A stretch of DNA of 64,000 nt, from NCBI RefSeq assembly GCF_038957035.1, contig NZ_CP152412.1, positions 620,001 through 684,000 on the forward strand. The letters are read 5' to 3'. The first letter of the stretch is position 1. The number at the start of each line of letters is the position of its first letter. This document shows positions 1 to 64,000 of this stretch, one piece after another. A program made the translations under genes and the position numbers. A model generated the notes under the pieces. The model did not search any database and was not told the origin of the DNA. It saw only the letters and a program-made list of their open reading frames with translations. Source of the DNA: Bradyrhizobium sp. B097. GTDB lineage: Bacteria; Pseudomonadota; Alphaproteobacteria; Rhizobiales; Xanthobacteraceae.

Positions 1-159
1 AGCCTGATCACCGCGATCAACCAGATCACCTACGCGTTCGGCCCCGGCGTGATCGGGCTGTTGCATGATCTCTCCGGCAGCTACACGCTGCCGTTCTATG
101 GCTGTATTGGCCTGGAGCTGATCGCGGCGGCGGCGATCATGACCCGCGGAAGACCGTAG
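1..159 (+). CDS. MFS transporter, C-terminal fragment
   Basis: The window opens inside a gene; the frame from base 1 gives 52 residues ending in TAG. The segment has two hydrophobic stretches around FGPGVIGLLHDLSG and ends in a short basic tail (TRGRP), as in the last two membrane helices of major facilitator superfamily carriers (YbfB or CynX-like sets have a similar glycine-rich end). Substrate cannot be inferred. The stop codon lies inside a palindromic repeat. Family call is from pattern only. Confidence 0.6.
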   Translation, partial: SLITAINQITYAFGPGVIGLLHDLSGSYTLPFYGCIGLELIAAAAIMTRGRP

Positions 160-239
160 CCCGGATGAGCGAAGCGTAATCCGGGGCAGGTCGACCCGCG
201 GAGGGACTCCCCGGATTTCGCTGCGCTCATCCGGGCTAC
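156..239. repeat. Palindromic intergenic repeat, GTAGCCCGGAT family, copy 1
   Basis: Arms GTAGCCCGGATGAGCGAAGC and its near reverse complement face each other around a short centre. Three more copies are at 2122, 30402 and 42733. The left arm carries the TAG stop of the MFS gene and the right arm the stop of the convergent MerR gene. It may also fold in RNA and act as a bidirectional terminator. Confidence 0.85.
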
Positions 240-673
240 GATTTCTTCCGCGGCCGCCGCTCCTTCTTCTTCTCACCGATCTTGCCGGCCGCTGCGACCC
301 GCAGCAGGCGTCGGAAGGTCGGACATTCCATGTGGCTCGGCGCGGGACAGACGGCGGCGTGGCGCAGGCCGTCGCGCATCGCGTTGAGCCGGCGGATGGT
401 GTGGTCGAGGTCGTCGGCCTTGGCTGCCAGCATTTTCCGGTCGATGCGTGGCCTGCCGTCGGGTGCGAACATTCTTGCGATCTCGTCGAGCGAGAAGCCG
501 GAGGCGCGTCCGAGCGCGATCAGGGCCAGCCGGTCGAGCACGGCCGGATCGAACAGCCGGCGCAGCCCGCGCCGTCCATGCGAGGCGATCAGCCCTTTTT
601 CCTCGTAGAAGCGCAAGGTCGAGGCGCGAACGCCCGACAATTGCGCCACCTCCGCGATGTCGATGTCCCGCAT
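236..673 (-). CDS. MerR family transcriptional regulator
   Basis: 145 residues. The N-terminal winged helix-turn-helix is clear (IAEVAQLSGVRASTLRFYEE, residues 6-25), followed by a dimerisation helix at about 75-105. The C-terminal part has Cys109, His114 and Cys117 but not the four-cysteine iron-sulfur motif of SoxR, so the signal is unknown; a metal or thiol ligand is possible. A lysine/arginine tail ends the protein. It is divergent from the methyltransferase gene at 769, with a MerR-type operator between, which suggests it controls that gene and itself. The TAG stop is supplied by the flanking palindromic repeat. Confidence 0.9.
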   Translation of the reverse strand: MRDIDIAEVAQLSGVRASTLRFYEEKGLIASHGRRGLRRLFDPAVLDRLALIALGRASGFSLDEIARMFAPDGRPRIDRKMLAAKADDLDHTIRRLNAMRDGLRHAAVCPAPSHMECPTFRRLLRVAAAGKIGEKKKERRPRKKS

Positions 674-677
674 GGCC

Positions 678-708
678 TTGACCTCAAGTTCACTTGAACT
701 GGCAGTGT
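678..708 (+). promoter_or_regulatory. MerR/SoxR-type promoter with operator dyad
   Basis: A -35 TTGACC (678-683) and a possible -10 CAGTGT (703-708) are 19 bp apart, the long spacing typical of MerR-controlled promoters. The spacer holds the dyad TCAAGT-TC-ACTTGA (684-697). The 18 bp at 682-699, CCTCAAGTTCACTTGAAC, has the same left half as the Escherichia coli soxS SoxR box. It points towards the methyltransferase gene. Confidence 0.7.
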
Positions 709-768
709 GCCGCCAGGCGCTTGCCTAAGGCAAGCATCAGGACAGGCAAATAGCAAAGGGACGAGATC

Positions 769-1632
769 ATGAGTATCGCATCGCCGGCCGAGGACGAGCA
801 GGTCAAACTCTGGAACAGCGCTGCCGGGCGCGCCTGGGTCGAGACCCGCGACGTGCTCGAAGCGATGTTCAAGCCGCTCGAAGAGCTGCTCGTGCGGGCG
901 GTGGTCGATGCCGCGGCGAGCCATGTGCTCGATATCGGCTGCGGCACGGGCGCCACGACATTCGCCGTCGCACACGTGCTCGGCCCGCAGGGGCGTTGCA
1001 CCGGCATCGACATCTCCGAACCGATGATCGCGGCGGCGCGTGACCGCGCGGAGCGGGAAGGGCGGCCGGCCGACTTCATCTGCGCCGACGCACAGACCCA
1101 TGGCTTTGCGCCGGCGAGCTTCGACATCGTTATCTCGCGTCTCGGCGTGATGTTCTTTGCCGATCCGGTGCAGGCTTTCGCCAATCTCCGGCGGGCGGCC
1201 CGGCCGGGTGCCGCGCTGCGCTTCATCGTGTGGCGCGCCGCCGCCGAGAACCCGTTCATGACGACGGCGGAGCGGGCGGCAAAGCCGCTGCTGCCGGATC
1301 TTCCGGCGCGGCGTCCCGATGCGCCGGGGCAGTTCGGCTTCGCGGACCGGAACCGGGTCGAAAGCATCCTGGAAGACAGCGGCTGGAGCGCGATCGCGAT
1401 CGAGCCAGTCGATGTCGCCTTGCGCTTTCCGGCATCGGTGCTGACCCGTTATGTGAGCTGGCTCGGCCCGGTCGGTACGATGCTGCAGGAGATGGAAGAG
1501 CCGCGCCGCACCCAGGTGATCGAAACCGTGCGCGACGCCTTCGACCGCTACATCCACGGCAGCGAAATTCGCTTCACCGCGGCCTGCTGGATGGTCACGG
1601 CGCGAGCGCCAGTGGAGGCTGCGAATGGTTGA
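769..1632 (+). CDS. Class I SAM-dependent methyltransferase
   Basis: 287 residues. The SAM-binding motif I is VLDIGCGTG at residues 53-61, followed by the acidic post-I site GIDIS and a motif II/III region (FDIVISRLGVMFF). This matches the UbiE/Methyltransf_11/25 fold; the acceptor substrate is not evident. The start is well supported by AAGGGACGAG just upstream. It lies behind the MerR-type promoter and overlaps the DUF2938 gene by 8 bp, so the two are probably one transcript induced by the MerR ligand. Confidence 0.88.
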   Translation: MSIASPAEDEQVKLWNSAAGRAWVETRDVLEAMFKPLEELLVRAVVDAAASHVLDIGCGTGATTFAVAHVLGPQGRCTGIDISEPMIAAARDRAEREGRPADFICADAQTHGFAPASFDIVISRLGVMFFADPVQAFANLRRAARPGAALRFIVWRAAAENPFMTTAERAAKPLLPDLPARRPDAPGQFGFADRNRVESILEDSGWSAIAIEPVDVALRFPASVLTRYVSWLGPVGTMLQEMEEPRRTQVIETVRDAFDRYIHGSEIRFTAACWMVTARAPVEAANG

Positions 1633-2125
1633 CGCCATGGATTTTCTGGCGCGCGCGGTGCTGATCGGGACCGGCGCGACGGTCGTGATGGACATCTGGG
1701 GGATGGTCCGCAAGCGCCTGCTCGGCATCCCGTCGCTGGACTATGCCCTGGTTGGCCGCTGGCTCGACCATCTCGCATCCGGCCGCCTGCGCCACGACCG
1801 CATCGCCGCGTCGCCGCCGGTCGCGGGCGAACGGGTGATCGGATGGGCGGCGCATTATCTGATCGGGATCGGCTTTGCCGGCGTGCTGCTTGCGATCTTC
1901 GGCCTCGATTGGGCGCGGCAGCCCAGCATCGCTCCGGCTCTGATCGTCGGGATCGGCAGCGTGGCCGCGCCGTTCCTGGTGATGCAGCCCGCGATGGGCG
2001 CGGGCTTTGCCGCGAGCCGGACGCCGCAGCCATGGGCGGCGCGGCTGCAGAGCCTCCTGACGCATGCGGTGTTCGGCGTTGGGCTCTACGCGGCCGGCTG
2101 GCTCGTCAGTTTGGTGAATTCGTAG
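1625..2125 (+). CDS. DUF2938 family membrane protein
   Basis: 166 residues with about four hydrophobic segments (near 8-25, 75-93, 102-125, 143-162). The N-terminal pattern (LIGTGATVVMDIWGM and GIPSLDYALVGRWLDH) is that of DUF2938, an uncharacterised inner-membrane family. The start overlaps the end of the methyltransferase gene and has GGAGG nearby, suggesting translational coupling. The stop TAG is the first part of a palindromic repeat. Function unknown; pairing with a MerR-controlled methyltransferase suggests a stress or detoxification unit, which is inference. Confidence 0.8.
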   Translation: MVDAMDFLARAVLIGTGATVVMDIWGMVRKRLLGIPSLDYALVGRWLDHLASGRLRHDRIAASPPVAGERVIGWAAHYLIGIGFAGVLLAIFGLDWARQPSIAPALIVGIGSVAAPFLVMQPAMGAGFAASRTPQPWAARLQSLLTHAVFGVGLYAAGWLVSLVNS

Positions 2126-2207
2126 CCCGGATGAAGCGAAGCGTAATCCGGGAACAGTATCGCCCATGGAGCGAACCCCGGATTTCGCTGCGCTTCATCC
2201 GGGCTAC
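2122..2207. repeat. Palindromic intergenic repeat, GTAGCCCGGAT family, copy 2
   Basis: Same arms as the copy at 156 (GTAGCCCGGATGAAGCGAAG and its reverse complement), about 86 bp in all. It lies between the convergent DUF2938 and VOC genes and provides the stop codon of the DUF2938 gene. Confidence 0.85.
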
Positions 2208-2229
2208 AAACTCCATCTGCGCTACGGAA

Positions 2230-2724
2230 TTACGCCGCCCGCTGCTTCAAGAGATCTTCGAGATCCAGCCGCCGCGTGAACATCGAAAGCTTGCCGTCCG
2301 CGCTGCGCGGCCATTCGGCTTCTGGTCGGTCCCAGTAGAGCTCGACGCCGTTCTCGTCGGGATCGCGCAGATACAGCGCCTGGCTGACGCCGTGGTCGCT
2401 GGCGCCGTCGAGCTGGATGCCGGCCGACAGCACGCGATGCAGCGCATCGGCGAGTGCCGGGCGGGTCGGATAAAGGATGGCGGTGTGGAACAGGCCGGTG
2501 GTGCCTGATGGAGGCGGATGGCCGCCCTTGCTCTCCCAGGTGTTGAGGCCGATGTGGTGATGATAGCCGCCGGCCGAGATGAAGGCCGCGTCCGCGCCCA
2601 TGCGCTGCTGCAGCTCGAAGCCGAGCACGCCGCAATAGAAGCCGAGCGCCCGCTCGAGATCGGCGACCTTGAGGTGGACATGCCCGATCCGCGTGCCCGC
2701 GATGATGGGGGGATTTTCCGGCAT
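2230..2724 (-). CDS. VOC family protein (extradiol dioxygenase/glyoxalase fold)
   Basis: 164 residues with two beta-alpha-beta-beta-beta modules. Likely metal ligands are the His of IGHVHLKV (about 15-17), the His cluster YHHHIGLNTW in the middle, and the Glu of GVELYWDRP near residue 130. This resembles the CatE / catechol 2,3-dioxygenase-like branch of the vicinal oxygen chelate superfamily, but substrate and reaction (ring cleavage, lyase or isomerase) are not determined. The start has CGGAGCC upstream. It is a single gene convergent with DUF2938. Confidence 0.85.
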   Translation of the reverse strand: MPENPPIIAGTRIGHVHLKVADLERALGFYCGVLGFELQQRMGADAAFISAGGYHHHIGLNTWESKGGHPPPSGTTGLFHTAILYPTRPALADALHRVLSAGIQLDGASDHGVSQALYLRDPDENGVELYWDRPEAEWPRSADGKLSMFTRRLDLEDLLKQRAA

Positions 2725-2861
2725 GAGCTGGCTCCGTTGGCATCAACGCCGTGCCGTCAGGGGCAAGGCTTCGCCGCCTGATATAGTCCGGATTTGCCGG
2801 GGCGGAGCAATCCATCCTGAAACGCAGCGTTTCCGAACGGCGCCACGGCAGGCTGAGCCTA

Positions 2862-2962
2862 GAGCATGATCCGGAAAAGTGTGAAGCGGTTTTCCGAAAA
2901 GATCATGCTCAAACAAGAAGCTAAAGCGCGATGACGATTCAACTTGATCTCATCGCGCTTTA
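2862..2962. repeat. Double-hairpin repeat, GAGCATGATC family, copy 1
   Basis: Two dyads in series: GAGCATGATC (2862-2871) with GATCATGCTC (2901-2910), then TAAAGCGCGATGA (2922-2934) with TCATCGCGCTTTA (2950-2962). The second dyad includes the stop codon of the next minus-strand gene and could serve as its terminator. The first dyad recurs inverted at 28954. Confidence 0.85.
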
Positions 2963-3505
2963 GCAGAGTTCCGACAGCTCGCCGCCCGGCAGCTGGAAAT
3001 CGAATGTGTTCAGCGTCATCGACACCATGGTGTAGTAGCCGCAGAGGCCGATCACCTCGACCAGTCCGCGCAGGCTCAGCACCTCGACCGCCTCGTCATA
3101 CAGTCCCTTCGGCAGGCCGTGACCTTCGTGCAGCGCCTTGGCGACGTCGTAGATCATCCTGGCCTTGGGATCGTCGAAAGTCGGCGTCCGGCGCACGCGA
3201 ATGTCCTCGATGATCTTCGGATCGAGGCCGCCCTTCAGCGCGAGGCGCTTGTGGGCATACCATTCGTAATGCGCGGTCCAGTGCCGGGCGGTGACGAGGA
3301 TCGCGATCTCCGACAGCTTCGGCGGGAAGACCGTGTCGAAGCGCAGCACCTCGCCGAGCCGCGTGGCATGCCGCGCCATCTCCGGGCTGTTCAGCCAGGC
3401 CATCATCGGCGCCGGTGGCGCGCCGCGCTTGCCGGAGATCGACTCGTCGTAGGTTTCTTTCTGGGCGGGGTTCATTTCGCTAGGCGAAAGCAGCTTCAGC
3501 CGCAT
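2960..3505 (-). CDS. Carboxymuconolactone decarboxylase family protein
   Basis: 181 residues from ATG at 3505, chosen because GAGGAAAC sits at the right distance and because the longer open frame upstream is antisense to the acyl-CoA dehydrogenase gene. The CMD/AhpD-like core is visible: SEIAILVTARHWTAHYEWYA (65-84) with the conserved His, then two further helices. There is no CxxC, so it is not an AhpD peroxidase reductase; it resembles the proteobacterial gamma-CMD-like proteins often found with ring-degradation or acyl-CoA genes. It is divergent from two acyl-CoA dehydrogenases, which suggests shared control. Substrate unknown. Confidence 0.85.
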   Translation of the reverse strand: MRLKLLSPSEMNPAQKETYDESISGKRGAPPAPMMAWLNSPEMARHATRLGEVLRFDTVFPPKLSEIAILVTARHWTAHYEWYAHKRLALKGGLDPKIIEDIRVRRTPTFDDPKARMIYDVAKALHEGHGLPKGLYDEAVEVLSLRGLVEVIGLCGYYTMVSMTLNTFDFQLPGGELSELC

Positions 3506-3673
3506 GTCCGTTTCCTCTTGTTTTTCAATCGTTACCCCGTCTCGGCGATACACCCGATCGCGTAAGGTGAGTAGCGACGCCAGAGCATGGCGCGGCTGCG
3601 AGGCATATTGAACTCGGCGGCCGCGCGGGGCTAAGGTCGATTCCAATTCGACGATTTTGACTGGAAACGCACC

Positions 3674-4858
3674 ATGGCTGACCTCGAGAAATTCCGCGCC
3701 GAGACCCGCGCCTGGCTGGAGCAGAACTGCCCGGCCGAGATGCGTAAACCGATGACCTCCGATGGCGACACCTTCTGGGGTGGCCGCAACGCGAAATTCT
3801 CGTCGGACGCGCAGCGGGTCTGGTTCGAGCGGATGCGCGACAAGGGTTGGACCGTGCCGCATTGGCCGAAGCAATATGGCGGCGGCGGCCTCGACGGCGA
3901 GGAAGCCAAGATCGTGCGCCAGGAGATGGCGGCGATCGGCGCGCGCCAGCCGCTGACCTCGTTCGGCATCTCGATGCTCGGACCGGCGCTGCTGCAATAC
4001 GGCACCGAGGAGCAGAAGAAGGAGCATCTGCCGAAGATCACCGCGGGCCTGATCCGCTGGTGCCAGGGCTATTCCGAGCCGAACGCCGGCTCCGACCTCG
4101 CCTCGCTGCAGACCCGGGCGGTCGGCGACGGCGACGACTACATCATCAACGGCCAGAAGATCTGGACCTCCTACGCCAACTATGCCGACTGGATCTTCTG
4201 CCTGGTGCGCACCGATCCCGCGGCCAAGAAGCACGACGGCATCAGTTTCATTCTCTTCGACATGACGTCGAAGGGGGTGTCCACAAAACCGATCCTGCTG
4301 ATCTCCGGCTATTCGCCGTTCTGCGAAACCTTCTTCGACAATGTCCGGGTGCCGAAATCGCATGTCGTGGGCACCGTCAATCGCGGCTGGGACGTCGCGA
4401 AATATCTGCTGCAGCACGAGCGCGCGATGATCTCGGGCATGGGCGAGCGCGGCGTCGGCCGTCCGCTCGGCCAGATCGCCGCCGACTCGGTCGGCGCGGA
4501 CGCGCAAGGGCGGCTCGACGACGCCCAGCTGCGCAGCCAGATCGCGAACTTCGAGGTCGACGAGGCCGCGCTCGCTGCTGCGGCGGAGCGCGCGGTCGAT
4601 CTCGCCAAGGCGGGGCAGTCGCATCCGGCGTTCTCCTCGGCGATGAAATATTACGGCACCGAGCTCAACAAGCGGCGCTACGAGATCCTGATGTCGGCGG
4701 GCGGCATTGACGCGCTGGAATGGGAGAGCGACCGCTCCAGGGGCGGCGCCCGTCCGCGCGCCTGGCTGCGCACCAAGGCCAACTCGATCGAGGGCGGCAC
4801 CTCGGAGGTGATGCTCGGCATCGTCGCCAAGCGCATCCTCGACCTGCCGGGCGCATGA
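3674..4858 (+). CDS. Acyl-CoA dehydrogenase family protein, first of two
   Basis: 394 residues, normal for the family. It has the N-terminal helical domain, the FAD/substrate segment RWCQGYSEPNAGSDLASLQT (about 128-147) with the usual GSDL motif, KIWTSYANYADW, and a C-terminal SIEGGTSEVML segment near the FAD-binding end. An FAD-dependent alpha,beta-dehydrogenation of an acyl-CoA thioester is expected. The type resembles large-subunit enzymes acting on steroid side chains or cyclic acyl-CoAs, which often work as heteromers with a second, divergent acyl-CoA dehydrogenase. One such gene follows at 5023, separated by a repeat. Confidence 0.92.
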   Translation: MADLEKFRAETRAWLEQNCPAEMRKPMTSDGDTFWGGRNAKFSSDAQRVWFERMRDKGWTVPHWPKQYGGGGLDGEEAKIVRQEMAAIGARQPLTSFGISMLGPALLQYGTEEQKKEHLPKITAGLIRWCQGYSEPNAGSDLASLQTRAVGDGDDYIINGQKIWTSYANYADWIFCLVRTDPAAKKHDGISFILFDMTSKGVSTKPILLISGYSPFCETFFDNVRVPKSHVVGTVNRGWDVAKYLLQHERAMISGMGERGVGRPLGQIAADSVGADAQGRLDDAQLRSQIANFEVDEAALAAAAERAVDLAKAGQSHPAFSSAMKYYGTELNKRRYEILMSAGGIDALEWESDRSRGGARPRAWLRTKANSIEGGTSEVMLGIVAKRILDLPGA

Positions 4859-4875
4859 GGCACAGTTTCACCATG

Positions 4876-4975
4876 CGTCATTCCGGGATGGCCCAAAGGG
4901 CCAGGCCCGGAATCCATAATCACGATCGGGAGTATGGATTCCGGGCTCGCGACGATGTCGCGCCCCGGAATGACG
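4876..4975. repeat. Palindromic intergenic repeat between the acyl-CoA dehydrogenase genes
   Basis: The arm CGTCATTCCGGG and its complement CCCCGGAATGACG enclose inner repeats (CCGGAATCCATAATCAC against AGTATGGATTCCGGG). Only this copy is present in the window. Confidence 0.8.
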
Positions 4976-5022
4976 AACTCAACATCGTCTCAATTTGAAT
5001 TATCGAAGAGCGGAATCCACCC

Positions 5023-6162
5023 ATGGCCCTCGTCCTCACCGAAGAACAATCCATGCTGCGCGACAGTGCGCGCGGTCTCATCAGCGACAAGGCGCCGGTC
5101 GCGCATCTGCGCTCCTTGCGCGACAGCAAGGACTCTACCGGCTTCTCGCGCGAGCTCTGGAAGACCTTCGCCGAGATGGGCTTCTCCGGCCTGTTGGTGC
5201 CGGACCAGTTTGGCGGCAGCGGGCTCGGCTGCGTCGAGGCCGGCATTGTGATGGAGGAGATCGGCCGCACCCTGATGCCCTCGCCATTCCTCGCGACCTC
5301 GGTGCTTGCCGCCTCGGCGCTGTCGCGCGGCGGCAGCGAGGCGCAGAAGGCGCAGCATCTGCCTGGCATCGCCGACGGCTCGCTGCTCGCGGCGCTCGCG
5401 ATCGACGAGGGCGCGAAGCATCGCCCGCTACAGACGAAACTGCAGGCCACGCGGTCCGGCAACGGCTTCAAGCTGTCCGGCGACAAGGCCTTCGTGGTCG
5501 ACGGCCACACCGCTGATCTTTTGATCGTCGCGGCGCGCACGGCCGGCAGCGCCGGCGACAGGAACGGGTTGACGCTGTTCCTGGTCGATCCGAAGGCGAA
5601 GGGGCTCGCGGTCGAGCGGACGGCGATGGTCGATTCGCACAACGCGGCGCGCATCGTGTTCGACAATGTCGAGGTCAATGCCGACAGCGTGCTCGGCGAG
5701 GTCGATCAGGGGGGCGGGCTGCTCGAAGGTGTGCTCAATATCAGCCGCGGCGCGGTCGCGTCCGAAATGGTCGGTCTCTCCGACGAGGTGTTCGGCCGCA
5801 CCGTGACCTATCTGAAGGAGCGCAAGCAGTTCGGCAAGGCGATCGGCGAATTCCAGGCGCTGCAGCACCGTGCCGCCGAGCTCTACATCGATATCGAGAT
5901 CACCCGCGCCGCCGTGTTGAAGGCGTTGCAGGCGCTCGATGCCGATCCGGGCAAGGCCGCCACTGCGGTCGCGGTCGCCAAGGCGCGCGCCGGCACCACC
6001 GCGACGCGCGCCGTCCAGGAAGGCGTGCAGATGCATGGCGGCATGGGCATGACCGACCAGTTCGACATCGGCTTCTTCATGAAGCGCGCCCGCGTCTGCC
6101 AGGAGCTGTTCGGCGACAGCAATTTTCACACCGACCAACTGGCGAGCGGCAAGGGGTACTGA
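5023..6162 (+). CDS. Acyl-CoA dehydrogenase family protein, second of two
   Basis: 379 residues. Features include the N-terminal LTEEQSMLRDSARGLI, the helix GCVEAGIVMEEIGRTLMPSP, the dimer/FAD segment YLKERKQFGKAIGEFQALQH (about 263-282) and the C-terminal QMHGGMGMTDQFDIG. The GSDL-type flavin loop of the partner is not evident here, which fits the less conserved subunit of a heteromeric (alpha2beta2) acyl-CoA dehydrogenase. That pairing is inferred from adjacency. The two genes are probably co-transcribed despite the repeat between them. Confidence 0.9.
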   Translation: MALVLTEEQSMLRDSARGLISDKAPVAHLRSLRDSKDSTGFSRELWKTFAEMGFSGLLVPDQFGGSGLGCVEAGIVMEEIGRTLMPSPFLATSVLAASALSRGGSEAQKAQHLPGIADGSLLAALAIDEGAKHRPLQTKLQATRSGNGFKLSGDKAFVVDGHTADLLIVAARTAGSAGDRNGLTLFLVDPKAKGLAVERTAMVDSHNAARIVFDNVEVNADSVLGEVDQGGGLLEGVLNISRGAVASEMVGLSDEVFGRTVTYLKERKQFGKAIGEFQALQHRAAELYIDIEITRAAVLKALQALDADPGKAATAVAVAKARAGTTATRAVQEGVQMHGGMGMTDQFDIGFFMKRARVCQELFGDSNFHTDQLASGKGY

Positions 6163-6213
6163 GCGAGGGCGACGGCGCCGCCGCGCAACTCACCGTCATC
6201 GCCACGCAACTCA

Positions 6214-6319
6214 CTGTCATCGCCCGGCTCGACCGGGCGATCCAGTATTCCAGAGACGCTGGTGCTTAAGCGCAGAAGCCGCGGCGTCCTGGATCACCCG
6301 CTTTCGCGGGTGATGACAA
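6214..6319. repeat. Short palindromic element with GIY-YIG-type arms, copy 1
   Basis: The left arm CTGTCATCGCCCGGCTCGAC... matches the arm of the GIY-YIG element at 32108 apart from about two differences in 44 bases. The right arm (to GGGTGATGACA) is its imperfect inverted partner. The centre is about 40 bp with no ORF. Each arm is itself a small hairpin. Confidence 0.85.
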
Positions 6320-6390
6320 TTGCGGAGGCGGTAACAGCGGTGGTCTAAGCCGCGTTGTCGATCAGCGGCGGGACATCTCCGCACAACTCG

Positions 6391-6496
6391 CTGTCATCGC
6401 CCGGCTCGACCGGGCGATCCAGTATTCCAGAGGCGCTTGTGCTTGAGCGGAGAAGCCGCGGCGTACTGGATCGCCCGCTTTCGCGGGCGATGACAG
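6391..6496. repeat. Short palindromic element with GIY-YIG-type arms, copy 2
   Basis: 106 bp, the same length as copy 1 and nearly identical to it, starting 177 bp downstream. The bases after each copy also resemble each other, so a larger unit appears tandemly duplicated here. The second copy ends about 40 bp from the 3' end of the binding-protein gene. Confidence 0.85.
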
Positions 6497-6539
6497 TTGA
6501 GGGTGCGGTAGCAGCGGTGGTCTTAACCCGTGCTGTCGA

Positions 6540-7577
6540 TCAACGAATCGGCGGGGCGTACTGGACGCCGCCGGCGTTCCAGAGCTGGTTCATGCCGCGC
6601 GGAATCTTCAGCTTGGAATCGGCGCCGACGTTGCGGTCGTAGACCTCGCCGTAATTACCGACATGGCGGATGATGCGCACGGCCCAGTCCTTAGTCAGGC
6701 CGAGATCCTCGCCATAGGAGCCCTCGGTGCCGACCAGCCGCATGACTTCCGGCTTCTTCGACTTCAGCGCCTCGTCGATATTCTTCGAGGTGATGCCGAG
6801 TTCTTCGGCGTTGATCATGGCGTAGAGCGTCCACTTCACGATCATCATCCAGTCGTCGTCGCGGAGCCGGACCACCGGCGCCAGCGGCTCCTTGGAGATG
6901 ATGTCGGCCAGGATGGTGTGGTCGCTCGGCTTGGAGAGATTGAGCCTGAGCGCATAGAGCTGCGAGGCGTCCGACGTCAGCGTGTCGCACTGGCCGGTGT
7001 CATAGGCCTTCACGACATCCTCCAGCTTGTCGAACTTCATCTCCGTGTACTTCATGTTGTTGGCACGGAAATAGTCCGCGAGGTTGAGCTGCGTCGTGGT
7101 GTTGGCCTGCACGCAGACCTTGCTGCCGTTCAGGTCGAGCGCGGAATCGATGTTGCGCGAGCGCGGCAGCATGAAGCCCTGGCCGTCATAATAGGCGACC
7201 GCCGGGAAATAGAGGTCGTAATTGGTCTCGCGCGACATGCTCCAGGTGGAGTTGCGCGAGAGGATGTCGACCTTGCGGTTCTGCAGCTCCTTGAAGCGTT
7301 CGCTGGCGTCGAGCGGAACGAACTTCGCCTTGGTCGGATCGTCGAAGATCGCCGAGGCCACCGCGCGGCAGAAGTCGACGTCGAAGCCGGTCCAGTTGCC
7401 CTTGTCGTCGGGGATCGAGAAGCCCGGCAGGCCCTTGTTGACGCCGCACATCACGTCGCCGCGGCGGACGGTGCGCTTCAGCGTGCGGGTGTCGTAACGC
7501 TCATAGGTGATGGCGGCGGCCGCAACCAGCGCGGCGATCGCGAGCCCGATCGTCAGGCCGCCTCGAAATGTACGCAT
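6540..7577 (-). CDS. Amino-acid ABC transporter periplasmic binding protein, AapJ/BztA-like
   Basis: 345 residues. An N-terminal hydrophobic segment (7-23) is a signal peptide or anchor. The family-3 solute-binding core is clear: VMCGVNKGLPGFS, GFDVDFCRAVASAIF, LQNRKVDILSRNSTWSM, and the C-terminal VGNYGEVYDRNVG typical of the AapJ/BztA/YhdW branch that binds several polar L-amino acids. Length is normal (AapJ is about 340). No permease or ATPase gene is adjacent, so it is an orphan binder that may share a distant Aap-type transporter or act in sensing. Confidence 0.9.
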   Translation of the reverse strand: MRTFRGGLTIGLAIAALVAAAAITYERYDTRTLKRTVRRGDVMCGVNKGLPGFSIPDDKGNWTGFDVDFCRAVASAIFDDPTKAKFVPLDASERFKELQNRKVDILSRNSTWSMSRETNYDLYFPAVAYYDGQGFMLPRSRNIDSALDLNGSKVCVQANTTTQLNLADYFRANNMKYTEMKFDKLEDVVKAYDTGQCDTLTSDASQLYALRLNLSKPSDHTILADIISKEPLAPVVRLRDDDWMMIVKWTLYAMINAEELGITSKNIDEALKSKKPEVMRLVGTEGSYGEDLGLTKDWAVRIIRHVGNYGEVYDRNVGADSKLKIPRGMNQLWNAGGVQYAPPIR

Positions 7578-7640
7578 GGGTTCTCTCTCGCGAATGATCG
7601 GGGAAAAACAGGTCGGATATCGAAGGCGGGTGGGTCGAGA

Positions 7641-8234
7641 TTACAGTTCAGGCTTCTGCCGGATGATCACCTTGGTGCCGACCGGAACGCGGTTGTAGAG
7701 ATCGGCGACGTCGGCGTTGACCAGGCGGAAGCAACCGGACGAGATCGCGGTGCCGATGGTGTCGGGCCGGTTGGTGCCGTGGATGCGGTACACCGTGGTG
7801 CCGAGATACATCGCGCGCGCGCCGAGCGGATTGCCCGGGCCGCCCGCCATGAAGCGCGGCAGATAGGGCTGGCGGGCGATCATTTCCGGCGGCGGGGTCC
7901 AATCCGGCCACTCGGCCTTGCGGGTGATGGTCACCAGCCCCTGCCACGTGAAGCCGTCGCGGCCGACGCCGATGCCGTAGCGGAGCGCGCGGCCGTTGCC
8001 CTGCACGAGGTAAAGATGGCGTTCGGCGGTGGAGACGATGATGGTGCCCGGCGCCTCATTGGTCCGGTAGTAGACGACCTGCTTCTGCCATTCCGGATCG
8101 AGCTCGTAGCTGTCGTCGGCGACCAGGCCCGGCTCGTCGGCATCCGGGCGGCTCTGGGCAAAGCCCTGCGACGTCGACAGCACGAGCGCGCCCGTGGCGA
8201 TCAACATCCAGACCAGGTGACGAAGTTTCGTCAT
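7641..8234 (-). CDS. L,D-transpeptidase (YkuD domain), exported
   Basis: 197 residues from ATG at 8234, which has AAGGAGAG just upstream; a longer frame would add 20 residues without a ribosome site. A signal peptide (residues 1-26, ending GFAQ) is followed by the YkuD domain. The catalytic signature runs from IHGTNRPDTIG to SSGCFRLVNADVADLY, with the nucleophile Cys in SSGC and a His in IHGT. Expected role: 3-3 cross-linking of peptidoglycan or attaching proteins to it in the periplasm. Monocistronic by spacing. Confidence 0.93.
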   Translation of the reverse strand: MTKLRHLVWMLIATGALVLSTSQGFAQSRPDADEPGLVADDSYELDPEWQKQVVYYRTNEAPGTIIVSTAERHLYLVQGNGRALRYGIGVGRDGFTWQGLVTITRKAEWPDWTPPPEMIARQPYLPRFMAGGPGNPLGARAMYLGTTVYRIHGTNRPDTIGTAISSGCFRLVNADVADLYNRVPVGTKVIIRQKPEL

Positions 8235-8399
8235 GCAAAGCTCTCCTTGTTGGCGCAGCGGCCAATGGCTCCACCCAAATCGCGGTAACATCAAATCTCA
8301 GCGGCAGCTTGATGGCAAGTTTAGGGCGGGCGTCACATTATATCACTGTAATGCTTCTGTTTTTTGTCATTGGGCCCGTGACACGCCGCGTGGGCGGCC

Positions 8400-8528
8400 T
8401 TATTTCGGCGCAATCCAGAGGCGCAACGCGAAAGAGACCAGGGTCACGGTGCCGACGCCGCCGAGCCAGAGCGCTGCGAACCACAGCAGGCGCTGGCCGA
8501 GCGGCCGCTGATTCGGCACGAGAGCCAT
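8400..8528 (-). CDS. DUF2474 small subunit of bd-type oxidase (CydX-like)
   Basis: 42 residues, start ATG at 8528, stop TAA at 8400. The sequence has a polar N-terminus (MALVPNQRPLGQRLLWF) and a single membrane helix (about 16-37) ending in APK. Tiny single-helix proteins of DUF2474 follow cydB in cyanide-insensitive oxidase operons and are comparable to CydX, which stabilises the haem core. It lies about 100 bp downstream of cydB on the same strand. A hairpin (8532-8551) lies just upstream of the start and may limit its translation. Confidence 0.75.
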   Translation of the reverse strand: MALVPNQRPLGQRLLWFAALWLGGVGTVTLVSFALRLWIAPK

Positions 8529-8531
8529 TTC

Positions 8532-8621
8532 CGTTCCGATGGAATCGGAACGAGGCTCTCGATTGTCTTTTTGACGCGTTTTCTTGACGCGAACCGGGAT
8601 CCACTTCGCTGGAAAACGCTC
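8532..8621. repeat. Hairpin and repeat tract between cydB and the small subunit
   Basis: CGTTCCGAT-GGA-ATCGGAACG (8532-8552) is a near-perfect hairpin immediately before the small gene's start codon. Bases 8562-8621 contain a GACGCGTTTTCTTGACGCGA / CACTTCGCTGGAAAACGCTC tract that resembles a widespread Bradyrhizobium intergenic repeat. That resemblance is from memory; only one copy is in the window. Confidence 0.6.
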
Positions 8622-8629
8622 TGGCGCCA

Positions 8630-9640
8630 TCAGTGGTATCCGTGGCCGGGGCGCACCTTGCCGCGGAACACCCAATAGGCCCAGGCGGTGTAGCCGAGGA
8701 TCAGCGGCACCAGGATCGAGACCCCGAACAGCATGAAGATCTGGCTGTTCGCCGGCGACGCCGCCTGCCAGATCGTGATGCTCTGCGGCACGATGTACGG
8801 ATACATGCTGATGCCGAGCCCGGCATAGGACAGTGCGAACAGGGCGAGCGTCAGGAAGAACGGCTGGTGGTCGTTCTTGTTGCTGAGGGCGCGCAGCAGG
8901 AGCGCGGTGACGGCGGCGACCGCGATCGGCACCGGCGCGGTGAGGATGATGTTGGGCCAGGCGAACCAGCGCTGGGTGTACTGCACGGCCAGGAACGGCG
9001 TTGCGATGCTGACGGCGCCGATCGCGCACAGCATCGCGACCAACAACATCCAGCTCAGATGATAGGCGCGCTCGCGCAGCTCGCCTTCGGTCTTCATCAC
9101 CAGCCAGGTCGCCCCCAGCAGCGCATAGCCGATCACAAGCGCTATGCCGGTCAGGACGCTGAACGCCGTCAGCCAGTCCCACCAGCCGCCGGCATAGTGG
9201 CGCCCCTCGACATGGATGCCCTGCAGGATGGCGCCGAGCGCGATCCCCTGCGCCAGCGTCGCGACCAGCGAGCCGCCGGCGAAGGCGAGATCCCATTTGT
9301 TGCGCGCCTTCTGGGTCCGCCAGCGGAATTCGAAGGCGACGCCGCGAAACACGAGGCCAAGCAGCATCGCGATCATCGGGGTGTAGAGCGCCGGCATCAG
9401 CACCGCATAGGCCAGCGGAAACGCCGCCATCATGCCGCCGCCGCCGAGCACCAGCCAGGTCTCGTTGCCGTCCCACACCGGCGCCACCGTGTTCATGATG
9501 ACGTCGCGATCGGCCTTTTGCGGGAACAGCGGAAACAGGATGCCGAGGCCGAGATCGAAGCCGTCCATCACGACGTAGACGAACACGGCGAAGGCGATGA
9601 TGAAGGCCCAGATCGTGGTCAGATCGACGGCGAAGCTCAT
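8630..9640 (-). CDS. cydB: Cytochrome bd-type (cyanide-insensitive) ubiquinol oxidase subunit II
   Basis: 336 residues from ATG at 9640, overlapping cydA by 4 bp (ATGA). Eight or more membrane helices. The CydB/CioB hallmarks are FVYVVMDGFDLGLGIL near the N-terminus and VAPVWDGNETWLVLGGGG at about 53-70. It forms the oxidase heterodimer with subunit I in the inner membrane, reducing oxygen with quinol and without pumping protons. It belongs to the cydA-cydB-DUF2474 operon. Confidence 0.95.
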   Translation of the reverse strand: MSFAVDLTTIWAFIIAFAVFVYVVMDGFDLGLGILFPLFPQKADRDVIMNTVAPVWDGNETWLVLGGGGMMAAFPLAYAVLMPALYTPMIAMLLGLVFRGVAFEFRWRTQKARNKWDLAFAGGSLVATLAQGIALGAILQGIHVEGRHYAGGWWDWLTAFSVLTGIALVIGYALLGATWLVMKTEGELRERAYHLSWMLLVAMLCAIGAVSIATPFLAVQYTQRWFAWPNIILTAPVPIAVAAVTALLLRALSNKNDHQPFFLTLALFALSYAGLGISMYPYIVPQSITIWQAASPANSQIFMLFGVSILVPLILGYTAWAYWVFRGKVRPGHGYH

Positions 9641-11043
9641 CGCGCGCCCCCCACGGCTGCACCTGCCGCCGGCGTGATGCCGGCCGCACGGGCGGGAAGG
9701 TCTTTTGTCGGGCCTTGCTCGCCGGGATGCGGCGGCTGCGCCATCAGCCGCAGGATATAGATCACGCCCGCGGTGAACACGGCAAAATAGACGATGATGA
9801 AGGCGATCAGCGAGGAGCCCACCGCCGGCGCTGCCAGCGGCGATACCGAATCGGTGGTGCGCAGCAGCCCGTAGACCGTGAACGGTTGCCGCCCGGTCTC
9901 GGTGGTGATCCAGCCGGCGAGCACCGCGATGAAGCCCGCCGGGCCCATCAGGACTGCGAAGCGATGCAGCAGCTGTGACTGGTACATCATGCCGCGCCAA
10001 CGCATCAGCAGGCTGAACAGGCCGAGCCCCAGGATCAGGAAGCCGAGCCCGACCATGATGCGGAACGACCAGAAGGTGATCGGCACCGGCGGCCAGTTCT
10101 CGCGCGGCACCGTGTCGAGGCCGGCGAGCGGCGCGTCGAGCGAATGCTTCAGGATCAGCGACGACAGTTTCGGCACCTCGATCGCGTATTTCACCTTGGC
10201 ATCGCGCTGGTCGGGCCAGCCGAACAGGATCAGCGGCGCACCGTCCTTGTGGCTTTGATAATGGCCTTCCATCGCCATCACCTTGGCCGGCTGGTGCTCC
10301 AGCGTGTTGAGGCCGTGCTGGTCGCCGGCGAGGATCTGGATCGGCGCCACCAGGGTCGCCATCCACATCGCCATCGAGAACATCACGCGCGGGCCGGCGA
10401 GATGCTGGTCACGCAGCAGGTGCCAGGCGCCGACCCCGCCGACCACCAGCGAAGTGGTGAGGTACGCCGCCAGCACCATGTGCACGAGGCGATAAGGGAA
10501 GGACGGATTGAAGATCACCTTGAGCCAGTCGGCGGCGACGAACTGGCCGTCGGCATTGACGGCATGGCCGGTCGGCGTCTGCATCCAGGAATTGGCCGAC
10601 AGAATCCAGAACGCGGAGATCAGCGTGCCGATCGCGACCATCAGCGTCGCCACGAAATGCAGCCTGGGGCCGACGCGTTCGAGCCCGAACAGCATCACGC
10701 CGAGAAAGCCCGCCTCGAGGAAGAATGCGGTCAAGACCTCATAGGCCATCATCGGGCCGATCACCGGCCCGGTCTTGTCGGCAAAGGACGACCAGTTGGT
10801 GCCGAACTGGTAGGACATCACGATGCCCGAGACCACGCCCATGCCGAACGCGACCGCGAAGATCTTCAGCCAGTAATTGAACAGGTTGATGTAGACCTCG
10901 CGCCCGGTGGCCAGCCACAGCGCTTCCAGCACCGCGAGGTAGCTCGCAAGCCCGATCGAGAATGCGGGAAACACGATGTGGAACGACATCGTGAAAGCGA
11001 ATTGCGCGCGGGCGAGTACGACCGCATCCCAGCCTTCGAACAT
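9637..11043 (-). CDS. cydA: Cytochrome bd-type (cyanide-insensitive) ubiquinol oxidase subunit I
   Basis: 468 residues if started at MFEGWDAVV (ATG 11043, weak GGACGG upstream); the open frame extends 12 residues further to 11079. A haem-ligand His lies in FTMSFHIVFP (residue 22) and a second in YRLVHMVLAAY. The quinol-binding loop has GDQHG and EHQPAK and is short, as in CioA-type oxidases. It carries the haems and the quinol site. No FNR/FixK-type box was seen upstream, where only 119 bp separate it from the thioredoxin gene. Confidence 0.94.
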   Translation of the reverse strand: MFEGWDAVVLARAQFAFTMSFHIVFPAFSIGLASYLAVLEALWLATGREVYINLFNYWLKIFAVAFGMGVVSGIVMSYQFGTNWSSFADKTGPVIGPMMAYEVLTAFFLEAGFLGVMLFGLERVGPRLHFVATLMVAIGTLISAFWILSANSWMQTPTGHAVNADGQFVAADWLKVIFNPSFPYRLVHMVLAAYLTTSLVVGGVGAWHLLRDQHLAGPRVMFSMAMWMATLVAPIQILAGDQHGLNTLEHQPAKVMAMEGHYQSHKDGAPLILFGWPDQRDAKVKYAIEVPKLSSLILKHSLDAPLAGLDTVPRENWPPVPITFWSFRIMVGLGFLILGLGLFSLLMRWRGMMYQSQLLHRFAVLMGPAGFIAVLAGWITTETGRQPFTVYGLLRTTDSVSPLAAPAVGSSLIAFIIVYFAVFTAGVIYILRLMAQPPHPGEQGPTKDLPARAAGITPAAGAAVGGAR

Positions 11044-11133
11044 CACGCACCGTCCGTCGTCAATTTCGGGCGCGATCACGTTCGGGATCGCGCATTCCCG
11101 GCGTTGAGCCTATCATGCCGGGAATGACGGCGG

Positions 11134-11168
11134 ATTGTCCAATTAGCTGACAAATTGTCCAATCAGCT
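11134..11168. repeat. Direct repeat across the 3' end of the thioredoxin gene
   Basis: ATTGTCCAATTAGCT (11134-11148) and ATTGTCCAATCAGCT (11154-11168) match at 14 of 15 bases with a 20-bp period. The second copy contains the stop codon of the thioredoxin-like gene, so the first looks like a local duplication of that gene end. Confidence 0.8.
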
Positions 11169-11741
11169 ATTGGCGTTGAGCAGCCGGGCGACGGTGCGGT
11201 CGATCTCGTCGTACTGGCCCTCGCCGGCGTGCTGGAACACGATCTTGCCGTTCTGGTCGATGATGTATTGCGCCGGCCAATACTCGTTGTGGTAGGCGTT
11301 CCAGGTCTGCGAATTGTTGTCCTGGGCCACCGGATAGAGGATGCCGTGCCGCTTCAGCGCCGCCTGCACGTTGGAGGCCGAATGCTCGAACGGGAATTCC
11401 GGCGTGTGGACCCCGATCACGACGAGGCCGCGATCCCGGTACTTTGAATAAAGTTGGGTGACGTGCGGCAGCGTGTTGACGCAGTTGACGCAGCCATAGG
11501 TCCAGAAATCCACCAGCACGACCTTGCCGCGCAAATCGGCGAGCTTGAGCGGCTGCGAATTGAACCAGTTGCTGATCCCGACCAATTCGGGCGCGGTCTG
11601 GCTCTGCGCGGCGGTCATCGCGGTGGCCATCGGAACGGGCACGGCCGGCGCGTTGGGCTCGGTGCAGAGGCCGGGGATGACGGCGCCGCCGAGGCCAAGG
11701 CCCGCCACCAGGGTGGAAACAGCAATCAAGCGCAGGGACAT
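11163..11741 (-). CDS. Exported thioredoxin-like protein (TlpA/DipZ C-terminal type)
   Basis: 192 residues. A signal peptide or anchor (1-25) is followed by the redoxin fold with VLVDFWTYGCVNCVNTLPHV; the active site is CVNC, the variant usual in the soluble domain of DipZ-type proteins. The downstream cis-Pro region is visible (YWPAQYIIDQNGKIVFQ). It is expected to act in the periplasm as a thiol reductant. The ccdA-type gene lies 18 bp upstream on the same strand, so the pair probably transfers electrons from cytoplasmic thioredoxin across the membrane. It is a split version of DipZ. Confidence 0.9.
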   Translation of the reverse strand: MSLRLIAVSTLVAGLGLGGAVIPGLCTEPNAPAVPVPMATAMTAAQSQTAPELVGISNWFNSQPLKLADLRGKVVLVDFWTYGCVNCVNTLPHVTQLYSKYRDRGLVVIGVHTPEFPFEHSASNVQAALKRHGILYPVAQDNNSQTWNAYHNEYWPAQYIIDQNGKIVFQHAGEGQYDEIDRTVARLLNANS

Positions 11742-11759
11742 CGATCTCTCCTTATGAGC

Positions 11760-12455
11760 TCACAGGCCGATCTGGCCGTTGGGATAGAACTGGGTCAGCC
11801 ACGCCACGATCAGCGTGTCGTATTGCAGGTAGGACAGCGCGGCGAAGCCGATGATGACGACGCCAAATCCCTGTTGGAGGCGCGGCGCGATCCGCGCCAT
11901 GCTGCGCACGCGGGTGGTGACCGCCTGCCCGCCATAGGCAATGGCAAGCATCGGGATCGCGGCGCCGATCGCGTAGGTCACGAGCTGCAGGCTCGCCCAC
12001 GCCGTGTTCTTCGAGGTCGCGACGATGGTCAGGATCGAGCCGAGCACGGGACCGGCGCACGGCGTCCACACCAGGCCGAGCGTAGAGCCGAGCACGAAGC
12101 CGCCGAACAGGCTCGGCGACGGTCCGGCCTGACCAAGGCTGCCGGCTGCGCCGGTCAGCCGGATCGACAGCCATTCGAACGGCGCCGGCCAGATCATCAG
12201 GAGGCCGAAGCCCGCGAGCAGGATGGCCGCGCCGGTCCGCAGCAGGTTCGGATCGAAATCAAAGGCGCGCGTGATCGCACTCAGCAGCAATGCCACGGCA
12301 GAGAATGACATCACGAAGCCGAGCGCGATCATCGCGGGCCGCGCCTTGCCGGTCTGGCCTATCGATACCCCAAGCAGGATCGGCAGCATCGGCAGGGTGC
12401 AAGGGGCGGCGACGGTGGCGACACCGGCAAGCAGGGCTAGGGCAAGGCTGAGCAT
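11760..12455 (-). CDS. ccdA: CcdA/DsbD-type membrane thiol-electron carrier
   Basis: 231 residues with six predicted membrane helices. The two conserved Cys-Pro sites are VATVAAPCTLPMLPILLGVS near the N-terminus and VWTPCAGPVLGSIL at about 131-144, which form the redox pair of the CcdA/DsbD family. It passes reducing equivalents to the exported thioredoxin encoded 18 bp downstream, either for cytochrome c maturation or for repair of periplasmic disulfides. Which target applies cannot be told from this window; no ccm genes are near. Confidence 0.9.
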   Translation of the reverse strand: MLSLALALLAGVATVAAPCTLPMLPILLGVSIGQTGKARPAMIALGFVMSFSAVALLLSAITRAFDFDPNLLRTGAAILLAGFGLLMIWPAPFEWLSIRLTGAAGSLGQAGPSPSLFGGFVLGSTLGLVWTPCAGPVLGSILTIVATSKNTAWASLQLVTYAIGAAIPMLAIAYGGQAVTTRVRSMARIAPRLQQGFGVVIIGFAALSYLQYDTLIVAWLTQFYPNGQIGL

Positions 12456-12684
12456 CGTCGTCCGTCCATCAGAACTCCCGGCGCGCCAGAAGGCCGTGCC
12501 GGGTACGTCTGATGTTCTTCGCGAGGACGGCGTGGGCCGTTACGGCCGTCCGGGTGCCGATGACGTCACGTCAGCGTGAGGCCGATGTCATGCGCTCCGC
12601 GGCTCACGCATCCCATCGGCTGCAGGCAGGGGAGTACGTGTTGTTTTTAGAAGTTTGTTTGCCGCGCTCGCGCCACCCAATCAG

Positions 12685-12717
12685 TGTCATCGCCCGGCTT
12701 GCCCGGGCGACGACAGT
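12685..12717. repeat. Single-arm copy of the CATCGCCCGG repeat
   Basis: GTGTCATCGCCCGG and CCGGGCGACGACA form a hairpin with a short loop. It matches one arm of the elements at 6214, 6391, 23273 and 32108 without a second arm, so it is a solo or decayed copy. Confidence 0.75.
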
Positions 12718-12769
12718 CTTTTTGACGCCGACCGCATGACCGCCCCCGACCATCGCAAGTTGCCGCGCC

Positions 12770-12810
12770 AAAAACGGAGCGACCCGGCTGGGGGGCATCC
12801 CGGCCGGGTC
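12770..12810 (-). terminator. Candidate intrinsic terminator, minus strand
   Basis: On the minus strand the stem GACCCGGC...GCCGGGTC (12803-12810 with 12781-12788) is followed by GCTCCG and a run of five T (12774-12770). The gap of six bases between stem and T-run makes it a weak example. It could end the transcript of the ECF sigma gene. Confidence 0.45.
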
Positions 12811-12860
12811 GTTGGAGGTTACTTGGGAGGTTAGAACTTAAGGAGGTATCGAAACCTGGG

Positions 12861-12980
12861 TCAGTGAATTGGGGTTGGGGTTGCGTCGTTGGATATGGGT
12901 ATAGAGATCGCGTTTTTCCGGGTGATGTCGTCGATTGTTTCAATTGTTTCGTCGCCGAACTTTTTTGGCTTCGTGGACAA
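12861..12980 (-). CDS. Possible short ORF downstream of the ECF sigma gene
   Basis: A TTG-initiated frame of 39 codons (TTG 12980, TGA 12861) encodes a polar peptide with the run FGDETIETIDDITRKNAI. It is in the same frame as the sigma gene after several stops, on the same strand and 36 bp downstream. There is no convincing ribosome site. It might be a small partner of the sigma factor or chance; not recognised. Confidence 0.2.
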   Translation of the reverse strand: MSTKPKKFGDETIETIDDITRKNAISIPISNDATPTPIH

Positions 12981-13016
12981 TTGCCCGGGTTACTAAATAA
13001 CTGAATTTGCTTTACT

Positions 13017-13628
13017 TTAGGCCGCGACGCTGTCGACGCCGGCGCCCCTCAGGAGGTCGGCGAGCTGCTTGCGGGCATAGAACATGCGGGTCTTCACCGT
13101 GCTCTGCGGGATACCGATGATCTGGCCGGCCTCCTCGACCGACTTCTCATGGTAGTAGACCAGATTGATGATCTCGCGGTGGGCCGGCGACAGCTTGGCG
13201 ACGCAGGCGCGCAGGATTTCGCTGGTGGTGGCGCGATCGAGCGAGGTTTCCGGCGTGTCGGCGCCATCGGCGATCTCTAGCACGTCCTCCTGGTCGATGT
13301 CCTCATGCCTGCGCTGGCGCAGCGCGGTCAGCGCCTTGAAGCGGGCGATCGACAGCAGCCAGGTCGAGACCTGCGAGCGGCCCTCGAACTGGGCCGCGGT
13401 GCGCCAGACGTCGAGGAACACCTGGCTGACCAGGTCCTCGGCCATCGTGGTGTCGCGCACCATGCGGAGCACGAAGCGGTAAACCCGGACGTTGTGACGG
13501 GCATAGAGCGTGTGCATCGAGGTGCGGTTATTCTTGGCGATATGCGCGAGCAGCGTTTCATCCGAGGTCGCGCGTGCAGCGTCGATGTGCTTGTTGGCTG
13601 CAGAGTTGATGGCGATGACGTTCGGCAT
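13017..13628 (-). CDS. ECF-type RNA polymerase sigma factor
   Basis: 203 residues with sigma region 2 (ARHNVRVYRFVLRMVRD and AEDLVSQVFLDVWRTA, about 43-80) and region 4 (LSPAHREIINLVYYHEKSVE then IPQSTVKTRMFYARKQL, about 145-195). Region 3 is absent, as in extracytoplasmic-function sigmas. No recognisable anti-sigma gene adjoins it; genes on both sides are unrelated membrane proteins, though a short ORF lies just downstream. It is probably a stress-response sigma; the signal cannot be named. Confidence 0.92.
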   Translation of the reverse strand: MPNVIAINSAANKHIDAARATSDETLLAHIAKNNRTSMHTLYARHNVRVYRFVLRMVRDTTMAEDLVSQVFLDVWRTAAQFEGRSQVSTWLLSIARFKALTALRQRRHEDIDQEDVLEIADGADTPETSLDRATTSEILRACVAKLSPAHREIINLVYYHEKSVEEAGQIIGIPQSTVKTRMFYARKQLADLLRGAGVDSVAA

Positions 13629-13740
13629 GACAGGCTCCCAGTTCGCCGTTGGGCGGCGGTTCGTTGGGAGAATTGTTAGTTAGTGCCCGTTTCCGGATGT
13701 CTGCGCGAAAAGCGGAAAATGGTTTCGTGACCGGGAGAAT

Positions 13741-13769
13741 TGTTTCGTCGCGGCCCCGGCGACGAAACA
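13741..13769. repeat. Hairpin upstream of the ECF sigma gene
   Basis: TGTTTCGTCG (13741-13750) and CGACGAAACA (13760-13769) form a perfect 10-bp stem with a 9-base GC-rich loop. It lies 113 bp upstream of the sigma gene and about the same distance from the 3' end of the acyltransferase gene. It could be a factor-independent stop without a long T-run, or an operator. Confidence 0.5.
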
Positions 13770-13882
13770 TTCGGGACCAAAAAGCCAGTCATTTCAACAC
13801 GCGGAAAATTCCAATGGCCGGATTTGCCGCTGTCGGAACGAATCCGGCCCATGACTTTTGGCACTTATCCGCTACCCGCGGC

Positions 13883-14950
13883 CTATTCGGCCGCCTGCAG
13901 CGCGGGCGCCGCCTTTTTCGGGGCAATCCAGAACGCATCGGGCCGCTCGAACAGGAAATTGGCCCGGGCCGCCAGCGCCAGCCGCCAGATCAGGAGGGAG
14001 CCTGCGACGCCGACCGCGGTGACGATCAGCGCGACCCAGCCGATGTCGTGGATGACATCGGACCGCAGCAGAAGGGTGCGCGTCGCGGCCATCGGCAGGA
14101 AGAAGGCAAGATAGATCACGATCGAGTGCTCGCCGCAGAAGCGCAGGAAGCCGAGCCAGTGCGCGCGCGCCAGCAGCGTGCCGGTCACGATGATCGCACA
14201 GGCGCCGGCAAGGCCGAGGGCCAGCGAGACGATCGGCCATTCACTGACATCGAGCGCAACCAGGCTGCCATTGACGAGCGCCCATAGCCCAAGCCCGAGC
14301 AGTGCGAATGCGGGCCGCGCCCGCGCGCGGTCCGACAGCGCGAACACGTAGGCAGCGAGCACATAGCCGGTGAAGAAGTAGACGAAGCGGGCGCAGAACT
14401 CGTCGATCACGGTCCAGCCGGTCACGACATGCGCGCTCTCCAGCGCCGCGGCAACCAGCCAGATCGCGAGCGGGTGGATGTTGCGCGTGAGCTTGGTGAC
14501 GACGAAGAAGATCGGCAGCAGATAGATGAACCACAGCGTGCCGAACGGCTCGATGAAGGCCTCGAGATATTGCAGCCCGACACCGGCCCAGCCTGCCTCG
14601 GCGGCCAGCGACGGTGCCTTGAAGCCGAACTGGATCGTCACCCACAGCACGTAGAAATAGGCGAAGTGCATCACCTTGCGGTCGAGATAGGTGCGCCAGT
14701 CGCGATCGATCACGACCGGCAGGAACAGCCCCGAGATCAGGAAGAAGTCCGGCATCCGGAACGGTTTTGCGAACATCACGACATAGTGCATGAAGCCGGT
14801 CTGCTCGGCGGCCTTCTCGACCCCCAGCACCGAATGCATCATCACGACCATGACGATGCAGATGCCCTTGGCATAGTCGACCCAATCGACGCGCGCCGCC
14901 GCATTCCCGGCGGAACGATCTGTCGCAGCCTGTGTGCCGTTTGTGGTCAT
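13883..14950 (-). CDS. Membrane acyltransferase (acyltransferase-3 / OpgC-like)
   Basis: 355 residues with about ten membrane helices. The family start motif is VDWVDYAKGICIVMVVMMHS (21-40), with the conserved His near the end of helix 1, followed by RMPDFFLISGLFLP, the usual R-x(10)-like loop of acyltransferase-3 proteins. Such enzymes transfer acyl or succinyl groups to extracytoplasmic glycans. Polysaccharide or glucan decoration is possible, but the acceptor is unknown. No glycan genes adjoin it. Confidence 0.85.
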   Translation of the reverse strand: MTTNGTQAATDRSAGNAAARVDWVDYAKGICIVMVVMMHSVLGVEKAAEQTGFMHYVVMFAKPFRMPDFFLISGLFLPVVIDRDWRTYLDRKVMHFAYFYVLWVTIQFGFKAPSLAAEAGWAGVGLQYLEAFIEPFGTLWFIYLLPIFFVVTKLTRNIHPLAIWLVAAALESAHVVTGWTVIDEFCARFVYFFTGYVLAAYVFALSDRARARPAFALLGLGLWALVNGSLVALDVSEWPIVSLALGLAGACAIIVTGTLLARAHWLGFLRFCGEHSIVIYLAFFLPMAATRTLLLRSDVIHDIGWVALIVTAVGVAGSLLIWRLALAARANFLFERPDAFWIAPKKAAPALQAAE

Positions 14951-15165
14951 CCTTGTCCCGTTCCGGCGTGATCGGGCTCATCATCGGCCCGATCGGTTGC
15001 TTTCTCCTTTATCCATACAAAGGATGTGCCGCCGAACCCGGGGACCTTTCCCCGGTTCCCTGGACCCGGCGAATGGTCTAAGAGGCCCGGAAATCCTAGA
15101 AGAAGCCGTGCTTTGTTAACCACAGGACGCAGGTCGGCCGAGGGCCGCTGCCGCGATGAGACTCC

Positions 15166-17634
15166 TTGCCGCACCATTTCGATAGCCCGCTGCCGATCGA
15201 CGCCGTGCTCGATGAGCTCGACCGCACGCTCGATCGACACAATGCCGCCGTGCTGGTCGCGCCGCCGGGCGCCGGCAAGACCACGCGCGTGCCGCTGGCA
15301 TTGCTCGATGCGCCCTGGGCCAAGGGCAAGAAGATCATCGTGCTGGAGCCGCGCCGCATCGCCGCGCGCGCCAGCGCCGAGCGGATGGCGAAGACGCTCG
15401 GCGAACGGCCCGGAGAGACCGTCGGCTATCGGGTGCGCTTCGGCTCGAAGGTGTCGCGCGCGACGCGGATCGAGGTCGTCACCGAGGGCATCTTCTCGCG
15501 CCAGATCCTCGACGATCCCGAGCTCACCGGCGTCGCCGCGGTGCTGTTCGACGAATTCCACGAGCGCTCGCTCGATGCCGATCTCGGGCTGGCGCTGGCG
15601 CGCGACGTGCAAACCGGCCTGCGCGAGGACCTGCGCATCCTCGTGATGTCGGCCACACTCGACGGCGCGCGCGTCGCAAGGCTGCTCGGCGACGCGCCCG
15701 TGGTCGAGAGCGAGGGGCGCGCCTTTCCGGTCGAGACCCGTTACGTCGGCCGCAAGGCCGACGCGCCGCTGGAGCGGCAGATGGCCGAGACGATCGCGAC
15801 CGCGCTACGCGCCGATGCCGGCTCGGTGCTCGCCTTCCTGCCGGGCGCGGCCGAGATCCGCCGCACTCAGACATTTCTCGCCGAGCGCGTGCATGACGCC
15901 TCGGTCGAGATCGTGCCGCTGTTCGGCGCGCTCGATGCCGCCGTGCAGGATCGCGCCATCGCGCCGGCGCCGAAGGGCATCCGCAAGGTGGTGCTGGCGA
16001 CCTCGATCGCCGAGACCTCGCTGACCATCGAGGGCGTGCGCATCGTGGTGGACTCGGGCCTTGCGCGGGTGCCGCGCTATGAGCCGGATATTGCGCTGAC
16101 CCGGCTCGAGACCGTGCGGGCCTCGCGCGCCGCGGTCGATCAGCGGCGCGGCCGCGCCGGCCGTACCGAGCCCGGCGTCTGCTACCGGCTCTGGGACGAG
16201 CCGCAGACCGCATCGCTCCCGGCCTACACCGCGCCGGAGATCCTCTCCGCCGACCTGTCCTCGCTGGTGCTCGACCTCGCGCAATGGGGCGTCAGCGATC
16301 CCGCAAGCCTTGCCTTCCTCGACCCGCCGCCCGGGCCGGCACTGAAGGAAGCGAGATCGCTGCTCGACGAACTCGGTGCGCTCGACGGCGACGGCCGCAT
16401 CACCGAGGAGGGCAAGAGCCTGCGCGCGCTGGCACTGCCGCCGCGGCTGGCGCGCATGATCGTGGATTCCGCGCGCTTCGGTGCCGGCGAGGAGGCGGCC
16501 GAGATCGCCGCGGTGCTGAGCGAGCGCGGGCTCGGCGGCGACAGCGTCGATCTCGACGTCAGGCTCGATCAGTTCCGCCGCGACCGCTCGCAGCGGGCAA
16601 CGAGCGCGCGCAGCATGGCCGCGCGCTGGGCTTCGCAGGTGAAGGCGGCGGTGAGCGAGCAGAAGGATCTCTCCACCGGCGTCATGCTGGCCTTCGCATT
16701 CCCGGACCGTGTCGCGAAAAACCGCGGCAATGGCAGTTTCGTGCTGGCCAACGGCCGCGGCGCCGCCGTGGAGCAGACCGCGGCGCTGGCGCGGCTGCCC
16801 ACTATCGCGGTCGCCGAACTGACCGGCACCGCCGCGAGCGGCCGCATCCTGCTGGCGGCGCCGATCACCCAGGACGAGATCGAGCAGCGCTTCGCCGATC
16901 AGATCGAGAATGTGGAAGAGGTGACGTTCGACCGCGGCGCGATGGCACTGCGCGCGCGGCGCCGGCGTTCGCTGCACGCGATCACGCTTTCGGAAGCGCC
17001 GATGTCGCTCAAGCCATCGGCCGAGACTGCGCGCGTGTTCGCCGACGGTTTGATCGCTGTCGGTCTCGACCGGCTGCCGTGGTCGAAGCATTCGAAGCAG
17101 TGGCGCGATCGAATCATGTTCCTGCGCAAGGCCGAGGACGACAGCTGGCCCGATCTGTCGGACACGGCACTTGCCGCGCGGGCCGACGATTGGCTGGTGG
17201 GAGCGCTGTACGACAAGACCGCGCTGAAGGATCTGTCCGCCGGCGACCTGTCTGACGCGCTGATGACGCTGTTGCCGTGGGAATTGCGCGCGCGGCTCGA
17301 TCGCGAGGCGCCGACGCATTTCGAGGCGCCGACCGGAACGCAGCTTGCGATCGATTACGAGGCCGAGCAGGGCCCGACCATCGCGGTGCGGCTGCAGGAG
17401 TTGTTCGGGCTCAACACCCATCCCTCGATCGCCAGGGGCGCGGTGCCGCTGGTGCTGGAACTGCTGTCGCCGGCGCAGCGCCCGGTGCAGGTGACGCGCG
17501 ATCTGCCGGGTTTTTGGCGCGGCAGCTACGCTGCGGTGCGTTCCGATCTGCGCGGCCGCTATCCGCGCCATCCCTGGCCCGAAGATCCCGCCAGCGCGCT
17601 GCCGACAAGGCGGGTGAAGCCGCGCGGCACCTAA
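15166..17634 (+). CDS. hrpB: ATP-dependent helicase HrpB
   Basis: 822 residues, the usual length. A TTG start at 15166 gives MPHHFDSPLPIDAVLDELD; no in-frame ATG precedes the conserved domain. Helicase motifs: Walker A VAPPGAGKTTRVPLALL (30-46), LEPRRIAARASAERMA, DEAH-type box VLFDEFHERSLDADLGLAL, SAT motif VMSATLDGARVA, and motif VI near DQRRGRAGRTEPG. The C-terminal HrpB-specific region ends with the family's GFWRGSYAAVRSDLRGRYPR. A DEAH-box RNA-helicase-like protein of largely unknown role. Confidence 0.95.
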   Translation: MPHHFDSPLPIDAVLDELDRTLDRHNAAVLVAPPGAGKTTRVPLALLDAPWAKGKKIIVLEPRRIAARASAERMAKTLGERPGETVGYRVRFGSKVSRATRIEVVTEGIFSRQILDDPELTGVAAVLFDEFHERSLDADLGLALARDVQTGLREDLRILVMSATLDGARVARLLGDAPVVESEGRAFPVETRYVGRKADAPLERQMAETIATALRADAGSVLAFLPGAAEIRRTQTFLAERVHDASVEIVPLFGALDAAVQDRAIAPAPKGIRKVVLATSIAETSLTIEGVRIVVDSGLARVPRYEPDIALTRLETVRASRAAVDQRRGRAGRTEPGVCYRLWDEPQTASLPAYTAPEILSADLSSLVLDLAQWGVSDPASLAFLDPPPGPALKEARSLLDELGALDGDGRITEEGKSLRALALPPRLARMIVDSARFGAGEEAAEIAAVLSERGLGGDSVDLDVRLDQFRRDRSQRATSARSMAARWASQVKAAVSEQKDLSTGVMLAFAFPDRVAKNRGNGSFVLANGRGAAVEQTAALARLPTIAVAELTGTAASGRILLAAPITQDEIEQRFADQIENVEEVTFDRGAMALRARRRRSLHAITLSEAPMSLKPSAETARVFADGLIAVGLDRLPWSKHSKQWRDRIMFLRKAEDDSWPDLSDTALAARADDWLVGALYDKTALKDLSAGDLSDALMTLLPWELRARLDREAPTHFEAPTGTQLAIDYEAEQGPTIAVRLQELFGLNTHPSIARGAVPLVLELLSPAQRPVQVTRDLPGFWRGSYAAVRSDLRGRYPRHPWPEDPASALPTRRVKPRGT

Positions 17635-17658
17635 CGGGTCGCGAATTTCATGTATCGC

Positions 17659-17745
17659 CGTCATTGCGAGGAGCGATAGCGACGAAGCAATCCATCGTTC
17701 CGCGCATGCCGCACGATGGATTGCTTCGCTTCGCTCGCAATGACG
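17659..17745. repeat. Palindromic intergenic repeat, CGTCATTGCGAG family
   Basis: CGTCATTGCGAGGAGCGATA... and its inverted form ending CGCTCGCAATGACG enclose a second dyad (GCAATCCATCGT / ACGATGGATTGC). One copy, between hrpB and the NCS1 transporter gene. Confidence 0.8.
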
Positions 17746-17853
17746 GGCATAGACTCGCACCGTCCGGGACGTAACGCTGGCGAGCGCCGGCAAACGGTGG
17801 TTAGATTTGCGGGCTGGGATGGGATCACGGGCTCGCACTTTGGGGAGGCCGCC

Positions 17854-19320
17854 ATGGACTTCAAGAACCTGGAGATCAAGAACGCATCGCCGTCGCTGTA
17901 CAACGAAGACCTCGCGCCGGCCAAGGAACGTAACTGGGGCGCCTTCAGCATCTTCAACGTCTGGACCTCGGACGTGCATAGCCTTTGGGGCTATTACCTC
18001 GCCGCCAGCCTGTTCCTGCTCTGCGGCAGCTTCGTCAACTTCATCCTCGCGATCGGCGCCGGCTCGCTGGTGATCTTCGTGCTGATGAGCCTGATCGGCA
18101 ATGCCGGCGTGAAGACCGGCGTGCCCTATCCGGTGCTGGCGCGGGCCTCGTTCGGGATCTGGGGCGCCAACATTCCGGCGCTGGTGCGCGCCATTGTCGC
18201 CTGCTTCTGGTACGGCGCGCAGACCGCGGCGGCCTCGGGCGCGATCGTCGCGCTGCTGACGCGCATCGACGGCTTCAAGGCGTTCCATCAGTCCAGCCAT
18301 GTGCTCGGCCATTCCGGGCTCGAGGTGATCTGCTTCGTCGTGATCTGGGCGCTGCAGCTCCTGATCATCCAGCGCGGCATGGAGACGGTGCGCCGCTTCC
18401 AGGACTGGGCGGGGCCTGCGGTGTGGCTGATGATGCTGATCCTCGCGATCTATCTCTGCATCGCGGCCGGCGGCATCTCGCTCACCGCGCCGATCCCGCA
18501 GGATGTGCTGCTGGAGAAGACCAGGGATGCCGGTGTGCCCGGCGAGCCCGGCACCTTCCCGGCGCTGTGCGCCGTCGCCGCGACCTGGATCACCTATTTC
18601 GCCGCGCTCTATCTCAATTTCTGCGACTTCTCGCGCTACGCGCCGGACGCCAAGACGCTGCGCAAGGGCAATATCTGGGGCCTGCCGGTCAACCTGATCC
18701 TGTTCTCGCTGGTTGCCGGCGTCACCACGATCGCAGCGTTCAACGTCTATCACGAGGTGCTGCTGCATCCCGACCAGATCTCGGCGAAGTTCGACAGCTG
18801 GTTCCTGGCGCTGCTCGCCGCGGTCACCTTCGCGGTGGCAACGCTCGGCATCAACGTGGTCGCCAATTTCGTCTCGCCGGCGTTCGATTTTTCCAACGTG
18901 TTTCCGCGGCATATCGACTTCAAGAAGGGCGGCTACATCGCGGCGCTGATCGCGCTGGCGCTGTATCCGTTCGCGCCCTGGGAGGGCAGCGCCGCCTCGT
19001 TCGTCGGGCTGATCGGCGCGACCATGGGGCCGATCTTCGGGATCATGATGGTCGATTACTATTTGATCGCGAAAGGTCGCGTGAACGTGCCGGCGCTGTA
19101 CCAGGAGGACGGCGAATATCGCTTCCAGAACGGCTGGAACGTCAGCGCGCTGATCGCGGCCGCGATCGGCGCCTTGTTCTCGTCGGTGCTGCCGAACTTC
19201 ACCTCGCTCCTGCCGGCCTGGTGGGCGGTCTATGGCTGGTTCTTCGGCGTCGGGATCGCGGGCGCGGTCTATTACGCGCTGCGGGTTGCGATGCCGAGCC
19301 CGATCGCCAGGACCGCTTAA
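17854..19320 (+). CDS. NCS1 family nucleobase:cation symporter
   Basis: 488 residues from ATG at 17854, which has TGGGGAGG eight bases upstream; the longer frame to 17716 runs into a repeat. Twelve membrane helices. NCS1 hallmarks include NEDLAPAKERNWGAFSIFNV at the N-terminus, GVKTGVPYPVLARASFGIWG (about 90-109) and the GPIFGIMMVDYYLIAKGRV segment. It imports a nucleobase, hydantoin, allantoin or a similar heterocycle with Na+ or H+. No catabolic genes adjoin, so the substrate is open. Confidence 0.92.
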   Translation: MDFKNLEIKNASPSLYNEDLAPAKERNWGAFSIFNVWTSDVHSLWGYYLAASLFLLCGSFVNFILAIGAGSLVIFVLMSLIGNAGVKTGVPYPVLARASFGIWGANIPALVRAIVACFWYGAQTAAASGAIVALLTRIDGFKAFHQSSHVLGHSGLEVICFVVIWALQLLIIQRGMETVRRFQDWAGPAVWLMMLILAIYLCIAAGGISLTAPIPQDVLLEKTRDAGVPGEPGTFPALCAVAATWITYFAALYLNFCDFSRYAPDAKTLRKGNIWGLPVNLILFSLVAGVTTIAAFNVYHEVLLHPDQISAKFDSWFLALLAAVTFAVATLGINVVANFVSPAFDFSNVFPRHIDFKKGGYIAALIALALYPFAPWEGSAASFVGLIGATMGPIFGIMMVDYYLIAKGRVNVPALYQEDGEYRFQNGWNVSALIAAAIGALFSSVLPNFTSLLPAWWAVYGWFFGVGIAGAVYYALRVAMPSPIARTA

Positions 19321-19512
19321 AAACGGCCCCCCTGAGGGGCGGCAAATTCGGTCCGGGCGAGGCGGTCGATGACATTCGGCCGCCTGAAGAGGCTCGCATT
19401 AACTCTTCGCTCATCCTTTTCGCCAAAATGGCAGGCTCGCGCTGCCGCCCTCGCTCGCGGCGGGACGGCGGGCGTGGTGAAATTGCGCGTTCGGTTTTCC
19501 GAGTATGGTGTC

Positions 19513-20025
19513 ATGCGTAACCTGATGATTTTCGCGGCCATCCTGATCGGGCTGGGCACCTTCATGGCCCAGATGGCCAGCAAGATGGCGCCCGCCGCCG
19601 CGACCACCGCAAAGCAGACCGTTGCCCCCGCCGTCACGGTGGCGCAGGCCAGCGCCCGCACGCTCAGCATCGCGCCCGATCCGCGCGGTCACTTCGCGAC
19701 CGACGGCCGCATCGATGGCCAGCGCATCAACTTCATGGTCGACACCGGCGCCTCCGTGGTGGCTCTGAACGAGACCTCCGCCGCGCGCTTCGGCCTGCGC
19801 CCGGTGCCGGGCGATTACACCTCGCGCGTCACCACCGCCAACGGCACCATCAAGGCGGCGCGGGCGCGCCTTGCCATGATCGAGATCGGCGGCCTCACCG
19901 TGCGCGATGTCGATGCCCTGGTGCTGCCGGACGAGGCGTTGTCGGAAAACCTGCTCGGCCTGTCCTTCCTGTCCAAGCTGAAGCGCTTCGAATACGCCAA
20001 CGGCAAGCTGCTGCTGGAGCAATAG
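19513..20025 (+). CDS. TIGR02281-type clan AA aspartic protease
   Basis: 170 residues from ATG at 19513 (MRNLMIFAAILIGLGTFMAQ), preferred because it begins with a membrane-anchor segment; the open frame runs upstream to 19369. The retropepsin-like site is FMVDTGASVVALNE at about 74-87 with the catalytic Asp in DTGAS, followed by a typical LLGLSFLSKLKRFEY end. These single-domain proteases are membrane-anchored and probably work as dimers in the periplasm. Target unknown. Confidence 0.88.
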   Translation: MRNLMIFAAILIGLGTFMAQMASKMAPAAATTAKQTVAPAVTVAQASARTLSIAPDPRGHFATDGRIDGQRINFMVDTGASVVALNETSAARFGLRPVPGDYTSRVTTANGTIKAARARLAMIEIGGLTVRDVDALVLPDEALSENLLGLSFLSKLKRFEYANGKLLLEQ

Positions 20026-20209
20026 GCAGCACTTTCGCATTGCGAGGGAATTCAGGGCGCTGCTTGTTCACATTTTGGGAATGAGAGGGTAGTCGAGTCG
20101 ATCTTCGCAACGGCGCGGCATTTCCACCAGACGTTCGCGGGCAACATCAGACCGGAGGCGCTTGCGCAGAGTGTCGAGCCGGTCTCCCGGCGGACTCACC
20201 GTAAAATGT

Positions 20210-20602
20210 CTATTGCGGAGTTACCTCCACGCACTGAGCGGGGTCTGAAATGCAGAACTCAGTTTTCCCGGTAGTCTGATCGATTTTCCAAGAGCCTAAC
20301 ACTGGCAATCCGCCAAAAACGTTTGAAATCCCTCCCTGTACGTTAGGTCCTTTGCCGGTTGGTTTCTCTGGAAAGCCGGGCCTCTCGGTGCATTGACCGG
20401 TCAATTGCTTGGTCTCGGCGTCGAGGACTGCGGTGCAATGATGAAGCTTCTGGTTCTTGTGGTCGAGGCGTTCGACAGCATAATGGTTTACCCCAGTCTC
20501 CACAGTCGCAAACTCAGCGAAAATTTCGTAATCCGCAGCGAGCCCAACGGTCGCCGTCACGGTTAGCGAAAGTGCGAGTATCCCGGTCCTCAGCAGCTTC
20601 AT
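20210..20602 (-). CDS. Small exported protein of unknown function
   Basis: 130 residues from ATG at 20602 with GGAGAGG upstream; the open frame continues to 20737 without a good start. A signal peptide (1-22, ending GLAADYE) is followed by a mature domain with about four Cys residues placed as two pairs (HHCTAVLD, GQCTERPG, EFCISDP, AQCVEV), suggesting disulfides in the periplasm. No family recognised. It lies next to the YSLVPVD-repeat gene in a stretch less GC-rich than its surroundings. Confidence 0.6.
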   Translation of the reverse strand: MKLLRTGILALSLTVTATVGLAADYEIFAEFATVETGVNHYAVERLDHKNQKLHHCTAVLDAETKQLTGQCTERPGFPEKPTGKGPNVQGGISNVFGGLPVLGSWKIDQTTGKTEFCISDPAQCVEVTPQ

Positions 20603-20772
20603 AAGACCTCTCCATGTCCTCCCCTGTGATGCGCGAACCTCGGCGAAGCGAGCTTCTAGCCGGCCCTTGGTCCCGTTTCGCCAACTCGCATTTTGCCAAT
20701 TGGCATTGGTCTGCATGTGTTCGGCCGCCGTCGACAATACATCGGGAATGTGCCCGCTCGGCCGGCGTGTAT

Positions 20773-21339
20773 TCAGTAGCCCTTGTACTCTCTGACACTC
20801 AGGAGGTTTGGATTATCTTCTACCGGGGTCGCTACCAACAAGCCAGTTGGGTCGGCAGCGGTGATTGTTCTCAAATTATTGCTACCGGGTTCTGAGAACG
20901 TTAGCGTGTGTCCATAAACCTCACCGAAATTCGTGGGTTTGGCGCTGTCAGTGGCAGTGATTGTGAGATTGCGGTTCGCAGTAGTAACCTGAGGGCCTTC
21001 TGGCGGAGTGCCAGTCGAGTTTCTTGCGTAAAAGTAGCTGTCAACTTTACCATTCTCAAGCAAGGGAATTGCGCGACCGTGTGATGGAAGAGCGTCTGTT
21101 GGCGTCGGATTGGCGTGGCCGCTAAACGGAGCGGTTTTGGCGGCGCCTTGATCCAAAGTCGGACCGGCTCCCGCTGGGGGCTGTTGCTGCGCCGGGCCTT
21201 GCGGCTGCGCTTGATCTTGTTGAATCTGTGCCTGTTGAATTACGCTATCCGCGGCGAACGGATCGTGGTCAACGGGAACGAGCGAGTAGTTATCGAAATC
21301 CGGCTGATGGTCCACCGGCACCAGAGAGTAATCAGGCAT
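20773..21339 (-). CDS. YSLVPVD-repeat protein of unknown function
   Basis: 188 residues. The N-terminus holds two copies of a short repeat, DYSLVPVDHQPDFD (3-16) and NYSLVPVDHDPFAA (17-30), then a Gln/Pro-rich linker (about 33-60) and a C-terminal domain of about 100 residues. Similar N-terminal YSLVPVDHDPF repeats occur in many rhizobial proteins of unknown role, some near phage-type genes (from memory). There is no signal peptide. Codon use is more AT-rich than that of the neighbours. Confidence 0.6.
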   Translation of the reverse strand: MPDYSLVPVDHQPDFDNYSLVPVDHDPFAADSVIQQAQIQQDQAQPQGPAQQQPPAGAGPTLDQGAAKTAPFSGHANPTPTDALPSHGRAIPLLENGKVDSYFYARNSTGTPPEGPQVTTANRNLTITATDSAKPTNFGEVYGHTLTFSEPGSNNLRTITAADPTGLLVATPVEDNPNLLSVREYKGY

Positions 21340-21748
21340 TGATCATCACCTGTAGATATTGCGCACGCCTTCGGGCGAGTGCGTGCGTGACCGCACCTCG
21401 CCGAGAGGGCTGGGTTGGCTTTGTGTGTTGAAGGCAAGTGCTTGAGTGACGGCTTGCGCGAGGGCGCGGAAGTGTCGCATCCGGTTCGGCTCGCGCACCG
21501 TCTTGGCCGCGCCACCCCTGCAGAAACCATGCTGGGTCGGAGCGATGAGCGGTCAAGCAGCTCGCAGGACGCAACAGCGTGGCGTGTTGCGCCGCCGCGC
21601 AAGGATGGGTGGATGACGACAGTATTTCGCTGACGCCAAATCTGCCGCAATTATTAGCCACAAGCCGTCAATCCTGCCTTCCGCTGCGGCGATGCATTCG
21701 CTAAAGCCAGCGGCACTGTTCGTCCGCATTTCCACGAGGCCGCTTCTG
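21340..21748. other. Intergenic stretch without a supported gene
   Basis: About 400 bp between the YSLVPVD-repeat gene and the phosphohexomutase gene. Frames of 70-130 codons exist on both strands but show no domain, ribosome site or signal peptide. The promoters of the two divergent genes must lie here; none was recognised with confidence. Confidence 0.5.
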
Positions 21749-23248
21749 ATGTTTCCCAAGCCGAAATCCGCGCTGGTCCCGAACACCTATGCCTTCGAAT
21801 CCGAGCCGATGGTGAAGCCGACCGGGTTTCGCGAATACGACGCGCGCTGGCTGTTCAACAAAGAGATCAATTTGATGGGCGTGCAGGCGCTGGGCATGGG
21901 GCTCGGCGCGCTGATCGCGGAGCTCGGCGTCAGGCAGGAGATCGTCACCGGTCACGATTTCCGCGGCTATTCCGCGTCGATCAAATACGCGCTGATTTCA
22001 GGCCTGATGGCGGCGGGCTGCAAGGTGCATGACATCGGGCTCGCGGTGACGCCGATGGCCTATTTCGCGCAGTTCGATCTCGACGTGCCCTGCGTCGCCA
22101 TGGTCACCGCCTCGCATAATGACAATGGCTGGACCGGCGTGAAGATGGGCGCCAATCGCCCGCTCACCTTCGGCCCCGACGAGATGACGCGGCTGAAGGA
22201 GATCGTGCTCAACGCCGACTTCAACAACAAGGCCGGCGGCTCCTATCAATTCCATGAAAACTTTCCGGCGCGCTACATCGCCGATCTCACCAGCCGGCCG
22301 AAACTGAAGCGGAAACTGAAGGTCGTGGTGGCCTGTGGCAACGGCACCGCGGGCGCGTTCGCGCCGCAGGTGATGGAGGCGATCGGCTGCGAGGTGATCC
22401 CGCTCGACACCGAGCTCGATCACACCTTCCCGAAATACAATCCGAATCCGGAAGACATGGAGATGCTGCACGCGATCCGCGATGCGGTGCTGGCGCACAA
22501 GGCCGATGTCGGCCTCGGCTTCGACGGTGACGGCGACCGCTGCGGCGTGGTCGACAACACCGGCGAGGAGATCTTTGCCGACAAGGTCGGCGTCATGCTG
22601 GCGCGCGACATGTCGGCGATCAACGCCAACGCGCAGTTCGTCGTCGACGTGAAGTCCACCGGACTGTTCGTAACCGATCCCGTGTTGCAGAAGCAGGGCG
22701 CGAACACGGTCTACTGGAAGACCGGGCATTCCTACATGAAGCGCCGCACCAACGAATTGGGCGCGCTCGCCGGTTTCGAGAAGTCCGGCCACTTCTTCTT
22801 CAACAAGCCGTTCGGCCGCGGCTATGACGACGGGCTGGTGTCGGCGATCGCGATCTGCGAGATGCTCGACCGCGCCCCCGGCAAATCGATGGCCGACCTG
22901 AAGGACGCGCTGCCGAAGACCTGGTCGTCGCCGACCATGTCGCCGCATTGCGCCGACGAGGCGAAGTACGGCGTGGCCGACGCCGTCGTGAAGCACTTCG
23001 AGACGCTGCAGCAGCAGGGCGCGCAGGTCGCGGGCCAGAACATCCGCGATCTCGTCACCGTCAACGGCGTGCGCGTCACGGTCGCGGACGGCAGCTGGGG
23101 CCTTGTGCGCGCCTCCTCGAACAAGCCGGAGCTCGTGGTCGTGGTCGAAAGCCCGGTCAGCGAGCAGCGCATGCGCGACATGTTCGAGGCGATGGACTCG
23201 GTGCTGCGCACGCACCCCGAGGTCGGCGAGTACAATCAGAAGATCTGA
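21749..23248 (+). CDS. Phosphomannomutase/phosphoglucomutase
   Basis: 499 residues from ATG at 21749 (MFPKPKSALVPNTY); the frame extends 19 residues upstream. The four phosphohexomutase landmarks are present: the phosphoserine loop VTASHNDNGWTGVKM (about 120-134), the Mg2+ loop GFDGDGDRCGVVD (about 256-268), the sugar-binding region FEKSGHFFFNKPFGRGYDDG, and a C-terminal phosphate-binding stretch near GSWGLVRASSNKPELVV. It interconverts hexose-1- and 6-phosphates for exopolysaccharide or LPS precursors. Mannose versus glucose preference is not decidable here. Confidence 0.92.
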   Translation: MFPKPKSALVPNTYAFESEPMVKPTGFREYDARWLFNKEINLMGVQALGMGLGALIAELGVRQEIVTGHDFRGYSASIKYALISGLMAAGCKVHDIGLAVTPMAYFAQFDLDVPCVAMVTASHNDNGWTGVKMGANRPLTFGPDEMTRLKEIVLNADFNNKAGGSYQFHENFPARYIADLTSRPKLKRKLKVVVACGNGTAGAFAPQVMEAIGCEVIPLDTELDHTFPKYNPNPEDMEMLHAIRDAVLAHKADVGLGFDGDGDRCGVVDNTGEEIFADKVGVMLARDMSAINANAQFVVDVKSTGLFVTDPVLQKQGANTVYWKTGHSYMKRRTNELGALAGFEKSGHFFFNKPFGRGYDDGLVSAIAICEMLDRAPGKSMADLKDALPKTWSSPTMSPHCADEAKYGVADAVVKHFETLQQQGAQVAGQNIRDLVTVNGVRVTVADGSWGLVRASSNKPELVVVVESPVSEQRMRDMFEAMDSVLRTHPEVGEYNQKI

Positions 23249-23272
23249 GCACGCGGCTCGCGGCAAATCTCA

Positions 23273-23398
23273 CTGTCATCACCCGGCTCGACCGGGTGAT
23301 CCAGTATTCCAGAGGCGGCAGTGATTGAGCCGAGAGGACGCGGCGTACTGGATCGCCCGGTCCATGTGCGCAATTGCGCACAGGCTGGGCGATGACAG
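23273..23398. repeat. Short palindromic element with GIY-YIG-type arms, copy 3
   Basis: The left arm CTGTCATCACCCGGCTCGAC continues through CCAGTATTCCAGAGGCGGCAG, the same bases that flank the GIY-YIG ORF at 32151. The right arm ends GGGCGATGACAG. The interior is a few tens of bases, plus a small GTGCGCAATTGCGCAC palindrome within the right arm. No ORF. Confidence 0.85.
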
Positions 23399-23414
23399 CG
23401 GAGAAGGTGAGGTC

Positions 23415-23915
23415 TTACGCCGCGGGCACCGGCAGCGCCGTCACCGACTTGATCTTCTCCATCGCGAAGCGCGAGGTGACGTTCTTCAGCGGCACGGCCG
23501 AGATCAGCTTCTTGTAGAACACGTCGTAGGCCTGCATGTCGGCGACCACGACGCGCAGCATGTAGTCGACGTCGCCGGCCATCCGGTAGAATTCCATCAC
23601 TTCGGGCATGGCGCTGACGGCGTCGGCGAATTTGCGCAGCCAGGCTTCCGAATGGTCGGCGCTCTCGACCGAGACGAATACCGAAATCCCGAGCCCGATC
23701 TTGTTCTGATCGACCAGCGCCACGCGGCGCAGGATCACGCCGTCGGCCTCGAGCCGCTGGATGCGCTTCCAGCACGGCGTCGACGACAGCCCGACCCGGT
23801 CGCCGATTTCGGCGACGGAGAGCGAGGCATCCTCCTGCAACACGGTCAGGATCTTGCGATCGATGGCGTCGAGGCGGCGGTTGTTGTCATGAAGCTGAAT
23901 GGCGACATCGGTCAT
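23415..23915 (-). CDS. Lrp/AsnC family transcriptional regulator
   Basis: 166 residues from ATG at 23915 (MTDVAIQLHDNNRR); a TTG start nine codons upstream is possible but too close to its GAGGGAG. The HTH is LDAIDRKILTVLQEDASLSV then GLSSTPCWKRIQRLE (about 15-55), and the RAM ligand domain follows (FYRMAGDVDYMLRVVVADMQ). It senses an amino acid or related ligand. It is on the same strand as the PfkB kinase, 76 bp downstream of it. Target unknown. Confidence 0.92.
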   Translation of the reverse strand: MTDVAIQLHDNNRRLDAIDRKILTVLQEDASLSVAEIGDRVGLSSTPCWKRIQRLEADGVILRRVALVDQNKIGLGISVFVSVESADHSEAWLRKFADAVSAMPEVMEFYRMAGDVDYMLRVVVADMQAYDVFYKKLISAVPLKNVTSRFAMEKIKSVTALPVPAA

Positions 23916-23991
23916 AGAAGAAAGTTCCACATGAAGGTTCAAACTCCCTCATATAGAGAAAAATCTTCCAAATCAAGCGGATCGTGACCGG

Positions 23992-24939
23992 TCAGGCCGG
24001 CCGAGCGTCGGCGTGTTCGCCCAAAAACGCTTCAACTTCAGTACGTTGCGGTGCGGCATAAGCGCCCCCGAACCGGGTGCATTTCAGCGCTGCGGCGGCC
24101 GAGGCAAAGCGGAGCGCCTGCCGCAGCTCCTGCTTCTCGGTGATGGCGAGGGCAAACGCCCCGTGGAAGACGTCGCCGGCGCCGAGCGTGTCGACGGTAT
24201 GGACCGGGAAGGCCGCCGTCTCCTCGAGCCCGCCCTTCTCGTTGAGCCAGATCGTGCCCTTCGGGCCGCGCGTACCGGCCAGGAAGGACGGTGTGAGCTT
24301 GGCAAGCTTTTGCAGCGCCTGGCCGTCGTCGGTGACGTCGGCGGTCTGCTGCAGCGGCTCGCTGGAGAACACCAGATGGGACGAGGCGGTGAGCAGCCCT
24401 TCCCGCATCGACATTGCGCGATCGACGTCGACCACCACGGGAATGCCGCGCTTGACCGCCTCGGCGCACAGCTCGGTGCAGAACGGCGCGCAGCGGCTCT
24501 CGGTCAGGATCGCCGCGCAATCCTCCAGCAGCAGCTCGGTCGGCGGCAGCTTGACCTTCCAGAGCTCGGGATCGCGGAAGGTGACGATGGTGCGCTCGCC
24601 GGTGTCGTCGATCATGATCGCCGAGATCGGCGTGACCAGATCCGGCATGTGGATGAGATGGTTGGTCTCGATGCCTTCCTGCGCCAGCTTGTCGAAGATG
24701 TAGCGGCTCGAGGTCTCCCGCTGATCGCCCATCGGCCCGCAGATCGCGGCGCGGCCGCCGAGCCGGGCGATGCCGATGGCGGCGTTCAGCGCGTTGCCGC
24801 CGCAGATCTCGTCGAAATGGGTCGCGTTCTCCTTGGAGCCGCGCGCCGGTACGTTGACGCGGAAGGTCAGGTCGCGCACCGGCAGGCCGATGCAGAGGAT
24901 GCGGGGCGGGACTTTCGGGGCACCGTCTTGAAAATTCAT
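23992..24939 (-). CDS. PfkB family carbohydrate kinase
   Basis: 315 residues. Ribokinase-fold landmarks: CIGLPVRDLTFRV at the N-terminus, FDEICGGNALNAAIGIARLG (about 42-61) as PfkB signature 1, and DTLGAGDVFHGAFALAI (about 255-271) as signature 2 with the catalytic Asp in GAGD. It phosphorylates a sugar or nucleoside. The substrate could be ribose, fructose or a keto-deoxy sugar; no sugar genes adjoin. It lies between NudC and the Lrp regulator on the same strand. Confidence 0.9.
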   Translation of the reverse strand: MNFQDGAPKVPPRILCIGLPVRDLTFRVNVPARGSKENATHFDEICGGNALNAAIGIARLGGRAAICGPMGDQRETSSRYIFDKLAQEGIETNHLIHMPDLVTPISAIMIDDTGERTIVTFRDPELWKVKLPPTELLLEDCAAILTESRCAPFCTELCAEAVKRGIPVVVDVDRAMSMREGLLTASSHLVFSSEPLQQTADVTDDGQALQKLAKLTPSFLAGTRGPKGTIWLNEKGGLEETAAFPVHTVDTLGAGDVFHGAFALAITEKQELRQALRFASAAAALKCTRFGGAYAAPQRTEVEAFLGEHADARPA

Positions 24940-25017
24940 GCAGGGGTCCGTCGCAATGGTTCCGTCAACTGCCTCAACCTGTCCCGATCTAATCGGCAGA
25001 ACGATGTCCGGTTCCCG

Positions 25018-25968
25018 CTATTGGTCCAATGGATTTCGGTGGTGCACCCAGCGGCCGAGCAAATGATGGGCAATCGCGAACGGATGCGGGCCGGCCAGGC
25101 CGTCGGGATGCTGGCGCTTGAGCATCAGCGTCGCCTCGGCATGGTCGAACCAGCGTGCATCCTCGAGCTCGGTGCGGTCGACCACGATGTCCTCGTTGGT
25201 CGCGCGCGCGGTGCAGCCGATCATCAGCGATGACGGGTAGGGCCAGGGCTGCGTCATGTAATAATTGACGTCGGTGCAGCGGATGCCGGACTCCTCGAAA
25301 ATCTCGCGCCGCACCGCATCCTCGATGGTCTCGGCGGCTTCGACGAAGCCGGCGAGGCAGGAATACATCCCGGGCATGAACTGCTTCTGCCGGCCGAGCA
25401 GCACCTTGTCGCCCGATGTGACCAGCATGATCACGACCGGATCGGTGCGCGGAAAGTGCTCGGCCTTGCAGCTCGGGCATTCGCGCTTCCAGCCGCCCTC
25501 CTTCATCGCCGTGCGGGTGCCGCAGTTCGCGCAGAAGCCGTGGCGCTGGTGCCAGGTCACCATCGATTTCGCCATCGCGATGGCGGAGAGCTGCTCCGGC
25601 GGCACCACACCCTGCATCGCCATGCCGCGCAATTCGGTGATCGCGACATCAGGACGCCCGACCAGCTTCTCGGCCGCCTGCGGCGCGATCCCCATGCCGA
25701 AGATCGGCGCGGCATCGCGGAGCCCTAAGAAGATCGTGCCGGGATTGGCGCCAAAGCCGCGGGCCTCCTCCAGCGAGAGCAGCGCGCGGGCCCCGCCTTC
25801 CTCCTGCTTCACGACCAGCGAGTCGCGATAGATCACGTAGGCGCGGGCTTCCCGATGGCCCTCCAGCGCGAACAGCTTCTCGTCATTGCTGCGCAGATGC
25901 GCGGCGCGGTCCAGCACATGGGTGACGAAGGCCGGTTGGCCGAGCGGAAATGAATCGGATGCAGACAT
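25018..25968 (-). CDS. nudC: NAD(+)/NADH diphosphatase
   Basis: 316 residues. A C4 zinc ribbon (FCANCGTRT and KRECPSCKAEHF) is followed by the Nudix box GFVEAAETIEDAVRREIFEE (about 211-230) and the NudC-specific downstream element PWPYPSSLMIGC. It splits NADH or NAD to NMN(H) and AMP, and members can remove NAD caps from RNA. The start lies 6 bp after the stop of the HIT gene, so the two are one operon. Confidence 0.95.
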   Translation of the reverse strand: MSASDSFPLGQPAFVTHVLDRAAHLRSNDEKLFALEGHREARAYVIYRDSLVVKQEEGGARALLSLEEARGFGANPGTIFLGLRDAAPIFGMGIAPQAAEKLVGRPDVAITELRGMAMQGVVPPEQLSAIAMAKSMVTWHQRHGFCANCGTRTAMKEGGWKRECPSCKAEHFPRTDPVVIMLVTSGDKVLLGRQKQFMPGMYSCLAGFVEAAETIEDAVRREIFEESGIRCTDVNYYMTQPWPYPSSLMIGCTARATNEDIVVDRTELEDARWFDHAEATLMLKRQHPDGLAGPHPFAIAHHLLGRWVHHRNPLDQ

Positions 25969-25974
25969 CGAAAA

Positions 25975-26394
25975 TCAACCCAACCAGATCTTGCGGCGAA
26001 GCGCGCTGATGAAATTCTGCACTTCCTCGGCGTCATGCGCCAGCGGCGGCATTACGCCCCAAACGGGACGCGGCCATGCAGCGTCGCTGGTGCGGCGCGC
26101 GATGACGTGGACATGGAGTTGCGGCACGAGGTTGCCGAGCGCTGCGACATTCAGCTTGTCGCACTTGGAGACCTCTTTGAGGGCCCGCGAGACGCGGGTG
26201 ATCTCGGTCATCAGCTGCGCCTGCTCGACCTCGTCGAGGTCGATGATCTCGACCGCGCCGTCGCGCCGCGGCACCAGCAGCAGCCAGGGATAATGCGCAT
26301 CCTTGATGACGAGCACCTTGCACAGCGGCAGGTCGCCGATGTCGATGGTGTCTTTCTTGAGCTGCGAATGCAGCGACCAGTTGGTGGCGGGCAT
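25975..26394 (-). CDS. HIT domain protein
   Basis: 139 residues from ATG at 26394 (MPATNWSLHSQLKKDT); the frame runs on 15 codons upstream without support. The HIT motif is seen as VPQLHVHVIARRTSDAAWPR near residues 92-111. Preceding blocks (KDAHYPWLLLVPRRDG) match the alphaproteobacterial HIT subfamily. It is likely a nucleotide hydrolase or transferase. It is operonic with nudC, which starts 6 bp after it. Confidence 0.92.
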   Translation of the reverse strand: MPATNWSLHSQLKKDTIDIGDLPLCKVLVIKDAHYPWLLLVPRRDGAVEIIDLDEVEQAQLMTEITRVSRALKEVSKCDKLNVAALGNLVPQLHVHVIARRTSDAAWPRPVWGVMPPLAHDAEEVQNFISALRRKIWLG

Positions 26395-26469
26395 GAGGGG
26401 CAAGTAATGCCTTTCCGTGTTCCCAGACAAGCCCCACAAAGCCAGCCTTACAAAGCCGGGTCAGGCCGC

Positions 26470-26498
26470 TTGCTTTCCGGCGGTTTTGGCCCCAAATA
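26470..26498 (+). promoter_or_regulatory. Candidate sigma-70 promoter for SRP RNA
   Basis: TTGCTT (26470-26475), a 17-bp spacer, then CAAATA (26493-26498) precede the SRP RNA by about six bases. The spacing and position fit, but both boxes differ from consensus. Confidence 0.45.
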
Positions 26499-26503
26499 GG
26501 GAC

Positions 26504-26604
26504 CGGGAGATTGGCGGTGGACGAGCCACTCGCCAACCGGGTCAGGTCCGGAAGGAAGCAGCCCTAACGAGGTCCGGATCGGGTCGCTCGTCAGTCTCCT
26601 ACCT
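26504..26604 (+). ncRNA. ffs: Small signal recognition particle RNA (4.5S type)
   Basis: The conserved apical domain is present: GGTCAGGTCCGGAAGGAAGC and AGCCCTAACGAGG around 26541-26572. The flanks CGGGAGATTGGCGGTGGACG and CGCTCGTCAGTCTCCTACC pair into the long stem. A run of T (26605-26610) follows as terminator. The RNA binds Ffh and targets membrane proteins to the translocon. Position just upstream of dnaX is conserved in related bacteria. Ends are estimated to within a few bases. Confidence 0.93.
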
Positions 26605-26714
26605 GTTTTTCCGAGCGAATCGCGCTGGAATGGCGGTCTCCGCGCCCGGCGCTCGATTTTGGCTCCTATCCGCACGCCGGTTGAAGAGACAATTCCCTAG
26701 TTGCGGATCGATGC

Positions 26715-28565
26715 ATGAATGACGCTGGCGACCCCTCCCAACCGTCCGACGGCGCAGGCAAAGCAAGCCTTGACGGCGGCTTTGATTTGGGTGGCGCGCC
26801 GGATACGGCCAAGCCGTACCGCGTTCTCGCCCGCAAATACCGCCCCTCCAGCTTCGAGGATCTGATCGGCCAGGAGGCCATGGTCCGCACCGTCTCGAAC
26901 GCATTCGAGACCGGGCGGATTCCGCAGGCCTGGATCCTCACCGGCGTCCGCGGGGTCGGCAAGACCACCACCGCGCGTATCCTCGCCCGTGCCTTGAATT
27001 ACGCCAAGCCGGATGGCTCGGTGAAGGGGCCGACCATCCACATGCCCGACCTCGGCGTGCACTGCCAGGCGATCATGGAAAGCCGGCACATGGACGTGCT
27101 GGAGATGGACGCGGCCTCGCACACCGGCGTCGACGATGTTCGCCAGATCAATGACAGCGTGCGCTATGCGCCGGCCAGCGCGCGCTACAAGGTCTACATC
27201 ATCGACGAAGTCCACATGCTGTCGACGGCGGCCTTCAACGCCTTCCTGAAGACGCTGGAGGAGCCGCCGGAGCACGCCAAGTTCGTGTTCGCCACCACCG
27301 AAATCCGCAAGGTTCCGATCACGGTGCTGTCGCGCTGCCAGCGCTTCGATCTGCGCCGGGTCGAGGCCGACGTGCTGATGAAGCATCTCGGCAACATCGC
27401 GGCCAAGGAAAACGTCGAGGTCGAGCCCGAGGCGCTCGGCATCATCGCGCGGGCGGCCGAGGGCTCGGTGCGCGATTCGCTGTCGCTGTTCGACCAGGCG
27501 ATCGCGCATGCCGCAGGCCTCGTGAAGGCCGATGCGGTCAGGCAGATGCTCGGCCTCGCCGACCGCACCCGGGTCATCGATCTCTTCGATTCGCTGGCGC
27601 GCGGCGATCTCGCCAGCGCCTTCGCCGAATTCCGCGCGCAGTATGATGTCGGCGCCGATCCGGTGGTGGTGCTGTCCGACCTGGCCGAGTTCGTCAATTT
27701 CGTCACCCGCGTGAAGTTCGTGCCGGGAACCGCGGACAACGTCGCGTTCGGCGAGACCGAGCGGGTGCGCGCGCGTGAATTCGCCGCAAAACTGTCGACG
27801 CGGGTGCTGTCGCGGATGTGGCAGATGCTGCTCAAGGGGATCGCCGAGGTGCAGACCGCGACGCGGCCTGCCGCTGCCGCCGAGATGGTGCTGGTGCGGA
27901 TCGCCTATGTCGCCGACCTGCCGACGCCGGATGAGGCGATCCGGATGATGATCGAGCAGAATGGCGGCGGCGCGGCGCCCGCGACGTCGGGCTCCGCCGC
28001 ATCGTTAGCGCCACGCGGCGCGCCGGTCTCGACGATGTCGGCGATGCCGTCGGCGCGGGCACCGCAGGGTGCGCCGCGCGCCGATCTCGCCGCGCGTCCG
28101 CAGATGGCGGCCCCAGTCGCCGATGCCGCGCCGGCGCTGCGGATCACGAGCTTTCCGCAATTGATCGCGCTCGCCGGCGAGAAGCGCGACATCATGACCA
28201 AGAGCGCGCTGGAGGCCGATGTGCGGCTGGTGCGCATCGAGGATGGCCAGCTCGAGATCGGCCTTGAGCCGAAGGCGCAGCGCGCGCTCGTCACCGATCT
28301 GTCGCGCAAGCTCGAACTATGGACCGGGCGGCGCTGGACCGTCATCATCTCCAACGAGGCCGGCCAGCCCACGGTGCGCTCGCAGAATGAATTGGCGCGC
28401 AGCGAGCATCAGCGTACTGCCGAGGCCGATCCGCGCGTGCAGGAGGTGCTGGCGCGCTTCCCCGGCACCAAGGTGGTCGAGGTCCGCCGCCTTGCCGCCG
28501 AGGTTCCGGTAGCGGATGCGACCGGCGAAGACCCGATTGAAACTTCCGACAGCGACGACGATTGA
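26715..28565 (+). CDS. dnaX: DNA polymerase III subunits gamma/tau
   Basis: 616 residues. AAA+ clamp-loader core: YRPSSFEDLIGQEAMVRTV, Walker A LTGVRGVGKTTTARILARAL (about 75-94), Walker B YIIDEVHMLSTAAFNAFLKT, and sensor SRCQRFDLRR. The usual four-Cys zinc site after Walker A is missing; only one Cys (VHCQAI) remains. The C-terminal half is Ala/Pro-rich, then a tau-type domain (ITSFPQLIALAGEKRD). Whether a frameshift makes gamma is not visible. First gene of dnaX-ybaB-recR. Confidence 0.95.
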   Translation: MNDAGDPSQPSDGAGKASLDGGFDLGGAPDTAKPYRVLARKYRPSSFEDLIGQEAMVRTVSNAFETGRIPQAWILTGVRGVGKTTTARILARALNYAKPDGSVKGPTIHMPDLGVHCQAIMESRHMDVLEMDAASHTGVDDVRQINDSVRYAPASARYKVYIIDEVHMLSTAAFNAFLKTLEEPPEHAKFVFATTEIRKVPITVLSRCQRFDLRRVEADVLMKHLGNIAAKENVEVEPEALGIIARAAEGSVRDSLSLFDQAIAHAAGLVKADAVRQMLGLADRTRVIDLFDSLARGDLASAFAEFRAQYDVGADPVVVLSDLAEFVNFVTRVKFVPGTADNVAFGETERVRAREFAAKLSTRVLSRMWQMLLKGIAEVQTATRPAAAAEMVLVRIAYVADLPTPDEAIRMMIEQNGGGAAPATSGSAASLAPRGAPVSTMSAMPSARAPQGAPRADLAARPQMAAPVADAAPALRITSFPQLIALAGEKRDIMTKSALEADVRLVRIEDGQLEIGLEPKAQRALVTDLSRKLELWTGRRWTVIISNEAGQPTVRSQNELARSEHQRTAEADPRVQEVLARFPGTKVVEVRRLAAEVPVADATGEDPIETSDSDDD

Positions 28566-28586
28566 TCTGGCGATAGGAACGCACGC

Positions 28587-28907
28587 ATGGCTGATTTTCT
28601 CGGCATGATGAAACAGGCAGCACAGCTGCAATCCAAGATGCAGGCGATGCAGGAAGAGCTCGGCAATGTCGAGGTCGAGGGCATCTCCGGCGGCGGCCTG
28701 GTCGCCGTGCGCATGACCGCGAAGATGGAAGTGAAGGGCATCAAGATCGATCCGTCGCTGATGAAGCCGGAGGAGCGCGAGGTGCTCGAGGATCTGCTCG
28801 TCACCGCGCATGGCGATGCCCGCCGCAAGGCCGAGACGGCGATGCAGGAGAAGATGATGGCGCTCACCGGCGGGCTCGGCCTGCCGCCGGGATTTGGTCC
28901 GACTTGA
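28587..28907 (+). CDS. YbaB/EbfC nucleoid-associated protein
   Basis: 106 residues, typical length. N-terminal [20 protein letters not shown] and the central [20 protein letters not shown] and [14 protein letters not shown] end match the family. It forms dimers that bind DNA. It lies 21 bp after dnaX and upstream of recR, the usual order, so it is probably co-transcribed with both. Confidence 0.95.
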
Positions 28908-28953
28908 AGCGCGGCGAGATCAAGATGAATCATCGTGCCTTGGCTCTTTGTTG

Positions 28954-29002
28954 GAGCATGATCTTTTCGGAAAACCGCTCCACACTTTTCCGGATCATGC
29001 TC
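28954..29002. repeat. Hairpin repeat, GAGCATGATC family, copy 2
   Basis: GAGCATGATCTTTTCGGAAA and its partner TTTTCCGGATCATGCTC are the inverted form of the copy at 2862-2910. It fills the ybaB-recR gap and ends two bases before the recR start codon. Confidence 0.88.
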
Positions 29003-29004
29003 TA

Positions 29005-29610
29005 ATGGCTACCAGCGTTGCCGGCCCCGAGATTGAACGCCTGATCCAGTTGCTGGCGCGGCTGCCCGGGCTCGGGCCGCGTTCGGCGCGGCGCGCGGCG
29101 CTGCATTTGATCAAGAAGCGGGAAGCGCTGATGACGCCGCTGACCGCGGCGCTGCAGGTCGCGATCGACAAGATTCAGGTCTGCAAGACCTGCGGAAACA
29201 TCGATACACAAAACCCCTGCACGGTGTGCACCGATCCGCGCCGCGATCCCTCGATCATCGTCGTGGTCGCCGATGTCGCCGATCTCTGGGCGCTGGAACG
29301 CGCCAATGCGACCAATGGACGCTATCACGTGCTCGGCGCGACGCTGTCGCCGCTCGACGGTGTCGGTCCGCAGGACCTCACCATCGATCAACTGGTGGCG
29401 CGCGCGCATGCGCCTGAAGTGAGCGAGATCATTCTGGCGCTCAATGCCACCGTCGATGGCCAGACCACCGCGCATTACATCACCGACCTCTTGTCGGAGG
29501 CCAATGTGCGGGTGACGCGGCTGGCGCATGGCGTGCCGGTCGGCGGAGAGCTTGATTACCTCGATGAAGGTACGCTATCGGCTGCGATGCGGCAGCGGAC
29601 GCTGTTCTAG
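29005..29610 (+). CDS. recR: Recombination mediator RecR
   Basis: 201 residues from ATG at 29005. Helix-hairpin-helix [19 protein letters not shown] (18-36), zinc site Cys60, Cys63, Cys72 and Cys75 ([16 protein letters not shown]), and the Toprim domain ([16 protein letters not shown] onward). It works with RecF/RecO to load RecA at gaps. There is no usual ribosome site: the start directly follows the palindromic repeat. The frame extends upstream through the repeat, but the extra residues do not resemble RecR. Confidence 0.95.
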
Positions 29611-29757
29611 CCAGCGATCCGGGAGCCGGACGCGGCATTGTTCGCCAGGCGATCGGTTACAATCCAAAAAGATCGCGCCGAAACAAAATGATAGGGTGGA
29701 TGACGATTTGGGGACGGTCATCCATGCTCTGACGAATCAAGTACGGAACCACTGCAA

Positions 29758-30186
29758 ATGACGACACACCGATTCGGCGTACGCTTGGCCGTTGCGTTTC
29801 TGGCGGCCACTTTCGCCGCGCCGTGCGCGCTCGCGCAGCAGAGCGATGCGCCGCAGAAGCCCGGCAAGATGATCCGGGCCGGCGACGTGCTGTCGGGGGA
29901 ACTCGGCGTCATGAAGGTGCGCGACACCAAGAACCGCGGCAAGCGCGTCGCGACCTACCAGATCACCAGCGAGCCGCGCCGCCTGCCGCCGCCGAACGGT
30001 CTCTGCAACCTCGAAACCGGGCCGGAAACCTTTCAGCTCGTTCCGACCAACGACGCCCAGGCCGCCCAGCTCAAGAGCCTCTCCGGCAAGGCCATCTCGG
30101 TGAAGGTCGACGAGATCGCCTGCGCCAAGGACGCCGGCGAGATGAGCGAAGCCATCGTCACCAAGTGGAGCGTGGTGGCGAAGTAA
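29758..30186 (+). CDS. Small exported protein of unknown function
   Basis: 142 residues with a clear signal peptide (1-26, ending APCALAQQ). The mature part is about 115 residues, basic, with two Cys (LCNLETG and IACAKDAG) that may form a disulfide. No family recognised. It stands alone between recR and a run of repeats. Confidence 0.65.
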   Translation: MTTHRFGVRLAVAFLAATFAAPCALAQQSDAPQKPGKMIRAGDVLSGELGVMKVRDTKNRGKRVATYQITSEPRRLPPPNGLCNLETGPETFQLVPTNDAQAAQLKSLSGKAISVKVDEIACAKDAGEMSEAIVTKWSVVAK

Positions 30187-30264
30187 CCGCGTCAATTGCG
30201 GCTCCCGGCTGCGCGGGTGATGACACCGCGCTGTTTGACATCTTGAGTTGCGACCTATCCTCAT

Positions 30265-30387
30265 CGTCGTCCTGGCGAAGGCCAGGACCCATAACCACCG
30301 GCCTTGGTTGTCGGATGGATTGTGGCCTCAACGTCGCGCAACAATTTGCATTTGGGGTAATGGGTCCTGGCTTTCGCCAGGACGACG
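30265..30387. repeat. Palindromic repeat, CGTCGTCCTGGCGAA family, copy 1
   Basis: CGTCGTCCTGGCGAAGGCCA and the inverted TGGCTTTCGCCAGGACGACG bracket about 75 bp. Further copies at 39695 (variant CCCGGCGCAGGCCGGG) and 40530. Confidence 0.85.
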
Positions 30388-30401
30388 CACGGACAGAGCC
30401 C

Positions 30402-30488
30402 GTAGCCCGGATGGAGCGAAGCGAAATCCGGGGCAGTTTTGCAAATTGAGAGACTTCCCCGGATTGCGCTTCGTTTCATCCGGGCTAC
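30402..30488. repeat. Palindromic intergenic repeat, GTAGCCCGGAT family, copy 3
   Basis: Arms GTAGCCCGGATGGAGCGAAG and CTTCGTTTCATCCGGGCTAC, 87 bp. It lies directly after the CGTCGTCCTGG copy and before the end of ampG. Confidence 0.85.
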
Positions 30489-30498
30489 GGCGGCTGGG

Positions 30499-31872
30499 CT
30501 AAACTCTCACCGGCCCCAACTCGTCGAAATGCCCGCGCCGCTGCAGCCAGGCGAGCAGGATCAGGCTCGGGATTGCGACCAGCACGCAGATCACGAAGAA
30601 CATTTGCCAGCCGACGGCCTTCGCCACATAGCCCGCCCCCGATGACAGATAGGTGCGGCCGACCGCGGCGAGCGCCGTCAGCAGCGCGTACTGGGTCGCG
30701 GTGTGCAGCGGATTGCGACATAGCGCCGACAGGTAGGCGACGAAGATCACGGTGCCGATCGCGCTGGTGAAATTCTCCGCGGTGATCGCAAGCGCCAGCG
30801 CCCATTGATCGACGCCGACATGGGCGAGCCAGGAGAACGAGAGGTTGGCGACCGCCTGCAGCACGCCGCCGATCCAGAGGCTGGTTGCGAGCGAATAGCG
30901 CCGCGCCACGAAGCCACCGGCAAATCCGCCGATCAGGGTCGCGGCAAGGCCGACGCCCTTCACGATCGCGGCGTAATCGACCTTGGAAAAGCCGATGTCG
31001 ATCACGAACGGCGCGGTCATGGTGCCCGAGAACGCGTCGGTGAACTTGAACAGCACCACGAAGGCGAGCGCCGCCCATGCGTCCTTGCGGCTGAGGAACT
31101 CGGAGAATGCGCCGAGCGCCGCGTGCAAGACGCGCTCCGCTGCGGTCTGCGCATGCGTGGCGGCCTCCGCGCCTTTCGATTGGGCCGGCTCGGTCGCAGC
31201 AAGCGCGGTGACGATGCCGATCACGACCAGCGCGGCCATGACCACATAGCCCCACATCCACGCCGACGGGCGGGCGAGGCCGGCGGACTCGAAGCCGCTG
31301 ACGATGAACAGCGCGCCGGCGGTCGAGACCAGCATGCCGATGCGATAGGCCGCGACATAGGACGCCATGCCGGCGGCCTGCTCGCTCTCCGGCAGGCTTT
31401 CGACGCGGAAGGCATCGACCACGATGTCCTGCGTCGACGACGCGGTTGCGACCAGCAGCGCGGCGAACGCCGCGAACCATGGCGATCGCGCGGGATCGGC
31501 CAGCGCCAGTACCAGGATCGTCGCGATCAGCAACAGCTGCGAGAGCAGCAGCCAGCCGCGGCGGCGTCCGAAGATCTGCGTGAATAGCGGCACGTGCAGC
31601 GCGTCGACCAGCGGCGCCCAGAGGAATTTCAGCGTGTACGGCGTGCCGATCAGCGCGAGCAGCCCGATGGTGCCGAGATCGACCCCGGCCTCCTTCATCC
31701 ACACCTGCAGCGTCGAGCCCGACAGCGCCAGCGGCAGGCCGGACGAGAAGCCGAGCAGCAGCACGATCAGGACGCGCGGCTGCAAGTACACGGCGAAGCT
31801 GTCGCGCCAGGAGGTGGGGGCCTGTCCCTGCGGCTTCGCGGGCACGTCTGACGTCGCTTCAGGTGCTGTCAT
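30499..31872 (-). CDS. ampG: AmpG family muropeptide transporter (MFS)
   Basis: 457 residues with about twelve membrane helices. AmpG-type features are the N-terminal FSSGLPLALSGSTLQVWMKE (about 38-57), TLKFLWAPLVDALHVPLFTQ (about 79-98), FGRRRGWLLLSQ and the middle STQDIVVDAFRVE. It imports anhydro-muropeptides from cell-wall turnover for recycling and beta-lactamase signalling. The N-terminal 20 residues are polar and the exact start is uncertain. Single gene. Confidence 0.92.
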   Translation of the reverse strand: MTAPEATSDVPAKPQGQAPTSWRDSFAVYLQPRVLIVLLLGFSSGLPLALSGSTLQVWMKEAGVDLGTIGLLALIGTPYTLKFLWAPLVDALHVPLFTQIFGRRRGWLLLSQLLLIATILVLALADPARSPWFAAFAALLVATASSTQDIVVDAFRVESLPESEQAAGMASYVAAYRIGMLVSTAGALFIVSGFESAGLARPSAWMWGYVVMAALVVIGIVTALAATEPAQSKGAEAATHAQTAAERVLHAALGAFSEFLSRKDAWAALAFVVLFKFTDAFSGTMTAPFVIDIGFSKVDYAAIVKGVGLAATLIGGFAGGFVARRYSLATSLWIGGVLQAVANLSFSWLAHVGVDQWALALAITAENFTSAIGTVIFVAYLSALCRNPLHTATQYALLTALAAVGRTYLSSGAGYVAKAVGWQMFFVICVLVAIPSLILLAWLQRRGHFDELGPVRV

Positions 31873-31908
31873 AGGGGCCGTTGGTAGCAGATTCGAGCCA
31901 CTAGGAGG

Positions 31909-32023
31909 GTGTCGTCGCCCGGCTCGATGTGCGGACCGGGACTAGGTAACACCGTTCGGAGACATGGGTAACACATCGACGGCATGGAATGGCTTGGGAG
32001 GCCGACATGCCGGGCGACGACAG
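31909..32023. repeat. Degenerate CATCGCCCGG-type element with an IS-like insert
   Basis: The outer arms GTGTCGTCGCCCGG (31909) and CCGGGCGACGACAG (ending 32023) match the repeat family. Between them is GGTAACACCGTTCGGAGACA followed by TGGGTAACACA, which looks like the end region of a Bradyrhizobium insertion sequence (IS481-like, from memory). It carries no transposase. Confidence 0.55.
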
Positions 32024-32107
32024 TCTTTTTGTGGCCGGATCTGGTAACAACTCCTCTATGATCGCACCTAGTGATGTTGATGTCCGCAGATCGCGCGGCA
32101 TGATCAG

Positions 32108-32506
32108 GTGTCATCGCCCGGCTCGACCGGGCGATCCAGTATCCCAGAGGCGGCAGTTGGGCGCACGCAGCTTCTACGTCTACATCCTTGCCAGCCGCAT
32201 CGGCGGCACGCTGTATATCGGTGTGACAAATGACCTCATTCGCAGAGTCGGTGAGCACAAGCTGCAACTCATCGAGAGTTTCACTGAGAAATATGACGTG
32301 GTGAAACTCGTCTATTTCGAGCAATTCGATGACCCTGAGAACGCGATCAAGCGCGAGAAGCGGCTGAAGAAATGGCCGCGGGCATGGAAGATTTCCCTGA
32401 TTGAGAAGGACAATCCGGATTGGAACGATCTTTACCCGGAGATTGCGGGTGGCGGCGGATAGGCCTCTGGGATACTGGATCGCCCGGTCAAGCCGGGCGA
32501 TGACAC
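32108..32506. mobile_element. Candidate mobile element: GIY-YIG ORF between 44-bp inverted repeats
   Basis: Left arm 32108-32151 and right arm 32463-32506 are inverted copies that differ at one base of 44 (GGCTCGACC against GGCTTGACC). Each arm is itself a hairpin (ATCGCCCGG...CCGGGCGAT). The only content is one GIY-YIG ORF that begins six bases after the left arm and whose TAG stop abuts the right arm. The arms match those of the short elements at 6214, 6391 and 23273. Mobility is inferred. Confidence 0.65.
32157..32462 (+). CDS. GIY-YIG nuclease family protein
   Basis: 101 residues if TTG at 32157 is used; an in-frame ATG at 32100 would read through the left repeat arm. The core is complete: FYVYILASRIGGTLYIGVTN (6-25) covers the GIY and YIG strands, Arg29/Arg30 follow, and Glu67 in KREKRLKKW is the expected metal-binding Glu. 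The rest (LVYFEQFDDP, KKWPRAWKISLIEKDNPDW) is typical of the stand-alone UPF0213-like family. It probably cuts one DNA strand. It fills the space between two inverted repeats exactly. Confidence 0.88.
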   Translation: MGARSFYVYILASRIGGTLYIGVTNDLIRRVGEHKLQLIESFTEKYDVVKLVYFEQFDDPENAIKREKRLKKWPRAWKISLIEKDNPDWNDLYPEIAGGGG

Positions 32507-32534
32507 TGACTATGAGGTGAGATGAGGGTCCGTA

Positions 32535-33743
32535 CTACTCCCCCGCCTGCAGCTTGCGCGGGGCGGGGAACAGCTCGGGCGTCGCTCCCTTGACGAAACG
32601 CGGCACTTCGATCGGGGTCTCAGCCTTGCTGAAGTCGAGTTCCTCGATGCGGCCGGCGCGCTTCTCGATCTTGTCGGCGGAGATCAGGATCTGCCTGACG
32701 TCCTCGTTGACCTGGCCGAAGTGGTTTTGCAGCTTGAGCACGCGCTCGCGCAGCCGGCTGAGGTCGTCGCCGAGATGCATCACCTCGTTGCGGATCTGGT
32801 CGGCGGCGTCGCGGATGCGGGCGTCCTTCAGGATCTGCTGCATCACCTGGATCGCCAGCATCAGCAGGGAGGGCGACACCAGCACGACCCGGGCGCGATA
32901 GGCCTTCTGGACCACGTCGTCGAAGCCGTCATGGATTTCGGCATAGACCGATTCCGACGGCACGAACATCAGCGCGGTGTCCTGGGTCTCGCCCGGGATC
33001 AGGTACTTCTCCGCGATGTCGCTGACATGCTTCAGCACGTCGGCGCGCAGCCGCTGGCTGGCGAATTTACGTTCCTCGTCGCTGCGCGCATCGTGCAGCG
33101 CGGTCATGGCCTCGAGCGGGAATTTCGCGTCGATGCAGAGCGGACGCTGGTCGGGCAGGAACACGACGCAGTCCGGCCGCTTGCCCGTGGTCAGCGTGTA
33201 CTGGAACTCGAACGAGCCCTTCGGCATGCCGTCCTGGACGATCGCTTCCATCCGCGCCTGGCCGAACGCGCCGCGCGACTGCTTGTTGGCGAGCACGTCG
33301 CGCAAGGTCGTCACCTGGGTGGTGAGCTCGTTGAGGTTCTTGTGCGCGTGATCGATGATGCCGAGCCGCTCGTGCAGCACCCGCAGCGAATCCATCGTGT
33401 TGCGCGTGGTCTGTTCCATCGATTGGCCGACCCGGTGGGTCACCGAGTCCAGCCGCTCGTTGACCGCGCGGGCCATCTCGGCCTGACGGCCGGCCAGTGC
33501 CTGCCCCATCGCGTCGACCCGCCCGGAGGCCTCGCTCTGCGCCCGCAGCATGTCGGCGAGCCGCTCTTCCAGCTCATCGGCGCGAATGGCCTGGGCCATC
33601 GCGAGTTCCGCGCCGCGCCGGCTGGCGCGCGCGATCACCATTGCGATGGCAAGCAGCAGGACCAGCGCCAGCGTGCCAAGGCCGATCAGGGCGTCGGAGA
33701 CACGGAGGGGAAGGTCGCCGATCGTGAGCAGAATCTCGTTCAT
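32535..33743 (-). CDS. rmuC: DNA recombination protein RmuC
   Basis: 402 residues from ATG at 33743 (MNEILLTIGDLPLRVSD); the frame extends 59 residues into the def upstream region without resemblance to the family. One membrane helix (about 17-40), a long helical coiled-coil region (50-150), then the RmuC nuclease-like domain with CVVFLPDQRPLCIDAKFPLE (about 193-212) carrying the PD-(D/E)xK-type DxK. It is thought to limit inversions and is a membrane-anchored nuclease. Divergent from def. Confidence 0.93.
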   Translation of the reverse strand: MNEILLTIGDLPLRVSDALIGLGTLALVLLLAIAMVIARASRRGAELAMAQAIRADELEERLADMLRAQSEASGRVDAMGQALAGRQAEMARAVNERLDSVTHRVGQSMEQTTRNTMDSLRVLHERLGIIDHAHKNLNELTTQVTTLRDVLANKQSRGAFGQARMEAIVQDGMPKGSFEFQYTLTTGKRPDCVVFLPDQRPLCIDAKFPLEAMTALHDARSDEERKFASQRLRADVLKHVSDIAEKYLIPGETQDTALMFVPSESVYAEIHDGFDDVVQKAYRARVVLVSPSLLMLAIQVMQQILKDARIRDAADQIRNEVMHLGDDLSRLRERVLKLQNHFGQVNEDVRQILISADKIEKRAGRIEELDFSKAETPIEVPRFVKGATPELFPAPRKLQAGE

Positions 33744-33845
33744 GCCATCAGTTGTAGCCGATTCGGCATCGCCATCGAACGAAAAGGGAACATTTATGGT
33801 AAACACTCCCTTAAATTCCTTGGTTAATGTTGTCTGAAGAAACGT

Positions 33846-33864
33846 GGTTAAGGCTGTCTTAACC
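33846..33864. promoter_or_regulatory. CtrA-type box between rmuC and def
   Basis: GGTTAAGGCTGTCTTAACC contains TTAA-N7-TTAAC (33848-33863), the full CtrA consensus of alphaproteobacteria, and is also a perfect 7-bp dyad. It lies 50 bp before the def start and about 100 bp before the rmuC start. Binding is inferred. Confidence 0.5.
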
Positions 33865-33913
33865 GGTTCCTGAGCGCATTGACCCCATGAAGTCAGCAGC
33901 TTAAATCGCCGCC

Positions 33914-34441
33914 ATGGCATTACGAGAAATCATCATCCTGCCGGACAAGCAGTTGCGTCTGGTATCGAAACCGATCGAGAAGGTGACGCCGGAGATCCGC
34001 AAGCTCGCCGACGACATGCTCGAGACCATGTATGACGCGCCGGGCATCGGGCTCGCGGCGATCCAGGTCGCGCAGCCGCTGCGGCTGATCACCATGGACC
34101 TCGCCAAGCGCGACGAGAACGGCGAGACCACGCCGCAGCCGCGGGTGTTCATCAATCCGGAGATCATCTCGCATTCGGAGGAGCTATCGGTCTACGAAGA
34201 GGGCTGCCTGTCGATCCCCGAATATTACGAGGAGGTCGAGCGCCCGGCGCGGGTGCGCCTGCGCTTCACCGACCTCGACGGCAAGGTGCACGAGGAGGAT
34301 GCGGAAGGACTCTATGCCACCTGCATCCAGCACGAGATCGACCACCTCAACGGCGTGCTGTTCGTGGACTATCTGTCGAAGCTGAAGCGCGACCGCGTGT
34401 TCAAGAAATTCGAGAAGGCCGCCAAGCGCGCGGCGGAGTAG
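33914..34441 (+). CDS. def: Peptide deformylase
   Basis: 175 residues. All three metal-site motifs are present: GIGLAAIQV (44-52), EGCLSIPE (96-103, Cys98) and [11 protein letters not shown] (137-147, His140, Glu141, His144). It removes the formyl group from new proteins. It is upstream of fmt and truA on the same strand; a repeat lies between def and fmt. Confidence 0.97.
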
Positions 34442-34460
34442 GATCGCCATCGGCACTCGA

Positions 34461-34583
34461 CTCCCTCTCCCGCTTGCGGGGGAGGGTTGGGGTGGCGGTC
34501 TTTCCACGAGTCGTATCGCTGAGATAGCCCCCACCCGGATCGCATCTTCGATGCGATCCGGCCTCCCCCGCAAGCGGGAGAGG
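34461..34583. repeat. Palindromic repeat, CTCTCCCGCTTGCGGG family, copy 1
   Basis: CTCCCTCTCCCGCTTGCGGG and the inverted CCCGCAAGCGGGAGAGG enclose a second dyad (GGATCGCATC / GATGCGATCC). It separates def from fmt. Confidence 0.85.
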
Positions 34584-34665
34584 CCAACCGAATTCGCGGA
34601 AAGACCCGCGCGCTTGATATGCGAATCCTCTCCCCGCAAGGGAAGGAACAGACCGAGTTCTCGTC

Positions 34666-35601
34666 ATGCCTCTTCGCCTGATCTTCATGGGCACGCCCGA
34701 TTTCGCGGTGCCGACGCTGCTGGAGCTGGTGGCCCATGGCCACGAGGTCGTGGCGGTCTACACCCGCGCGCCGAAGCCGGGCGGGCGGCGCGGCCTGCAA
34801 TTGCAGCCGACGCCGGTCGAGCAGGAGGCGCGTCGCCTCGGCATATCAGTGCTGACGCCGAAGACCCTCAAGACTCCGGAAGCGCTCGAGGCGTTTCACG
34901 CGCATGACGCGGATGCCGCCGTCGTCGTGGCCTATGGCATGATCCTGCCGCAGGCGATTCTCGACGCGCCGAAGCTCGGCTGCTTCAACCTGCATGCTTC
35001 GCTATTGCCGCGCTGGCGCGGCGCCGCGCCGATCAACCGCGCCATCATGGCGGGCGATGCCGAAAGCGGCGTGATGGTGATGAAGATGGATGTCGGCCTC
35101 GACACCGGCGACGTCGCGATGGCCGAGCGGCTGCCGATCTCGGACAGCATGACGGCATCCGACCTGCACGACGCGCTGGCGCCGCTCGGCGCCGATCTGA
35201 TGGTACGCGCAATGGGCGCGCTGCAGCGTGGCGGCTTGCAGCTGACGAAGCAGAGCGAGGCCGGCGTCACCTACGCTGCCAAGATCGAGAAGGCCGAGGC
35301 GCGGATCGACTGGAAGCAGGCGGCGCACGCGGTGCTGCGGCACATTCACGGGCTTTCGCCGTTCCCCGGCGCCTGGTGCGAGCTTTTGGGCGAGGGCGAG
35401 CCGGTGCGGCTGAAGATCCTGCGTTGCGAATTGGCGAAAGGCGCGGGCGAGCCGGGCGATGTGCTCGACGACAATCTTGCGATCGCCTGCGGCGATGGCG
35501 CGGTCCGGATCCTCGAACTGCAGCGCGCCGGCAAGGCGCCGATGAAGGCCGCGGATTTTCTGCGCGGCACGCCGTTGAAGCCGCCCGCGCGGCTCGCCTG
35601 A
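34666..35601 (+). CDS. fmt: Methionyl-tRNA formyltransferase
   Basis: 311 residues. N-terminal [19 protein letters not shown], then [20 protein letters not shown] (about 105-124) with the catalytic Asn/His region, and the C-terminal OB-like domain ([19 protein letters not shown]). It formylates initiator Met-tRNA with 10-formyl-tetrahydrofolate. The AAGGGAAGG upstream supports the start. Its TGA overlaps the ATG of truA by one base. Confidence 0.97.
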
Positions 35602-36338
35602 TGCCCCGCTACAAGCTCACCATCGAATATGACGGCACGCCGTTCTCCGGCTGGCAGATCCAGGACACCGCGCCGACCGTGCAGGGCGCGCTGGAGACGG
35701 CGGTCAAGGCGATCTGCGGCGAGGACGTGCGCGTCCATGGCGCCGGGCGTACCGATGCCGGCGTGCATGCGCGCGGCCAGGTCGCGCATTGCGACATCGC
35801 CAAGCAATTTCCGCCCGGCCGCTTCCGCGACGGGCTGAACGCGCATCTGCGGCCCAATCCGATCGGCGTGCTGGCGGCTGATATCGTATCAGACGATTTC
35901 GAGGCGAGGTTCTCGGCGATCAAGCGGCACTATCTCTATCGCATCACCAACACCCGTGCGAACCTCGCGCTCGACATCGGTCGCGTCTGGCGCGTGCCGC
36001 GGGCGCTCGATGCCGACGCGATGCACGAGGCCGCGCAGCGACTGCTCGGCAAGCACGATTTCACCACCTTCCGCGACACCGAGTGCCAGGCCAAGTCGCC
36101 GGAGAAGACGCTCGATCAGCTCGACGTCACGCGCGAGGGCGATGCCATCAACATCGTGACGTCCGCGCGCTCGTTCCTGCACAGCCAGGTGCGTTCGATG
36201 GTCGGCTCGCTGGTCTGGGTCGGCGAGGGCCGCTGGAGCCCTGACGATCTCTTTGGCGCACTCGCCGCCCGCAACCGCGCCGCCTGCGGCCCCGTGGCGC
36301 CACCGGACGGGCTCTATTTGATGCGGGTGGATTATTAG
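35601..36338 (+). CDS. truA: tRNA pseudouridine(38-40) synthase
   Basis: 245 residues from the ATG that overlaps the fmt stop (TGATG). Motifs: [18 protein letters not shown] (4-21), the catalytic [19 protein letters not shown] (44-62, with Asp in RTDAG), and the C-terminal [19 protein letters not shown]. It modifies positions 38-40 of several tRNAs. Last gene of def-fmt-truA. Confidence 0.97.
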
Positions 36339-36353
36339 GCGGTGTGAATGATC

Positions 36354-36477
36354 CGGTAGGATGGGTCGAGCGAAGCGAAACCCATCACTTCGAATCCGCG
36401 GCCCACATGATGGGTTTCGCGGAGTTTATCATCGGGCCGCGCTTTGCGCGGACCCGTTGGCTCTACCCATCCTACGG
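36354..36477. repeat. Palindromic repeat, GTAGGATGGGT family
   Basis: CGGTAGGATGGGTCGAGCGA at the left and CTCTACCCATCCTACGG at the right, with internal GAAACCCATCA / TGATGGGTTTC. A single copy in the window, downstream of truA. Confidence 0.8.
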
Positions 36478-36566
36478 ACCATATCTGGTGCGGGCGGATG
36501 ACGAGCAGCCCCAATCCCTACTGTGCATGGGGTTGTTTTCGACGTTTTTGTCTAGCTAGGCGGCGC

Positions 36567-36733
36567 TCTCTCCTAGCCTCGCCCCGCTTGCGGGGAGAGG
36601 CCGGATTGCATGCAGCGCAGCGGAATGCGATCCGGGTGAGGGGGACTCTCCGCGAGTCCGTTGCTCACCATCTTTGCGGTTAGACCCCTCACCCCGACCC
36701 TCTCCCCGCAAGAGCGGGGCGAGGGAGAAGAGG
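36567..36733. repeat. Palindromic repeat, CTCTCCCGCTTGCGGG family, copy 2 (longer form)
   Basis: GCCTCGCCCCGCTTGCGGGG and the inverted CCCCGCAAGAGCGGGGCGAG enclose about 120 bp with CGGATTGCATGC / GCATTCCG-type inner dyads. It ends two bases before the stop codon of dapE and, with the copy at 36354, fills the truA-dapE convergent gap. Confidence 0.8.
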
Positions 36734-36734
36734 A

Positions 36735-37901
36735 CTACGCAAAATACCGGTCCAGCACGCCACGATAGACCTTCGTCAGCTTCTCCAGATCGGCCACCGG
36801 CGTGCGCTCGTCGATCTGGTGCATGGTCTGGCCGACCAGGCCGAATTCGATCACCGGGCAATAGCCCGAGATGAAGCGCGCGTCAGACGTGCCGCCCGAG
36901 GTGGAGAGTTCCGGCTTGCGGCCCGTGACCTCCTCGATCGCGGCGACCGCGAGATCGGTGAACGGGCCGGGCTGGGTGACGAACACGTTCGAGTTCGACG
37001 GCTGCCAATCGATGTGGGCGCGGATGCGGTTGCCGCAGGCCTTCGCCAGCCGCTCGTCGACCAGCTGCCGCAGGCTCTCCTGGGTGTGGTTGTCGTTGTA
37101 GCGGATGTTGAACTTCGCCCGCGCCTGGCCGGGGATCACATTGCTTGCGGTGTTGCCGACATCGACCGTGGTAAATTCGAGGTTGCTGGCCTGGAATTGC
37201 GCGCTGCCGTGATCGAGCGGCTCGTCGCTCAGCGCCACGATCAGCCGCGAGATATCAGGCACCGGGTTCGAGGCGCGGTGCGGATAGGCGACGTGGCCCT
37301 GCACGCCATCGACCACCAGCGTGCCCGACTGCGAGCCGCGCCGGCCGATCTTGATCATGTCGCCGAGCACCTCGACATTGGAGGGCTCGCCGAGCACGCA
37401 ATGGTCGAACTTTTCGCCGCGCTCGGCGCACCATTTCAGCAGCTTGACGGTGCCGTTGATCGAGACGTCTTCCTCGTCGCCGGTGATCAGGAAGGAGATC
37501 GAGCCGTTGCCATCTTCTCGCGGCTTGCCGCCATGATCCCTTAGATATTGCAGCACGGCGGCGACACTGCAGGCGATGCCGCCCTTCATGTCGACGGCGC
37601 CGCGGCCGTAGAGATAGCCGTCCTTGACCTCGCCGGAGAACGCGCCGAGCGTCCACGCCGCTTCATCGCCGGGCGGCACCACGTCGGTGTGGCCGGCGAA
37701 GGTGATATGCGGCGCCGAAGAGCCGATGCGGGCATAGAGATTGTCGATATCGGCGGTGCCGGGCTCGGAGAACGTCACGCGGTGGACGTCGAAGCCTGCG
37801 CTTTTCAGCAAATTTTCAAGAACGCCAAGCGCGCCGGCGTCGGCCGGGGTGACGGAGGGGCAGCGAACCAGATCGCGGGTAATCGAGACGGCATCACTCA
37901 T
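36735..37901 (-). CDS. dapE: Succinyl-diaminopimelate desuccinylase
   Basis: 388 residues. M20 metallopeptidase motifs: [16 protein letters not shown] (about 69-84) with the first metal His, [16 protein letters not shown] (about 95-110), [14 protein letters not shown] with the catalytic Glu pair, and a C-terminal [12 protein letters not shown]. It removes succinate from N-succinyl-L,L-DAP in lysine/peptidoglycan synthesis. The dapD gene lies 0.9 kb upstream on the same strand, with a DUF805 gene between. Confidence 0.96.
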
Positions 37902-37950
37902 GCGCCTCGCTTAACACGTCACACCGCGGGTGGACCAGCTTTGTGCGGCA

Positions 37951-38535
37951 TCATTCGAGCTCGCTCTGCTGATCCCAGCCCTGCCTGGAGCGCGACCCGT
38001 TGCCGCGGTCGCCGCCTTGCCGCACATGGGTTTTTCCAAGCGGATTGGGACCATAGCGATTGGGGTAAGAGGTGCCGCGCAGAAACGCCAGCTCGATGAA
38101 GCCCCAGATATAGAACACGAAGACGATCGCGCCCGCGGCCATCACCCAATAGGAATCATCGGGAAGCCGGTCCGAGAACTGGCTCATGAGGCCTGGGATC
38201 GCGAAGAACGGGACCATCCACCAGCCGCTCTTGTCGCGGTCGTGCAGGCGCTTGATCGAGACCGCGATGTAGACCCAGACGAACAGTGCCGTCCCGCTGG
38301 CCTTGACCAGCAGCGCGGGCAAACCGGCAAGGGTCAGCGATCTGTAGCTATCAGGGTCGAACGCCCGGAAGATGTCGTCGACATTGAAGCCGAACCCGCG
38401 CTTGCCGCCGAGGCCCGCCAAGATCACCAGCGCGGCCAGGAATATCATCCAGCACACGATGATCAGTGCTGCGAGCCAGAACTTGGCCCGGTTGACGCGG
38501 CCCTTGAAGCCGAACAGGTAATTGGCCCAGTCCAT
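37951..38535 (-). CDS. DUF805 membrane protein
   Basis: 194 residues from ATG at 38535 (MDWANYLFGFKGRVNRAKFW), the characteristic DUF805 start, with GGAGC upstream. About four membrane helices (21-40, 75-95, 115-130, 143-165) with the conserved loop IKRLHDRDKSGWWMVPFF. The C-terminus is Arg/Gly-rich. Function unknown. It lies between dapE and dapD on the same strand. Confidence 0.9.
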   Translation of the reverse strand: MDWANYLFGFKGRVNRAKFWLAALIIVCWMIFLAALVILAGLGGKRGFGFNVDDIFRAFDPDSYRSLTLAGLPALLVKASGTALFVWVYIAVSIKRLHDRDKSGWWMVPFFAIPGLMSQFSDRLPDDSYWVMAAGAIVFVFYIWGFIELAFLRGTSYPNRYGPNPLGKTHVRQGGDRGNGSRSRQGWDQQSELE

Positions 38536-38618
38536 GAAAAAGCTCCGGACAGCGGCAATGTTTCGCGGCCCGGAGTTTTGTCGGCGTCGGATGGAATTTG
38601 GTTCGATCAGTCTAGACC

Positions 38619-38750
38619 CGTCATCCCCGCGCAAAGGCTTCGCCTTTGTCGCTGGAGGTGCGAGCGGAGCGAGCCTCGAAGGATGCACGGCCACAGTCGG
38701 GCCGTCGACCCTTCGAGGGCCGCTGAAGAAGCGGCCACCTCAGGGTGACG
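38619..38750. repeat. Palindromic repeat, CGTCATCCCCGCGCAAAG family
   Basis: The left end CGTCATCCCCGCGCAAAGGC and the right end CACCTCAGGGTGACG, with internal dyads (CTCGAAGGATG / CTTCGAGGG; GGCCGTCGACC). One copy, directly after the 3' end of dapD. Confidence 0.7.
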
Positions 38751-38759
38751 GTGCGTTCC

Positions 38760-39605
<846 letters not shown>

Positions 39606-39694
39606 CGGGACAATCCTTGGGCGTATCGGGGATATGAGGGAATTTTGCAGGGCTTTTTCGGAATTTGGGGCAAGAGAGTCAAGGCAAACCCCAC

Positions 39695-39816
39695 CGTCGT
39701 CCCGGCGCAGGCCGGGACCCATAACCACGAATGCCAGCGATGCGGCACGATGGGGCCGTAGCGCGTAATCCAACCGAGATTAGTGGTTATGGGTCCCCGC
39801 CTACGCCGGGACGACG
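39695..39816. repeat. Palindromic repeat, CGTCGTCCTGGCGAA family, copy 2 (CCCGGC variant)
   Basis: CGTCGTCCCGGCGCAGGCCG with GGGACCCATAACCAC, and inverted GTGGTTATGGGTCCCCGCCT to GGGACGACG. It sits between dapD and the HAD gene. Confidence 0.85.
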
Positions 39817-39826
39817 TGGGGAGAGA

Positions 39827-40516
39827 TCAGGGCTTCAGCCGCTGCAAGAACCCGGTGAGATCGTCCGTGACATGGTCGACATAAGCGGCGTCGCGGCCTT
39901 CGAGCTCCCAGGTCTCGCGCACCACTTCCTGGCTGCCGTCGGGCACCACCAGCACGGTGGTCATGCCGAGCTCATGCGGCACCACCAGATTGCGCGCGAG
40001 GTCCTCGAACATCGCAGCCTTCGCCGGATCGACGTCGTGAAGCCTGAGGAACTTCTGGTAGGTCTGCGGCGCCGGCTTGGGCTCGAGATCGGCGGCGATG
40101 ATGTCGAACACGCCGTCGAAATGATTGGAGATGCCGAGCCGGCCGAGCACCGCGTCGACATGGTCGACCGAGCCGTTGGTCAGGATCAGCTTGCGCCCCG
40201 GCAGCTTCTCGATCGCAGCGCCCATCGCCGGATTCGGCTGCAGCGGCGAGTGGTCGATCTTGTGCACATAGGCGAGATAGTCGTCGGCCTGTACACCGTG
40301 CTCGGTCATCATGCCGCGCATCGTGGTGCCGTAGCGCAGGTAATAGTCCTTCTGCAGCCGCCGTGCCTCCTCGGGCGAGATCTTCAGCCAGTTGCCGACG
40401 AACTCGCCGATCCGCGCATCGACCTGCTGCCACAGGTTGACGTGATGCGGGTACAGCGTGTTGTCGAGGTCGAACACCCAGGTCTCGACATGGCCGAAGC
40501 TGCGGGGAGTTTTCAT
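39827..40516 (-). CDS. HAD-superfamily pyrimidine 5'-nucleotidase
   Basis: 229 residues. HAD motif I is WVFDLDNTLYPHHVNLWQQV (13-32) with DxDxT, motif II is the T/S of LILTNGSVDHVDAVL, and motif III/IV is KPAPQTYQKF then AAMFEDLARNLVVPHELGM. This is the pattern of SDT1-like pyrimidine 5'-nucleotidases found next to dapD in related bacteria. It dephosphorylates pyrimidine nucleotides or similar. Both sides carry a palindromic repeat of the same family. Confidence 0.92.
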   Translation of the reverse strand: MKTPRSFGHVETWVFDLDNTLYPHHVNLWQQVDARIGEFVGNWLKISPEEARRLQKDYYLRYGTTMRGMMTEHGVQADDYLAYVHKIDHSPLQPNPAMGAAIEKLPGRKLILTNGSVDHVDAVLGRLGISNHFDGVFDIIAADLEPKPAPQTYQKFLRLHDVDPAKAAMFEDLARNLVVPHELGMTTVLVVPDGSQEVVRETWELEGRDAAYVDHVTDDLTGFLQRLKP

Positions 40517-40529
40517 GTTATCTTTCCGT

Positions 40530-40672
40530 CGTCGTCCTGGCGAAAGCCAGGACCCATACCGCGTGATCCATCAAATGAAGCGCGGTGCCAATACCGCGCA
40601 ATGGTCGGTCACTACCCGTCTTTGCCAAATGATTGCCTGTGGTAATGGGTCCTGGCTTTCGCCAGGACGACG
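40530..40672. repeat. Palindromic repeat, CGTCGTCCTGGCGAA family, copy 3
   Basis: CGTCGTCCTGGCGAAAGCCA with GGACCCATA and inverted TGGCTTTCGCCAGGACGACG bracket about 95 bp. It lies just upstream of the HAD gene's start. Confidence 0.85.
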
Positions 40673-40699
40673 GTGATGTATGTGGCGCCACTGTCTTCA

Positions 40700-41758
40700 T
40701 CACGGCATCGCAAAGCGCAGCGTCTTGCCGCCGCTGGTCATGTCGACGGTGGTGAAGCCGAGCGCGGTGAGGCCGCGGGTGGCGCAGTCGCCCTGCTCGT
40801 TGACCTCGAACTTGCTTTCGCGGGTGCAGAGCTGCACCGCACCGCCCCAGTTCAGCGGCTTGTCCTTGATGCGGATGGCGCGGTTGTCGCCGTCGACGGC
40901 TTCCGCGAAGGAATAGATCTGCTTCGGCGTGCCCGACACGTCGGGATGCAGGCACTTGCCGGGGTCGATCCGATACCAGCCGCGGCTGGTCACCGCCTTG
41001 CCGTCGTCGGTCGCGACCGCGGCCATCACCTTGTGCGGCGTGTCGTTGCACCAGGTCAGCCCGGTCGGCGACGGCTTCTGCACGGCGTCGACCATGGTGT
41101 TGAAGAAGTTCGGCGACTGCACGATGTCGCTGCCGAGCCCGCGGCTCCTGAGGAAGGCCGACAGCGCGCTCTGGGTCTTCGGCCCATCGACGCCGTCGAT
41201 CGGCGCCGCGTCGTAGCCTGCGATCACCAAGAGGCGCTGGATGCCGGCGAGCCGCGCCTGCTCGTCGTCATACTCGCTGTCCTCGGCGAGGTAGGCGACA
41301 AGATTGCCGTCATCGGTCTGCGTCGGCGTGATCTGGGTGAATTGCGCCGGTGTCTGGCCGGAGCGGCATTGGCGCGCGGCGGCGATCACGAAATTGTCCT
41401 GCGCGACGCACAGCGCGTCGGTGCCGTTCTGCGGGATCGGCGACGCACCGTAGACGCCGAGCGCGCGGGCATTCAGCAGCACGCGATCCGCGGTCAGCGC
41501 GCCCTGCACCACGACGCGGCAGGTCGCGGGATCGATCCGAAACCAGCCGCGTGTCGCCGTTGCGGCCTTGTCGTCGATGCCGATCGCGGCCTCGATCACG
41601 TAGCTCATGCGGTTGCAGAGCTTGAGATCGGCATGTGCGGGCGCGGCTGAGAACAGAAACGACACCAGCGCGGCCGGCAACGACATCGCGAGCCGCGCCG
41701 GCGGCGACCGGCGAGGGTTCCTCGCCGCGCGTCCCGCGATGACGACCTCGTCTGCCAT
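40700..41758 (-). CDS. Exported double-DUF1036 protein with a peptidoglycan-binding-like middle
   Basis: 352 residues. The ATG (41758) overlaps the argB stop (TAATG). A long N-region precedes the hydrophobic signal core (about 25-43, ending APAHA). Two DUF1036 domains follow: LKLCNRMSYVIEAAIGIDDK (45 on) and LTWCNDTPHKVMAAVATDDG in the second half, each with the conserved RGW(F/Y)RIDPxxC. Between them is a segment (IQRLLVIAGYDAAPIDGVDG) like a peptidoglycan-binding domain. Probably periplasmic; role unknown. Confidence 0.82.
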   Translation of the reverse strand: MADEVVIAGRAARNPRRSPPARLAMSLPAALVSFLFSAAPAHADLKLCNRMSYVIEAAIGIDDKAATATRGWFRIDPATCRVVVQGALTADRVLLNARALGVYGASPIPQNGTDALCVAQDNFVIAAARQCRSGQTPAQFTQITPTQTDDGNLVAYLAEDSEYDDEQARLAGIQRLLVIAGYDAAPIDGVDGPKTQSALSAFLRSRGLGSDIVQSPNFFNTMVDAVQKPSPTGLTWCNDTPHKVMAAVATDDGKAVTSRGWYRIDPGKCLHPDVSGTPKQIYSFAEAVDGDNRAIRIKDKPLNWGGAVQLCTRESKFEVNEQGDCATRGLTALGFTTVDMTSGGKTLRFAMP

Positions 41759-42651
41759 TACTTATGGATCAGCGTGCCGGTGCCCTGGTTGGTGAAGAGC
41801 TCGAGCAGCACGGCGTGCTGGGTCTTGCCGTCGATGATGACGACGCCCTGCACGCCCTGTTCGAGCGCGTAGATGCAGGTCTCGACCTTCGGGATCATGC
41901 CGCCGGAAATCGTGCCGTCGGCGATCAGCTTGCGGGCCTCCTTGATCGACAGGTCCGGAATCAGCTTCTTGGACTTGTCGAGCACGCCGGGCACATCGGT
42001 CAGCAGCAGCAGGCGCTTGGCCTTCAGCGCGCCCGCGATCGCGCCGGCAAAGGTATCGGCGTTGACGTTCAGCGTCAGGCCGTCCTGCGAGGTTGCCAGC
42101 GGCGCCAGCACCGGGATCAGCTCATAGCCGATCAGCTGATTGAGCAGCGTGAGGTCGACCTTCTCGGGATCGCCGACGAAGCCGAGATCGACCGCCTTCT
42201 CGATGTTGGAATCGGGATCGACCATGGTGCGCGTCGTCTTCGACGCCTTCACCATGTTGCCGTCCTTGCCGGAGAGGCCCACGGCCTTGCCGCCGGCTTC
42301 GTTGATGTAGCCGACGATCTGCTTGTTGACCGAACCCGCCAGCACCATCTCGACGATCTCGATGGTCGCGGCGTCGGTGATGCGCAGCCCGGCCGCGAAT
42401 TCCGACTGGATGCCGAGGCGCTTCAGCATGGTCGCGATCTGCGGCCCGCCACCATGTACGACCACCGGGTTGATCGCGGTCTGCTCAAGCAGCACGATGT
42501 CGCGCGCGAACGCCTTGGCGGTGTCCTCGGCGCCCATGGCATGGCCGCCATATTTGATGACGATGGTTTCCTCGTCATATTCCTGCATGTGCGGCAGCGC
42601 CTCGGACAGGATGCGGGCCTGATCGAGCGGGCTGATGTGCTGGTCGGTCAT
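41758..42651 (-). CDS. argB: Acetylglutamate kinase
   Basis: 297 residues. Motifs: [12 protein letters not shown] (30-41), [20 protein letters not shown] (62-81) for the substrate and ATP site, and the C-terminal arginine-sensing extension type ([20 protein letters not shown]). It phosphorylates N-acetylglutamate in arginine synthesis and is often arginine-inhibited. Its stop overlaps the start of the DUF1036 gene. The palindromic repeat at 42733 lies upstream. Confidence 0.97.
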
Positions 42652-42732
42652 GGGGCTGGTCTCACGTCAGCGGAGGGACGGGCGCGTTTCTATCTGATTG
42701 CCGGGCAGGGCGCAAAGTGGGGATCGCGATTC

Positions 42733-42816
42733 GTAGCCCGGATGGAGCGCACGCAAAATCCGGGGCTTGCACCCGCGGCACGATTCCCGGATTTCGCTTC
42801 GCTGCGTCCGGGCTAC
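42733..42816. repeat. Palindromic intergenic repeat, GTAGCCCGGAT family, copy 4
   Basis: Arms GTAGCCCGGATGGAGCGCAC and CGCTGCGTCCGGGCTAC, 84 bp, between argB and the DUF423 gene on the minus strand. Confidence 0.83.
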
Positions 42817-42826
42817 AGGCTACCGT

Positions 42827-43195
42827 TCAGCGCTTCGGCCACATAGCCGAAACCGCCAGCAGCAGCCAGCTCAGGATCAGCAGCGTTCCGCCTGATGGAG
42901 CCGCCATCGGAAACAGGCCATGGCCGCCATATTGGCGCAGCGTGAGATCGCCCGCGAACAATGACGCGGCGATGACGAAGCCTGCCGCCGCCACGACACC
43001 GAGCTTCAGATGGATGATCGCGCGCTCCGCGACCGCAATGGTCGCGATGGCGGCGGTGGTATGGAACAGCAGCATCGAGGATGCCGCCGCCAGCCGCGAT
43101 GCGTCCGGCAGATGGGCTGCGGCCGCTGCCAAAATCACGCCGCAGGCGCCCATGATCGCGGCAAGGCCGATCAGGAGACGGGATGCGCCGTTCAT
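42827..43195 (-). CDS. DUF423 membrane protein
   Basis: 122 residues from ATG at 43195, overlapping the engB stop by 4 bp (ATGA). Four hydrophobic segments; the family pattern shows as LLIGLAAIMGACGVILAAAA and GLFPMAAPSGGTLLILSWLL. Small inner-membrane protein, function unknown. Coupled translation with engB is likely. Confidence 0.85.
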   Translation of the reverse strand: MNGASRLLIGLAAIMGACGVILAAAAAHLPDASRLAAASSMLLFHTTAAIATIAVAERAIIHLKLGVVAAAGFVIAASLFAGDLTLRQYGGHGLFPMAAPSGGTLLILSWLLLAVSAMWPKR

Positions 43196-43845
43196 CGGCG
43201 CCGCTCCTCGATCAGGCGCACCATGGCGGCACGCAGCTCCGGCATGCCGTCGCCGGTGCGCGACGAGGTCACAAGCACTTCGGGGAACGCGGCGGGATGT
43301 TTTGCGAGCTTCGCGATGGTTTCGGCGGTGACGGTCTTGAGTTCGCCGGCCCTGACCTGGTCGGCCTTGGTCAGCACGACCTGGTAGCTGACCGCGGACT
43401 TGTCCAGCGTCTTCAGCACGTCTTGATCGACGTCCTTGATGCCGTGGCGGGCGTCGATCAAGACATAGACCCGCGCCAGCGTCGCGCGCCCGAGCAGGAA
43501 TTTGTGGATCAGCGCGGTCCATGACGCCACCTTGGTCTTCGGCGCCGAAGCGTAGCCGTAACCGGGCATGTCGACGAGACGAATGTCCGCGTTTTCCGGG
43601 CCCTCGAAGAAGATCAGTTCCTGGGTGCGGCCCGGCGTATGCGAGGTGCGAGCGAGCGCATTGCGGCCGGTCAGCGCGTTGATCAGGCTCGACTTGCCGA
43701 CATTGGAGCGGCCGGCAAAGGCGACCTCGAGACCGGCCATCGGCGGCAGCGTCTCGATCGAGGGCGAGGCCCAGATGAAGCGCCAGTCGCCGGCGAACAG
43801 CTTTCGCCCCTGCTCGATCAGCTCCGCATCAGATTCGGCGGTCAT
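43192..43845 (-). CDS. engB: Ribosome biogenesis GTPase YihA/YsxC
   Basis: 217 residues. G1 AFAGRSNVGKSSLINALTGR (43-62), G3 LVDMPGYGYASA, G4 VLTKADQV. It assists large-subunit assembly. The gene is downstream of yidC on the same strand, with repeats between, as in many alphaproteobacteria. ATGA overlap with DUF423. Confidence 0.96.
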   Translation of the reverse strand: MTAESDAELIEQGRKLFAGDWRFIWASPSIETLPPMAGLEVAFAGRSNVGKSSLINALTGRNALARTSHTPGRTQELIFFEGPENADIRLVDMPGYGYASAPKTKVASWTALIHKFLLGRATLARVYVLIDARHGIKDVDQDVLKTLDKSAVSYQVVLTKADQVRAGELKTVTAETIAKLAKHPAAFPEVLVTSSRTGDGMPELRAAMVRLIEERRR

Positions 43846-43952
43846 GCGAAGGATCCCATTTCATCGTGGCCGGGCAAAAGCCCGAAGCGCAGCTTTGGCG
43901 TAAGACGACCCGGCCATCCGCGTCAACGTTTTGCTGGCCGCCAAATATGTCG

Positions 43953-43975
43953 ATGCCCGGCGCAAGGCCGGGCAT
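43953..43975. repeat. Hairpin between yidC and engB
   Basis: ATGCCCGGC-GCAAG-GCCGGGCAT, a perfect 9-bp stem. The adjacent bases 43863-43922 (TCGTGGCCGGGCAAAAGCCC to GACCCGGCCA) are also repeat-like. Confidence 0.6.
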
Positions 43976-44003
43976 GACGCAGTGATAGATCGGGCGCAGG
44001 AAG

Positions 44004-45875
44004 CTATGTCGGCTTCTTGGCGAAGGTCGACTTCAGATTGTCGAATAACTCCACCTTCACGCCGTTCTTGCGCATGATGAAGCTCTGCTGCAGCACGGAG
44101 AGCGTGTTGTTCCAGGCCCAGTAGATCACGAGACCCGCCGGGAAGCCGGCCAGCATGAAGGTGAAGATCAGCGGCATCCAGTCGAAGATCATCTTCTGGG
44201 TCGGATCCGGCGGCGCCGGGTTGAGCTTCATCTGGACCCACATCGTGATGCCCATGATGATCGGCCAGATACCCATCACCAGATAGGCGCCGAAATGCGG
44301 TCCGAGCAGCGCGATCGGATCGAACGGAACGAGCCCGAACAGTGTGAACAGATTGGTCGGATCGGGCGCGGAGAGGTCCTTGATCCAGCCGAAGAACGGC
44401 GCGTGCCGCATTTCGATGGTGATGAACAGCACCTTGTAGAGCGAGAAGAACACCGGGATCTGCAAGGCGACGGGAAGACAACCGGCGATCGGGTTGATCT
44501 TCTCCTTCTTGTAGATCTCCATCATCTCCTGCTGCTGCTTCACGCGGTCGTCAGGATAGCGCTCCTTCAGCGCGGCCAGCTGCGGCTGCACCGACTTCAT
44601 CTTCGCCATCGAGGCGTAGGACTTGTTGGCGAGCGGGAAGAACAGTAGCTTCACGATCACGGTCACCAAGAGGATCGCGATGCCGAAATTGCCGACCAGG
44701 CGATAGAACCAGTCGAGCGCCAGGAACATCGGCTTGGTGATGAAGTAGAAATGGCCCCAGTCGATCAGGAGATCGAAATGGTTGAGGCCGAGCTGCTTGT
44801 TGTAGCCGCCGAAGCCGACCAGCGGGAAGTTGAGGCCGACCGTGGCGGCCTCCTTCGCGCCGGCGAACAGCCGCGCATTGGCAACGCCGGTGCCGCCGAT
44901 CGGAATGGTCTGCGCGCCGAGCATGTAGTCGGCCTGATAGCGCTTGTCGCCGGTGGTAAAGCGGGCGGTGTCCAGCGTCGCATTGGTTTCCGGCAGCAGC
45001 GCGGTGGCCCAGTATTTGTCGGTGATGCCGAGCCAGCCGTCGGTGACCTTCGAGAACACGACGCCGCGCGAATTTCCGCCGGTCGGGGTCTTGGCCTCGT
45101 CGAGGTTCTTGTAGGTGTATTCCTGCAGGCCCTGTTCGCCGAGATAGCCGATCGGGCCTTCGTGCAGGATCGCGTAGCCGGAGACCGGCGGCTTGCCGCC
45201 GCGCGAGATCAGGCCGAACGGATACAGCGTCACCGGCGCGCTGCCTTGATTGTTGACCTCATCCTTGATGCTGAAGAGGTAGCGATCGTCGATCGAGATT
45301 GTGCGGCGGAAGGTCAGGCCCTGGCCGTTCTCATATTTCAGAATCACCGGGGTGCTCGGCGACAGGCTGTTCGATCCTTCCTGCTGCCAGACGGTTTCGG
45401 CATCAGGCGTCTTCACCGACGAGCCGTTGGCGGTCAGCCACAGGAATTCGGCATAATAAGGCTCGGCGGTGCCCGACGGCGACAGCAGCACGACGGCCGG
45501 CGATGTGGGGTCGACGGTCTCGCGGAACTGAACCAGCGCCAGATCGTCGATCCGGGCGCCCTTCAGCGCGATGCTGCCGATGACGCGTGGGCTCTCGATC
45601 TTGATGCGCGGGCCGGCCGCGAGCACCGTCTCGCGGCTCGCCACCGGAGCGTCGGCGCCGGGCGCGGCGGCTGTCGGTGACGGCGTCGCGGAGCTTCCGG
45701 GAGCGGCGCCGGGAGCAGCACCAGGGGTCGCCTGCGGTGCCGGCTTCAACAGCTCGGCCTGGCGCTGCGCCTCGCGCTGCTTCTCCATCTGCGGCACGTT
45801 ATAGAAATATTGCCAGGCGATCAGGACGAGGCCCGACAGAATGACGGCGATGATCGTGTTGCGGTTGTCGGACAT
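44004..45875 (-). CDS. yidC: Membrane protein insertase YidC
   Basis: 623 residues, the long Gram-negative form. N-terminal helix RNTIIAVILSGLVLIAWQYF (5-24), a Pro/Ala-rich linker (about 45-75), a large periplasmic beta domain (about 80-360), then the five-helix core with the conserved Arg-bearing groove and QQEMMEIYKKEKINPIAGCL. It inserts and folds membrane proteins with or without SecYEG. It starts 3 bp after rnpA; part of rpmH-rnpA-yidC. Confidence 0.97.
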   Translation of the reverse strand: MSDNRNTIIAVILSGLVLIAWQYFYNVPQMEKQREAQRQAELLKPAPQATPGAAPGAAPGSSATPSPTAAAPGADAPVASRETVLAAGPRIKIESPRVIGSIALKGARIDDLALVQFRETVDPTSPAVVLLSPSGTAEPYYAEFLWLTANGSSVKTPDAETVWQQEGSNSLSPSTPVILKYENGQGLTFRRTISIDDRYLFSIKDEVNNQGSAPVTLYPFGLISRGGKPPVSGYAILHEGPIGYLGEQGLQEYTYKNLDEAKTPTGGNSRGVVFSKVTDGWLGITDKYWATALLPETNATLDTARFTTGDKRYQADYMLGAQTIPIGGTGVANARLFAGAKEAATVGLNFPLVGFGGYNKQLGLNHFDLLIDWGHFYFITKPMFLALDWFYRLVGNFGIAILLVTVIVKLLFFPLANKSYASMAKMKSVQPQLAALKERYPDDRVKQQQEMMEIYKKEKINPIAGCLPVALQIPVFFSLYKVLFITIEMRHAPFFGWIKDLSAPDPTNLFTLFGLVPFDPIALLGPHFGAYLVMGIWPIIMGITMWVQMKLNPAPPDPTQKMIFDWMPLIFTFMLAGFPAGLVIYWAWNNTLSVLQQSFIMRKNGVKVELFDNLKSTFAKKPT

Positions 45876-45878
45876 CTC

Positions 45879-46289
45879 TTAGGGTCTCGTCATTCCATTC
45901 GGATTGGGAGCGCTCTTGTTACCCGCCTTGTTGGTACCCGTCTTGTTGGTACCAGCATTGGGCGCAGGCCGGTCGAGGCGGCGCAGCGCCGACCGCAGGT
46001 CGTCAATCATGGTCGCAAAGTCGCGGGTCAGCGCGTCACGACGGCCGACTAGCACATAATCATGGTGCGGCCGCATGAATACGGCATCGACCCGTCTTAT
46101 CACTTCGCGAAGCCGGCGGCGGATGCGATTGCGCTCGGTCGCGGTGCCGTTCTTCTTGGTGACGGTATAGCCGACGCGGATCGGGCCCTGATCGTCGCGA
46201 CGGCGGCCCTGCAGCACAAAAGCTGCGGTATTCGCCCGTGCGCCATTGGCAACGGCGAGGAAATCCGCCCGCTGCCTCAGCCGATCCAT
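45879..46289 (-). CDS. rnpA: Ribonuclease P protein component
   Basis: 136 residues from ATG at 46289 (MDRLRQRADFLAVANGARAN). The RNR box is ERNRIRRRLREVIR (about 51-64). It binds RNase P RNA for tRNA 5' processing. The C-terminal tail has a small tandem repeat (GTNKTGTNKAGNKS) from a 15-base DNA repeat at about 45915-45950, which is unusual and probably unstructured. Confidence 0.95.
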   Translation of the reverse strand: MDRLRQRADFLAVANGARANTAAFVLQGRRRDDQGPIRVGYTVTKKNGTATERNRIRRRLREVIRRVDAVFMRPHHDYVLVGRRDALTRDFATMIDDLRSALRRLDRPAPNAGTNKTGTNKAGNKSAPNPNGMTRP

Positions 46290-46321
46290 ATTGGGTATCT
46301 CCGGAGAGGAGACGTCCGGGC

Positions 46322-46456
46322 TCAGGCGCTCAGGCGCTTGCGGCCGCGCGCACGGCGCGCAGCGAGGACCTTGCGGCCGCCGGCCGTGGCGAGACGGGCG
46401 CGGAAGCCGTGACGGCGCTTGCGCACCAGTTTGCTGGGTTGATAAGTCCGCTTCAC
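46322..46456 (-). CDS. rpmH: 50S ribosomal protein L34
   Basis: 44 residues from a GTG start at 46456 with GGAGAA eight bases upstream. The sequence begins [20 protein letters not shown] (GTG read as Met) and ends KRLSA, a full L34. First gene of the rpmH-rnpA-yidC operon. Confidence 0.97.
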
Positions 46457-46597
46457 GGGTAATTCTCCGCTGACCGGGCAATTTGCCGTTGTATTGAGAT
46501 GGAGTCCGATGATGCTGGCAGGCCCAAGCGAGCCGATTACGGCCCCAAATGAGCCGCCCCCGGTCAAGAACCGGGCCATCGCGGACAGTTGGCGCGG

Positions 46598-46626
46598 CTT
46601 ATAAGCGAGCGCCCTGTTTTCGTCAA
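46598..46626 (-). promoter_or_regulatory. Sigma-70-type promoter for rpmH-rnpA-yidC
   Basis: On the minus strand, TTGACG (46626-46621), a 17-bp spacer and TATAAG (46603-46598) form a close match to consensus. Transcription would start near 46590, giving a leader of about 135 bases before rpmH. Confidence 0.7.
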
Positions 46627-46820
46627 TGTCACAGGGCGTCGCAAAGAGGCTTCTTTGAAACGTCGCAATTGGGGCGAATATAACTGTTTTCGCGGGGTTT
46701 TTGACGGTGAGGAGCGCTTTGGGGCGTTCGGGGAACCGCCGACATTAGCGATCCGTAATTTGACCGGCTTGGGGGCCGGGCCGCATCTTCCGACCCCTAA
46801 GCCCAACAAGGCCTTATCTT

Positions 46821-48299
46821 GTGGCTCTAACTGACGATCAGGCGACCGCGCAGAAGCAGCGGCCCAAGCCGCCCCTTCGGCTCGGGCTGTCCGGCAAGCT
46901 TTTGCTGCTGACGATCCCCCTGGTGATGATCGCCGGGCTCCTGATCTACGTGCCGGCGATCGCCAACTTCCGGATGAACCGGCTCAATGACCGCCTGGCT
47001 GCCGCCAACACCGCGGCGCTGGTGCTCGATGCCGCCCCCTCCGGCCTGGTGCCGGATTCGCTGGCGCGGCAGATCCTGACCAGCATCGGCGCCCGCGCCG
47101 TCGCCATCAAGCTCGGCCAGCAGCGCCGCCTGCTCGCCAGCGCCGACCTGCCGGCCGCGATCGACCATGATGTCGACATGCGGGCCATGACGGTGTGGTC
47201 GGCGATCGTCGATGCCTTCGAGATCATGCTCGAGCACGGTGACCAGACCATCCGCGTGGTCGGGCCCGCGCCGGGCCAGGCGCAATTCATCGAGGTCGTG
47301 ATCGACGAGAAACCGTTGCGGCAGGCGATGTACCGTTTCTCGCGCAACGTTCTGGTGGTCGCGCTCCTGATCGCCGGCCTGACCGCCGGCCTGGTCTATC
47401 TGGCGCTGCATTACCTGTTCGTTCGCCCGATGCGGCGGCTGACCGCGAGCCTGGTCGGCTTCCACGAGAATCCGGAGAGTTCGGCGCGAATCATCGTGCC
47501 CAGCCAGCGCGGCGACGAGATCGGCGTTGCCGAGCGCGAGCTGTCGGACATGCAGCGCGACCTCGTCTCGATGCTGCATCAGAAGAGCCGGCTTGCCGCG
47601 CTCGGGCTCGCCGTCTCCAAGATCAATCACGACCTGCGCAACCTGCTGGCGTCCTCGCAATTGCTGTCGGACCAGCTCGCCAGCGTACCTGATCCGCGGG
47701 TGCAGCGCTTCGCGCCGAAACTGCTGCGCTCGCTGGAGCGCGCCATCGCCTTCTGCCAGTCGACCTTGTCCTATGGCCGCGCCCAGGAGGCGGCACCCGA
47801 CCGCCGCGTCATCATGGTGGAGCCTGCGGTCGCCGAGGTGCGCGAGTCCGCCGGACTTGCAACCGATGTCTCGATCACCTGGATCTGCGCGATCGAGCGC
47901 GGCCTCACCATCGACGCCGATCCGGACCAGCTGTTCCGCGTGCTGCTCAATTTGGTGCGCAACGCGACCCAGGCCCTGGAAAGCCGGCCGGACAGCGATG
48001 GCGGTGCCCAGCAGATCCGCATCACCGGCCGCCGCGAGGGCACGGTTGCGATCATCGAGGTCTCCGACACCGGCCCCGGCGTGCCGGCCAAGGCGCGCGA
48101 GCATCTGTTCGAGGCGTTCCAGACCTCCGGCCGCCCCGGCGGCAGTGGATTGGGCCTTGCGATCGCCGCCGAGCTGATCCGCGCCCATGGCGGCCATATC
48201 CATCTGGTCGAGGGCACCATCGGCGCCACGTTCCAGATCTCGATCCCGGATCGCCCGGTGGAACTACTGTCGGTCCGCAGTGAGCGGGCGAGGGCCTGA
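46821..48299 (+). CDS. Sensor histidine kinase, orphan
   Basis: 492 residues from GTG at 46821. Two membrane helices (about 26-48 and 176-200) flank a 125-residue periplasmic sensor; a HAMP-like segment follows. The H-box is SKINHDLRNLLASSQLLSDQ with His270. The ATPase has NLVRNATQALES (N box), ISDTGPGVP-type G1 (VSDTGPGVPAKA) and GGSGLGLAIAAELIRAHGG (G2). No response regulator gene adjoins. The signal is unknown. Confidence 0.92.
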   Translation: MALTDDQATAQKQRPKPPLRLGLSGKLLLLTIPLVMIAGLLIYVPAIANFRMNRLNDRLAAANTAALVLDAAPSGLVPDSLARQILTSIGARAVAIKLGQQRRLLASADLPAAIDHDVDMRAMTVWSAIVDAFEIMLEHGDQTIRVVGPAPGQAQFIEVVIDEKPLRQAMYRFSRNVLVVALLIAGLTAGLVYLALHYLFVRPMRRLTASLVGFHENPESSARIIVPSQRGDEIGVAERELSDMQRDLVSMLHQKSRLAALGLAVSKINHDLRNLLASSQLLSDQLASVPDPRVQRFAPKLLRSLERAIAFCQSTLSYGRAQEAAPDRRVIMVEPAVAEVRESAGLATDVSITWICAIERGLTIDADPDQLFRVLLNLVRNATQALESRPDSDGGAQQIRITGRREGTVAIIEVSDTGPGVPAKAREHLFEAFQTSGRPGGSGLGLAIAAELIRAHGGHIHLVEGTIGATFQISIPDRPVELLSVRSERARA

Positions 48300-48451
48300 G
48301 GCCATTCCGGTAACCCAGGGCGGCTATGACAGCGGCCGAAATTGGCGCTTCCAGACCTTGCCAACCGGACCGGGAGCCTGTAGCTAGAGCGCTCTTTCGC
48401 GACGCTCCGGGGCTCCCGGAGCCGTGCGGGCTTTAGGCCCACCGCGAAAAT

Positions 48452-48528
48452 GCGCCCGTAGCTCAGCTGGATAGAGCATCAGACTACGAATCTGAGGGTC
48501 GGACGTTCGAATCGTTCCGGGCGCGCCA
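48452..48528 (+). tRNA. tRNA-Arg (anticodon ACG)
   Basis: 77 bases with encoded CCA. The acceptor GCGCCCG pairs with CGGGCGC (48518-48524); D arm GCTCAGCTGGATAGAGC; anticodon loop GACTACGAATC with ACG; T arm GTTCGAATC. It reads CGU and, after inosine editing, CGC and CGA. It lies downstream of the histidine kinase gene. Confidence 0.97.
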
Positions 48529-48722
48529 TTCAACTTTGTTTTCATTGGAGTTTCGCGTTGCGTGCCGGGCTTGCTGCCCGGCAAGGGCATTGGCCGCGCC
48601 GCGATTTCCAGTTGTCGGGGTGTCGCGGCCATCAAATGTTTGTGCGATGCGGCATCATCTTTATTGCATTGCAACAAAGTGAGCCTACCTCTGCGCCTCG
48701 AGACCCATCGAGGAGCCTTCAA

Positions 48723-48989
48723 GTGACCAAGATTTCCCTTTCCATCATTGCCGCCACTCTCGCGATCGCGAGTGCAACGGTCGCGTCCGCCGCCGAGCTT
48801 CCGACGTTCGAAGCCGGTGGATTGCCGATCTCGCCGGTGCAGGCTGGCGTGCTTGGCGCCGCCAACGTCCACGAGCAGGCAGCGGCCGCCGCGACGGCGG
48901 CCACGCCGCATCAGCTCCACGTCCTGACGCCGCGAAGCAAGGTCACGACTGCGCGGGCTTCGCTCCCGGCGGACCGCTCGCTGCACTAA
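48723..48989 (+). CDS. Small exported protein of unknown function
   Basis: 88 residues from GTG at 48723, which has GAGGAG nine bases upstream. Signal peptide 1-23 (ISLSIIAATLAIASATVASA). The mature part is short, Ala- and Thr-rich, without Cys or a recognised domain. A terminator follows, so it is probably a separate transcript or follows the tRNA. Confidence 0.65.
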   Translation: MTKISLSIIAATLAIASATVASAAELPTFEAGGLPISPVQAGVLGAANVHEQAAAAATAATPHQLHVLTPRSKVTTARASLPADRSLH

Positions 48990-49015
48990 CCGGCATCGCC
49001 GAACCCTTGGAGAGA

Positions 49016-49041
49016 GCCCGCGACGACGTTGCGGGCTTTTT
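49016..49041 (+). terminator. Intrinsic terminator after the small exported-protein gene
   Basis: GCCCGC (49016-49021), loop GACGACGTT, GCGGGC (49031-49036), then five T (49037-49041). A clear stem and T-run on the plus strand, 27 bp after the stop codon. Confidence 0.85.
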
Positions 49042-49359
49042 CGTCCCGCACAAGTCGTGGCGTGCTTAAACAGAATTGAGCTCGCGCGTAGAACGATCAG
49101 CTCCGTTATCTCCGGGCCAACGGTTTGCCTAGCCGCCGCGCAGAAGCAGCAAACGCGTCCGACATTTTTGATCGAGCAGGCATCAGCCGCATCAGCCGCG
49201 ACGGCCCGTCAGAATCGGGCTCAAGGGCGAGGCGGACGCCCGTAAAAACCCTGCTTGCGCGCGCCCGACCGTTGAGCAAAAAATAAGGTTTTTAGCTTAT
49301 AGGGGACGGAGTGTTTTTATTCCTTTTGTCCATCCTATTAAATCGGCGAGTCATCCCTC
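49042..49359. other. Intergenic stretch, partly AT-rich
   Basis: About 320 bp with no supported gene. The last 80 bases before the next start (AAAAAATAAGGTTTTTAGC and TTTTTATTCCTTTTG) are markedly AT-rich for this chromosome and probably hold the promoter of the fatty-acid-hydroxylase gene. Confidence 0.55.
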
Positions 49360-50160
49360 ATGCCGAGTGACATCGCAAACGCCGTCTTTTACGCGGCGGT
49401 ATTTCTGGGCATCGTCTATGGCAGTCGCATCCTGGAAAAAAGGTGGCCGATTGCGGACGTTCCTTACCCCGAGTTTCGTGATGATTGGCTCGCGGTGATC
49501 GTAAGCCTCGGGTTGTCGCACATGCTCGCTCCAGCCGCGGCGATCACCGCGGGCGCAATTGCGAGCTATGCTGGTGTCGGTTGGATCAAGTTACCGACCG
49601 ACGGTTACTGGTGGTACGTCTCTCTCGCAATCGTCGTGGTCGCGCTCGATCTCTACAAGTACACGTACCATCGCCTCCAACACGCGATCCCGTTTCTTTG
49701 GGCGATGCACTCGTTCCATCACAGCGCGAACGGCGTTACGTTCATTACCGGCGGTCGGCATTTCTGGTTTGAGAGGGTGCTGTCCGACGCCTTCCTTCCG
49801 ATTATGGCGATCTTGTTTCGCGTCCCGCCGGACATGGCGATAGCTGTCGGATTTATCTTCTTCATCCCCGATACATGTGCCCATCTCAACGTCCGCATCC
49901 CGCTCGGCCGGTTTGTGACCTGGATCAACAATCCGCAATGGCACCGGATCCATCACTCGATCCATCCCGAGCATCGCGACAAGAACTTTGCGGCCTTCTT
50001 CCCGCTCCTGGACATTTTGTTCGGCACAGCCTGGGTACCGAAGCCGGATGAGTATCCTGCAACGGGCCTCGTGCCCGCCGAGCGAGTGGACATTATCAAC
50101 AGTGTGATCTGGCCAATCCGGCATCTTCGCCATCGGGAGTCTCGGAATGAATTGGGTTAA
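49360..50160 (+). CDS. Fatty acid hydroxylase/sterol desaturase family protein
   Basis: 266 residues with about four membrane helices. The di-iron histidine clusters are visible: YHRLQHAIPFLWAMHSFHHS (about 106-125) with HxxxH and HxxHH, and WHRIHHSIHPEHRDKNF (about 196-212) with HxxHH. It would hydroxylate or desaturate a lipid chain in the membrane with oxygen. Base composition is lower in GC than in neighbours. It overlaps the next small membrane gene by 14 bp. Substrate unknown (sterol-like, hopanoid or fatty acid). Confidence 0.9.
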   Translation: MPSDIANAVFYAAVFLGIVYGSRILEKRWPIADVPYPEFRDDWLAVIVSLGLSHMLAPAAAITAGAIASYAGVGWIKLPTDGYWWYVSLAIVVVALDLYKYTYHRLQHAIPFLWAMHSFHHSANGVTFITGGRHFWFERVLSDAFLPIMAILFRVPPDMAIAVGFIFFIPDTCAHLNVRIPLGRFVTWINNPQWHRIHHSIHPEHRDKNFAAFFPLLDILFGTAWVPKPDEYPATGLVPAERVDIINSVIWPIRHLRHRESRNELG

Positions 50161-50434
50161 AGGTCTTTTGGTGTTCCTCGCCTTGTTGCTGGGATACGCC
50201 GACCTGGTGTCGACCAATGTGATCCTGGATCTCGGATTGGGTGAGTTGAACCCGTTCATGCATCTGGCACAGACATGGTTCGGCGTGTGGTGGCTGGTCC
50301 CCAAGCTCGGTTTGACGTTTCTCGTCACGTGGCTGCTTTGGCGCAGCAACAACGTCTACAATATCGCGCTCGTCGTCGCCTTCTGTTCGACGCCCGTACT
50401 GAACAACCTCGTGGTCATCGCGGGCAATAGCTGA
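50147..50434 (+). CDS. Small membrane protein, DUF5658-like
   Basis: 95 residues with about three membrane helices. Pattern: YADLVSTNVILDLGLGELNP (18-37), then WLVPKLGLTFLVTWLLW. Similar short proteins carry DUF5658 (recognised from pattern only). Its start overlaps the end of the hydroxylase gene, so both are translated from one message and may act together. Function unknown. Confidence 0.65.
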   Translation: MNWVKGLLVFLALLLGYADLVSTNVILDLGLGELNPFMHLAQTWFGVWWLVPKLGLTFLVTWLLWRSNNVYNIALVVAFCSTPVLNNLVVIAGNS

Positions 50435-50610
50435 GCCGGCCGCTTCGTCAGTTGTCGCAACTGGCGAAGCGTTGCCCTGTGCGGACTTTCCATTGCGCTT
50501 GGCCGCCGCGCAGACTTTCGTCGCATCTCGCAGAACCTGCCCGCATCGTCCGACGACAAACATCCTGGAATGACCGATGATCGCGTTCCGGCGGTCCAGG
50601 AGATCGAGTG

Positions 50611-50985
50611 ATGTCGGACAGGTTTGTTCTCGCCTGCATCGTCTGCAGTGCCCTGATCCTGGGGGCCCTCGGTGCGACGGTGCACGCGCAGACGCCGTCG
50701 AGCTGCAAGGAGCCGCGGGCGGGCACCAGCCGCGTCCCGATGCTGTCGCCGCCGCTGGCCAATGTGGTGACGGGCAAGGGACGGCTACAATTCTACTCGG
50801 CGCCGAATCTTCACTGCCCGATCAGCGGCGTGTTCGTGATTCCGAACGACGAGCTCGTCGCCTATGCGCAAACCGATGATGGCTGGTCGTCGGTGATGTA
50901 CCTCAATCGAGGGACGGGCAACGACGTCTCGGGTTGGGTGAGGTCGGCGCGACTGAAGGTAACCGGGACCATCGCTCCGAAGTAA
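50611..50985 (+). CDS. Exported SH3-like protein of unknown function
   Basis: 124 residues from ATG at 50611 (a GTG one codon earlier is possible), with CAGGAGA upstream. Signal peptide 1-27 (ending ATVHAQ). The mature part (KGRLQFYSAPNLHCP, LVAYAQTDDGWSSVMYLN, VSGWVRSARLKV) resembles a bacterial SH3 domain in its GWSSV-GWVRSARL pattern. Two Cys may be linked. Likely a periplasmic wall- or ligand-binding protein; not confirmed. Confidence 0.65.
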   Translation: MSDRFVLACIVCSALILGALGATVHAQTPSSCKEPRAGTSRVPMLSPPLANVVTGKGRLQFYSAPNLHCPISGVFVIPNDELVAYAQTDDGWSSVMYLNRGTGNDVSGWVRSARLKVTGTIAPK

Positions 50986-51060
50986 CGCGTGATCGGGATC
51001 GCAGCGGATGCTGCATGACAGCGAGCGGCGAGCCGGCCGCGACGCATGGGCGTTGCCACC

Positions 51061-52557
51061 TCAATGGATCGCTGCGTACATGATCTTCTCCTCGGTGGCC
51101 TCGACCGCGGAGAATTCCTCGACCACCTTGCCCTGGCGCGAGACCAGGATGCGGTCGGAGAGGGCCATGATCTCGGGCAGATAGGATGAGATCACCACCA
51201 CCGCCTTGCCCTCGTCGGCGAGCTGGTTGATCAGCTCGTGGATCTCGACAATGGCGCCGACATCGACGCCGCGGGTCGGCTCGTCGAAGATGATCAGCTC
51301 GGGCTCCTGCACCAGCGATTTGGCGATCACCACCTTCTGCTGGTTGCCGCCTGAAAGCTCGACCACCCTGGCCTCGTCGCCGATGGCGCGGACCTTGAGC
51401 CGCTGGGTCCAGGTCTTGCCCACCGTGTTGGTCTCGCGCCGCGACAGCATCATTCGGCCGGCGGGAAACTTCGAGAGCAGGCCGAGATAGATGTTGCGGG
51501 CGATCGAGGCGGTCTCGAAGAAGCCCTCGACCTTGCGATCCTCGGTCACATAGGCGATGCCGGCTTTGACCGCCGGCGCCGGAACCCGGTAGCGCACCGG
51601 CTTGTCATGCAGCAGAATCTCGCCGCCGTGGAAGAAGTCGCGCTTCAACACGCCGGATACGATCTTGAAGGTCTCGGTGCGGCCCGCGCCGACCAGCCCG
51701 AACACGCCGGTGATCTGTCCGGCAAACACCGACAGCGAATTGTTCTTCACCATCGGCGCCATCTTGAGGTTCTGCACCGTGAGCACGCGCGCCCCGGCCG
51801 GCCGCACGCTGGTCTTCCGCGCGCCGTACAGCGTGTTGGAGAGGTCGCGCCCGACCATCGCTTGCACGATCGCTGCGCGGTCGAATTTCGCCGCATCGTC
51901 TGTGATGACGTGCTTGCCGTCGCGCAACACGGTGATGCGGTCCGCCAGCAGCAAGGCCTCTTCCAGCGCATGCGAGATGAAGACGATCGAGACGCCGCGC
52001 TTCTTGAGGTCGCGGACGAGGTCGAAGAAGTATTTTTTCTCTTCCGGTGTCAGCGATGCGGTCGGCTCGTCGAAGATGATGACCTTGGCCTTGTGCAGGA
52101 CCGCGCGCGCGATCTCCACCATCTGCTTCTTGGCCGCGCCGAGTCCGCTCACGGTCGCGGTCGGCGTCACGTCGAAATTCAGCGACTGCAGGAATTGCTG
52201 GGCGGCGATGTAGATGCCGCGCAGCCGGTTGTAGAACTTCTCCTGCCCGAGAAACAGGTTCTGCGCCACGGTCATGGTCGGCACCAGGCTGTTCTCCTGG
52301 AACACCATGGCGATGCCGAGATTGCGGGCCTCGAGCGGCGTGCGCGGCGCGACGTCGGAGCCGTCGACCGTCATGCTGCCCGACGTCAACGTCACGACGC
52401 CGGCCATCACCTTGGTCAGCGTCGACTTGCCGGCGCCGTTCTCGCCGACCAGGGCGTGGATCTCGCCGCGGCGCAGCTCGAAGTCCACGCCCTCGATGGC
52501 GGGCACGCCGGCGTAAAGCTTGGTGGCCTTGCGCAGGGACAGCACGGTGTCGCTCAT
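51061..52557 (-). CDS. Sugar ABC transporter ATP-binding protein (double ATPase)
   Basis: 498 residues with two ABC domains, as in RbsA/MglA. The first has HALVGENGAGKSTLTKVMAG (Walker A, about 34-53) and FDEPTASL; the second lacks a full Walker A but has VVELSGGNQQKVVIAKSLVQ (signature) and IFDEPTRGVDVGAIVEIHEL. It powers the two permease subunits encoded upstream. Its start overlaps the SMP-30 gene stop by 4 bp. Last gene of the operon. Confidence 0.94.
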   Translation of the reverse strand: MSDTVLSLRKATKLYAGVPAIEGVDFELRRGEIHALVGENGAGKSTLTKVMAGVVTLTSGSMTVDGSDVAPRTPLEARNLGIAMVFQENSLVPTMTVAQNLFLGQEKFYNRLRGIYIAAQQFLQSLNFDVTPTATVSGLGAAKKQMVEIARAVLHKAKVIIFDEPTASLTPEEKKYFFDLVRDLKKRGVSIVFISHALEEALLLADRITVLRDGKHVITDDAAKFDRAAIVQAMVGRDLSNTLYGARKTSVRPAGARVLTVQNLKMAPMVKNNSLSVFAGQITGVFGLVGAGRTETFKIVSGVLKRDFFHGGEILLHDKPVRYRVPAPAVKAGIAYVTEDRKVEGFFETASIARNIYLGLLSKFPAGRMMLSRRETNTVGKTWTQRLKVRAIGDEARVVELSGGNQQKVVIAKSLVQEPELIIFDEPTRGVDVGAIVEIHELINQLADEGKAVVVISSYLPEIMALSDRILVSRQGKVVEEFSAVEATEEKIMYAAIH

Positions 52558-53651
52558 GAGCCTGTCTCCTCGGCGAGCCCGGCGAGGGGCAGTTTCAGCA
52601 CACGGCCCGGTCCCTTGGCGATCAGCATGAGGTCGCTGCCCAGCTCGAGTGCCGCGACGACGCCGTGATTGACGCCGTCAACCCGGCTGTGCAGCGAATA
52701 GAGCGGCTTGCCGTCTTCGCCGAGCCGGATCACGAGGCCGTAGGAGCGCGGCGGCGCCCACGGCTTGATGACGCCCATCGTCTTGATGTGCGCGCCCTGC
52801 ATCGGCTCCTTGAACGAGAAGCCCGAGCGCAGCCGCGGCGCCACCCAATAGGCCGGGTCGATCTCGGCCATCATGCGGCGGCGGTAGGCCGGCTCGCGCA
52901 GCACGAATTCGATCAGCTGGGTGCGTGCGGTGAACGCCGTGAGCCAATAGCCGCCGCCAGCAGCCTTCGACAGCCGCGACGGATAGACCGGCAGGTGGCC
53001 GAGTACGATTTGCGGCGGCCTGCCATCCGCGACAAGCACGAGACGATGCCGCCAGCTCTCGCTGACCAGGACGCTATCGCCGCGCGCACAGGCGCCGAAG
53101 GCGTAGCCGAGCTTCGAGGCTAACGGCTTCACCGATCCGGTCCTGGGATCGAGCCGGAACACGCGGCCGCTCCGGTTGAGCTCCATCAGGTCGCGCGCCC
53201 AATCGTCGACGCCGCAAGTTGTCGAGCCGTCCGTCGCGATCAAGGCTCCGTCGTCCGCCAGCGTCAGCGCATTGATCGCATTGAAGGCGGCGTCGCTGAA
53301 TGTCACGCCCGGCTCGCCTGCGGAAGGATTGGCGTAGAGGCGCACCTCGCGGCCGCCGAGCGCAACCGCGATGCCGCCGTCGGCGAGCGCACAGAGTGCG
53401 GAAATCGGTTGCTCGAAGCTGCGCAGCTCGGTCGCGGTGCTGCCGTCGAGGCGCAGCAGGCGGCGGCCGTCGGCGACATAAAGATTGCGGCCGTCGGTTG
53501 CGAGGTCCTCGGGCGCCTCGCACTCCAGCAGGGTGGTCGCGGCTTCCAGTTTCTGGTTCGGCTTGAGCGCGCCGTCGAACGACGGCACGGTGATGGTGGC
53601 CTCGCCGCGGCCGAGAAAGCGGTTGGCGAATTCCCTGACGGCCGCGATCAC
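52554..53651 (-). CDS. SMP-30/strictosidine-synthase-like beta-propeller protein
   Basis: 365 residues with no signal peptide. Repeated beta-propeller blades are seen: APEDLATDGRNLYVADGRRL, NAINALTLADDGALIATDGS, KLGYAFGACARGDSVLVSES and the GYWLTAFTARTQLIEFVLRE segment. This is the SMP-30/gluconolactonase/strictosidine synthase-like fold; lactonase activity on a sugar acid is possible. It is fitted between the permease fusion and the ATPase gene with 4-bp overlaps on both sides, so it is an integral part of the operon. Confidence 0.8.
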   Translation of the reverse strand: MIAAVREFANRFLGRGEATITVPSFDGALKPNQKLEAATTLLECEAPEDLATDGRNLYVADGRRLLRLDGSTATELRSFEQPISALCALADGGIAVALGGREVRLYANPSAGEPGVTFSDAAFNAINALTLADDGALIATDGSTTCGVDDWARDLMELNRSGRVFRLDPRTGSVKPLASKLGYAFGACARGDSVLVSESWRHRLVLVADGRPPQIVLGHLPVYPSRLSKAAGGGYWLTAFTARTQLIEFVLREPAYRRRMMAEIDPAYWVAPRLRSGFSFKEPMQGAHIKTMGVIKPWAPPRSYGLVIRLGEDGKPLYSLHSRVDGVNHGVVAALELGSDLMLIAKGPGRVLKLPLAGLAEETGS

Positions 53652-55771
53652 GACAGCTTCCCCCAGCGCTTGTCATACTGCACGAAGTTCGGGTCCGCGT
53701 TCTCTAGCTTGTAGCGGCCGATCCGGTTATTCATGATGCCGCCGAGATAGAGATAGCCGCGATGCTCGCGCATCGAGGTGATCATCGGGTGGTTCTCACC
53801 GCGCAGGTCCCAGAACGATTCGAGGATCTTGCCCTGCTCGTTGAACTTGACGACGCAGCCGGTGTTGATGTTCGGGAACAGCCATTCGTCGACCGGGACG
53901 CGTTTGGCCATGCGGCGGCGGAAGCCCGGCATCTTCCAGGCGAGGTCGAGCGAGGGGCTGCGCATGCCGACCAGCGCCAGCCAGTAATTGCCATCGGAGG
54001 CGAGATTGATGTTGTCTGGATAGCCCGGCAGATTGTCCATCACCACCTCGACCTGGCCCTTCTTCGGCCCCGCGAACCACAGCCGCTTGATCGAGCAGCC
54101 GAAGGTTTCGGCGAACAGGATCGACTGGCCGTCGCTGGCGACGCAGATGCCGTTGGGGAATTTGAGGCCGCGCAGCGCCGTGTGCGTCGCGCCGGTCTTG
54201 GTGTCGTAGCAGATGATGCGGCCGTTGCCGCGGGCCTCGAGGCCGTCGATCGGCCATTCGTCCATCTCGTAGCGTACGGTGGCTTCCGAGAAGAAGATCA
54301 GGCCGTCGTCGGTGATGTCGAGGTCGTCGGCGAGCCGCAGCCGGCTGTCGTCATTCACCGAATGCATGCTGCGATTGGTCTCGTCGGTCGCCTTCTCTAC
54401 GGTGCCGTCGGGCGTGATCCGGTACAGGCCCATGCCGCCGATGCAGACATAGAGATTATCCTGCCGGTCGAACGCCATGCCGAGCGGCTGACCGCCGATA
54501 TGGGCGAACACCTCCATGCGCTGATAGTCGGGCGCGAAGAAGCGCATGATGTCGCCATGGCGCGAGCCGGCGTAGAGATTGTTGTTGCGATCGAGGATCA
54601 CGTCCTCCGGCGCCTCGATGCGGCCGAGACCGATCAGTTCGACGTCGCGCAGCTTGTCGTTCTGCTCGAACGGGCCGCCCTGGCCGATCTCGGTGGCCGG
54701 CGGCGGCGGCAACGCGTGATAGGTCGGCGCGACATAGACCTTGCTGATGATGCGGGTGCGGTTCTTCTGCCAGCGGATGTCGACCATCGCGGCGATCAGC
54801 AGGATGCCTGCGAGCGCCATGCGGTTGATGCCGCCGCGCGCATTGAGCGTGGTCAGGCCGTTGGTGATCAAGAGCACGATCAGCACGCCGACCAGCGATT
54901 TGGCGACCGAGCCCTTGCCGCCGCCGAGCGTGATGCCGCCGAGCACGGTCGCGGTCAGCACGATCACCTCGAGGCCGACGCCGATGTCGCCGCCGACGGT
55001 GCCGAGCCTGGCCGCGAAGAACAGCGCGGCGATGCTGGTCAGCACACCGCTCGCGACATAGCACAGCGCGATGGTGCGGCGAACCGGAATGCCGGAATTG
55101 TAGGCCGAGCGGCGCGAGCCGCCGATCGCGGTGATGTGCCAGCCCGGGCGCAGCCGGGTCATGAAGATATGGCCGAAGATCGCGATCGCGATGTAGACCA
55201 GGGCGACGCTCGGAATGCCGAACACGTCGCCGCCGCCGATGAAATTCCAGGACGGGATGTCCGGGAAGGCCGCGGCGATCGAATTGGAGTAGCGCTGGAT
55301 CAGCAGATCGAATGCCGAACGGTAGATGATCAAGGTGATCAGCGTGGTGATGAAGGCGCGCAGCCGCAGATATCCGATCAGCACGCCGTTGACGGCGCCG
55401 AGCAGCGCGCCGCAAGCGAGGGTGGCGACCACCACCGCGGGCACCGGCCAGTTCAGCACGTCGAGCAGATAGAGCGCGCAGAAATCCGTCAGCGCGAAGA
55501 TCGAGCCGACCGACAGATCGATGCCGCCGACGATGACGACCAGCGCCATGCCGAGCCCGATGAAGCCGATCTCGCCGGCCTGCCGCGCGGTGTCGGCAAG
55601 GCTCGCCGGCGACAGGAAGTGATCGATGGAGCGGCTGAGCGCGAAGCCGACGATCAAAAGCAGGATCACCGGAATGGCGGTCTCGGTCCAACGCTTGGAC
55701 AGGATCTCGCCGAGGAGATGATCCGGCCAGTAGCGGTAACGCAGGCTCGTCAGGGTATCGCGCATCGGCAT
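53648..55771 (-). CDS. ABC permease fused to a C-terminal SMP-30-like propeller
   Basis: 707 residues, about twice a normal permease. Residues 1-335 are a BPD_transp_2-type sugar permease with about nine helices and the VGGIDLSVGSIFAL motif (81-94). A Pro-rich linker (about 350-370) leads to a 330-residue propeller (RIEAPEDVILDRNNNLYAGS, DDLDITDDGLIFFSEATVRY, LKFPNGICVASDGQSILFAE). The reading frame is continuous. The second permease gene at 56907 is of normal size. Overlaps the SMP-30 gene by 4 bp. Confidence 0.88.
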   Translation of the reverse strand: MPMRDTLTSLRYRYWPDHLLGEILSKRWTETAIPVILLLIVGFALSRSIDHFLSPASLADTARQAGEIGFIGLGMALVVIVGGIDLSVGSIFALTDFCALYLLDVLNWPVPAVVVATLACGALLGAVNGVLIGYLRLRAFITTLITLIIYRSAFDLLIQRYSNSIAAAFPDIPSWNFIGGGDVFGIPSVALVYIAIAIFGHIFMTRLRPGWHITAIGGSRRSAYNSGIPVRRTIALCYVASGVLTSIAALFFAARLGTVGGDIGVGLEVIVLTATVLGGITLGGGKGSVAKSLVGVLIVLLITNGLTTLNARGGINRMALAGILLIAAMVDIRWQKNRTRIISKVYVAPTYHALPPPPATEIGQGGPFEQNDKLRDVELIGLGRIEAPEDVILDRNNNLYAGSRHGDIMRFFAPDYQRMEVFAHIGGQPLGMAFDRQDNLYVCIGGMGLYRITPDGTVEKATDETNRSMHSVNDDSRLRLADDLDITDDGLIFFSEATVRYEMDEWPIDGLEARGNGRIICYDTKTGATHTALRGLKFPNGICVASDGQSILFAETFGCSIKRLWFAGPKKGQVEVVMDNLPGYPDNINLASDGNYWLALVGMRSPSLDLAWKMPGFRRRMAKRVPVDEWLFPNINTGCVVKFNEQGKILESFWDLRGENHPMITSMREHRGYLYLGGIMNNRIGRYKLENADPNFVQYDKRWGKLS

Positions 55772-55848
55772 TCCAGCAGGGCGTTGGATTTTGGGAGATC
55801 GACGTCCCGGGCGGAGCGCGCCCGGGACGCCAAGCGGACGTGGCCGGG

Positions 55849-56865
55849 CTATTTCTTCAGGTCACTGAGATTCCAGCACGCGGTCTGGCTGTCGGCGTTC
55901 TCTTTGGTGATCGGGATCAGGGTGGTGTATTCCGAACCCTTGATCGAGCCGGCCTTGGCACCTGACGACAGCAGCCATTTGATGGTGCCTGCCATCTGCG
56001 CGGCCTGGGTCGGCACGTCGTAGCTCAGGTTGAGGTCGAAGGCGCCGGACTTGACGAGTTCGCAGGCGCCCTTGCGCTCGCCGCCGCCTGAGGTCGCGAC
56101 GAACACCTTGCCGGTCAGGCCGGCTTCCTTCACCGCCGCCGCGGTGCCGATGTCCATGCCGTCCCAGAAGCCGACGATGCCGCAGAGATCGGGATTCTGC
56201 TTCAGCACCGTCTGGGTGATCGCCTTGGCCTTTGCCGCATCCCAGTCCGCCGCCTGGCTCGAGACCACCTTGATCTCGGGATGCTTGGCGAGCACGTTCT
56301 CGACGCCCTTGAGCGTGTAGGCGCTGGCCGCCGCCGAGAGCGCGCCCTGCACGATGGCGATCTTGTTCGACTTGCCTTGGCAGGCCTTGACCACGGCCTC
56401 GGTGTCCTTTTCGCCGATCTCGATCCAGTTGGCGCCGACAAAGGCCGAAGAGCGATAGGCCGATCCCATGTTGATCTGGATGACGTAGATGCCTTCGTTT
56501 TCGGCGCGCTGCAGCAGCTTGGCGTAGGTCTGCACGTCCGGATTGTGGATCACCATCACGGCCGGCTTCTCCGAGATCAGCGAGGTCACCGCCTGCGCGC
56601 CGGCATTGGTGTTCCAGTTGGGGTCGCGGATCTCGAACTTGACGCCGAGCGGCTCGAGCTCCTTCTTCATGCCGGCGTACCAGCCTTCGGTGAGGTCGAA
56701 GTTCATGGCGACCGGAACATAGGCCACCGTCTTGCCGGCGAGCGCCTCCTTGAACGGCTTCTGGAACGGCTCGTCCAGGCCCTGCTGGGCCAGAGCCGGG
56801 GCGGCGATGGCCGCGAGCCCGAGCGCTGCGGCGATCACCTTGGCAGTCCTGACAGCGTACTTCAT
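55849..56865 (-). CDS. Sugar ABC transporter periplasmic binding protein
   Basis: 338 residues from ATG at 56865 with AAGGAGG upstream. Signal peptide 1-26. Peripla_BP_4-type pattern: KTVAYVPVAMNFDLTEGWYA, VKFEIRDPNWNTNAGAQAVT, PAVMVIHNPDVQTYAKLLQR, and CGIVGFWDGMDIGTAAAVKE. It binds a sugar or polyol-like ligand. Its place in the operon is between the two permease genes. Confidence 0.92.
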   Translation of the reverse strand: MKYAVRTAKVIAAALGLAAIAAPALAQQGLDEPFQKPFKEALAGKTVAYVPVAMNFDLTEGWYAGMKKELEPLGVKFEIRDPNWNTNAGAQAVTSLISEKPAVMVIHNPDVQTYAKLLQRAENEGIYVIQINMGSAYRSSAFVGANWIEIGEKDTEAVVKACQGKSNKIAIVQGALSAAASAYTLKGVENVLAKHPEIKVVSSQAADWDAAKAKAITQTVLKQNPDLCGIVGFWDGMDIGTAAAVKEAGLTGKVFVATSGGGERKGACELVKSGAFDLNLSYDVPTQAAQMAGTIKWLLSSGAKAGSIKGSEYTTLIPITKENADSQTACWNLSDLKK

Positions 56866-56906
56866 TGCTTCCTCCTTGGTCGTGATTGATCTTTTTGTGG
56901 CTTGGT

Positions 56907-57878
56907 TCAGATGTCGCCCTGCTGTGCCGTTTCTTCGTTGCGCGGATTCAGGAATGAATCGGTGATGACGGCGAGCAGCAGCACGACGCCCTTGACGAGG
57001 TTTTGTCCGGCGTAGGAGATGTCCATGATGGTCATGCCGTTCAGCATGGTGCCGATCAGCAGCGTTCCGATGATGACGTTGAGTACGCCGCCGCGGCCGC
57101 CCGACAGGCCGATGCCGCCGAGCACGACGACGAGAATGACGTCGTAGATCAAAGTCGAATTGAAGACCCGGGTGGGCATCGAGTTGACCGACGCCGCCAT
57201 CACCAGGCCTGCAAAGCAGCCGATCAGGGCCGCGACGACATATTGCAGCACGATGATCGGCCGCGAGGGGATGCCGGTGACGCGGGCCGCATAGGGATTG
57301 TCGCCGATCGCGTAGATATAGGCGCCCCAGCGCGTCTGCCGCAGCAGGAAGGCGACCACCACGCAGGCGATCGCGAACATCACGATCGAGGTCGGGATAC
57401 CGAGGATGGTGCCTTGTCCGAGCCGCTCGAAGCCCTGCATGCCGTCGCTCCACTGCACGACGTCGAGCTGAAACAGCGCGGCCTGTCCGAGGCCGGCGAG
57501 CAGCAGGCCGGTCGCCAGCGTCGCAAACAGCGAAGGGACCTCGGCGTAGGCGATCAGCCAGCCATTGACCAGGCCGAAGGCGATCGTGAGCAGCACGGCC
57601 GTCAGCAGCGAGGCCGGCAGCGAGTGGCCGTTCTGCACCATCTGCAGCACGAGCCCCGGAGGCACCGCGAGGGCTGCGATCAGCGAGATGTCGATGCCGC
57701 GACCGATCACGACCAGCGCCATGGCAAGCCCGAGGATGCCGAGCACCGCGACGTTCTGCAGCAGCGTCAGCATGTTCTCCGGCGTCAGAAAGCCGCGCAG
57801 GAAAATCGAGAACGCCAGGAAGAGCACGGCGAATACGGCGAAGACGATCTCCTGTTGATTGAACCGCAATCGCTTCAT
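56907..57878 (-). CDS. Sugar ABC transporter permease
   Basis: 323 residues with nine or so helices. BPD_transp_2 pattern: LGLAMALVVIGRGIDISLIA (about 51-70) and GGIGLSGGRGGVLNVIIGT near the C-terminus. The first transport gene after the TetR gene. It pairs with the fused permease for a heterodimeric channel; two non-identical permeases are usual in some sugar/AI-2-type systems. Confidence 0.92.
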   Translation of the reverse strand: MKRLRFNQQEIVFAVFAVLFLAFSIFLRGFLTPENMLTLLQNVAVLGILGLAMALVVIGRGIDISLIAALAVPPGLVLQMVQNGHSLPASLLTAVLLTIAFGLVNGWLIAYAEVPSLFATLATGLLLAGLGQAALFQLDVVQWSDGMQGFERLGQGTILGIPTSIVMFAIACVVVAFLLRQTRWGAYIYAIGDNPYAARVTGIPSRPIIVLQYVVAALIGCFAGLVMAASVNSMPTRVFNSTLIYDVILVVVLGGIGLSGGRGGVLNVIIGTLLIGTMLNGMTIMDISYAGQNLVKGVVLLLAVITDSFLNPRNEETAQQGDI

Positions 57879-57896
57879 GCCTCGTCCTTCCTGCTG

Positions 57897-58676
57897 CTAT
57901 GGCTGCGCTGTCGGCCTGGATCTCGTGCGGGAGCCGGTCGCGACGCGGCCGGGCCGCGTCCTGCCGGCGACCGCGGCGTCGACGAAGGCGCCGACGGCGT
58001 TGATGTAGGCCTCGATCGAGGTGCCGCGTCTGCGGTACTTCGCGCGCTTGACGTACCAGTCCTGCAGCAGCGGCTTGATCAGCGAGGCCGTCAGCGTGAC
58101 CTGGTCGATTGCGAACATCCCGCTGGCGACGCCTTGTTTGAGGACGTCGGCGATGATCTTTTCGGTCATCACCTCCATCTCGATGGCGCGCTGGCGCTCC
58201 GCGGGCGGAAACGACTTCGCTTCCATGAAGGAGAACACGAACCAGGGCTGCATCGCCTCGCTCATGCGGACATGGGTGGCGATGATCCAGTGCAGGTGCT
58301 TGCGCGCATCCTGCTTCACGCTGGCGGGCGGTGCGGTGAGGACTTCCGCCGCCGTTTCGGCGACCTCGCCGAGGATCATCGACAGCAGCGTCGGCTTGCT
58401 GTCGAAATAGGTATAGAGGCCGCCCATGCTGAGGCCGGAGGCCTCCGCGAGCTGGCGCAGCGTGGTGGCGTGAAAGCCGTGCTTGTTGGACAGGGTGAGC
58501 GTCGCGCCGATGATGCGCGTGAGGTTCGGAACCGCGAGATGCGGCTTCTGGACCCGGATGGAATCCCGATGACGTTCGAGAATGCGTGCGCAAAGCACGT
58601 CCATCGCGAACGCATTTGTCCCCGGCCGCTGACGCGCGAGACCCACGTTGCCTCCCTGGCTATGTCCCCGGACCAT
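57897..58676 (-). CDS. TetR family transcriptional regulator
   Basis: 259 residues if the first ATG (58676) is used; ATG at 58604 would drop 24 residues and is also possible, as neither has a clear ribosome site. The HTH is IIGATLTLSNKHGFHATTLR then LAEASGLSMGGLYTYFDSKP (about 55-94). A ligand-binding helical domain follows. It leads the ABC operon (next gene 18 bp away) and probably represses it. A palindrome upstream is a candidate operator. Confidence 0.92.
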   Translation of the reverse strand: MVRGHSQGGNVGLARQRPGTNAFAMDVLCARILERHRDSIRVQKPHLAVPNLTRIIGATLTLSNKHGFHATTLRQLAEASGLSMGGLYTYFDSKPTLLSMILGEVAETAAEVLTAPPASVKQDARKHLHWIIATHVRMSEAMQPWFVFSFMEAKSFPPAERQRAIEMEVMTEKIIADVLKQGVASGMFAIDQVTLTASLIKPLLQDWYVKRAKYRRRGTSIEAYINAVGAFVDAAVAGRTRPGRVATGSRTRSRPTAQP

Positions 58677-58770
58677 TCATTTGGATGCCGATCCGGGCCG
58701 GGCTTTGCGCCCTTGCTCAATTCCTAGCCCACGAACTGCCGTTCGGAAAAGGGGGATGATCAATTTTTCT

Positions 58771-58786
58771 GAGAGAGCGCTCGCTC
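58771..58786. promoter_or_regulatory. Candidate TetR operator upstream of the ABC operon
   Basis: GAGAGAGCGCTCGCTC is a 16-bp palindrome with one mismatched pair, flanked by T-rich sequence (CAATTTTTCT and GTTTTTTGG). It lies 95 bp upstream of the TetR start; its form fits TetR-type operators. Binding inferred. Confidence 0.5.
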
Positions 58787-59024
58787 GTTTTTTGGCCCAC
58801 GGCGCGTCGCTGGCCTGGAGCGCGGCGCCGCTCCGGCGCTGTTCGGGAACTTTTCGCGCTGAAAGGTCAGCACAAATTCCCGGCACTCCGGCCGATCATG
58901 TTGCCGGTTAGACGGCCGTCACATTCCAGATATAAAGAACGCAGGGCTCGCTGGCCGGAAGGTCAACCCGCACAGACATGCTGGCCGAATTTCACCCACG
59001 GTCACTTTGGGCCGAAGCAAGGTT

Positions 59025-59795
59025 ATGACGGCAGTTGGATCATATGGTGCACGCGCGGGCGCTGCGAGCGGCGCTGGCGCTCCGGGAGCCTCCGCAACGT
59101 CGCGGTATCTGTTCGGGATTTGTGCTGCGCTGCTGATCGGCAGCATCTGCGCGGTTGCCGCGCAGCAGCGCGACACCGTCACGGCATCCGCAGCGATCGA
59201 ATTCAACATCCCGGCCCAGCAGCTTGCGAGCGCGCTGCAGGCTTATGGCGAACGAACCGGCGTTCAGGTGCTCTATGAGAGCAATTCTGCGACGGGACGG
59301 AAGTCGACATCGGTCGAAGGCAGCCTCACGCCCGAGGATGCATTGAATGTGCTGCTGACGGGAACCGATCTGAAGGTCCAGTACATTCGTCCGGATGCCA
59401 TCACGCTTGCTTCGCGCGCCGTGCGCGCCGATCATCCGCCGGCGAGCCCGCTTGCGACCGCGGATCTGTCGCTCGGGACGCTGCAGGTGCGGGCGACCAG
59501 TGATGGCAACGATACCGGCGCGCTGCGCGACTACAGCGAAAGCCTGCAGCTCGACATTCAAAAAGTGTTGCAGAAGAATATCGGGTCTCGCGGCGGCAGC
59601 TATCAGCTCGTTGTCGATCTGTGGATCGATCCCTCGCGCACGATCCAGCGAACCCAGCTGTTGCGATCGACCGGCGATCAGAACCGTGATGCCGTCGTGA
59701 CCGCGGCGCTGCAAGGATTGACCGTCAGCCGAACGACGCCCGCGAATGCGTCGCAGCCGGTGCGGATCGCGATCCGGGTGAAATCGTTCCAATGA
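59025..59795 (+). CDS. Exported STN-domain protein with TonB-like C-terminus (VreA-like)
   Basis: 256 residues from ATG at 59025 (AAGG just upstream). A hydrophobic segment (about 28-47) precedes the STN signalling domain (FNIPAQQLASALQAYGERTG, 60-79, then VQVLYESNSATGRKSTSVEG). The C-terminal part (about 160-256) looks like a TonB C-terminal domain (YQLVVDLWIDPSRTIQRTQL). There is no outer-membrane barrel. Overlaps the TonB gene by 4 bp. Similar in layout to VreA of Pseudomonas aeruginosa. It may sense an outer signal and pass it to the FecR-like gene. Confidence 0.8.
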   Translation: MTAVGSYGARAGAASGAGAPGASATSRYLFGICAALLIGSICAVAAQQRDTVTASAAIEFNIPAQQLASALQAYGERTGVQVLYESNSATGRKSTSVEGSLTPEDALNVLLTGTDLKVQYIRPDAITLASRAVRADHPPASPLATADLSLGTLQVRATSDGNDTGALRDYSESLQLDIQKVLQKNIGSRGGSYQLVVDLWIDPSRTIQRTQLLRSTGDQNRDAVVTAALQGLTVSRTTPANASQPVRIAIRVKSFQ

Positions 59796-60520
59796 TTGAC
59801 AACGACACCAGCGGAGCGGATGGCGTGCGCGGCTTGAGGCCGATGACGCTGCTGTTTCATCCCGAGGATCCGAGCGCGTGGACCTCGGGCGAGGTGCTGC
59901 GTTTGCTCCTGGTGCCGGCTATCGCGGCCCTGTTGTTCGTCGGGGGAATTTACTGGATCCGGTTGCAGCCGCCGGCTGGACCGGCAAGCCGGGAGCAGAG
60001 CTCGATCGTCCAGGTTCGGTTGCTGCCGAGCCCATCGCCTGCGCCGATTCCGGTTGCACCGGTGTCGCAGCCGCAAACCGCGACCGTCGCCAGCCGGACC
60101 GACGTGTCACCGGAGAACTCCGAACCGCCGCTCGACAATCTGACCGCATCCCCGGCGCGGGAGCCGATGCCGGCGGAGCCGGTCGTGCCGAGCTTGCGTC
60201 CGACGCCGTCACCCGCCGATGCGCCGCCCAACAGTGCCGCCGTGAAATTTCAGCAGGCGCTGCTTCGTCACGTGGCACGCTACCAGCGCTATCCGAACGC
60301 GGCGCGGCTTGGCCGGTTGCATGGTGCGGTCGAGACGCTGTTTTCGATGCAGCGGGACGGCACCCTGCTCGAGGTCTGGGTCAAGACCAGTTCCGGACAG
60401 GCCGTGCTCGACAAGGCTGCGGTCGAGGCGATCCGGCGGGCGCAGCCGCTGCCGTCGATCCCGTCGGCGCTGCCCGACCGGCTCAATATTCAGATCACTT
60501 TGGTCTTCGACCCGGCCTGA
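59792..60520 (+). CDS. TonB-type energy transducer
   Basis: 242 residues. One N-terminal membrane helix (about 36-56, LLLVPAIAALLFVGGIYWI), a Pro-rich periplasmic spacer (about 58-145), and a TonB C-terminal domain (RYPNAARLGRLHGAVETLFS, then VLDKAAVEAIRRAQPLPSIP). It would transmit proton-motive force from an ExbBD complex (not in the window) to the outer membrane or to the STN protein. Overlaps the preceding gene by ATGA. Confidence 0.88.
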   Translation: MIDNDTSGADGVRGLRPMTLLFHPEDPSAWTSGEVLRLLLVPAIAALLFVGGIYWIRLQPPAGPASREQSSIVQVRLLPSPSPAPIPVAPVSQPQTATVASRTDVSPENSEPPLDNLTASPAREPMPAEPVVPSLRPTPSPADAPPNSAAVKFQQALLRHVARYQRYPNAARLGRLHGAVETLFSMQRDGTLLEVWVKTSSGQAVLDKAAVEAIRRAQPLPSIPSALPDRLNIQITLVFDPA

Positions 60521-60721
60521 TCCAGTTGCGCGGGCCCGTTCGACTTCGCAAGCGCGAGCGGCAGTTCATTGTTTGGATGTGACCGCGATGCACCAGCTTG
60601 CGTGTCGTTCGGTGTCGACTTGTTGCCGTCATAAATGTGTTGTGCGCGGCCGTTACGAGATGGGCAGCTTCAAGAACAATTCAATCTGGATATCGGGCTG
60701 GTGTCTGGGAGGCCGCGGAAC

Positions 60722-61264
60722 GTGGCTGAAATCAATCGAGTGCGGCTGCGGGGCCAGCTTGCAGATAACTACGACGGGCTGGTCAAGAAATTGACCCGCC
60801 GTCTGGGATCGTCGGACTTCGCGTACGAAGCCCTGCACGAGACGTTCCTGCGGCTGGAGCGGGTCACTGACGCCGTCCCGATCCGCAGCCCCGCCGACTA
60901 TATCTTTCGCATCGCGATCAACATCGCCCGGGATCGCCAGAAGGCGCAGAATCTTCGCGTCAGCGCCGCCGAAATCGATTCATTGCTCGACGTCAGCGAC
61001 GACGGACCGAGCCCGGCGCGAATCGTCGAGGCGCGCTCCGATATTGATGCCTTCAAGCGTGCGCTGGCCGAATTGCCGGAGCGGCCGCGCGATGTGCTTT
61101 ATAGTATTACGATCGAGGGACGGACGCCGAGCGATGTGGCAACCCGCCTCGGCGTCAGCGTGCGAACGGTGGAAAGCGATTTGAAGTTGGCCCTGAGCCA
61201 TTGTGCCGATTGCCTCGATTATACTCTGATCCGTCGTCTCGGCGGTCCTCGTCCCCGTACGTGA
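60722..61264 (+). CDS. FecI-like ECF sigma factor
   Basis: 180 residues from GTG at 60722, preceded by GGGAGG; an ATG at 60635 in frame lacks a ribosome site. Region 2: SSDFAYEALHETFLRLERVT and SPADYIFRIAINIARDR; region 4: LAELPERPRDVLYSITIEGR then VATRLGVSVRTVESDLKLAL. It belongs to the surface-signalling (FecI) type by its link with the FecR gene. It probably activates the secretion genes that follow. Confidence 0.9.
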   Translation: MAEINRVRLRGQLADNYDGLVKKLTRRLGSSDFAYEALHETFLRLERVTDAVPIRSPADYIFRIAINIARDRQKAQNLRVSAAEIDSLLDVSDDGPSPARIVEARSDIDAFKRALAELPERPRDVLYSITIEGRTPSDVATRLGVSVRTVESDLKLALSHCADCLDYTLIRRLGGPRPRT

Positions 61265-61725
61265 TCGCATTCGCCGCGGCCGCGACCCGCGCCGTCACCC
61301 GCAACCGGCTGTCGAAATTTGTTGCCGGAACAATTTCCAACAACTGCAGGCGCTTGACCTGAAATCAGGGTTCAAGCTGCAGGATTTTCAACCTCTGTTC
61401 TGCGGGATAGCGGGCTTTCCGTCGTCTATAGGGTAGAGAGCGATCTCATAAGGACCGTTTGGGTGCCTGGGAAAGGTTCGCCGGAAGTGTTGCGCCGCCT
61501 GAAAACACGTGCAGACCTGATCGGCCTGGCAAGCGATCGCCGCGCGGCCTCCCGGCGCGCGATGGGGCGCAAGCTGCAATTACCGGATGTTTCTGGTTGC
61601 GTTGTGCGCAATGGCCGATTGCGGTGCCCTGCTGCCGTCGGAATCGTCTATATAGCGAACTTCGCTATGTGCTCGACGCGATCGGGAGGTTGAGGTTTGG
61701 CGAGCAGGGTGATGAGCAATCCGTC
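61265..61725. other. Intergenic stretch between the sigma and FecR-like genes
   Basis: About 460 bp with no gene supported. The FecR-like frame remains open upstream to 61459, but those residues lack similarity to FecR. The long gap is unusual for a FecI-FecR pair, which are normally adjacent, and may hold a separate promoter. Confidence 0.5.
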
Positions 61726-62709
61726 GTGACCGAGCCGACCCGCACTTCCGGGCCCGATCCGTTGCTGGATGAGGCGCTTGACTGGGTTGTCCGGCTGAAA
61801 GCCGGCGCGCCGACACGCGCCGACGTCGACGCGTTGCAACGCTGGCGCGCGCAAAGTCCCGACCACGAGGATGCCTTCAGGGCAGCTGCCCGGCTGCTCC
61901 GCAGCGCGAGCGCCGCGGCAAAGGAACTCGCCGATGAGCAGGCCGCCGCGGCCCCCGCGGTGGCGTTGCCGCCCCGGCCATCACGCTTCTTGACGCGGCG
62001 CATCGTGTTCGGCGGTGCGATCGCAGCCGCAGCCGGCTATGTGATGATCCGCCCGCCACTCGACATGTGGCCGTCGATCGAGGAGCTCTCGGCCGACTAC
62101 CGGACCGGGAAGGGCGAACAGCGCAAGGTGATGCTGGCGCCCGACATTTCGGTTGAATTGAACACCCAGACCAGCCTGGCGCTGCGGCCCGCGCCGAACG
62201 AGACGCGGGTCGAGTTGATTTCGGGCGAGGCCTCGGTGGTCGCCCGCAGGTCGTCGTCGACGCCGCTGGTGATGCTGGCGCGCGACGGCCGCATCAGCGC
62301 GCTGCAGGCCGATTTCAACGCGCGCTGCCTCGATGGCGTGGTTTCGGTGACGTGCCTCGACGGTATCGTCACCGTCGAGCAGGACGGCCGTTCCGTGCAG
62401 CTTCGCAAGGCAGAACAGGTCACCTATTCGCGCGCGGGCCTGCAGGCATCGCTTCCGGTCGACGCCAAGCAGGTCGCGGCCTGGCAGACCGGATTGTTGA
62501 TCTTCCGCGACCGGCCGCTGGCGAGCGTCGTCGACGAAGTGAACCGGTACCGCGCTGGAAAAATCATCATTACCAATGCGGAACTGAAACGCCGGCTCGT
62601 CAACGGCACATTCCAGGTCGACAAGCTCGACAATTTCGTCGCCCAGGTCGAGCAACTGTTCGGCGCGCGGATCACATCGCTGCCTGGCGGTGTGGTGCTG
62701 ATGAGCTGA
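61726..62709 (+). CDS. FecR-like anti-sigma / signal transducer
   Basis: 327 residues from GTG at 61726 (start uncertain). N-terminal DUF4880-type cytoplasmic domain (LDEALDWVVRLKAGAPTRAD, LQRWRAQSPDHEDAFRAAAR), one membrane helix (about 85-103, RIVFGGAIAAAAGYVMI), the FecR domain (VMLAPDISVELNTQTSLALR and RVELISGEASVVARR) and a C-terminal STN-like part. It would hold the sigma factor until signalled by the STN protein through the periplasm. Confidence 0.88.
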   Translation: MTEPTRTSGPDPLLDEALDWVVRLKAGAPTRADVDALQRWRAQSPDHEDAFRAAARLLRSASAAAKELADEQAAAAPAVALPPRPSRFLTRRIVFGGAIAAAAGYVMIRPPLDMWPSIEELSADYRTGKGEQRKVMLAPDISVELNTQTSLALRPAPNETRVELISGEASVVARRSSSTPLVMLARDGRISALQADFNARCLDGVVSVTCLDGIVTVEQDGRSVQLRKAEQVTYSRAGLQASLPVDAKQVAAWQTGLLIFRDRPLASVVDEVNRYRAGKIIITNAELKRRLVNGTFQVDKLDNFVAQVEQLFGARITSLPGGVVLMS

Positions 62710-62888
62710 CTAAAGTCGAACGAATCGGCGCCGCGCGCTCGATTTCCTAACAAACCAAAAATTTCTTTTGCGCCGCCGCAGATTCTTTTGCGGGTTTGCG
62801 TTCGCCCAGTCGTCTTCAGAGTAAGGCGTCGTCATCGCGGCCTTCCTGTCGCGATGGCGCGCGTCTGCGCGAAGTAAGTGGGACGTCT

Positions 62889-64000
62889 GTGCGTAGTCGA
62901 AGAGATCATCGGGCTATTGGGCATCGTCAGCGATGCCGGATCGGGTTGCGTGTGTCGGCTGCGGCACTCACCGTGGTTGGCTCTGTAGCAGCTATCGTTC
63001 CGGCGCGAGCGGCGAAGGAAGCAGCGAAAGATGCGGCTGCGGCTACGGCCGCAGCGCCGGCGGACAAGCAGCCGGCGCAGGCGAATGCACCGGCGCAAAA
63101 GCCGTCGGCGCCGCTGCAGCGCTTCGACATCGGCGACTTCGCCGTACAGGGTGCCGATAGATTGCCGCAGGTCGAGATCGAGGAGGCGATTTATCCGTTC
63201 CTCGGTCCGGGCAAGACCTCTGATGACGTCGAGAAGGCGCGGGCCGCGCTGGAGAAGGCGTATCACGACAAGGGCTTCCAGACCGTCAGCGTCGCGGTCC
63301 CGCAGCAGAACGTGACGGGCGGTGTGGTCACCCTCAAGGTGACTGAGCTGAAGGTCGGGCGGCTGCGGGTGAAGAATTCGCGTTATTTCGATCTCGACCG
63401 GATCAAGGACAGCGCGCCTTCGCTGAAGGAGGGCACCGTTCCCAATTTCGGTGACGTCACCAAGGACATCGTGTCGCTCAACCAGTGGCCGGATCGCCGT
63501 GTGACACCGGCGCTGCGTGCCGGCGTCGCGCCGGGCACCGTCGACGTCGATCTCAATGTCGAGGACAAGGCGCCGTTCCACGCCAGCCTCGAAGCCAACA
63601 ACCGGCAATCGCCGTCCACCACGGCGAGCCGCGTCTCCGCCACCGTGCATTACGACAATCTGTGGCAGCTCGGCCATTCCCTGAGTTTCACCTATCAGGT
63701 CGCGCCGGAACGCCCGAGCGATGCCGAGGTGTTCTCCGGCTCGTATATGGCGCGGATACCGAACGCCGATTGGCTTAATTTGCTGTTCTACAGCGTCAAG
63801 TCGAACAGCAATGTCGCGACGATCGGCGGCACCAATGTGGTCGGCCCCGGCACGATCATCGGCGAGCGCGCCGTGATCACGCTGCCGACGCGCGAGGGCC
63901 TGTTCCACACGCTGTCGGTCGGCATGGACTACAAGCATTTCGACCAGACCGTGAAGCTCGGCACCGACGGGTTCTCGTCACCTGTCACTTATTATCCCGT
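62889..64000 (+). CDS. Two-partner secretion outer-membrane transporter (TpsB/ShlB/FhaC-like), 5' part
   Basis: Open from GTG at 62889 to the window end (370 codons, no stop). Basic n-region and signal peptide (hydrophobic core at about 21-36), a low-complexity Ala/Lys/Pro linker, then a POTRA domain (RFDIGDFAVQGADRLPQVEI, ALEKAYHDKGFQTVSVAVPQ, VVTLKVTELKVGRLRVKNSR). Barrel strands follow (VDVDLNVEDKAPFHASLEAN, HSLSFTYQVAPERPSD). It would export a large TpsA adhesin or toxin encoded beyond the window. The start is inferred from the signal peptide. Confidence 0.85.
   Translation, partial: MRSRRDHRAIGHRQRCRIGLRVSAAALTVVGSVAAIVPARAAKEAAKDAAAATAAAPADKQPAQANAPAQKPSAPLQRFDIGDFAVQGADRLPQVEIEEAIYPFLGPGKTSDDVEKARAALEKAYHDKGFQTVSVAVPQQNVTGGVVTLKVTELKVGRLRVKNSRYFDLDRIKDSAPSLKEGTVPNFGDVTKDIVSLNQWPDRRVTPALRAGVAPGTVDVDLNVEDKAPFHASLEANNRQSPSTTASRVSATVHYDNLWQLGHSLSFTYQVAPERPSDAEVFSGSYMARIPNADWLNLLFYSVKSNSNVATIGGTNVVGPGTIIGERAVITLPTREGLFHTLSVGMDYKHFDQTVKLGTDGFSSPVTYYP

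Follow-up and report, generated by a model that had tools for sequence, protein, structure and literature searches.

A unit of 399 bp, composed of a small nuclease gene and two flanking repeats, lies at positions 32108-32506 of the window, the 64,000-nt stretch of the Bradyrhizobium sp. B097 genome (a single contig of 9.25 Mb) that was analysed. The unit is placed between rmuC and an MFS gene, both neighbours being named by Pfam, and has the following parts.

32108-32151, plus strand: left arm, a CGTC-type REP with the tag TGTC at 32109-32112, from a family found in 58 places in the genome.
Parts of the left arm: stem 32113-32121, loop 32122-32126, stem 32127-32135, tail CCA 32136-32138, then GTATCCCAGAGGC.
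32157-32462, plus strand: GIY-YIG nuclease gene, 101 aa, TTG start, TAG stop, recognised by its domain match and kept residues.
32463-32506, minus strand: right arm, an inverted copy of the left-arm REP, with its hairpin at 32476-32505.

Both arms follow the layout TGTC, ATCGCCCGG, CTCGA or CTTGA, CCGGGCGAT, and CCA with a 13-bp tail. The initial annotation had described the 44-nt arms as inverted copies of each other, each folding as a hairpin, with one gene packed tightly between them, and this description was borne out: the arms are 98% identical with one mismatch, their predicted folding energies are -17.1 and -21.2 kcal/mol (RNA parameters), the TTG at 32157 follows the left arm after five bases and the TAG at 32460-32462 abuts the right arm. 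Use of the TTG start is backed by an orthologue, L045, which has ATG at the same codon. The left flank of the unit (31897-32035), adjoining the left arm, is a scrambled stretch in which two half REPs surround a foreign piece of approximately 80 bp, with the MFS-side flank repeated after them in inverted orientation.

The encoded protein matches Pfam PF01541 (GIY-YIG) with an E-value of 2e-16, the enzyme class to which it had initially been assigned. Of 156 proteins (from 168 loci with a match, those with an internal stop in the match being left out), 99% have Y9, Y20, R30, H34 and E67 and 97% have N86. All six residues, which correspond to the GIY-YIG catalytic set, are kept in the window protein. 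The predicted structure has a mean pLDDT of 88, and its best Foldseek match, the sole one below 0.001, is the UPF0213 protein 1zg2 (E 7e-4). In addition, a profile search of the PDB matched 1zg2, 1ywl and UvrC; a PDB search with the single sequence gave no match, nor did NCBIfam and PADLOC scans. The single-domain UPF0213 proteins (1zg2, 1ywl) are thus the best profile and fold match and resemble the nuclease in fold and size, but the clade studied here adds the conserved signature LVYFE...REKxLKxWxRxWK...NPxWxDL and the REP arms. The next Foldseek matches (E 0.007-0.15) are structures of Slx1, a structure-selective nuclease of branched DNA that shares the GIY-YIG fold; their PDB titles name Slx1-Slx4, and Slx1 differs from the present nuclease in being eukaryotic and in working with Slx4. 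The dN/dS ratio is 0.03-0.12 in 11 pairs and 0.04 for the window gene against L040, indicating strong purifying selection on the nuclease gene. For this last pair (genomes G000 and G068) dS is 0.70 beside flanks that are 92-95% identical, so that either faster divergence of the gene at silent sites or an exchange of the gene seems to have occurred.

The outer TGTC, the 9-bp stem starting with AT, the 5-base loop and the CCA tail of the arms are those of CGTC-3 REPs. The CGTC REPs are one of two REP superfamilies and were described by Di Nocera and colleagues in 2013; according to the accessible part of that paper they carry the tag CGTC or TGTC and a CCA tail, occur as head-to-head pairs and include a form with a 9-bp stem and 5-base loop, their origin being left open (PMC3733652). 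Hosts named in the same part are A. lipoferum, S. meliloti, N. aromaticivorans, Neisseriae and Bradyrhizobium (PMC3733652). The repeats studied here resemble this superfamily, including Neisseria dRS3 and Rickettsia RPE-4 and RPE-6, in the tag, a stem of 8-9 bp, a loop of 4-5 bases, the CCA and the head-to-head pairing (PMC3733652). They differ in that a GIY-YIG gene is tied to them, whereas CGTC REPs are said, in the accessible part of the source, to be without a dedicated transposase (PMC3733652). Within the window, the 24-base core of the hairpin was matched 6 times with up to 3 mismatches allowed, more than by chance (no match in 100 shuffles), and REPs occur apart from the unit at the following places.

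6215-6318: head-to-head REP pair (non-autonomous dimer), with the arm REP type on the left; G068 also has a pair here.
6392-6495: a further head-to-head REP pair, at a distance of 177 bp; no counterpart was found at the orthologous place in G068.
23274-23303, plus strand: single REP of related type; a like REP lies within the aligned block of G068.
30265-30387: head-to-head pair of the CGTC type with an 8-bp stem; G068 has a pair of the other type at the same place.
39695-39816: head-to-head pair of the 8-bp-stem type; a partial remnant is present in G068.
40530-40672: head-to-head pair of the 8-bp-stem type.

The pair at 39.7 kb was considered as a clean empty site in G068 and rejected, as a partial REP is still there. 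Across the host genome the 31-base REP core is found in 58 places, against 0 for a reversed-pattern control. In 30 of these places (L010-L039, some being the two ends of one pair), 24 of 28 detected REPs have a head-to-head partner within 120 bp, and many copies in mostly head-to-head pairs are again as in CGTC-3 REPs. The arms, initially regarded as private to the nuclease gene, are therefore members of a dispersed REP family.

The clade of the window nuclease has one copy in the host genome, its next match being 57% identical. Nine matches to the nuclease protein are present in all, two of which are fragments of a single broken gene (L005/L008). This gene, L002 and L003 are likewise enclosed by inverted CGTC REPs, whose types differ from that of the window arms, and L004 and L007 appear by eye to lie between REP pairs with longer loops. 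No flanking REPs were seen at L009, and only a 15-bp inverted repeat at L006, a short match. Patterns for the other arm types match 36 and 210 places in the genome. The enzyme gene thus has cognate REPs on both sides and further copies of them elsewhere in the genome, which is the arrangement of a REPtron. A host hairpin-processing nuclease similar to Slx1, lying merely beside the REPs or managing them and taking no part in their spread, would suit the strong purifying selection, the Slx1 structures among the fold matches and the vertical inheritance at the rmuC site. Nevertheless, many genomes hold several diverged copies, which in the host genome have different arms, and presence is patchy (139 of 299 phylum genomes), so that this explanation is considered rather improbable.

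Nuclease matches (E ≤0.001) were found in 98 of 98 genomes of the genus (two weakly), 92 of 150 of the order and 139 of 299 of the phylum, and at least 589 genome stretches match one pattern of GIY-YIG proteins. Arms were assessed at one best locus per genome, a locus being positive if an inverted repeat (score ≥14) is common to its two 200-bp flanks or if each flank has an outward-tagged hairpin. In the order, where 69 of 91 other genomes with a match were examined and 2 loci near contig ends left out, 43 of 67 loci were positive and 24 failed. In the phylum outside the order (strong matches only; 38 of 49 genomes examined, 1 locus near a contig end left out) 25 of 37 were positive and 12 failed. 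By comparison, none of the 175 ORFs neighbouring these loci was positive, these controls being of 100 aa or more and unmatched in size to the nuclease gene. Positives came mostly from the inverted-repeat score (42 in the order and 23 in the phylum), and an earlier run on the order that used only this score found 42 of 67 loci positive, the corresponding figures being 0 of 104 for control ORFs and 10 of 200 for mispaired flanks. When strictly tagged hairpins on both sides were the sole requirement, 11 of 67 order and 11 of 37 phylum loci were positive; when one outward tag on either side sufficed, 32 of 67 and 27 of 37, respectively, were positive, as were 14 of 175 control ORFs. A count made blind to the tag (69 order loci, 38 phylum loci and 39 of 80 named loci) found a perfect hairpin on 171 of 292 gene sides against 62 of 448 control sides. 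Among the 171 hairpins, 98 have an outer TGTC or CGTC and 97 an inner CCA, the tag faces the gene in 29 and there is no such tag in 43; an outer GTC was found in 9 of the 62 control hairpins.

Named loci, chosen by protein alone (80 taken, 4 near contig ends left out), were positive in 64 of 76 cases, against 3 of 119 control ORFs. Positive results were obtained for 19 of 26 named loci whose title gives a group outside the alpha, beta and gamma classes; positive records include Omnitrophota, Marinimicrobia, Parcubacteria, Chloroflexi, Zixibacteria, Nitrospirae and Desulfobacteraceae, and Calditrichia and others among the named loci were negative in the arm test. Arms (score ≥14) were present at five of seven named loci from the plasmid collection, namely those of Azospirillum lipoferum 4B, Sinorhizobium meliloti, Neisseria gonorrhoeae, Novosphingobium aromaticivorans and Sphingobium, and absent from the two others, Rhizobium L51/94 and Planktothrix. 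The initial annotation had held that its idea would be refuted if GIY-YIG genes with such arms were absent from other genomes; they are present in more than 100 loci (43 and 25 in the order and phylum sets and 64 among the named loci, sets that share some genera), and this wide recurrence strongly supports its idea of a GIY-YIG counterpart of REP-associated transposases. REPs could also gather near dispensable small genes by chance or at hotspots. In favour of this, REPs are mostly intergenic, as stated in the accessible part of the defining paper (PMC3733652), and REP pairs have clearly been exchanged at the rmuC site. Such an origin is extremely improbable given the 0 of 175 and 3 of 119 positives among neighbouring ORFs (100 aa or more, size-unmatched).

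The type of REP differs between clades of the nuclease. Nucleases of higher protein identity have more similar arms (Mantel rho 0.26, a value reached by none of 999 permutations; 87 loci, uncorrected for kinship), and median arm similarity is 0.2 at 40-60% protein identity, 0.76 at 70-80% and 0.92 above 90%. Pairs above 70% are mostly same-site orthologues, so that common descent of the locus contributes and arms and gene may simply descend together. The alpha REP, which is the cognate type of the window nuclease, has a median of 19.5 in 40 genus genomes with the clade and of 8.5 in the 58 without it; these copy numbers are likewise uncorrected for descent, and clade members were taken among the matches listed, so that the 40 are a minimum, from which weaker, partial members may be missing. 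Alpha REPs are also more numerous relative to beta/gamma REPs where the gene has alpha arms (15 versus 17 genomes, p 7e-4), in 32 of the 40 genomes, 8 with mixed or unclear arms being left out; grouping was by a strict detector, which misses a truncated alpha arm such as that of G030. Outside the order, and again ignoring kinship, four or more copies of the CGTC-1 pattern were found in 25 of 49 genomes with a strong nuclease match against 27 of 212 without one. The other 24 strong-match genomes have at most three copies of this pattern, the only one searched, and the 27 genomes hold REPs without a strong nuclease match.

Within the genus the gene is at the same place, between rmuC and the MFS gene, in 38 loci, window included, and it is old at this site. 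These were counted among 41 loci of clade 1, of which L044, L059 and L066 are without flank markers; L077-L079, among the 38, are damaged. The orientation is opposite to that of the window in 36 of the 38 and the same in two, L001 and L074, the window locus being one of these. In-place flipping as proof of a recombinase was rejected, since the left flank in the window is scrambled and plain rearrangement may explain the orientation. The REPs beside the gene vary by genome, from single alpha arms to whole beta/gamma pairs. In G036, two copies of the clade are present approximately 4 kb apart in opposite orientation (L070), one with alpha arms and one between beta/gamma pairs.

The initial annotation had seen the 399 bp as a possible transposable unit. 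A fresh unit of this kind does not agree with the occupation of the same site in 38 loci, with arms that are general REPs and with an inversion lying in a locally scrambled stretch. Moreover, the comparison of strains that it had proposed yielded no clean, base-exact empty site or target duplication in G068 or at the dnaN/recF and sufB/sufC junctions, and unit copies at unrelated places together with a target duplication, by which an insertion sequence is recognised, were not found. A whole-unit transposon with private arms was accordingly rejected, the arms being dispersed REPs. A classical transposon, in which the arms would be 44-bp terminal inverted repeats and the GIY-YIG enzyme the transposase, would account for near-perfect arms exactly around one gene, but is very improbable in view of the dispersed REPs, the site common to 38 loci, the missing target duplication in the three comparisons and the many relatives that have two REP pairs in place of one arm per side. 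Spread by phage or plasmid as the main route was also rejected; the gene was found in 0 of 50,697 phage records and in 35 of 72,556 plasmid records, several of which are chromosome-sized.

At the junction of dnaN (identified by Pfam) and recF (by eye), 25 loci were compared. Five hold a full REP-gene-REP arrangement, one an internally deleted gene between its REPs, three a bare head-to-head pair of similar REP type, one a partial pair and one another pair, and the remainder hold remnants or unrelated inserts; the gene-bearing and bare REP pairs could not be aligned at single-base resolution. The sufB/sufC junction of A. lipoferum 4B is interrupted by the gene with a REP pair on either side. 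This module is absent from five relatives compared (A. ramasamyi, A. oryzae, B510, A. thermophilum and A. argentinense), and in Shinella PSBB067 this junction is occupied by a REP-gene-REP arrangement of a different kind. The module therefore comes and goes at conserved junctions, and the presence and absence at sufB/sufC and the deletion form at dnaN/recF fit slow mobility. GIY-YIG enzymes include known homing nucleases, and a homing-like element could be envisaged in which the nuclease cuts gene-free REP pairs and repair copies the gene between them, the REPs being landing sites and not products. The full, bare, partial and internally deleted forms at dnaN/recF would agree with this. Homing alone does not, however, explain the clade-specific REP types or the whole REP pair on each side of the gene at L050 and L338, and most elements look old and vertical; it is considered improbable.

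The unit is probably a REPtron-like module, in which a single-domain GIY-YIG gene is framed by its own CGTC-type REPs and the enzyme is predicted to act on these REPs. It is likely, to the same degree, that such a GIY-YIG REPtron is the CGTC counterpart of the RAYT/REP system with a non-homologous enzyme. The REPtrons of RAYT/TnpA-REP (GTAG REPs, REPINs) have, in the accessible parts of the sources, an enzyme gene flanked by REPs with its own REP type per enzyme and dispersed inverted REP pairs, and the REPtron has not been seen to transpose as a unit (PMC6006769, PMC3733652). They differ in the tag, which is GTAG and here [CT]GTC, and in the enzyme, the GIY-YIG class being unrelated to the HUH tyrosine enzymes, so that the chemistry must differ from that of RAYT. 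As the enzyme is GIY-YIG and not an HUH/Y1 tyrosine enzyme, the module works like a REPtron and is not a RAYT. The enzyme would recognise the tagged hairpin ([CT]GTC, stem, loop, stem, CCA), extruded or single-stranded, and would nick or cut there, which may let REP pairs spread or persist through break repair and copying. GIY-YIG enzymes hydrolyse DNA and, to our knowledge, form no covalent intermediate, so that joining would be left to host repair, unlike in RAYT. The gene itself would mostly be inherited in place and rarely move, and bare REP pairs would be the non-autonomous form of the module.

No link between GIY-YIG enzymes and REPs was found in the titles and beginnings of abstracts searched, preprints and most subscription journals being outside this scope. 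The accessible part of one source describes the REPtron for RAYT enzymes and makes no mention of GIY-YIG (PMC6006769), that of another lists GIY-YIG and RayT genes separately in one table (PMC9465073), and that of a third mentions none of GIY, CGTC and RAYT (PMC10969869). The present data place a specific candidate enzyme beside CGTC REPs in many phyla and suggest that the nuclease may be the partner enzyme so far lacking for one of the two major families of palindromic repeats in bacteria. If the enzyme acts on REPs, nuclease-driven spread would be a second, independently evolved route beside HUH-driven spread, and a function could be assigned to many small proteins labelled only 'GIY-YIG nuclease family protein'. 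A wider reading, put forward tentatively and with some doubt, is that the GIY-YIG nuclease drives mobile or amplifying repeats throughout bacteria by hairpin cutting and host-repair copying and accounts for the origin and upkeep of the whole CGTC superfamily, with sibling systems (a second GIY-YIG subfamily and DUF559) doing likewise on other palindromes.

The second GIY-YIG subfamily (ERRIKGWSRAKKxALIxGD) lies between inverted CCTGAGCTTGTCGAAGG palindromes at L205, L206, L208, L218 and L220, and may be a sibling system with another repeat family. A matching inverted repeat was found at 7 of 18 weak GIY-YIG loci (19 in all, one without a tblastn match; L207, among the 18, was placed by a spurious 11-residue match), and none of these is CGTC-tagged on both sides. 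At L252, a DUF559 gene (PF04480; 2994-3359) separates dnaN from recF, and its flanks contain a 17-bp inverted match within CCCTCTCCC...GGGAGAGGG repeats. Approximately nine more of the 25 dnaN/recF loci resemble L252 by eye, with no such ORF listed in L234 and L244. An annotated DUF559 gene also lies between sufB and sufC on a plasmid of Sphingomonas parapaucimobilis (L351, 927-1337), and this junction is perhaps a landing place shared by DUF559 and GIY-YIG modules, the latter in Azospirillum and Shinella.
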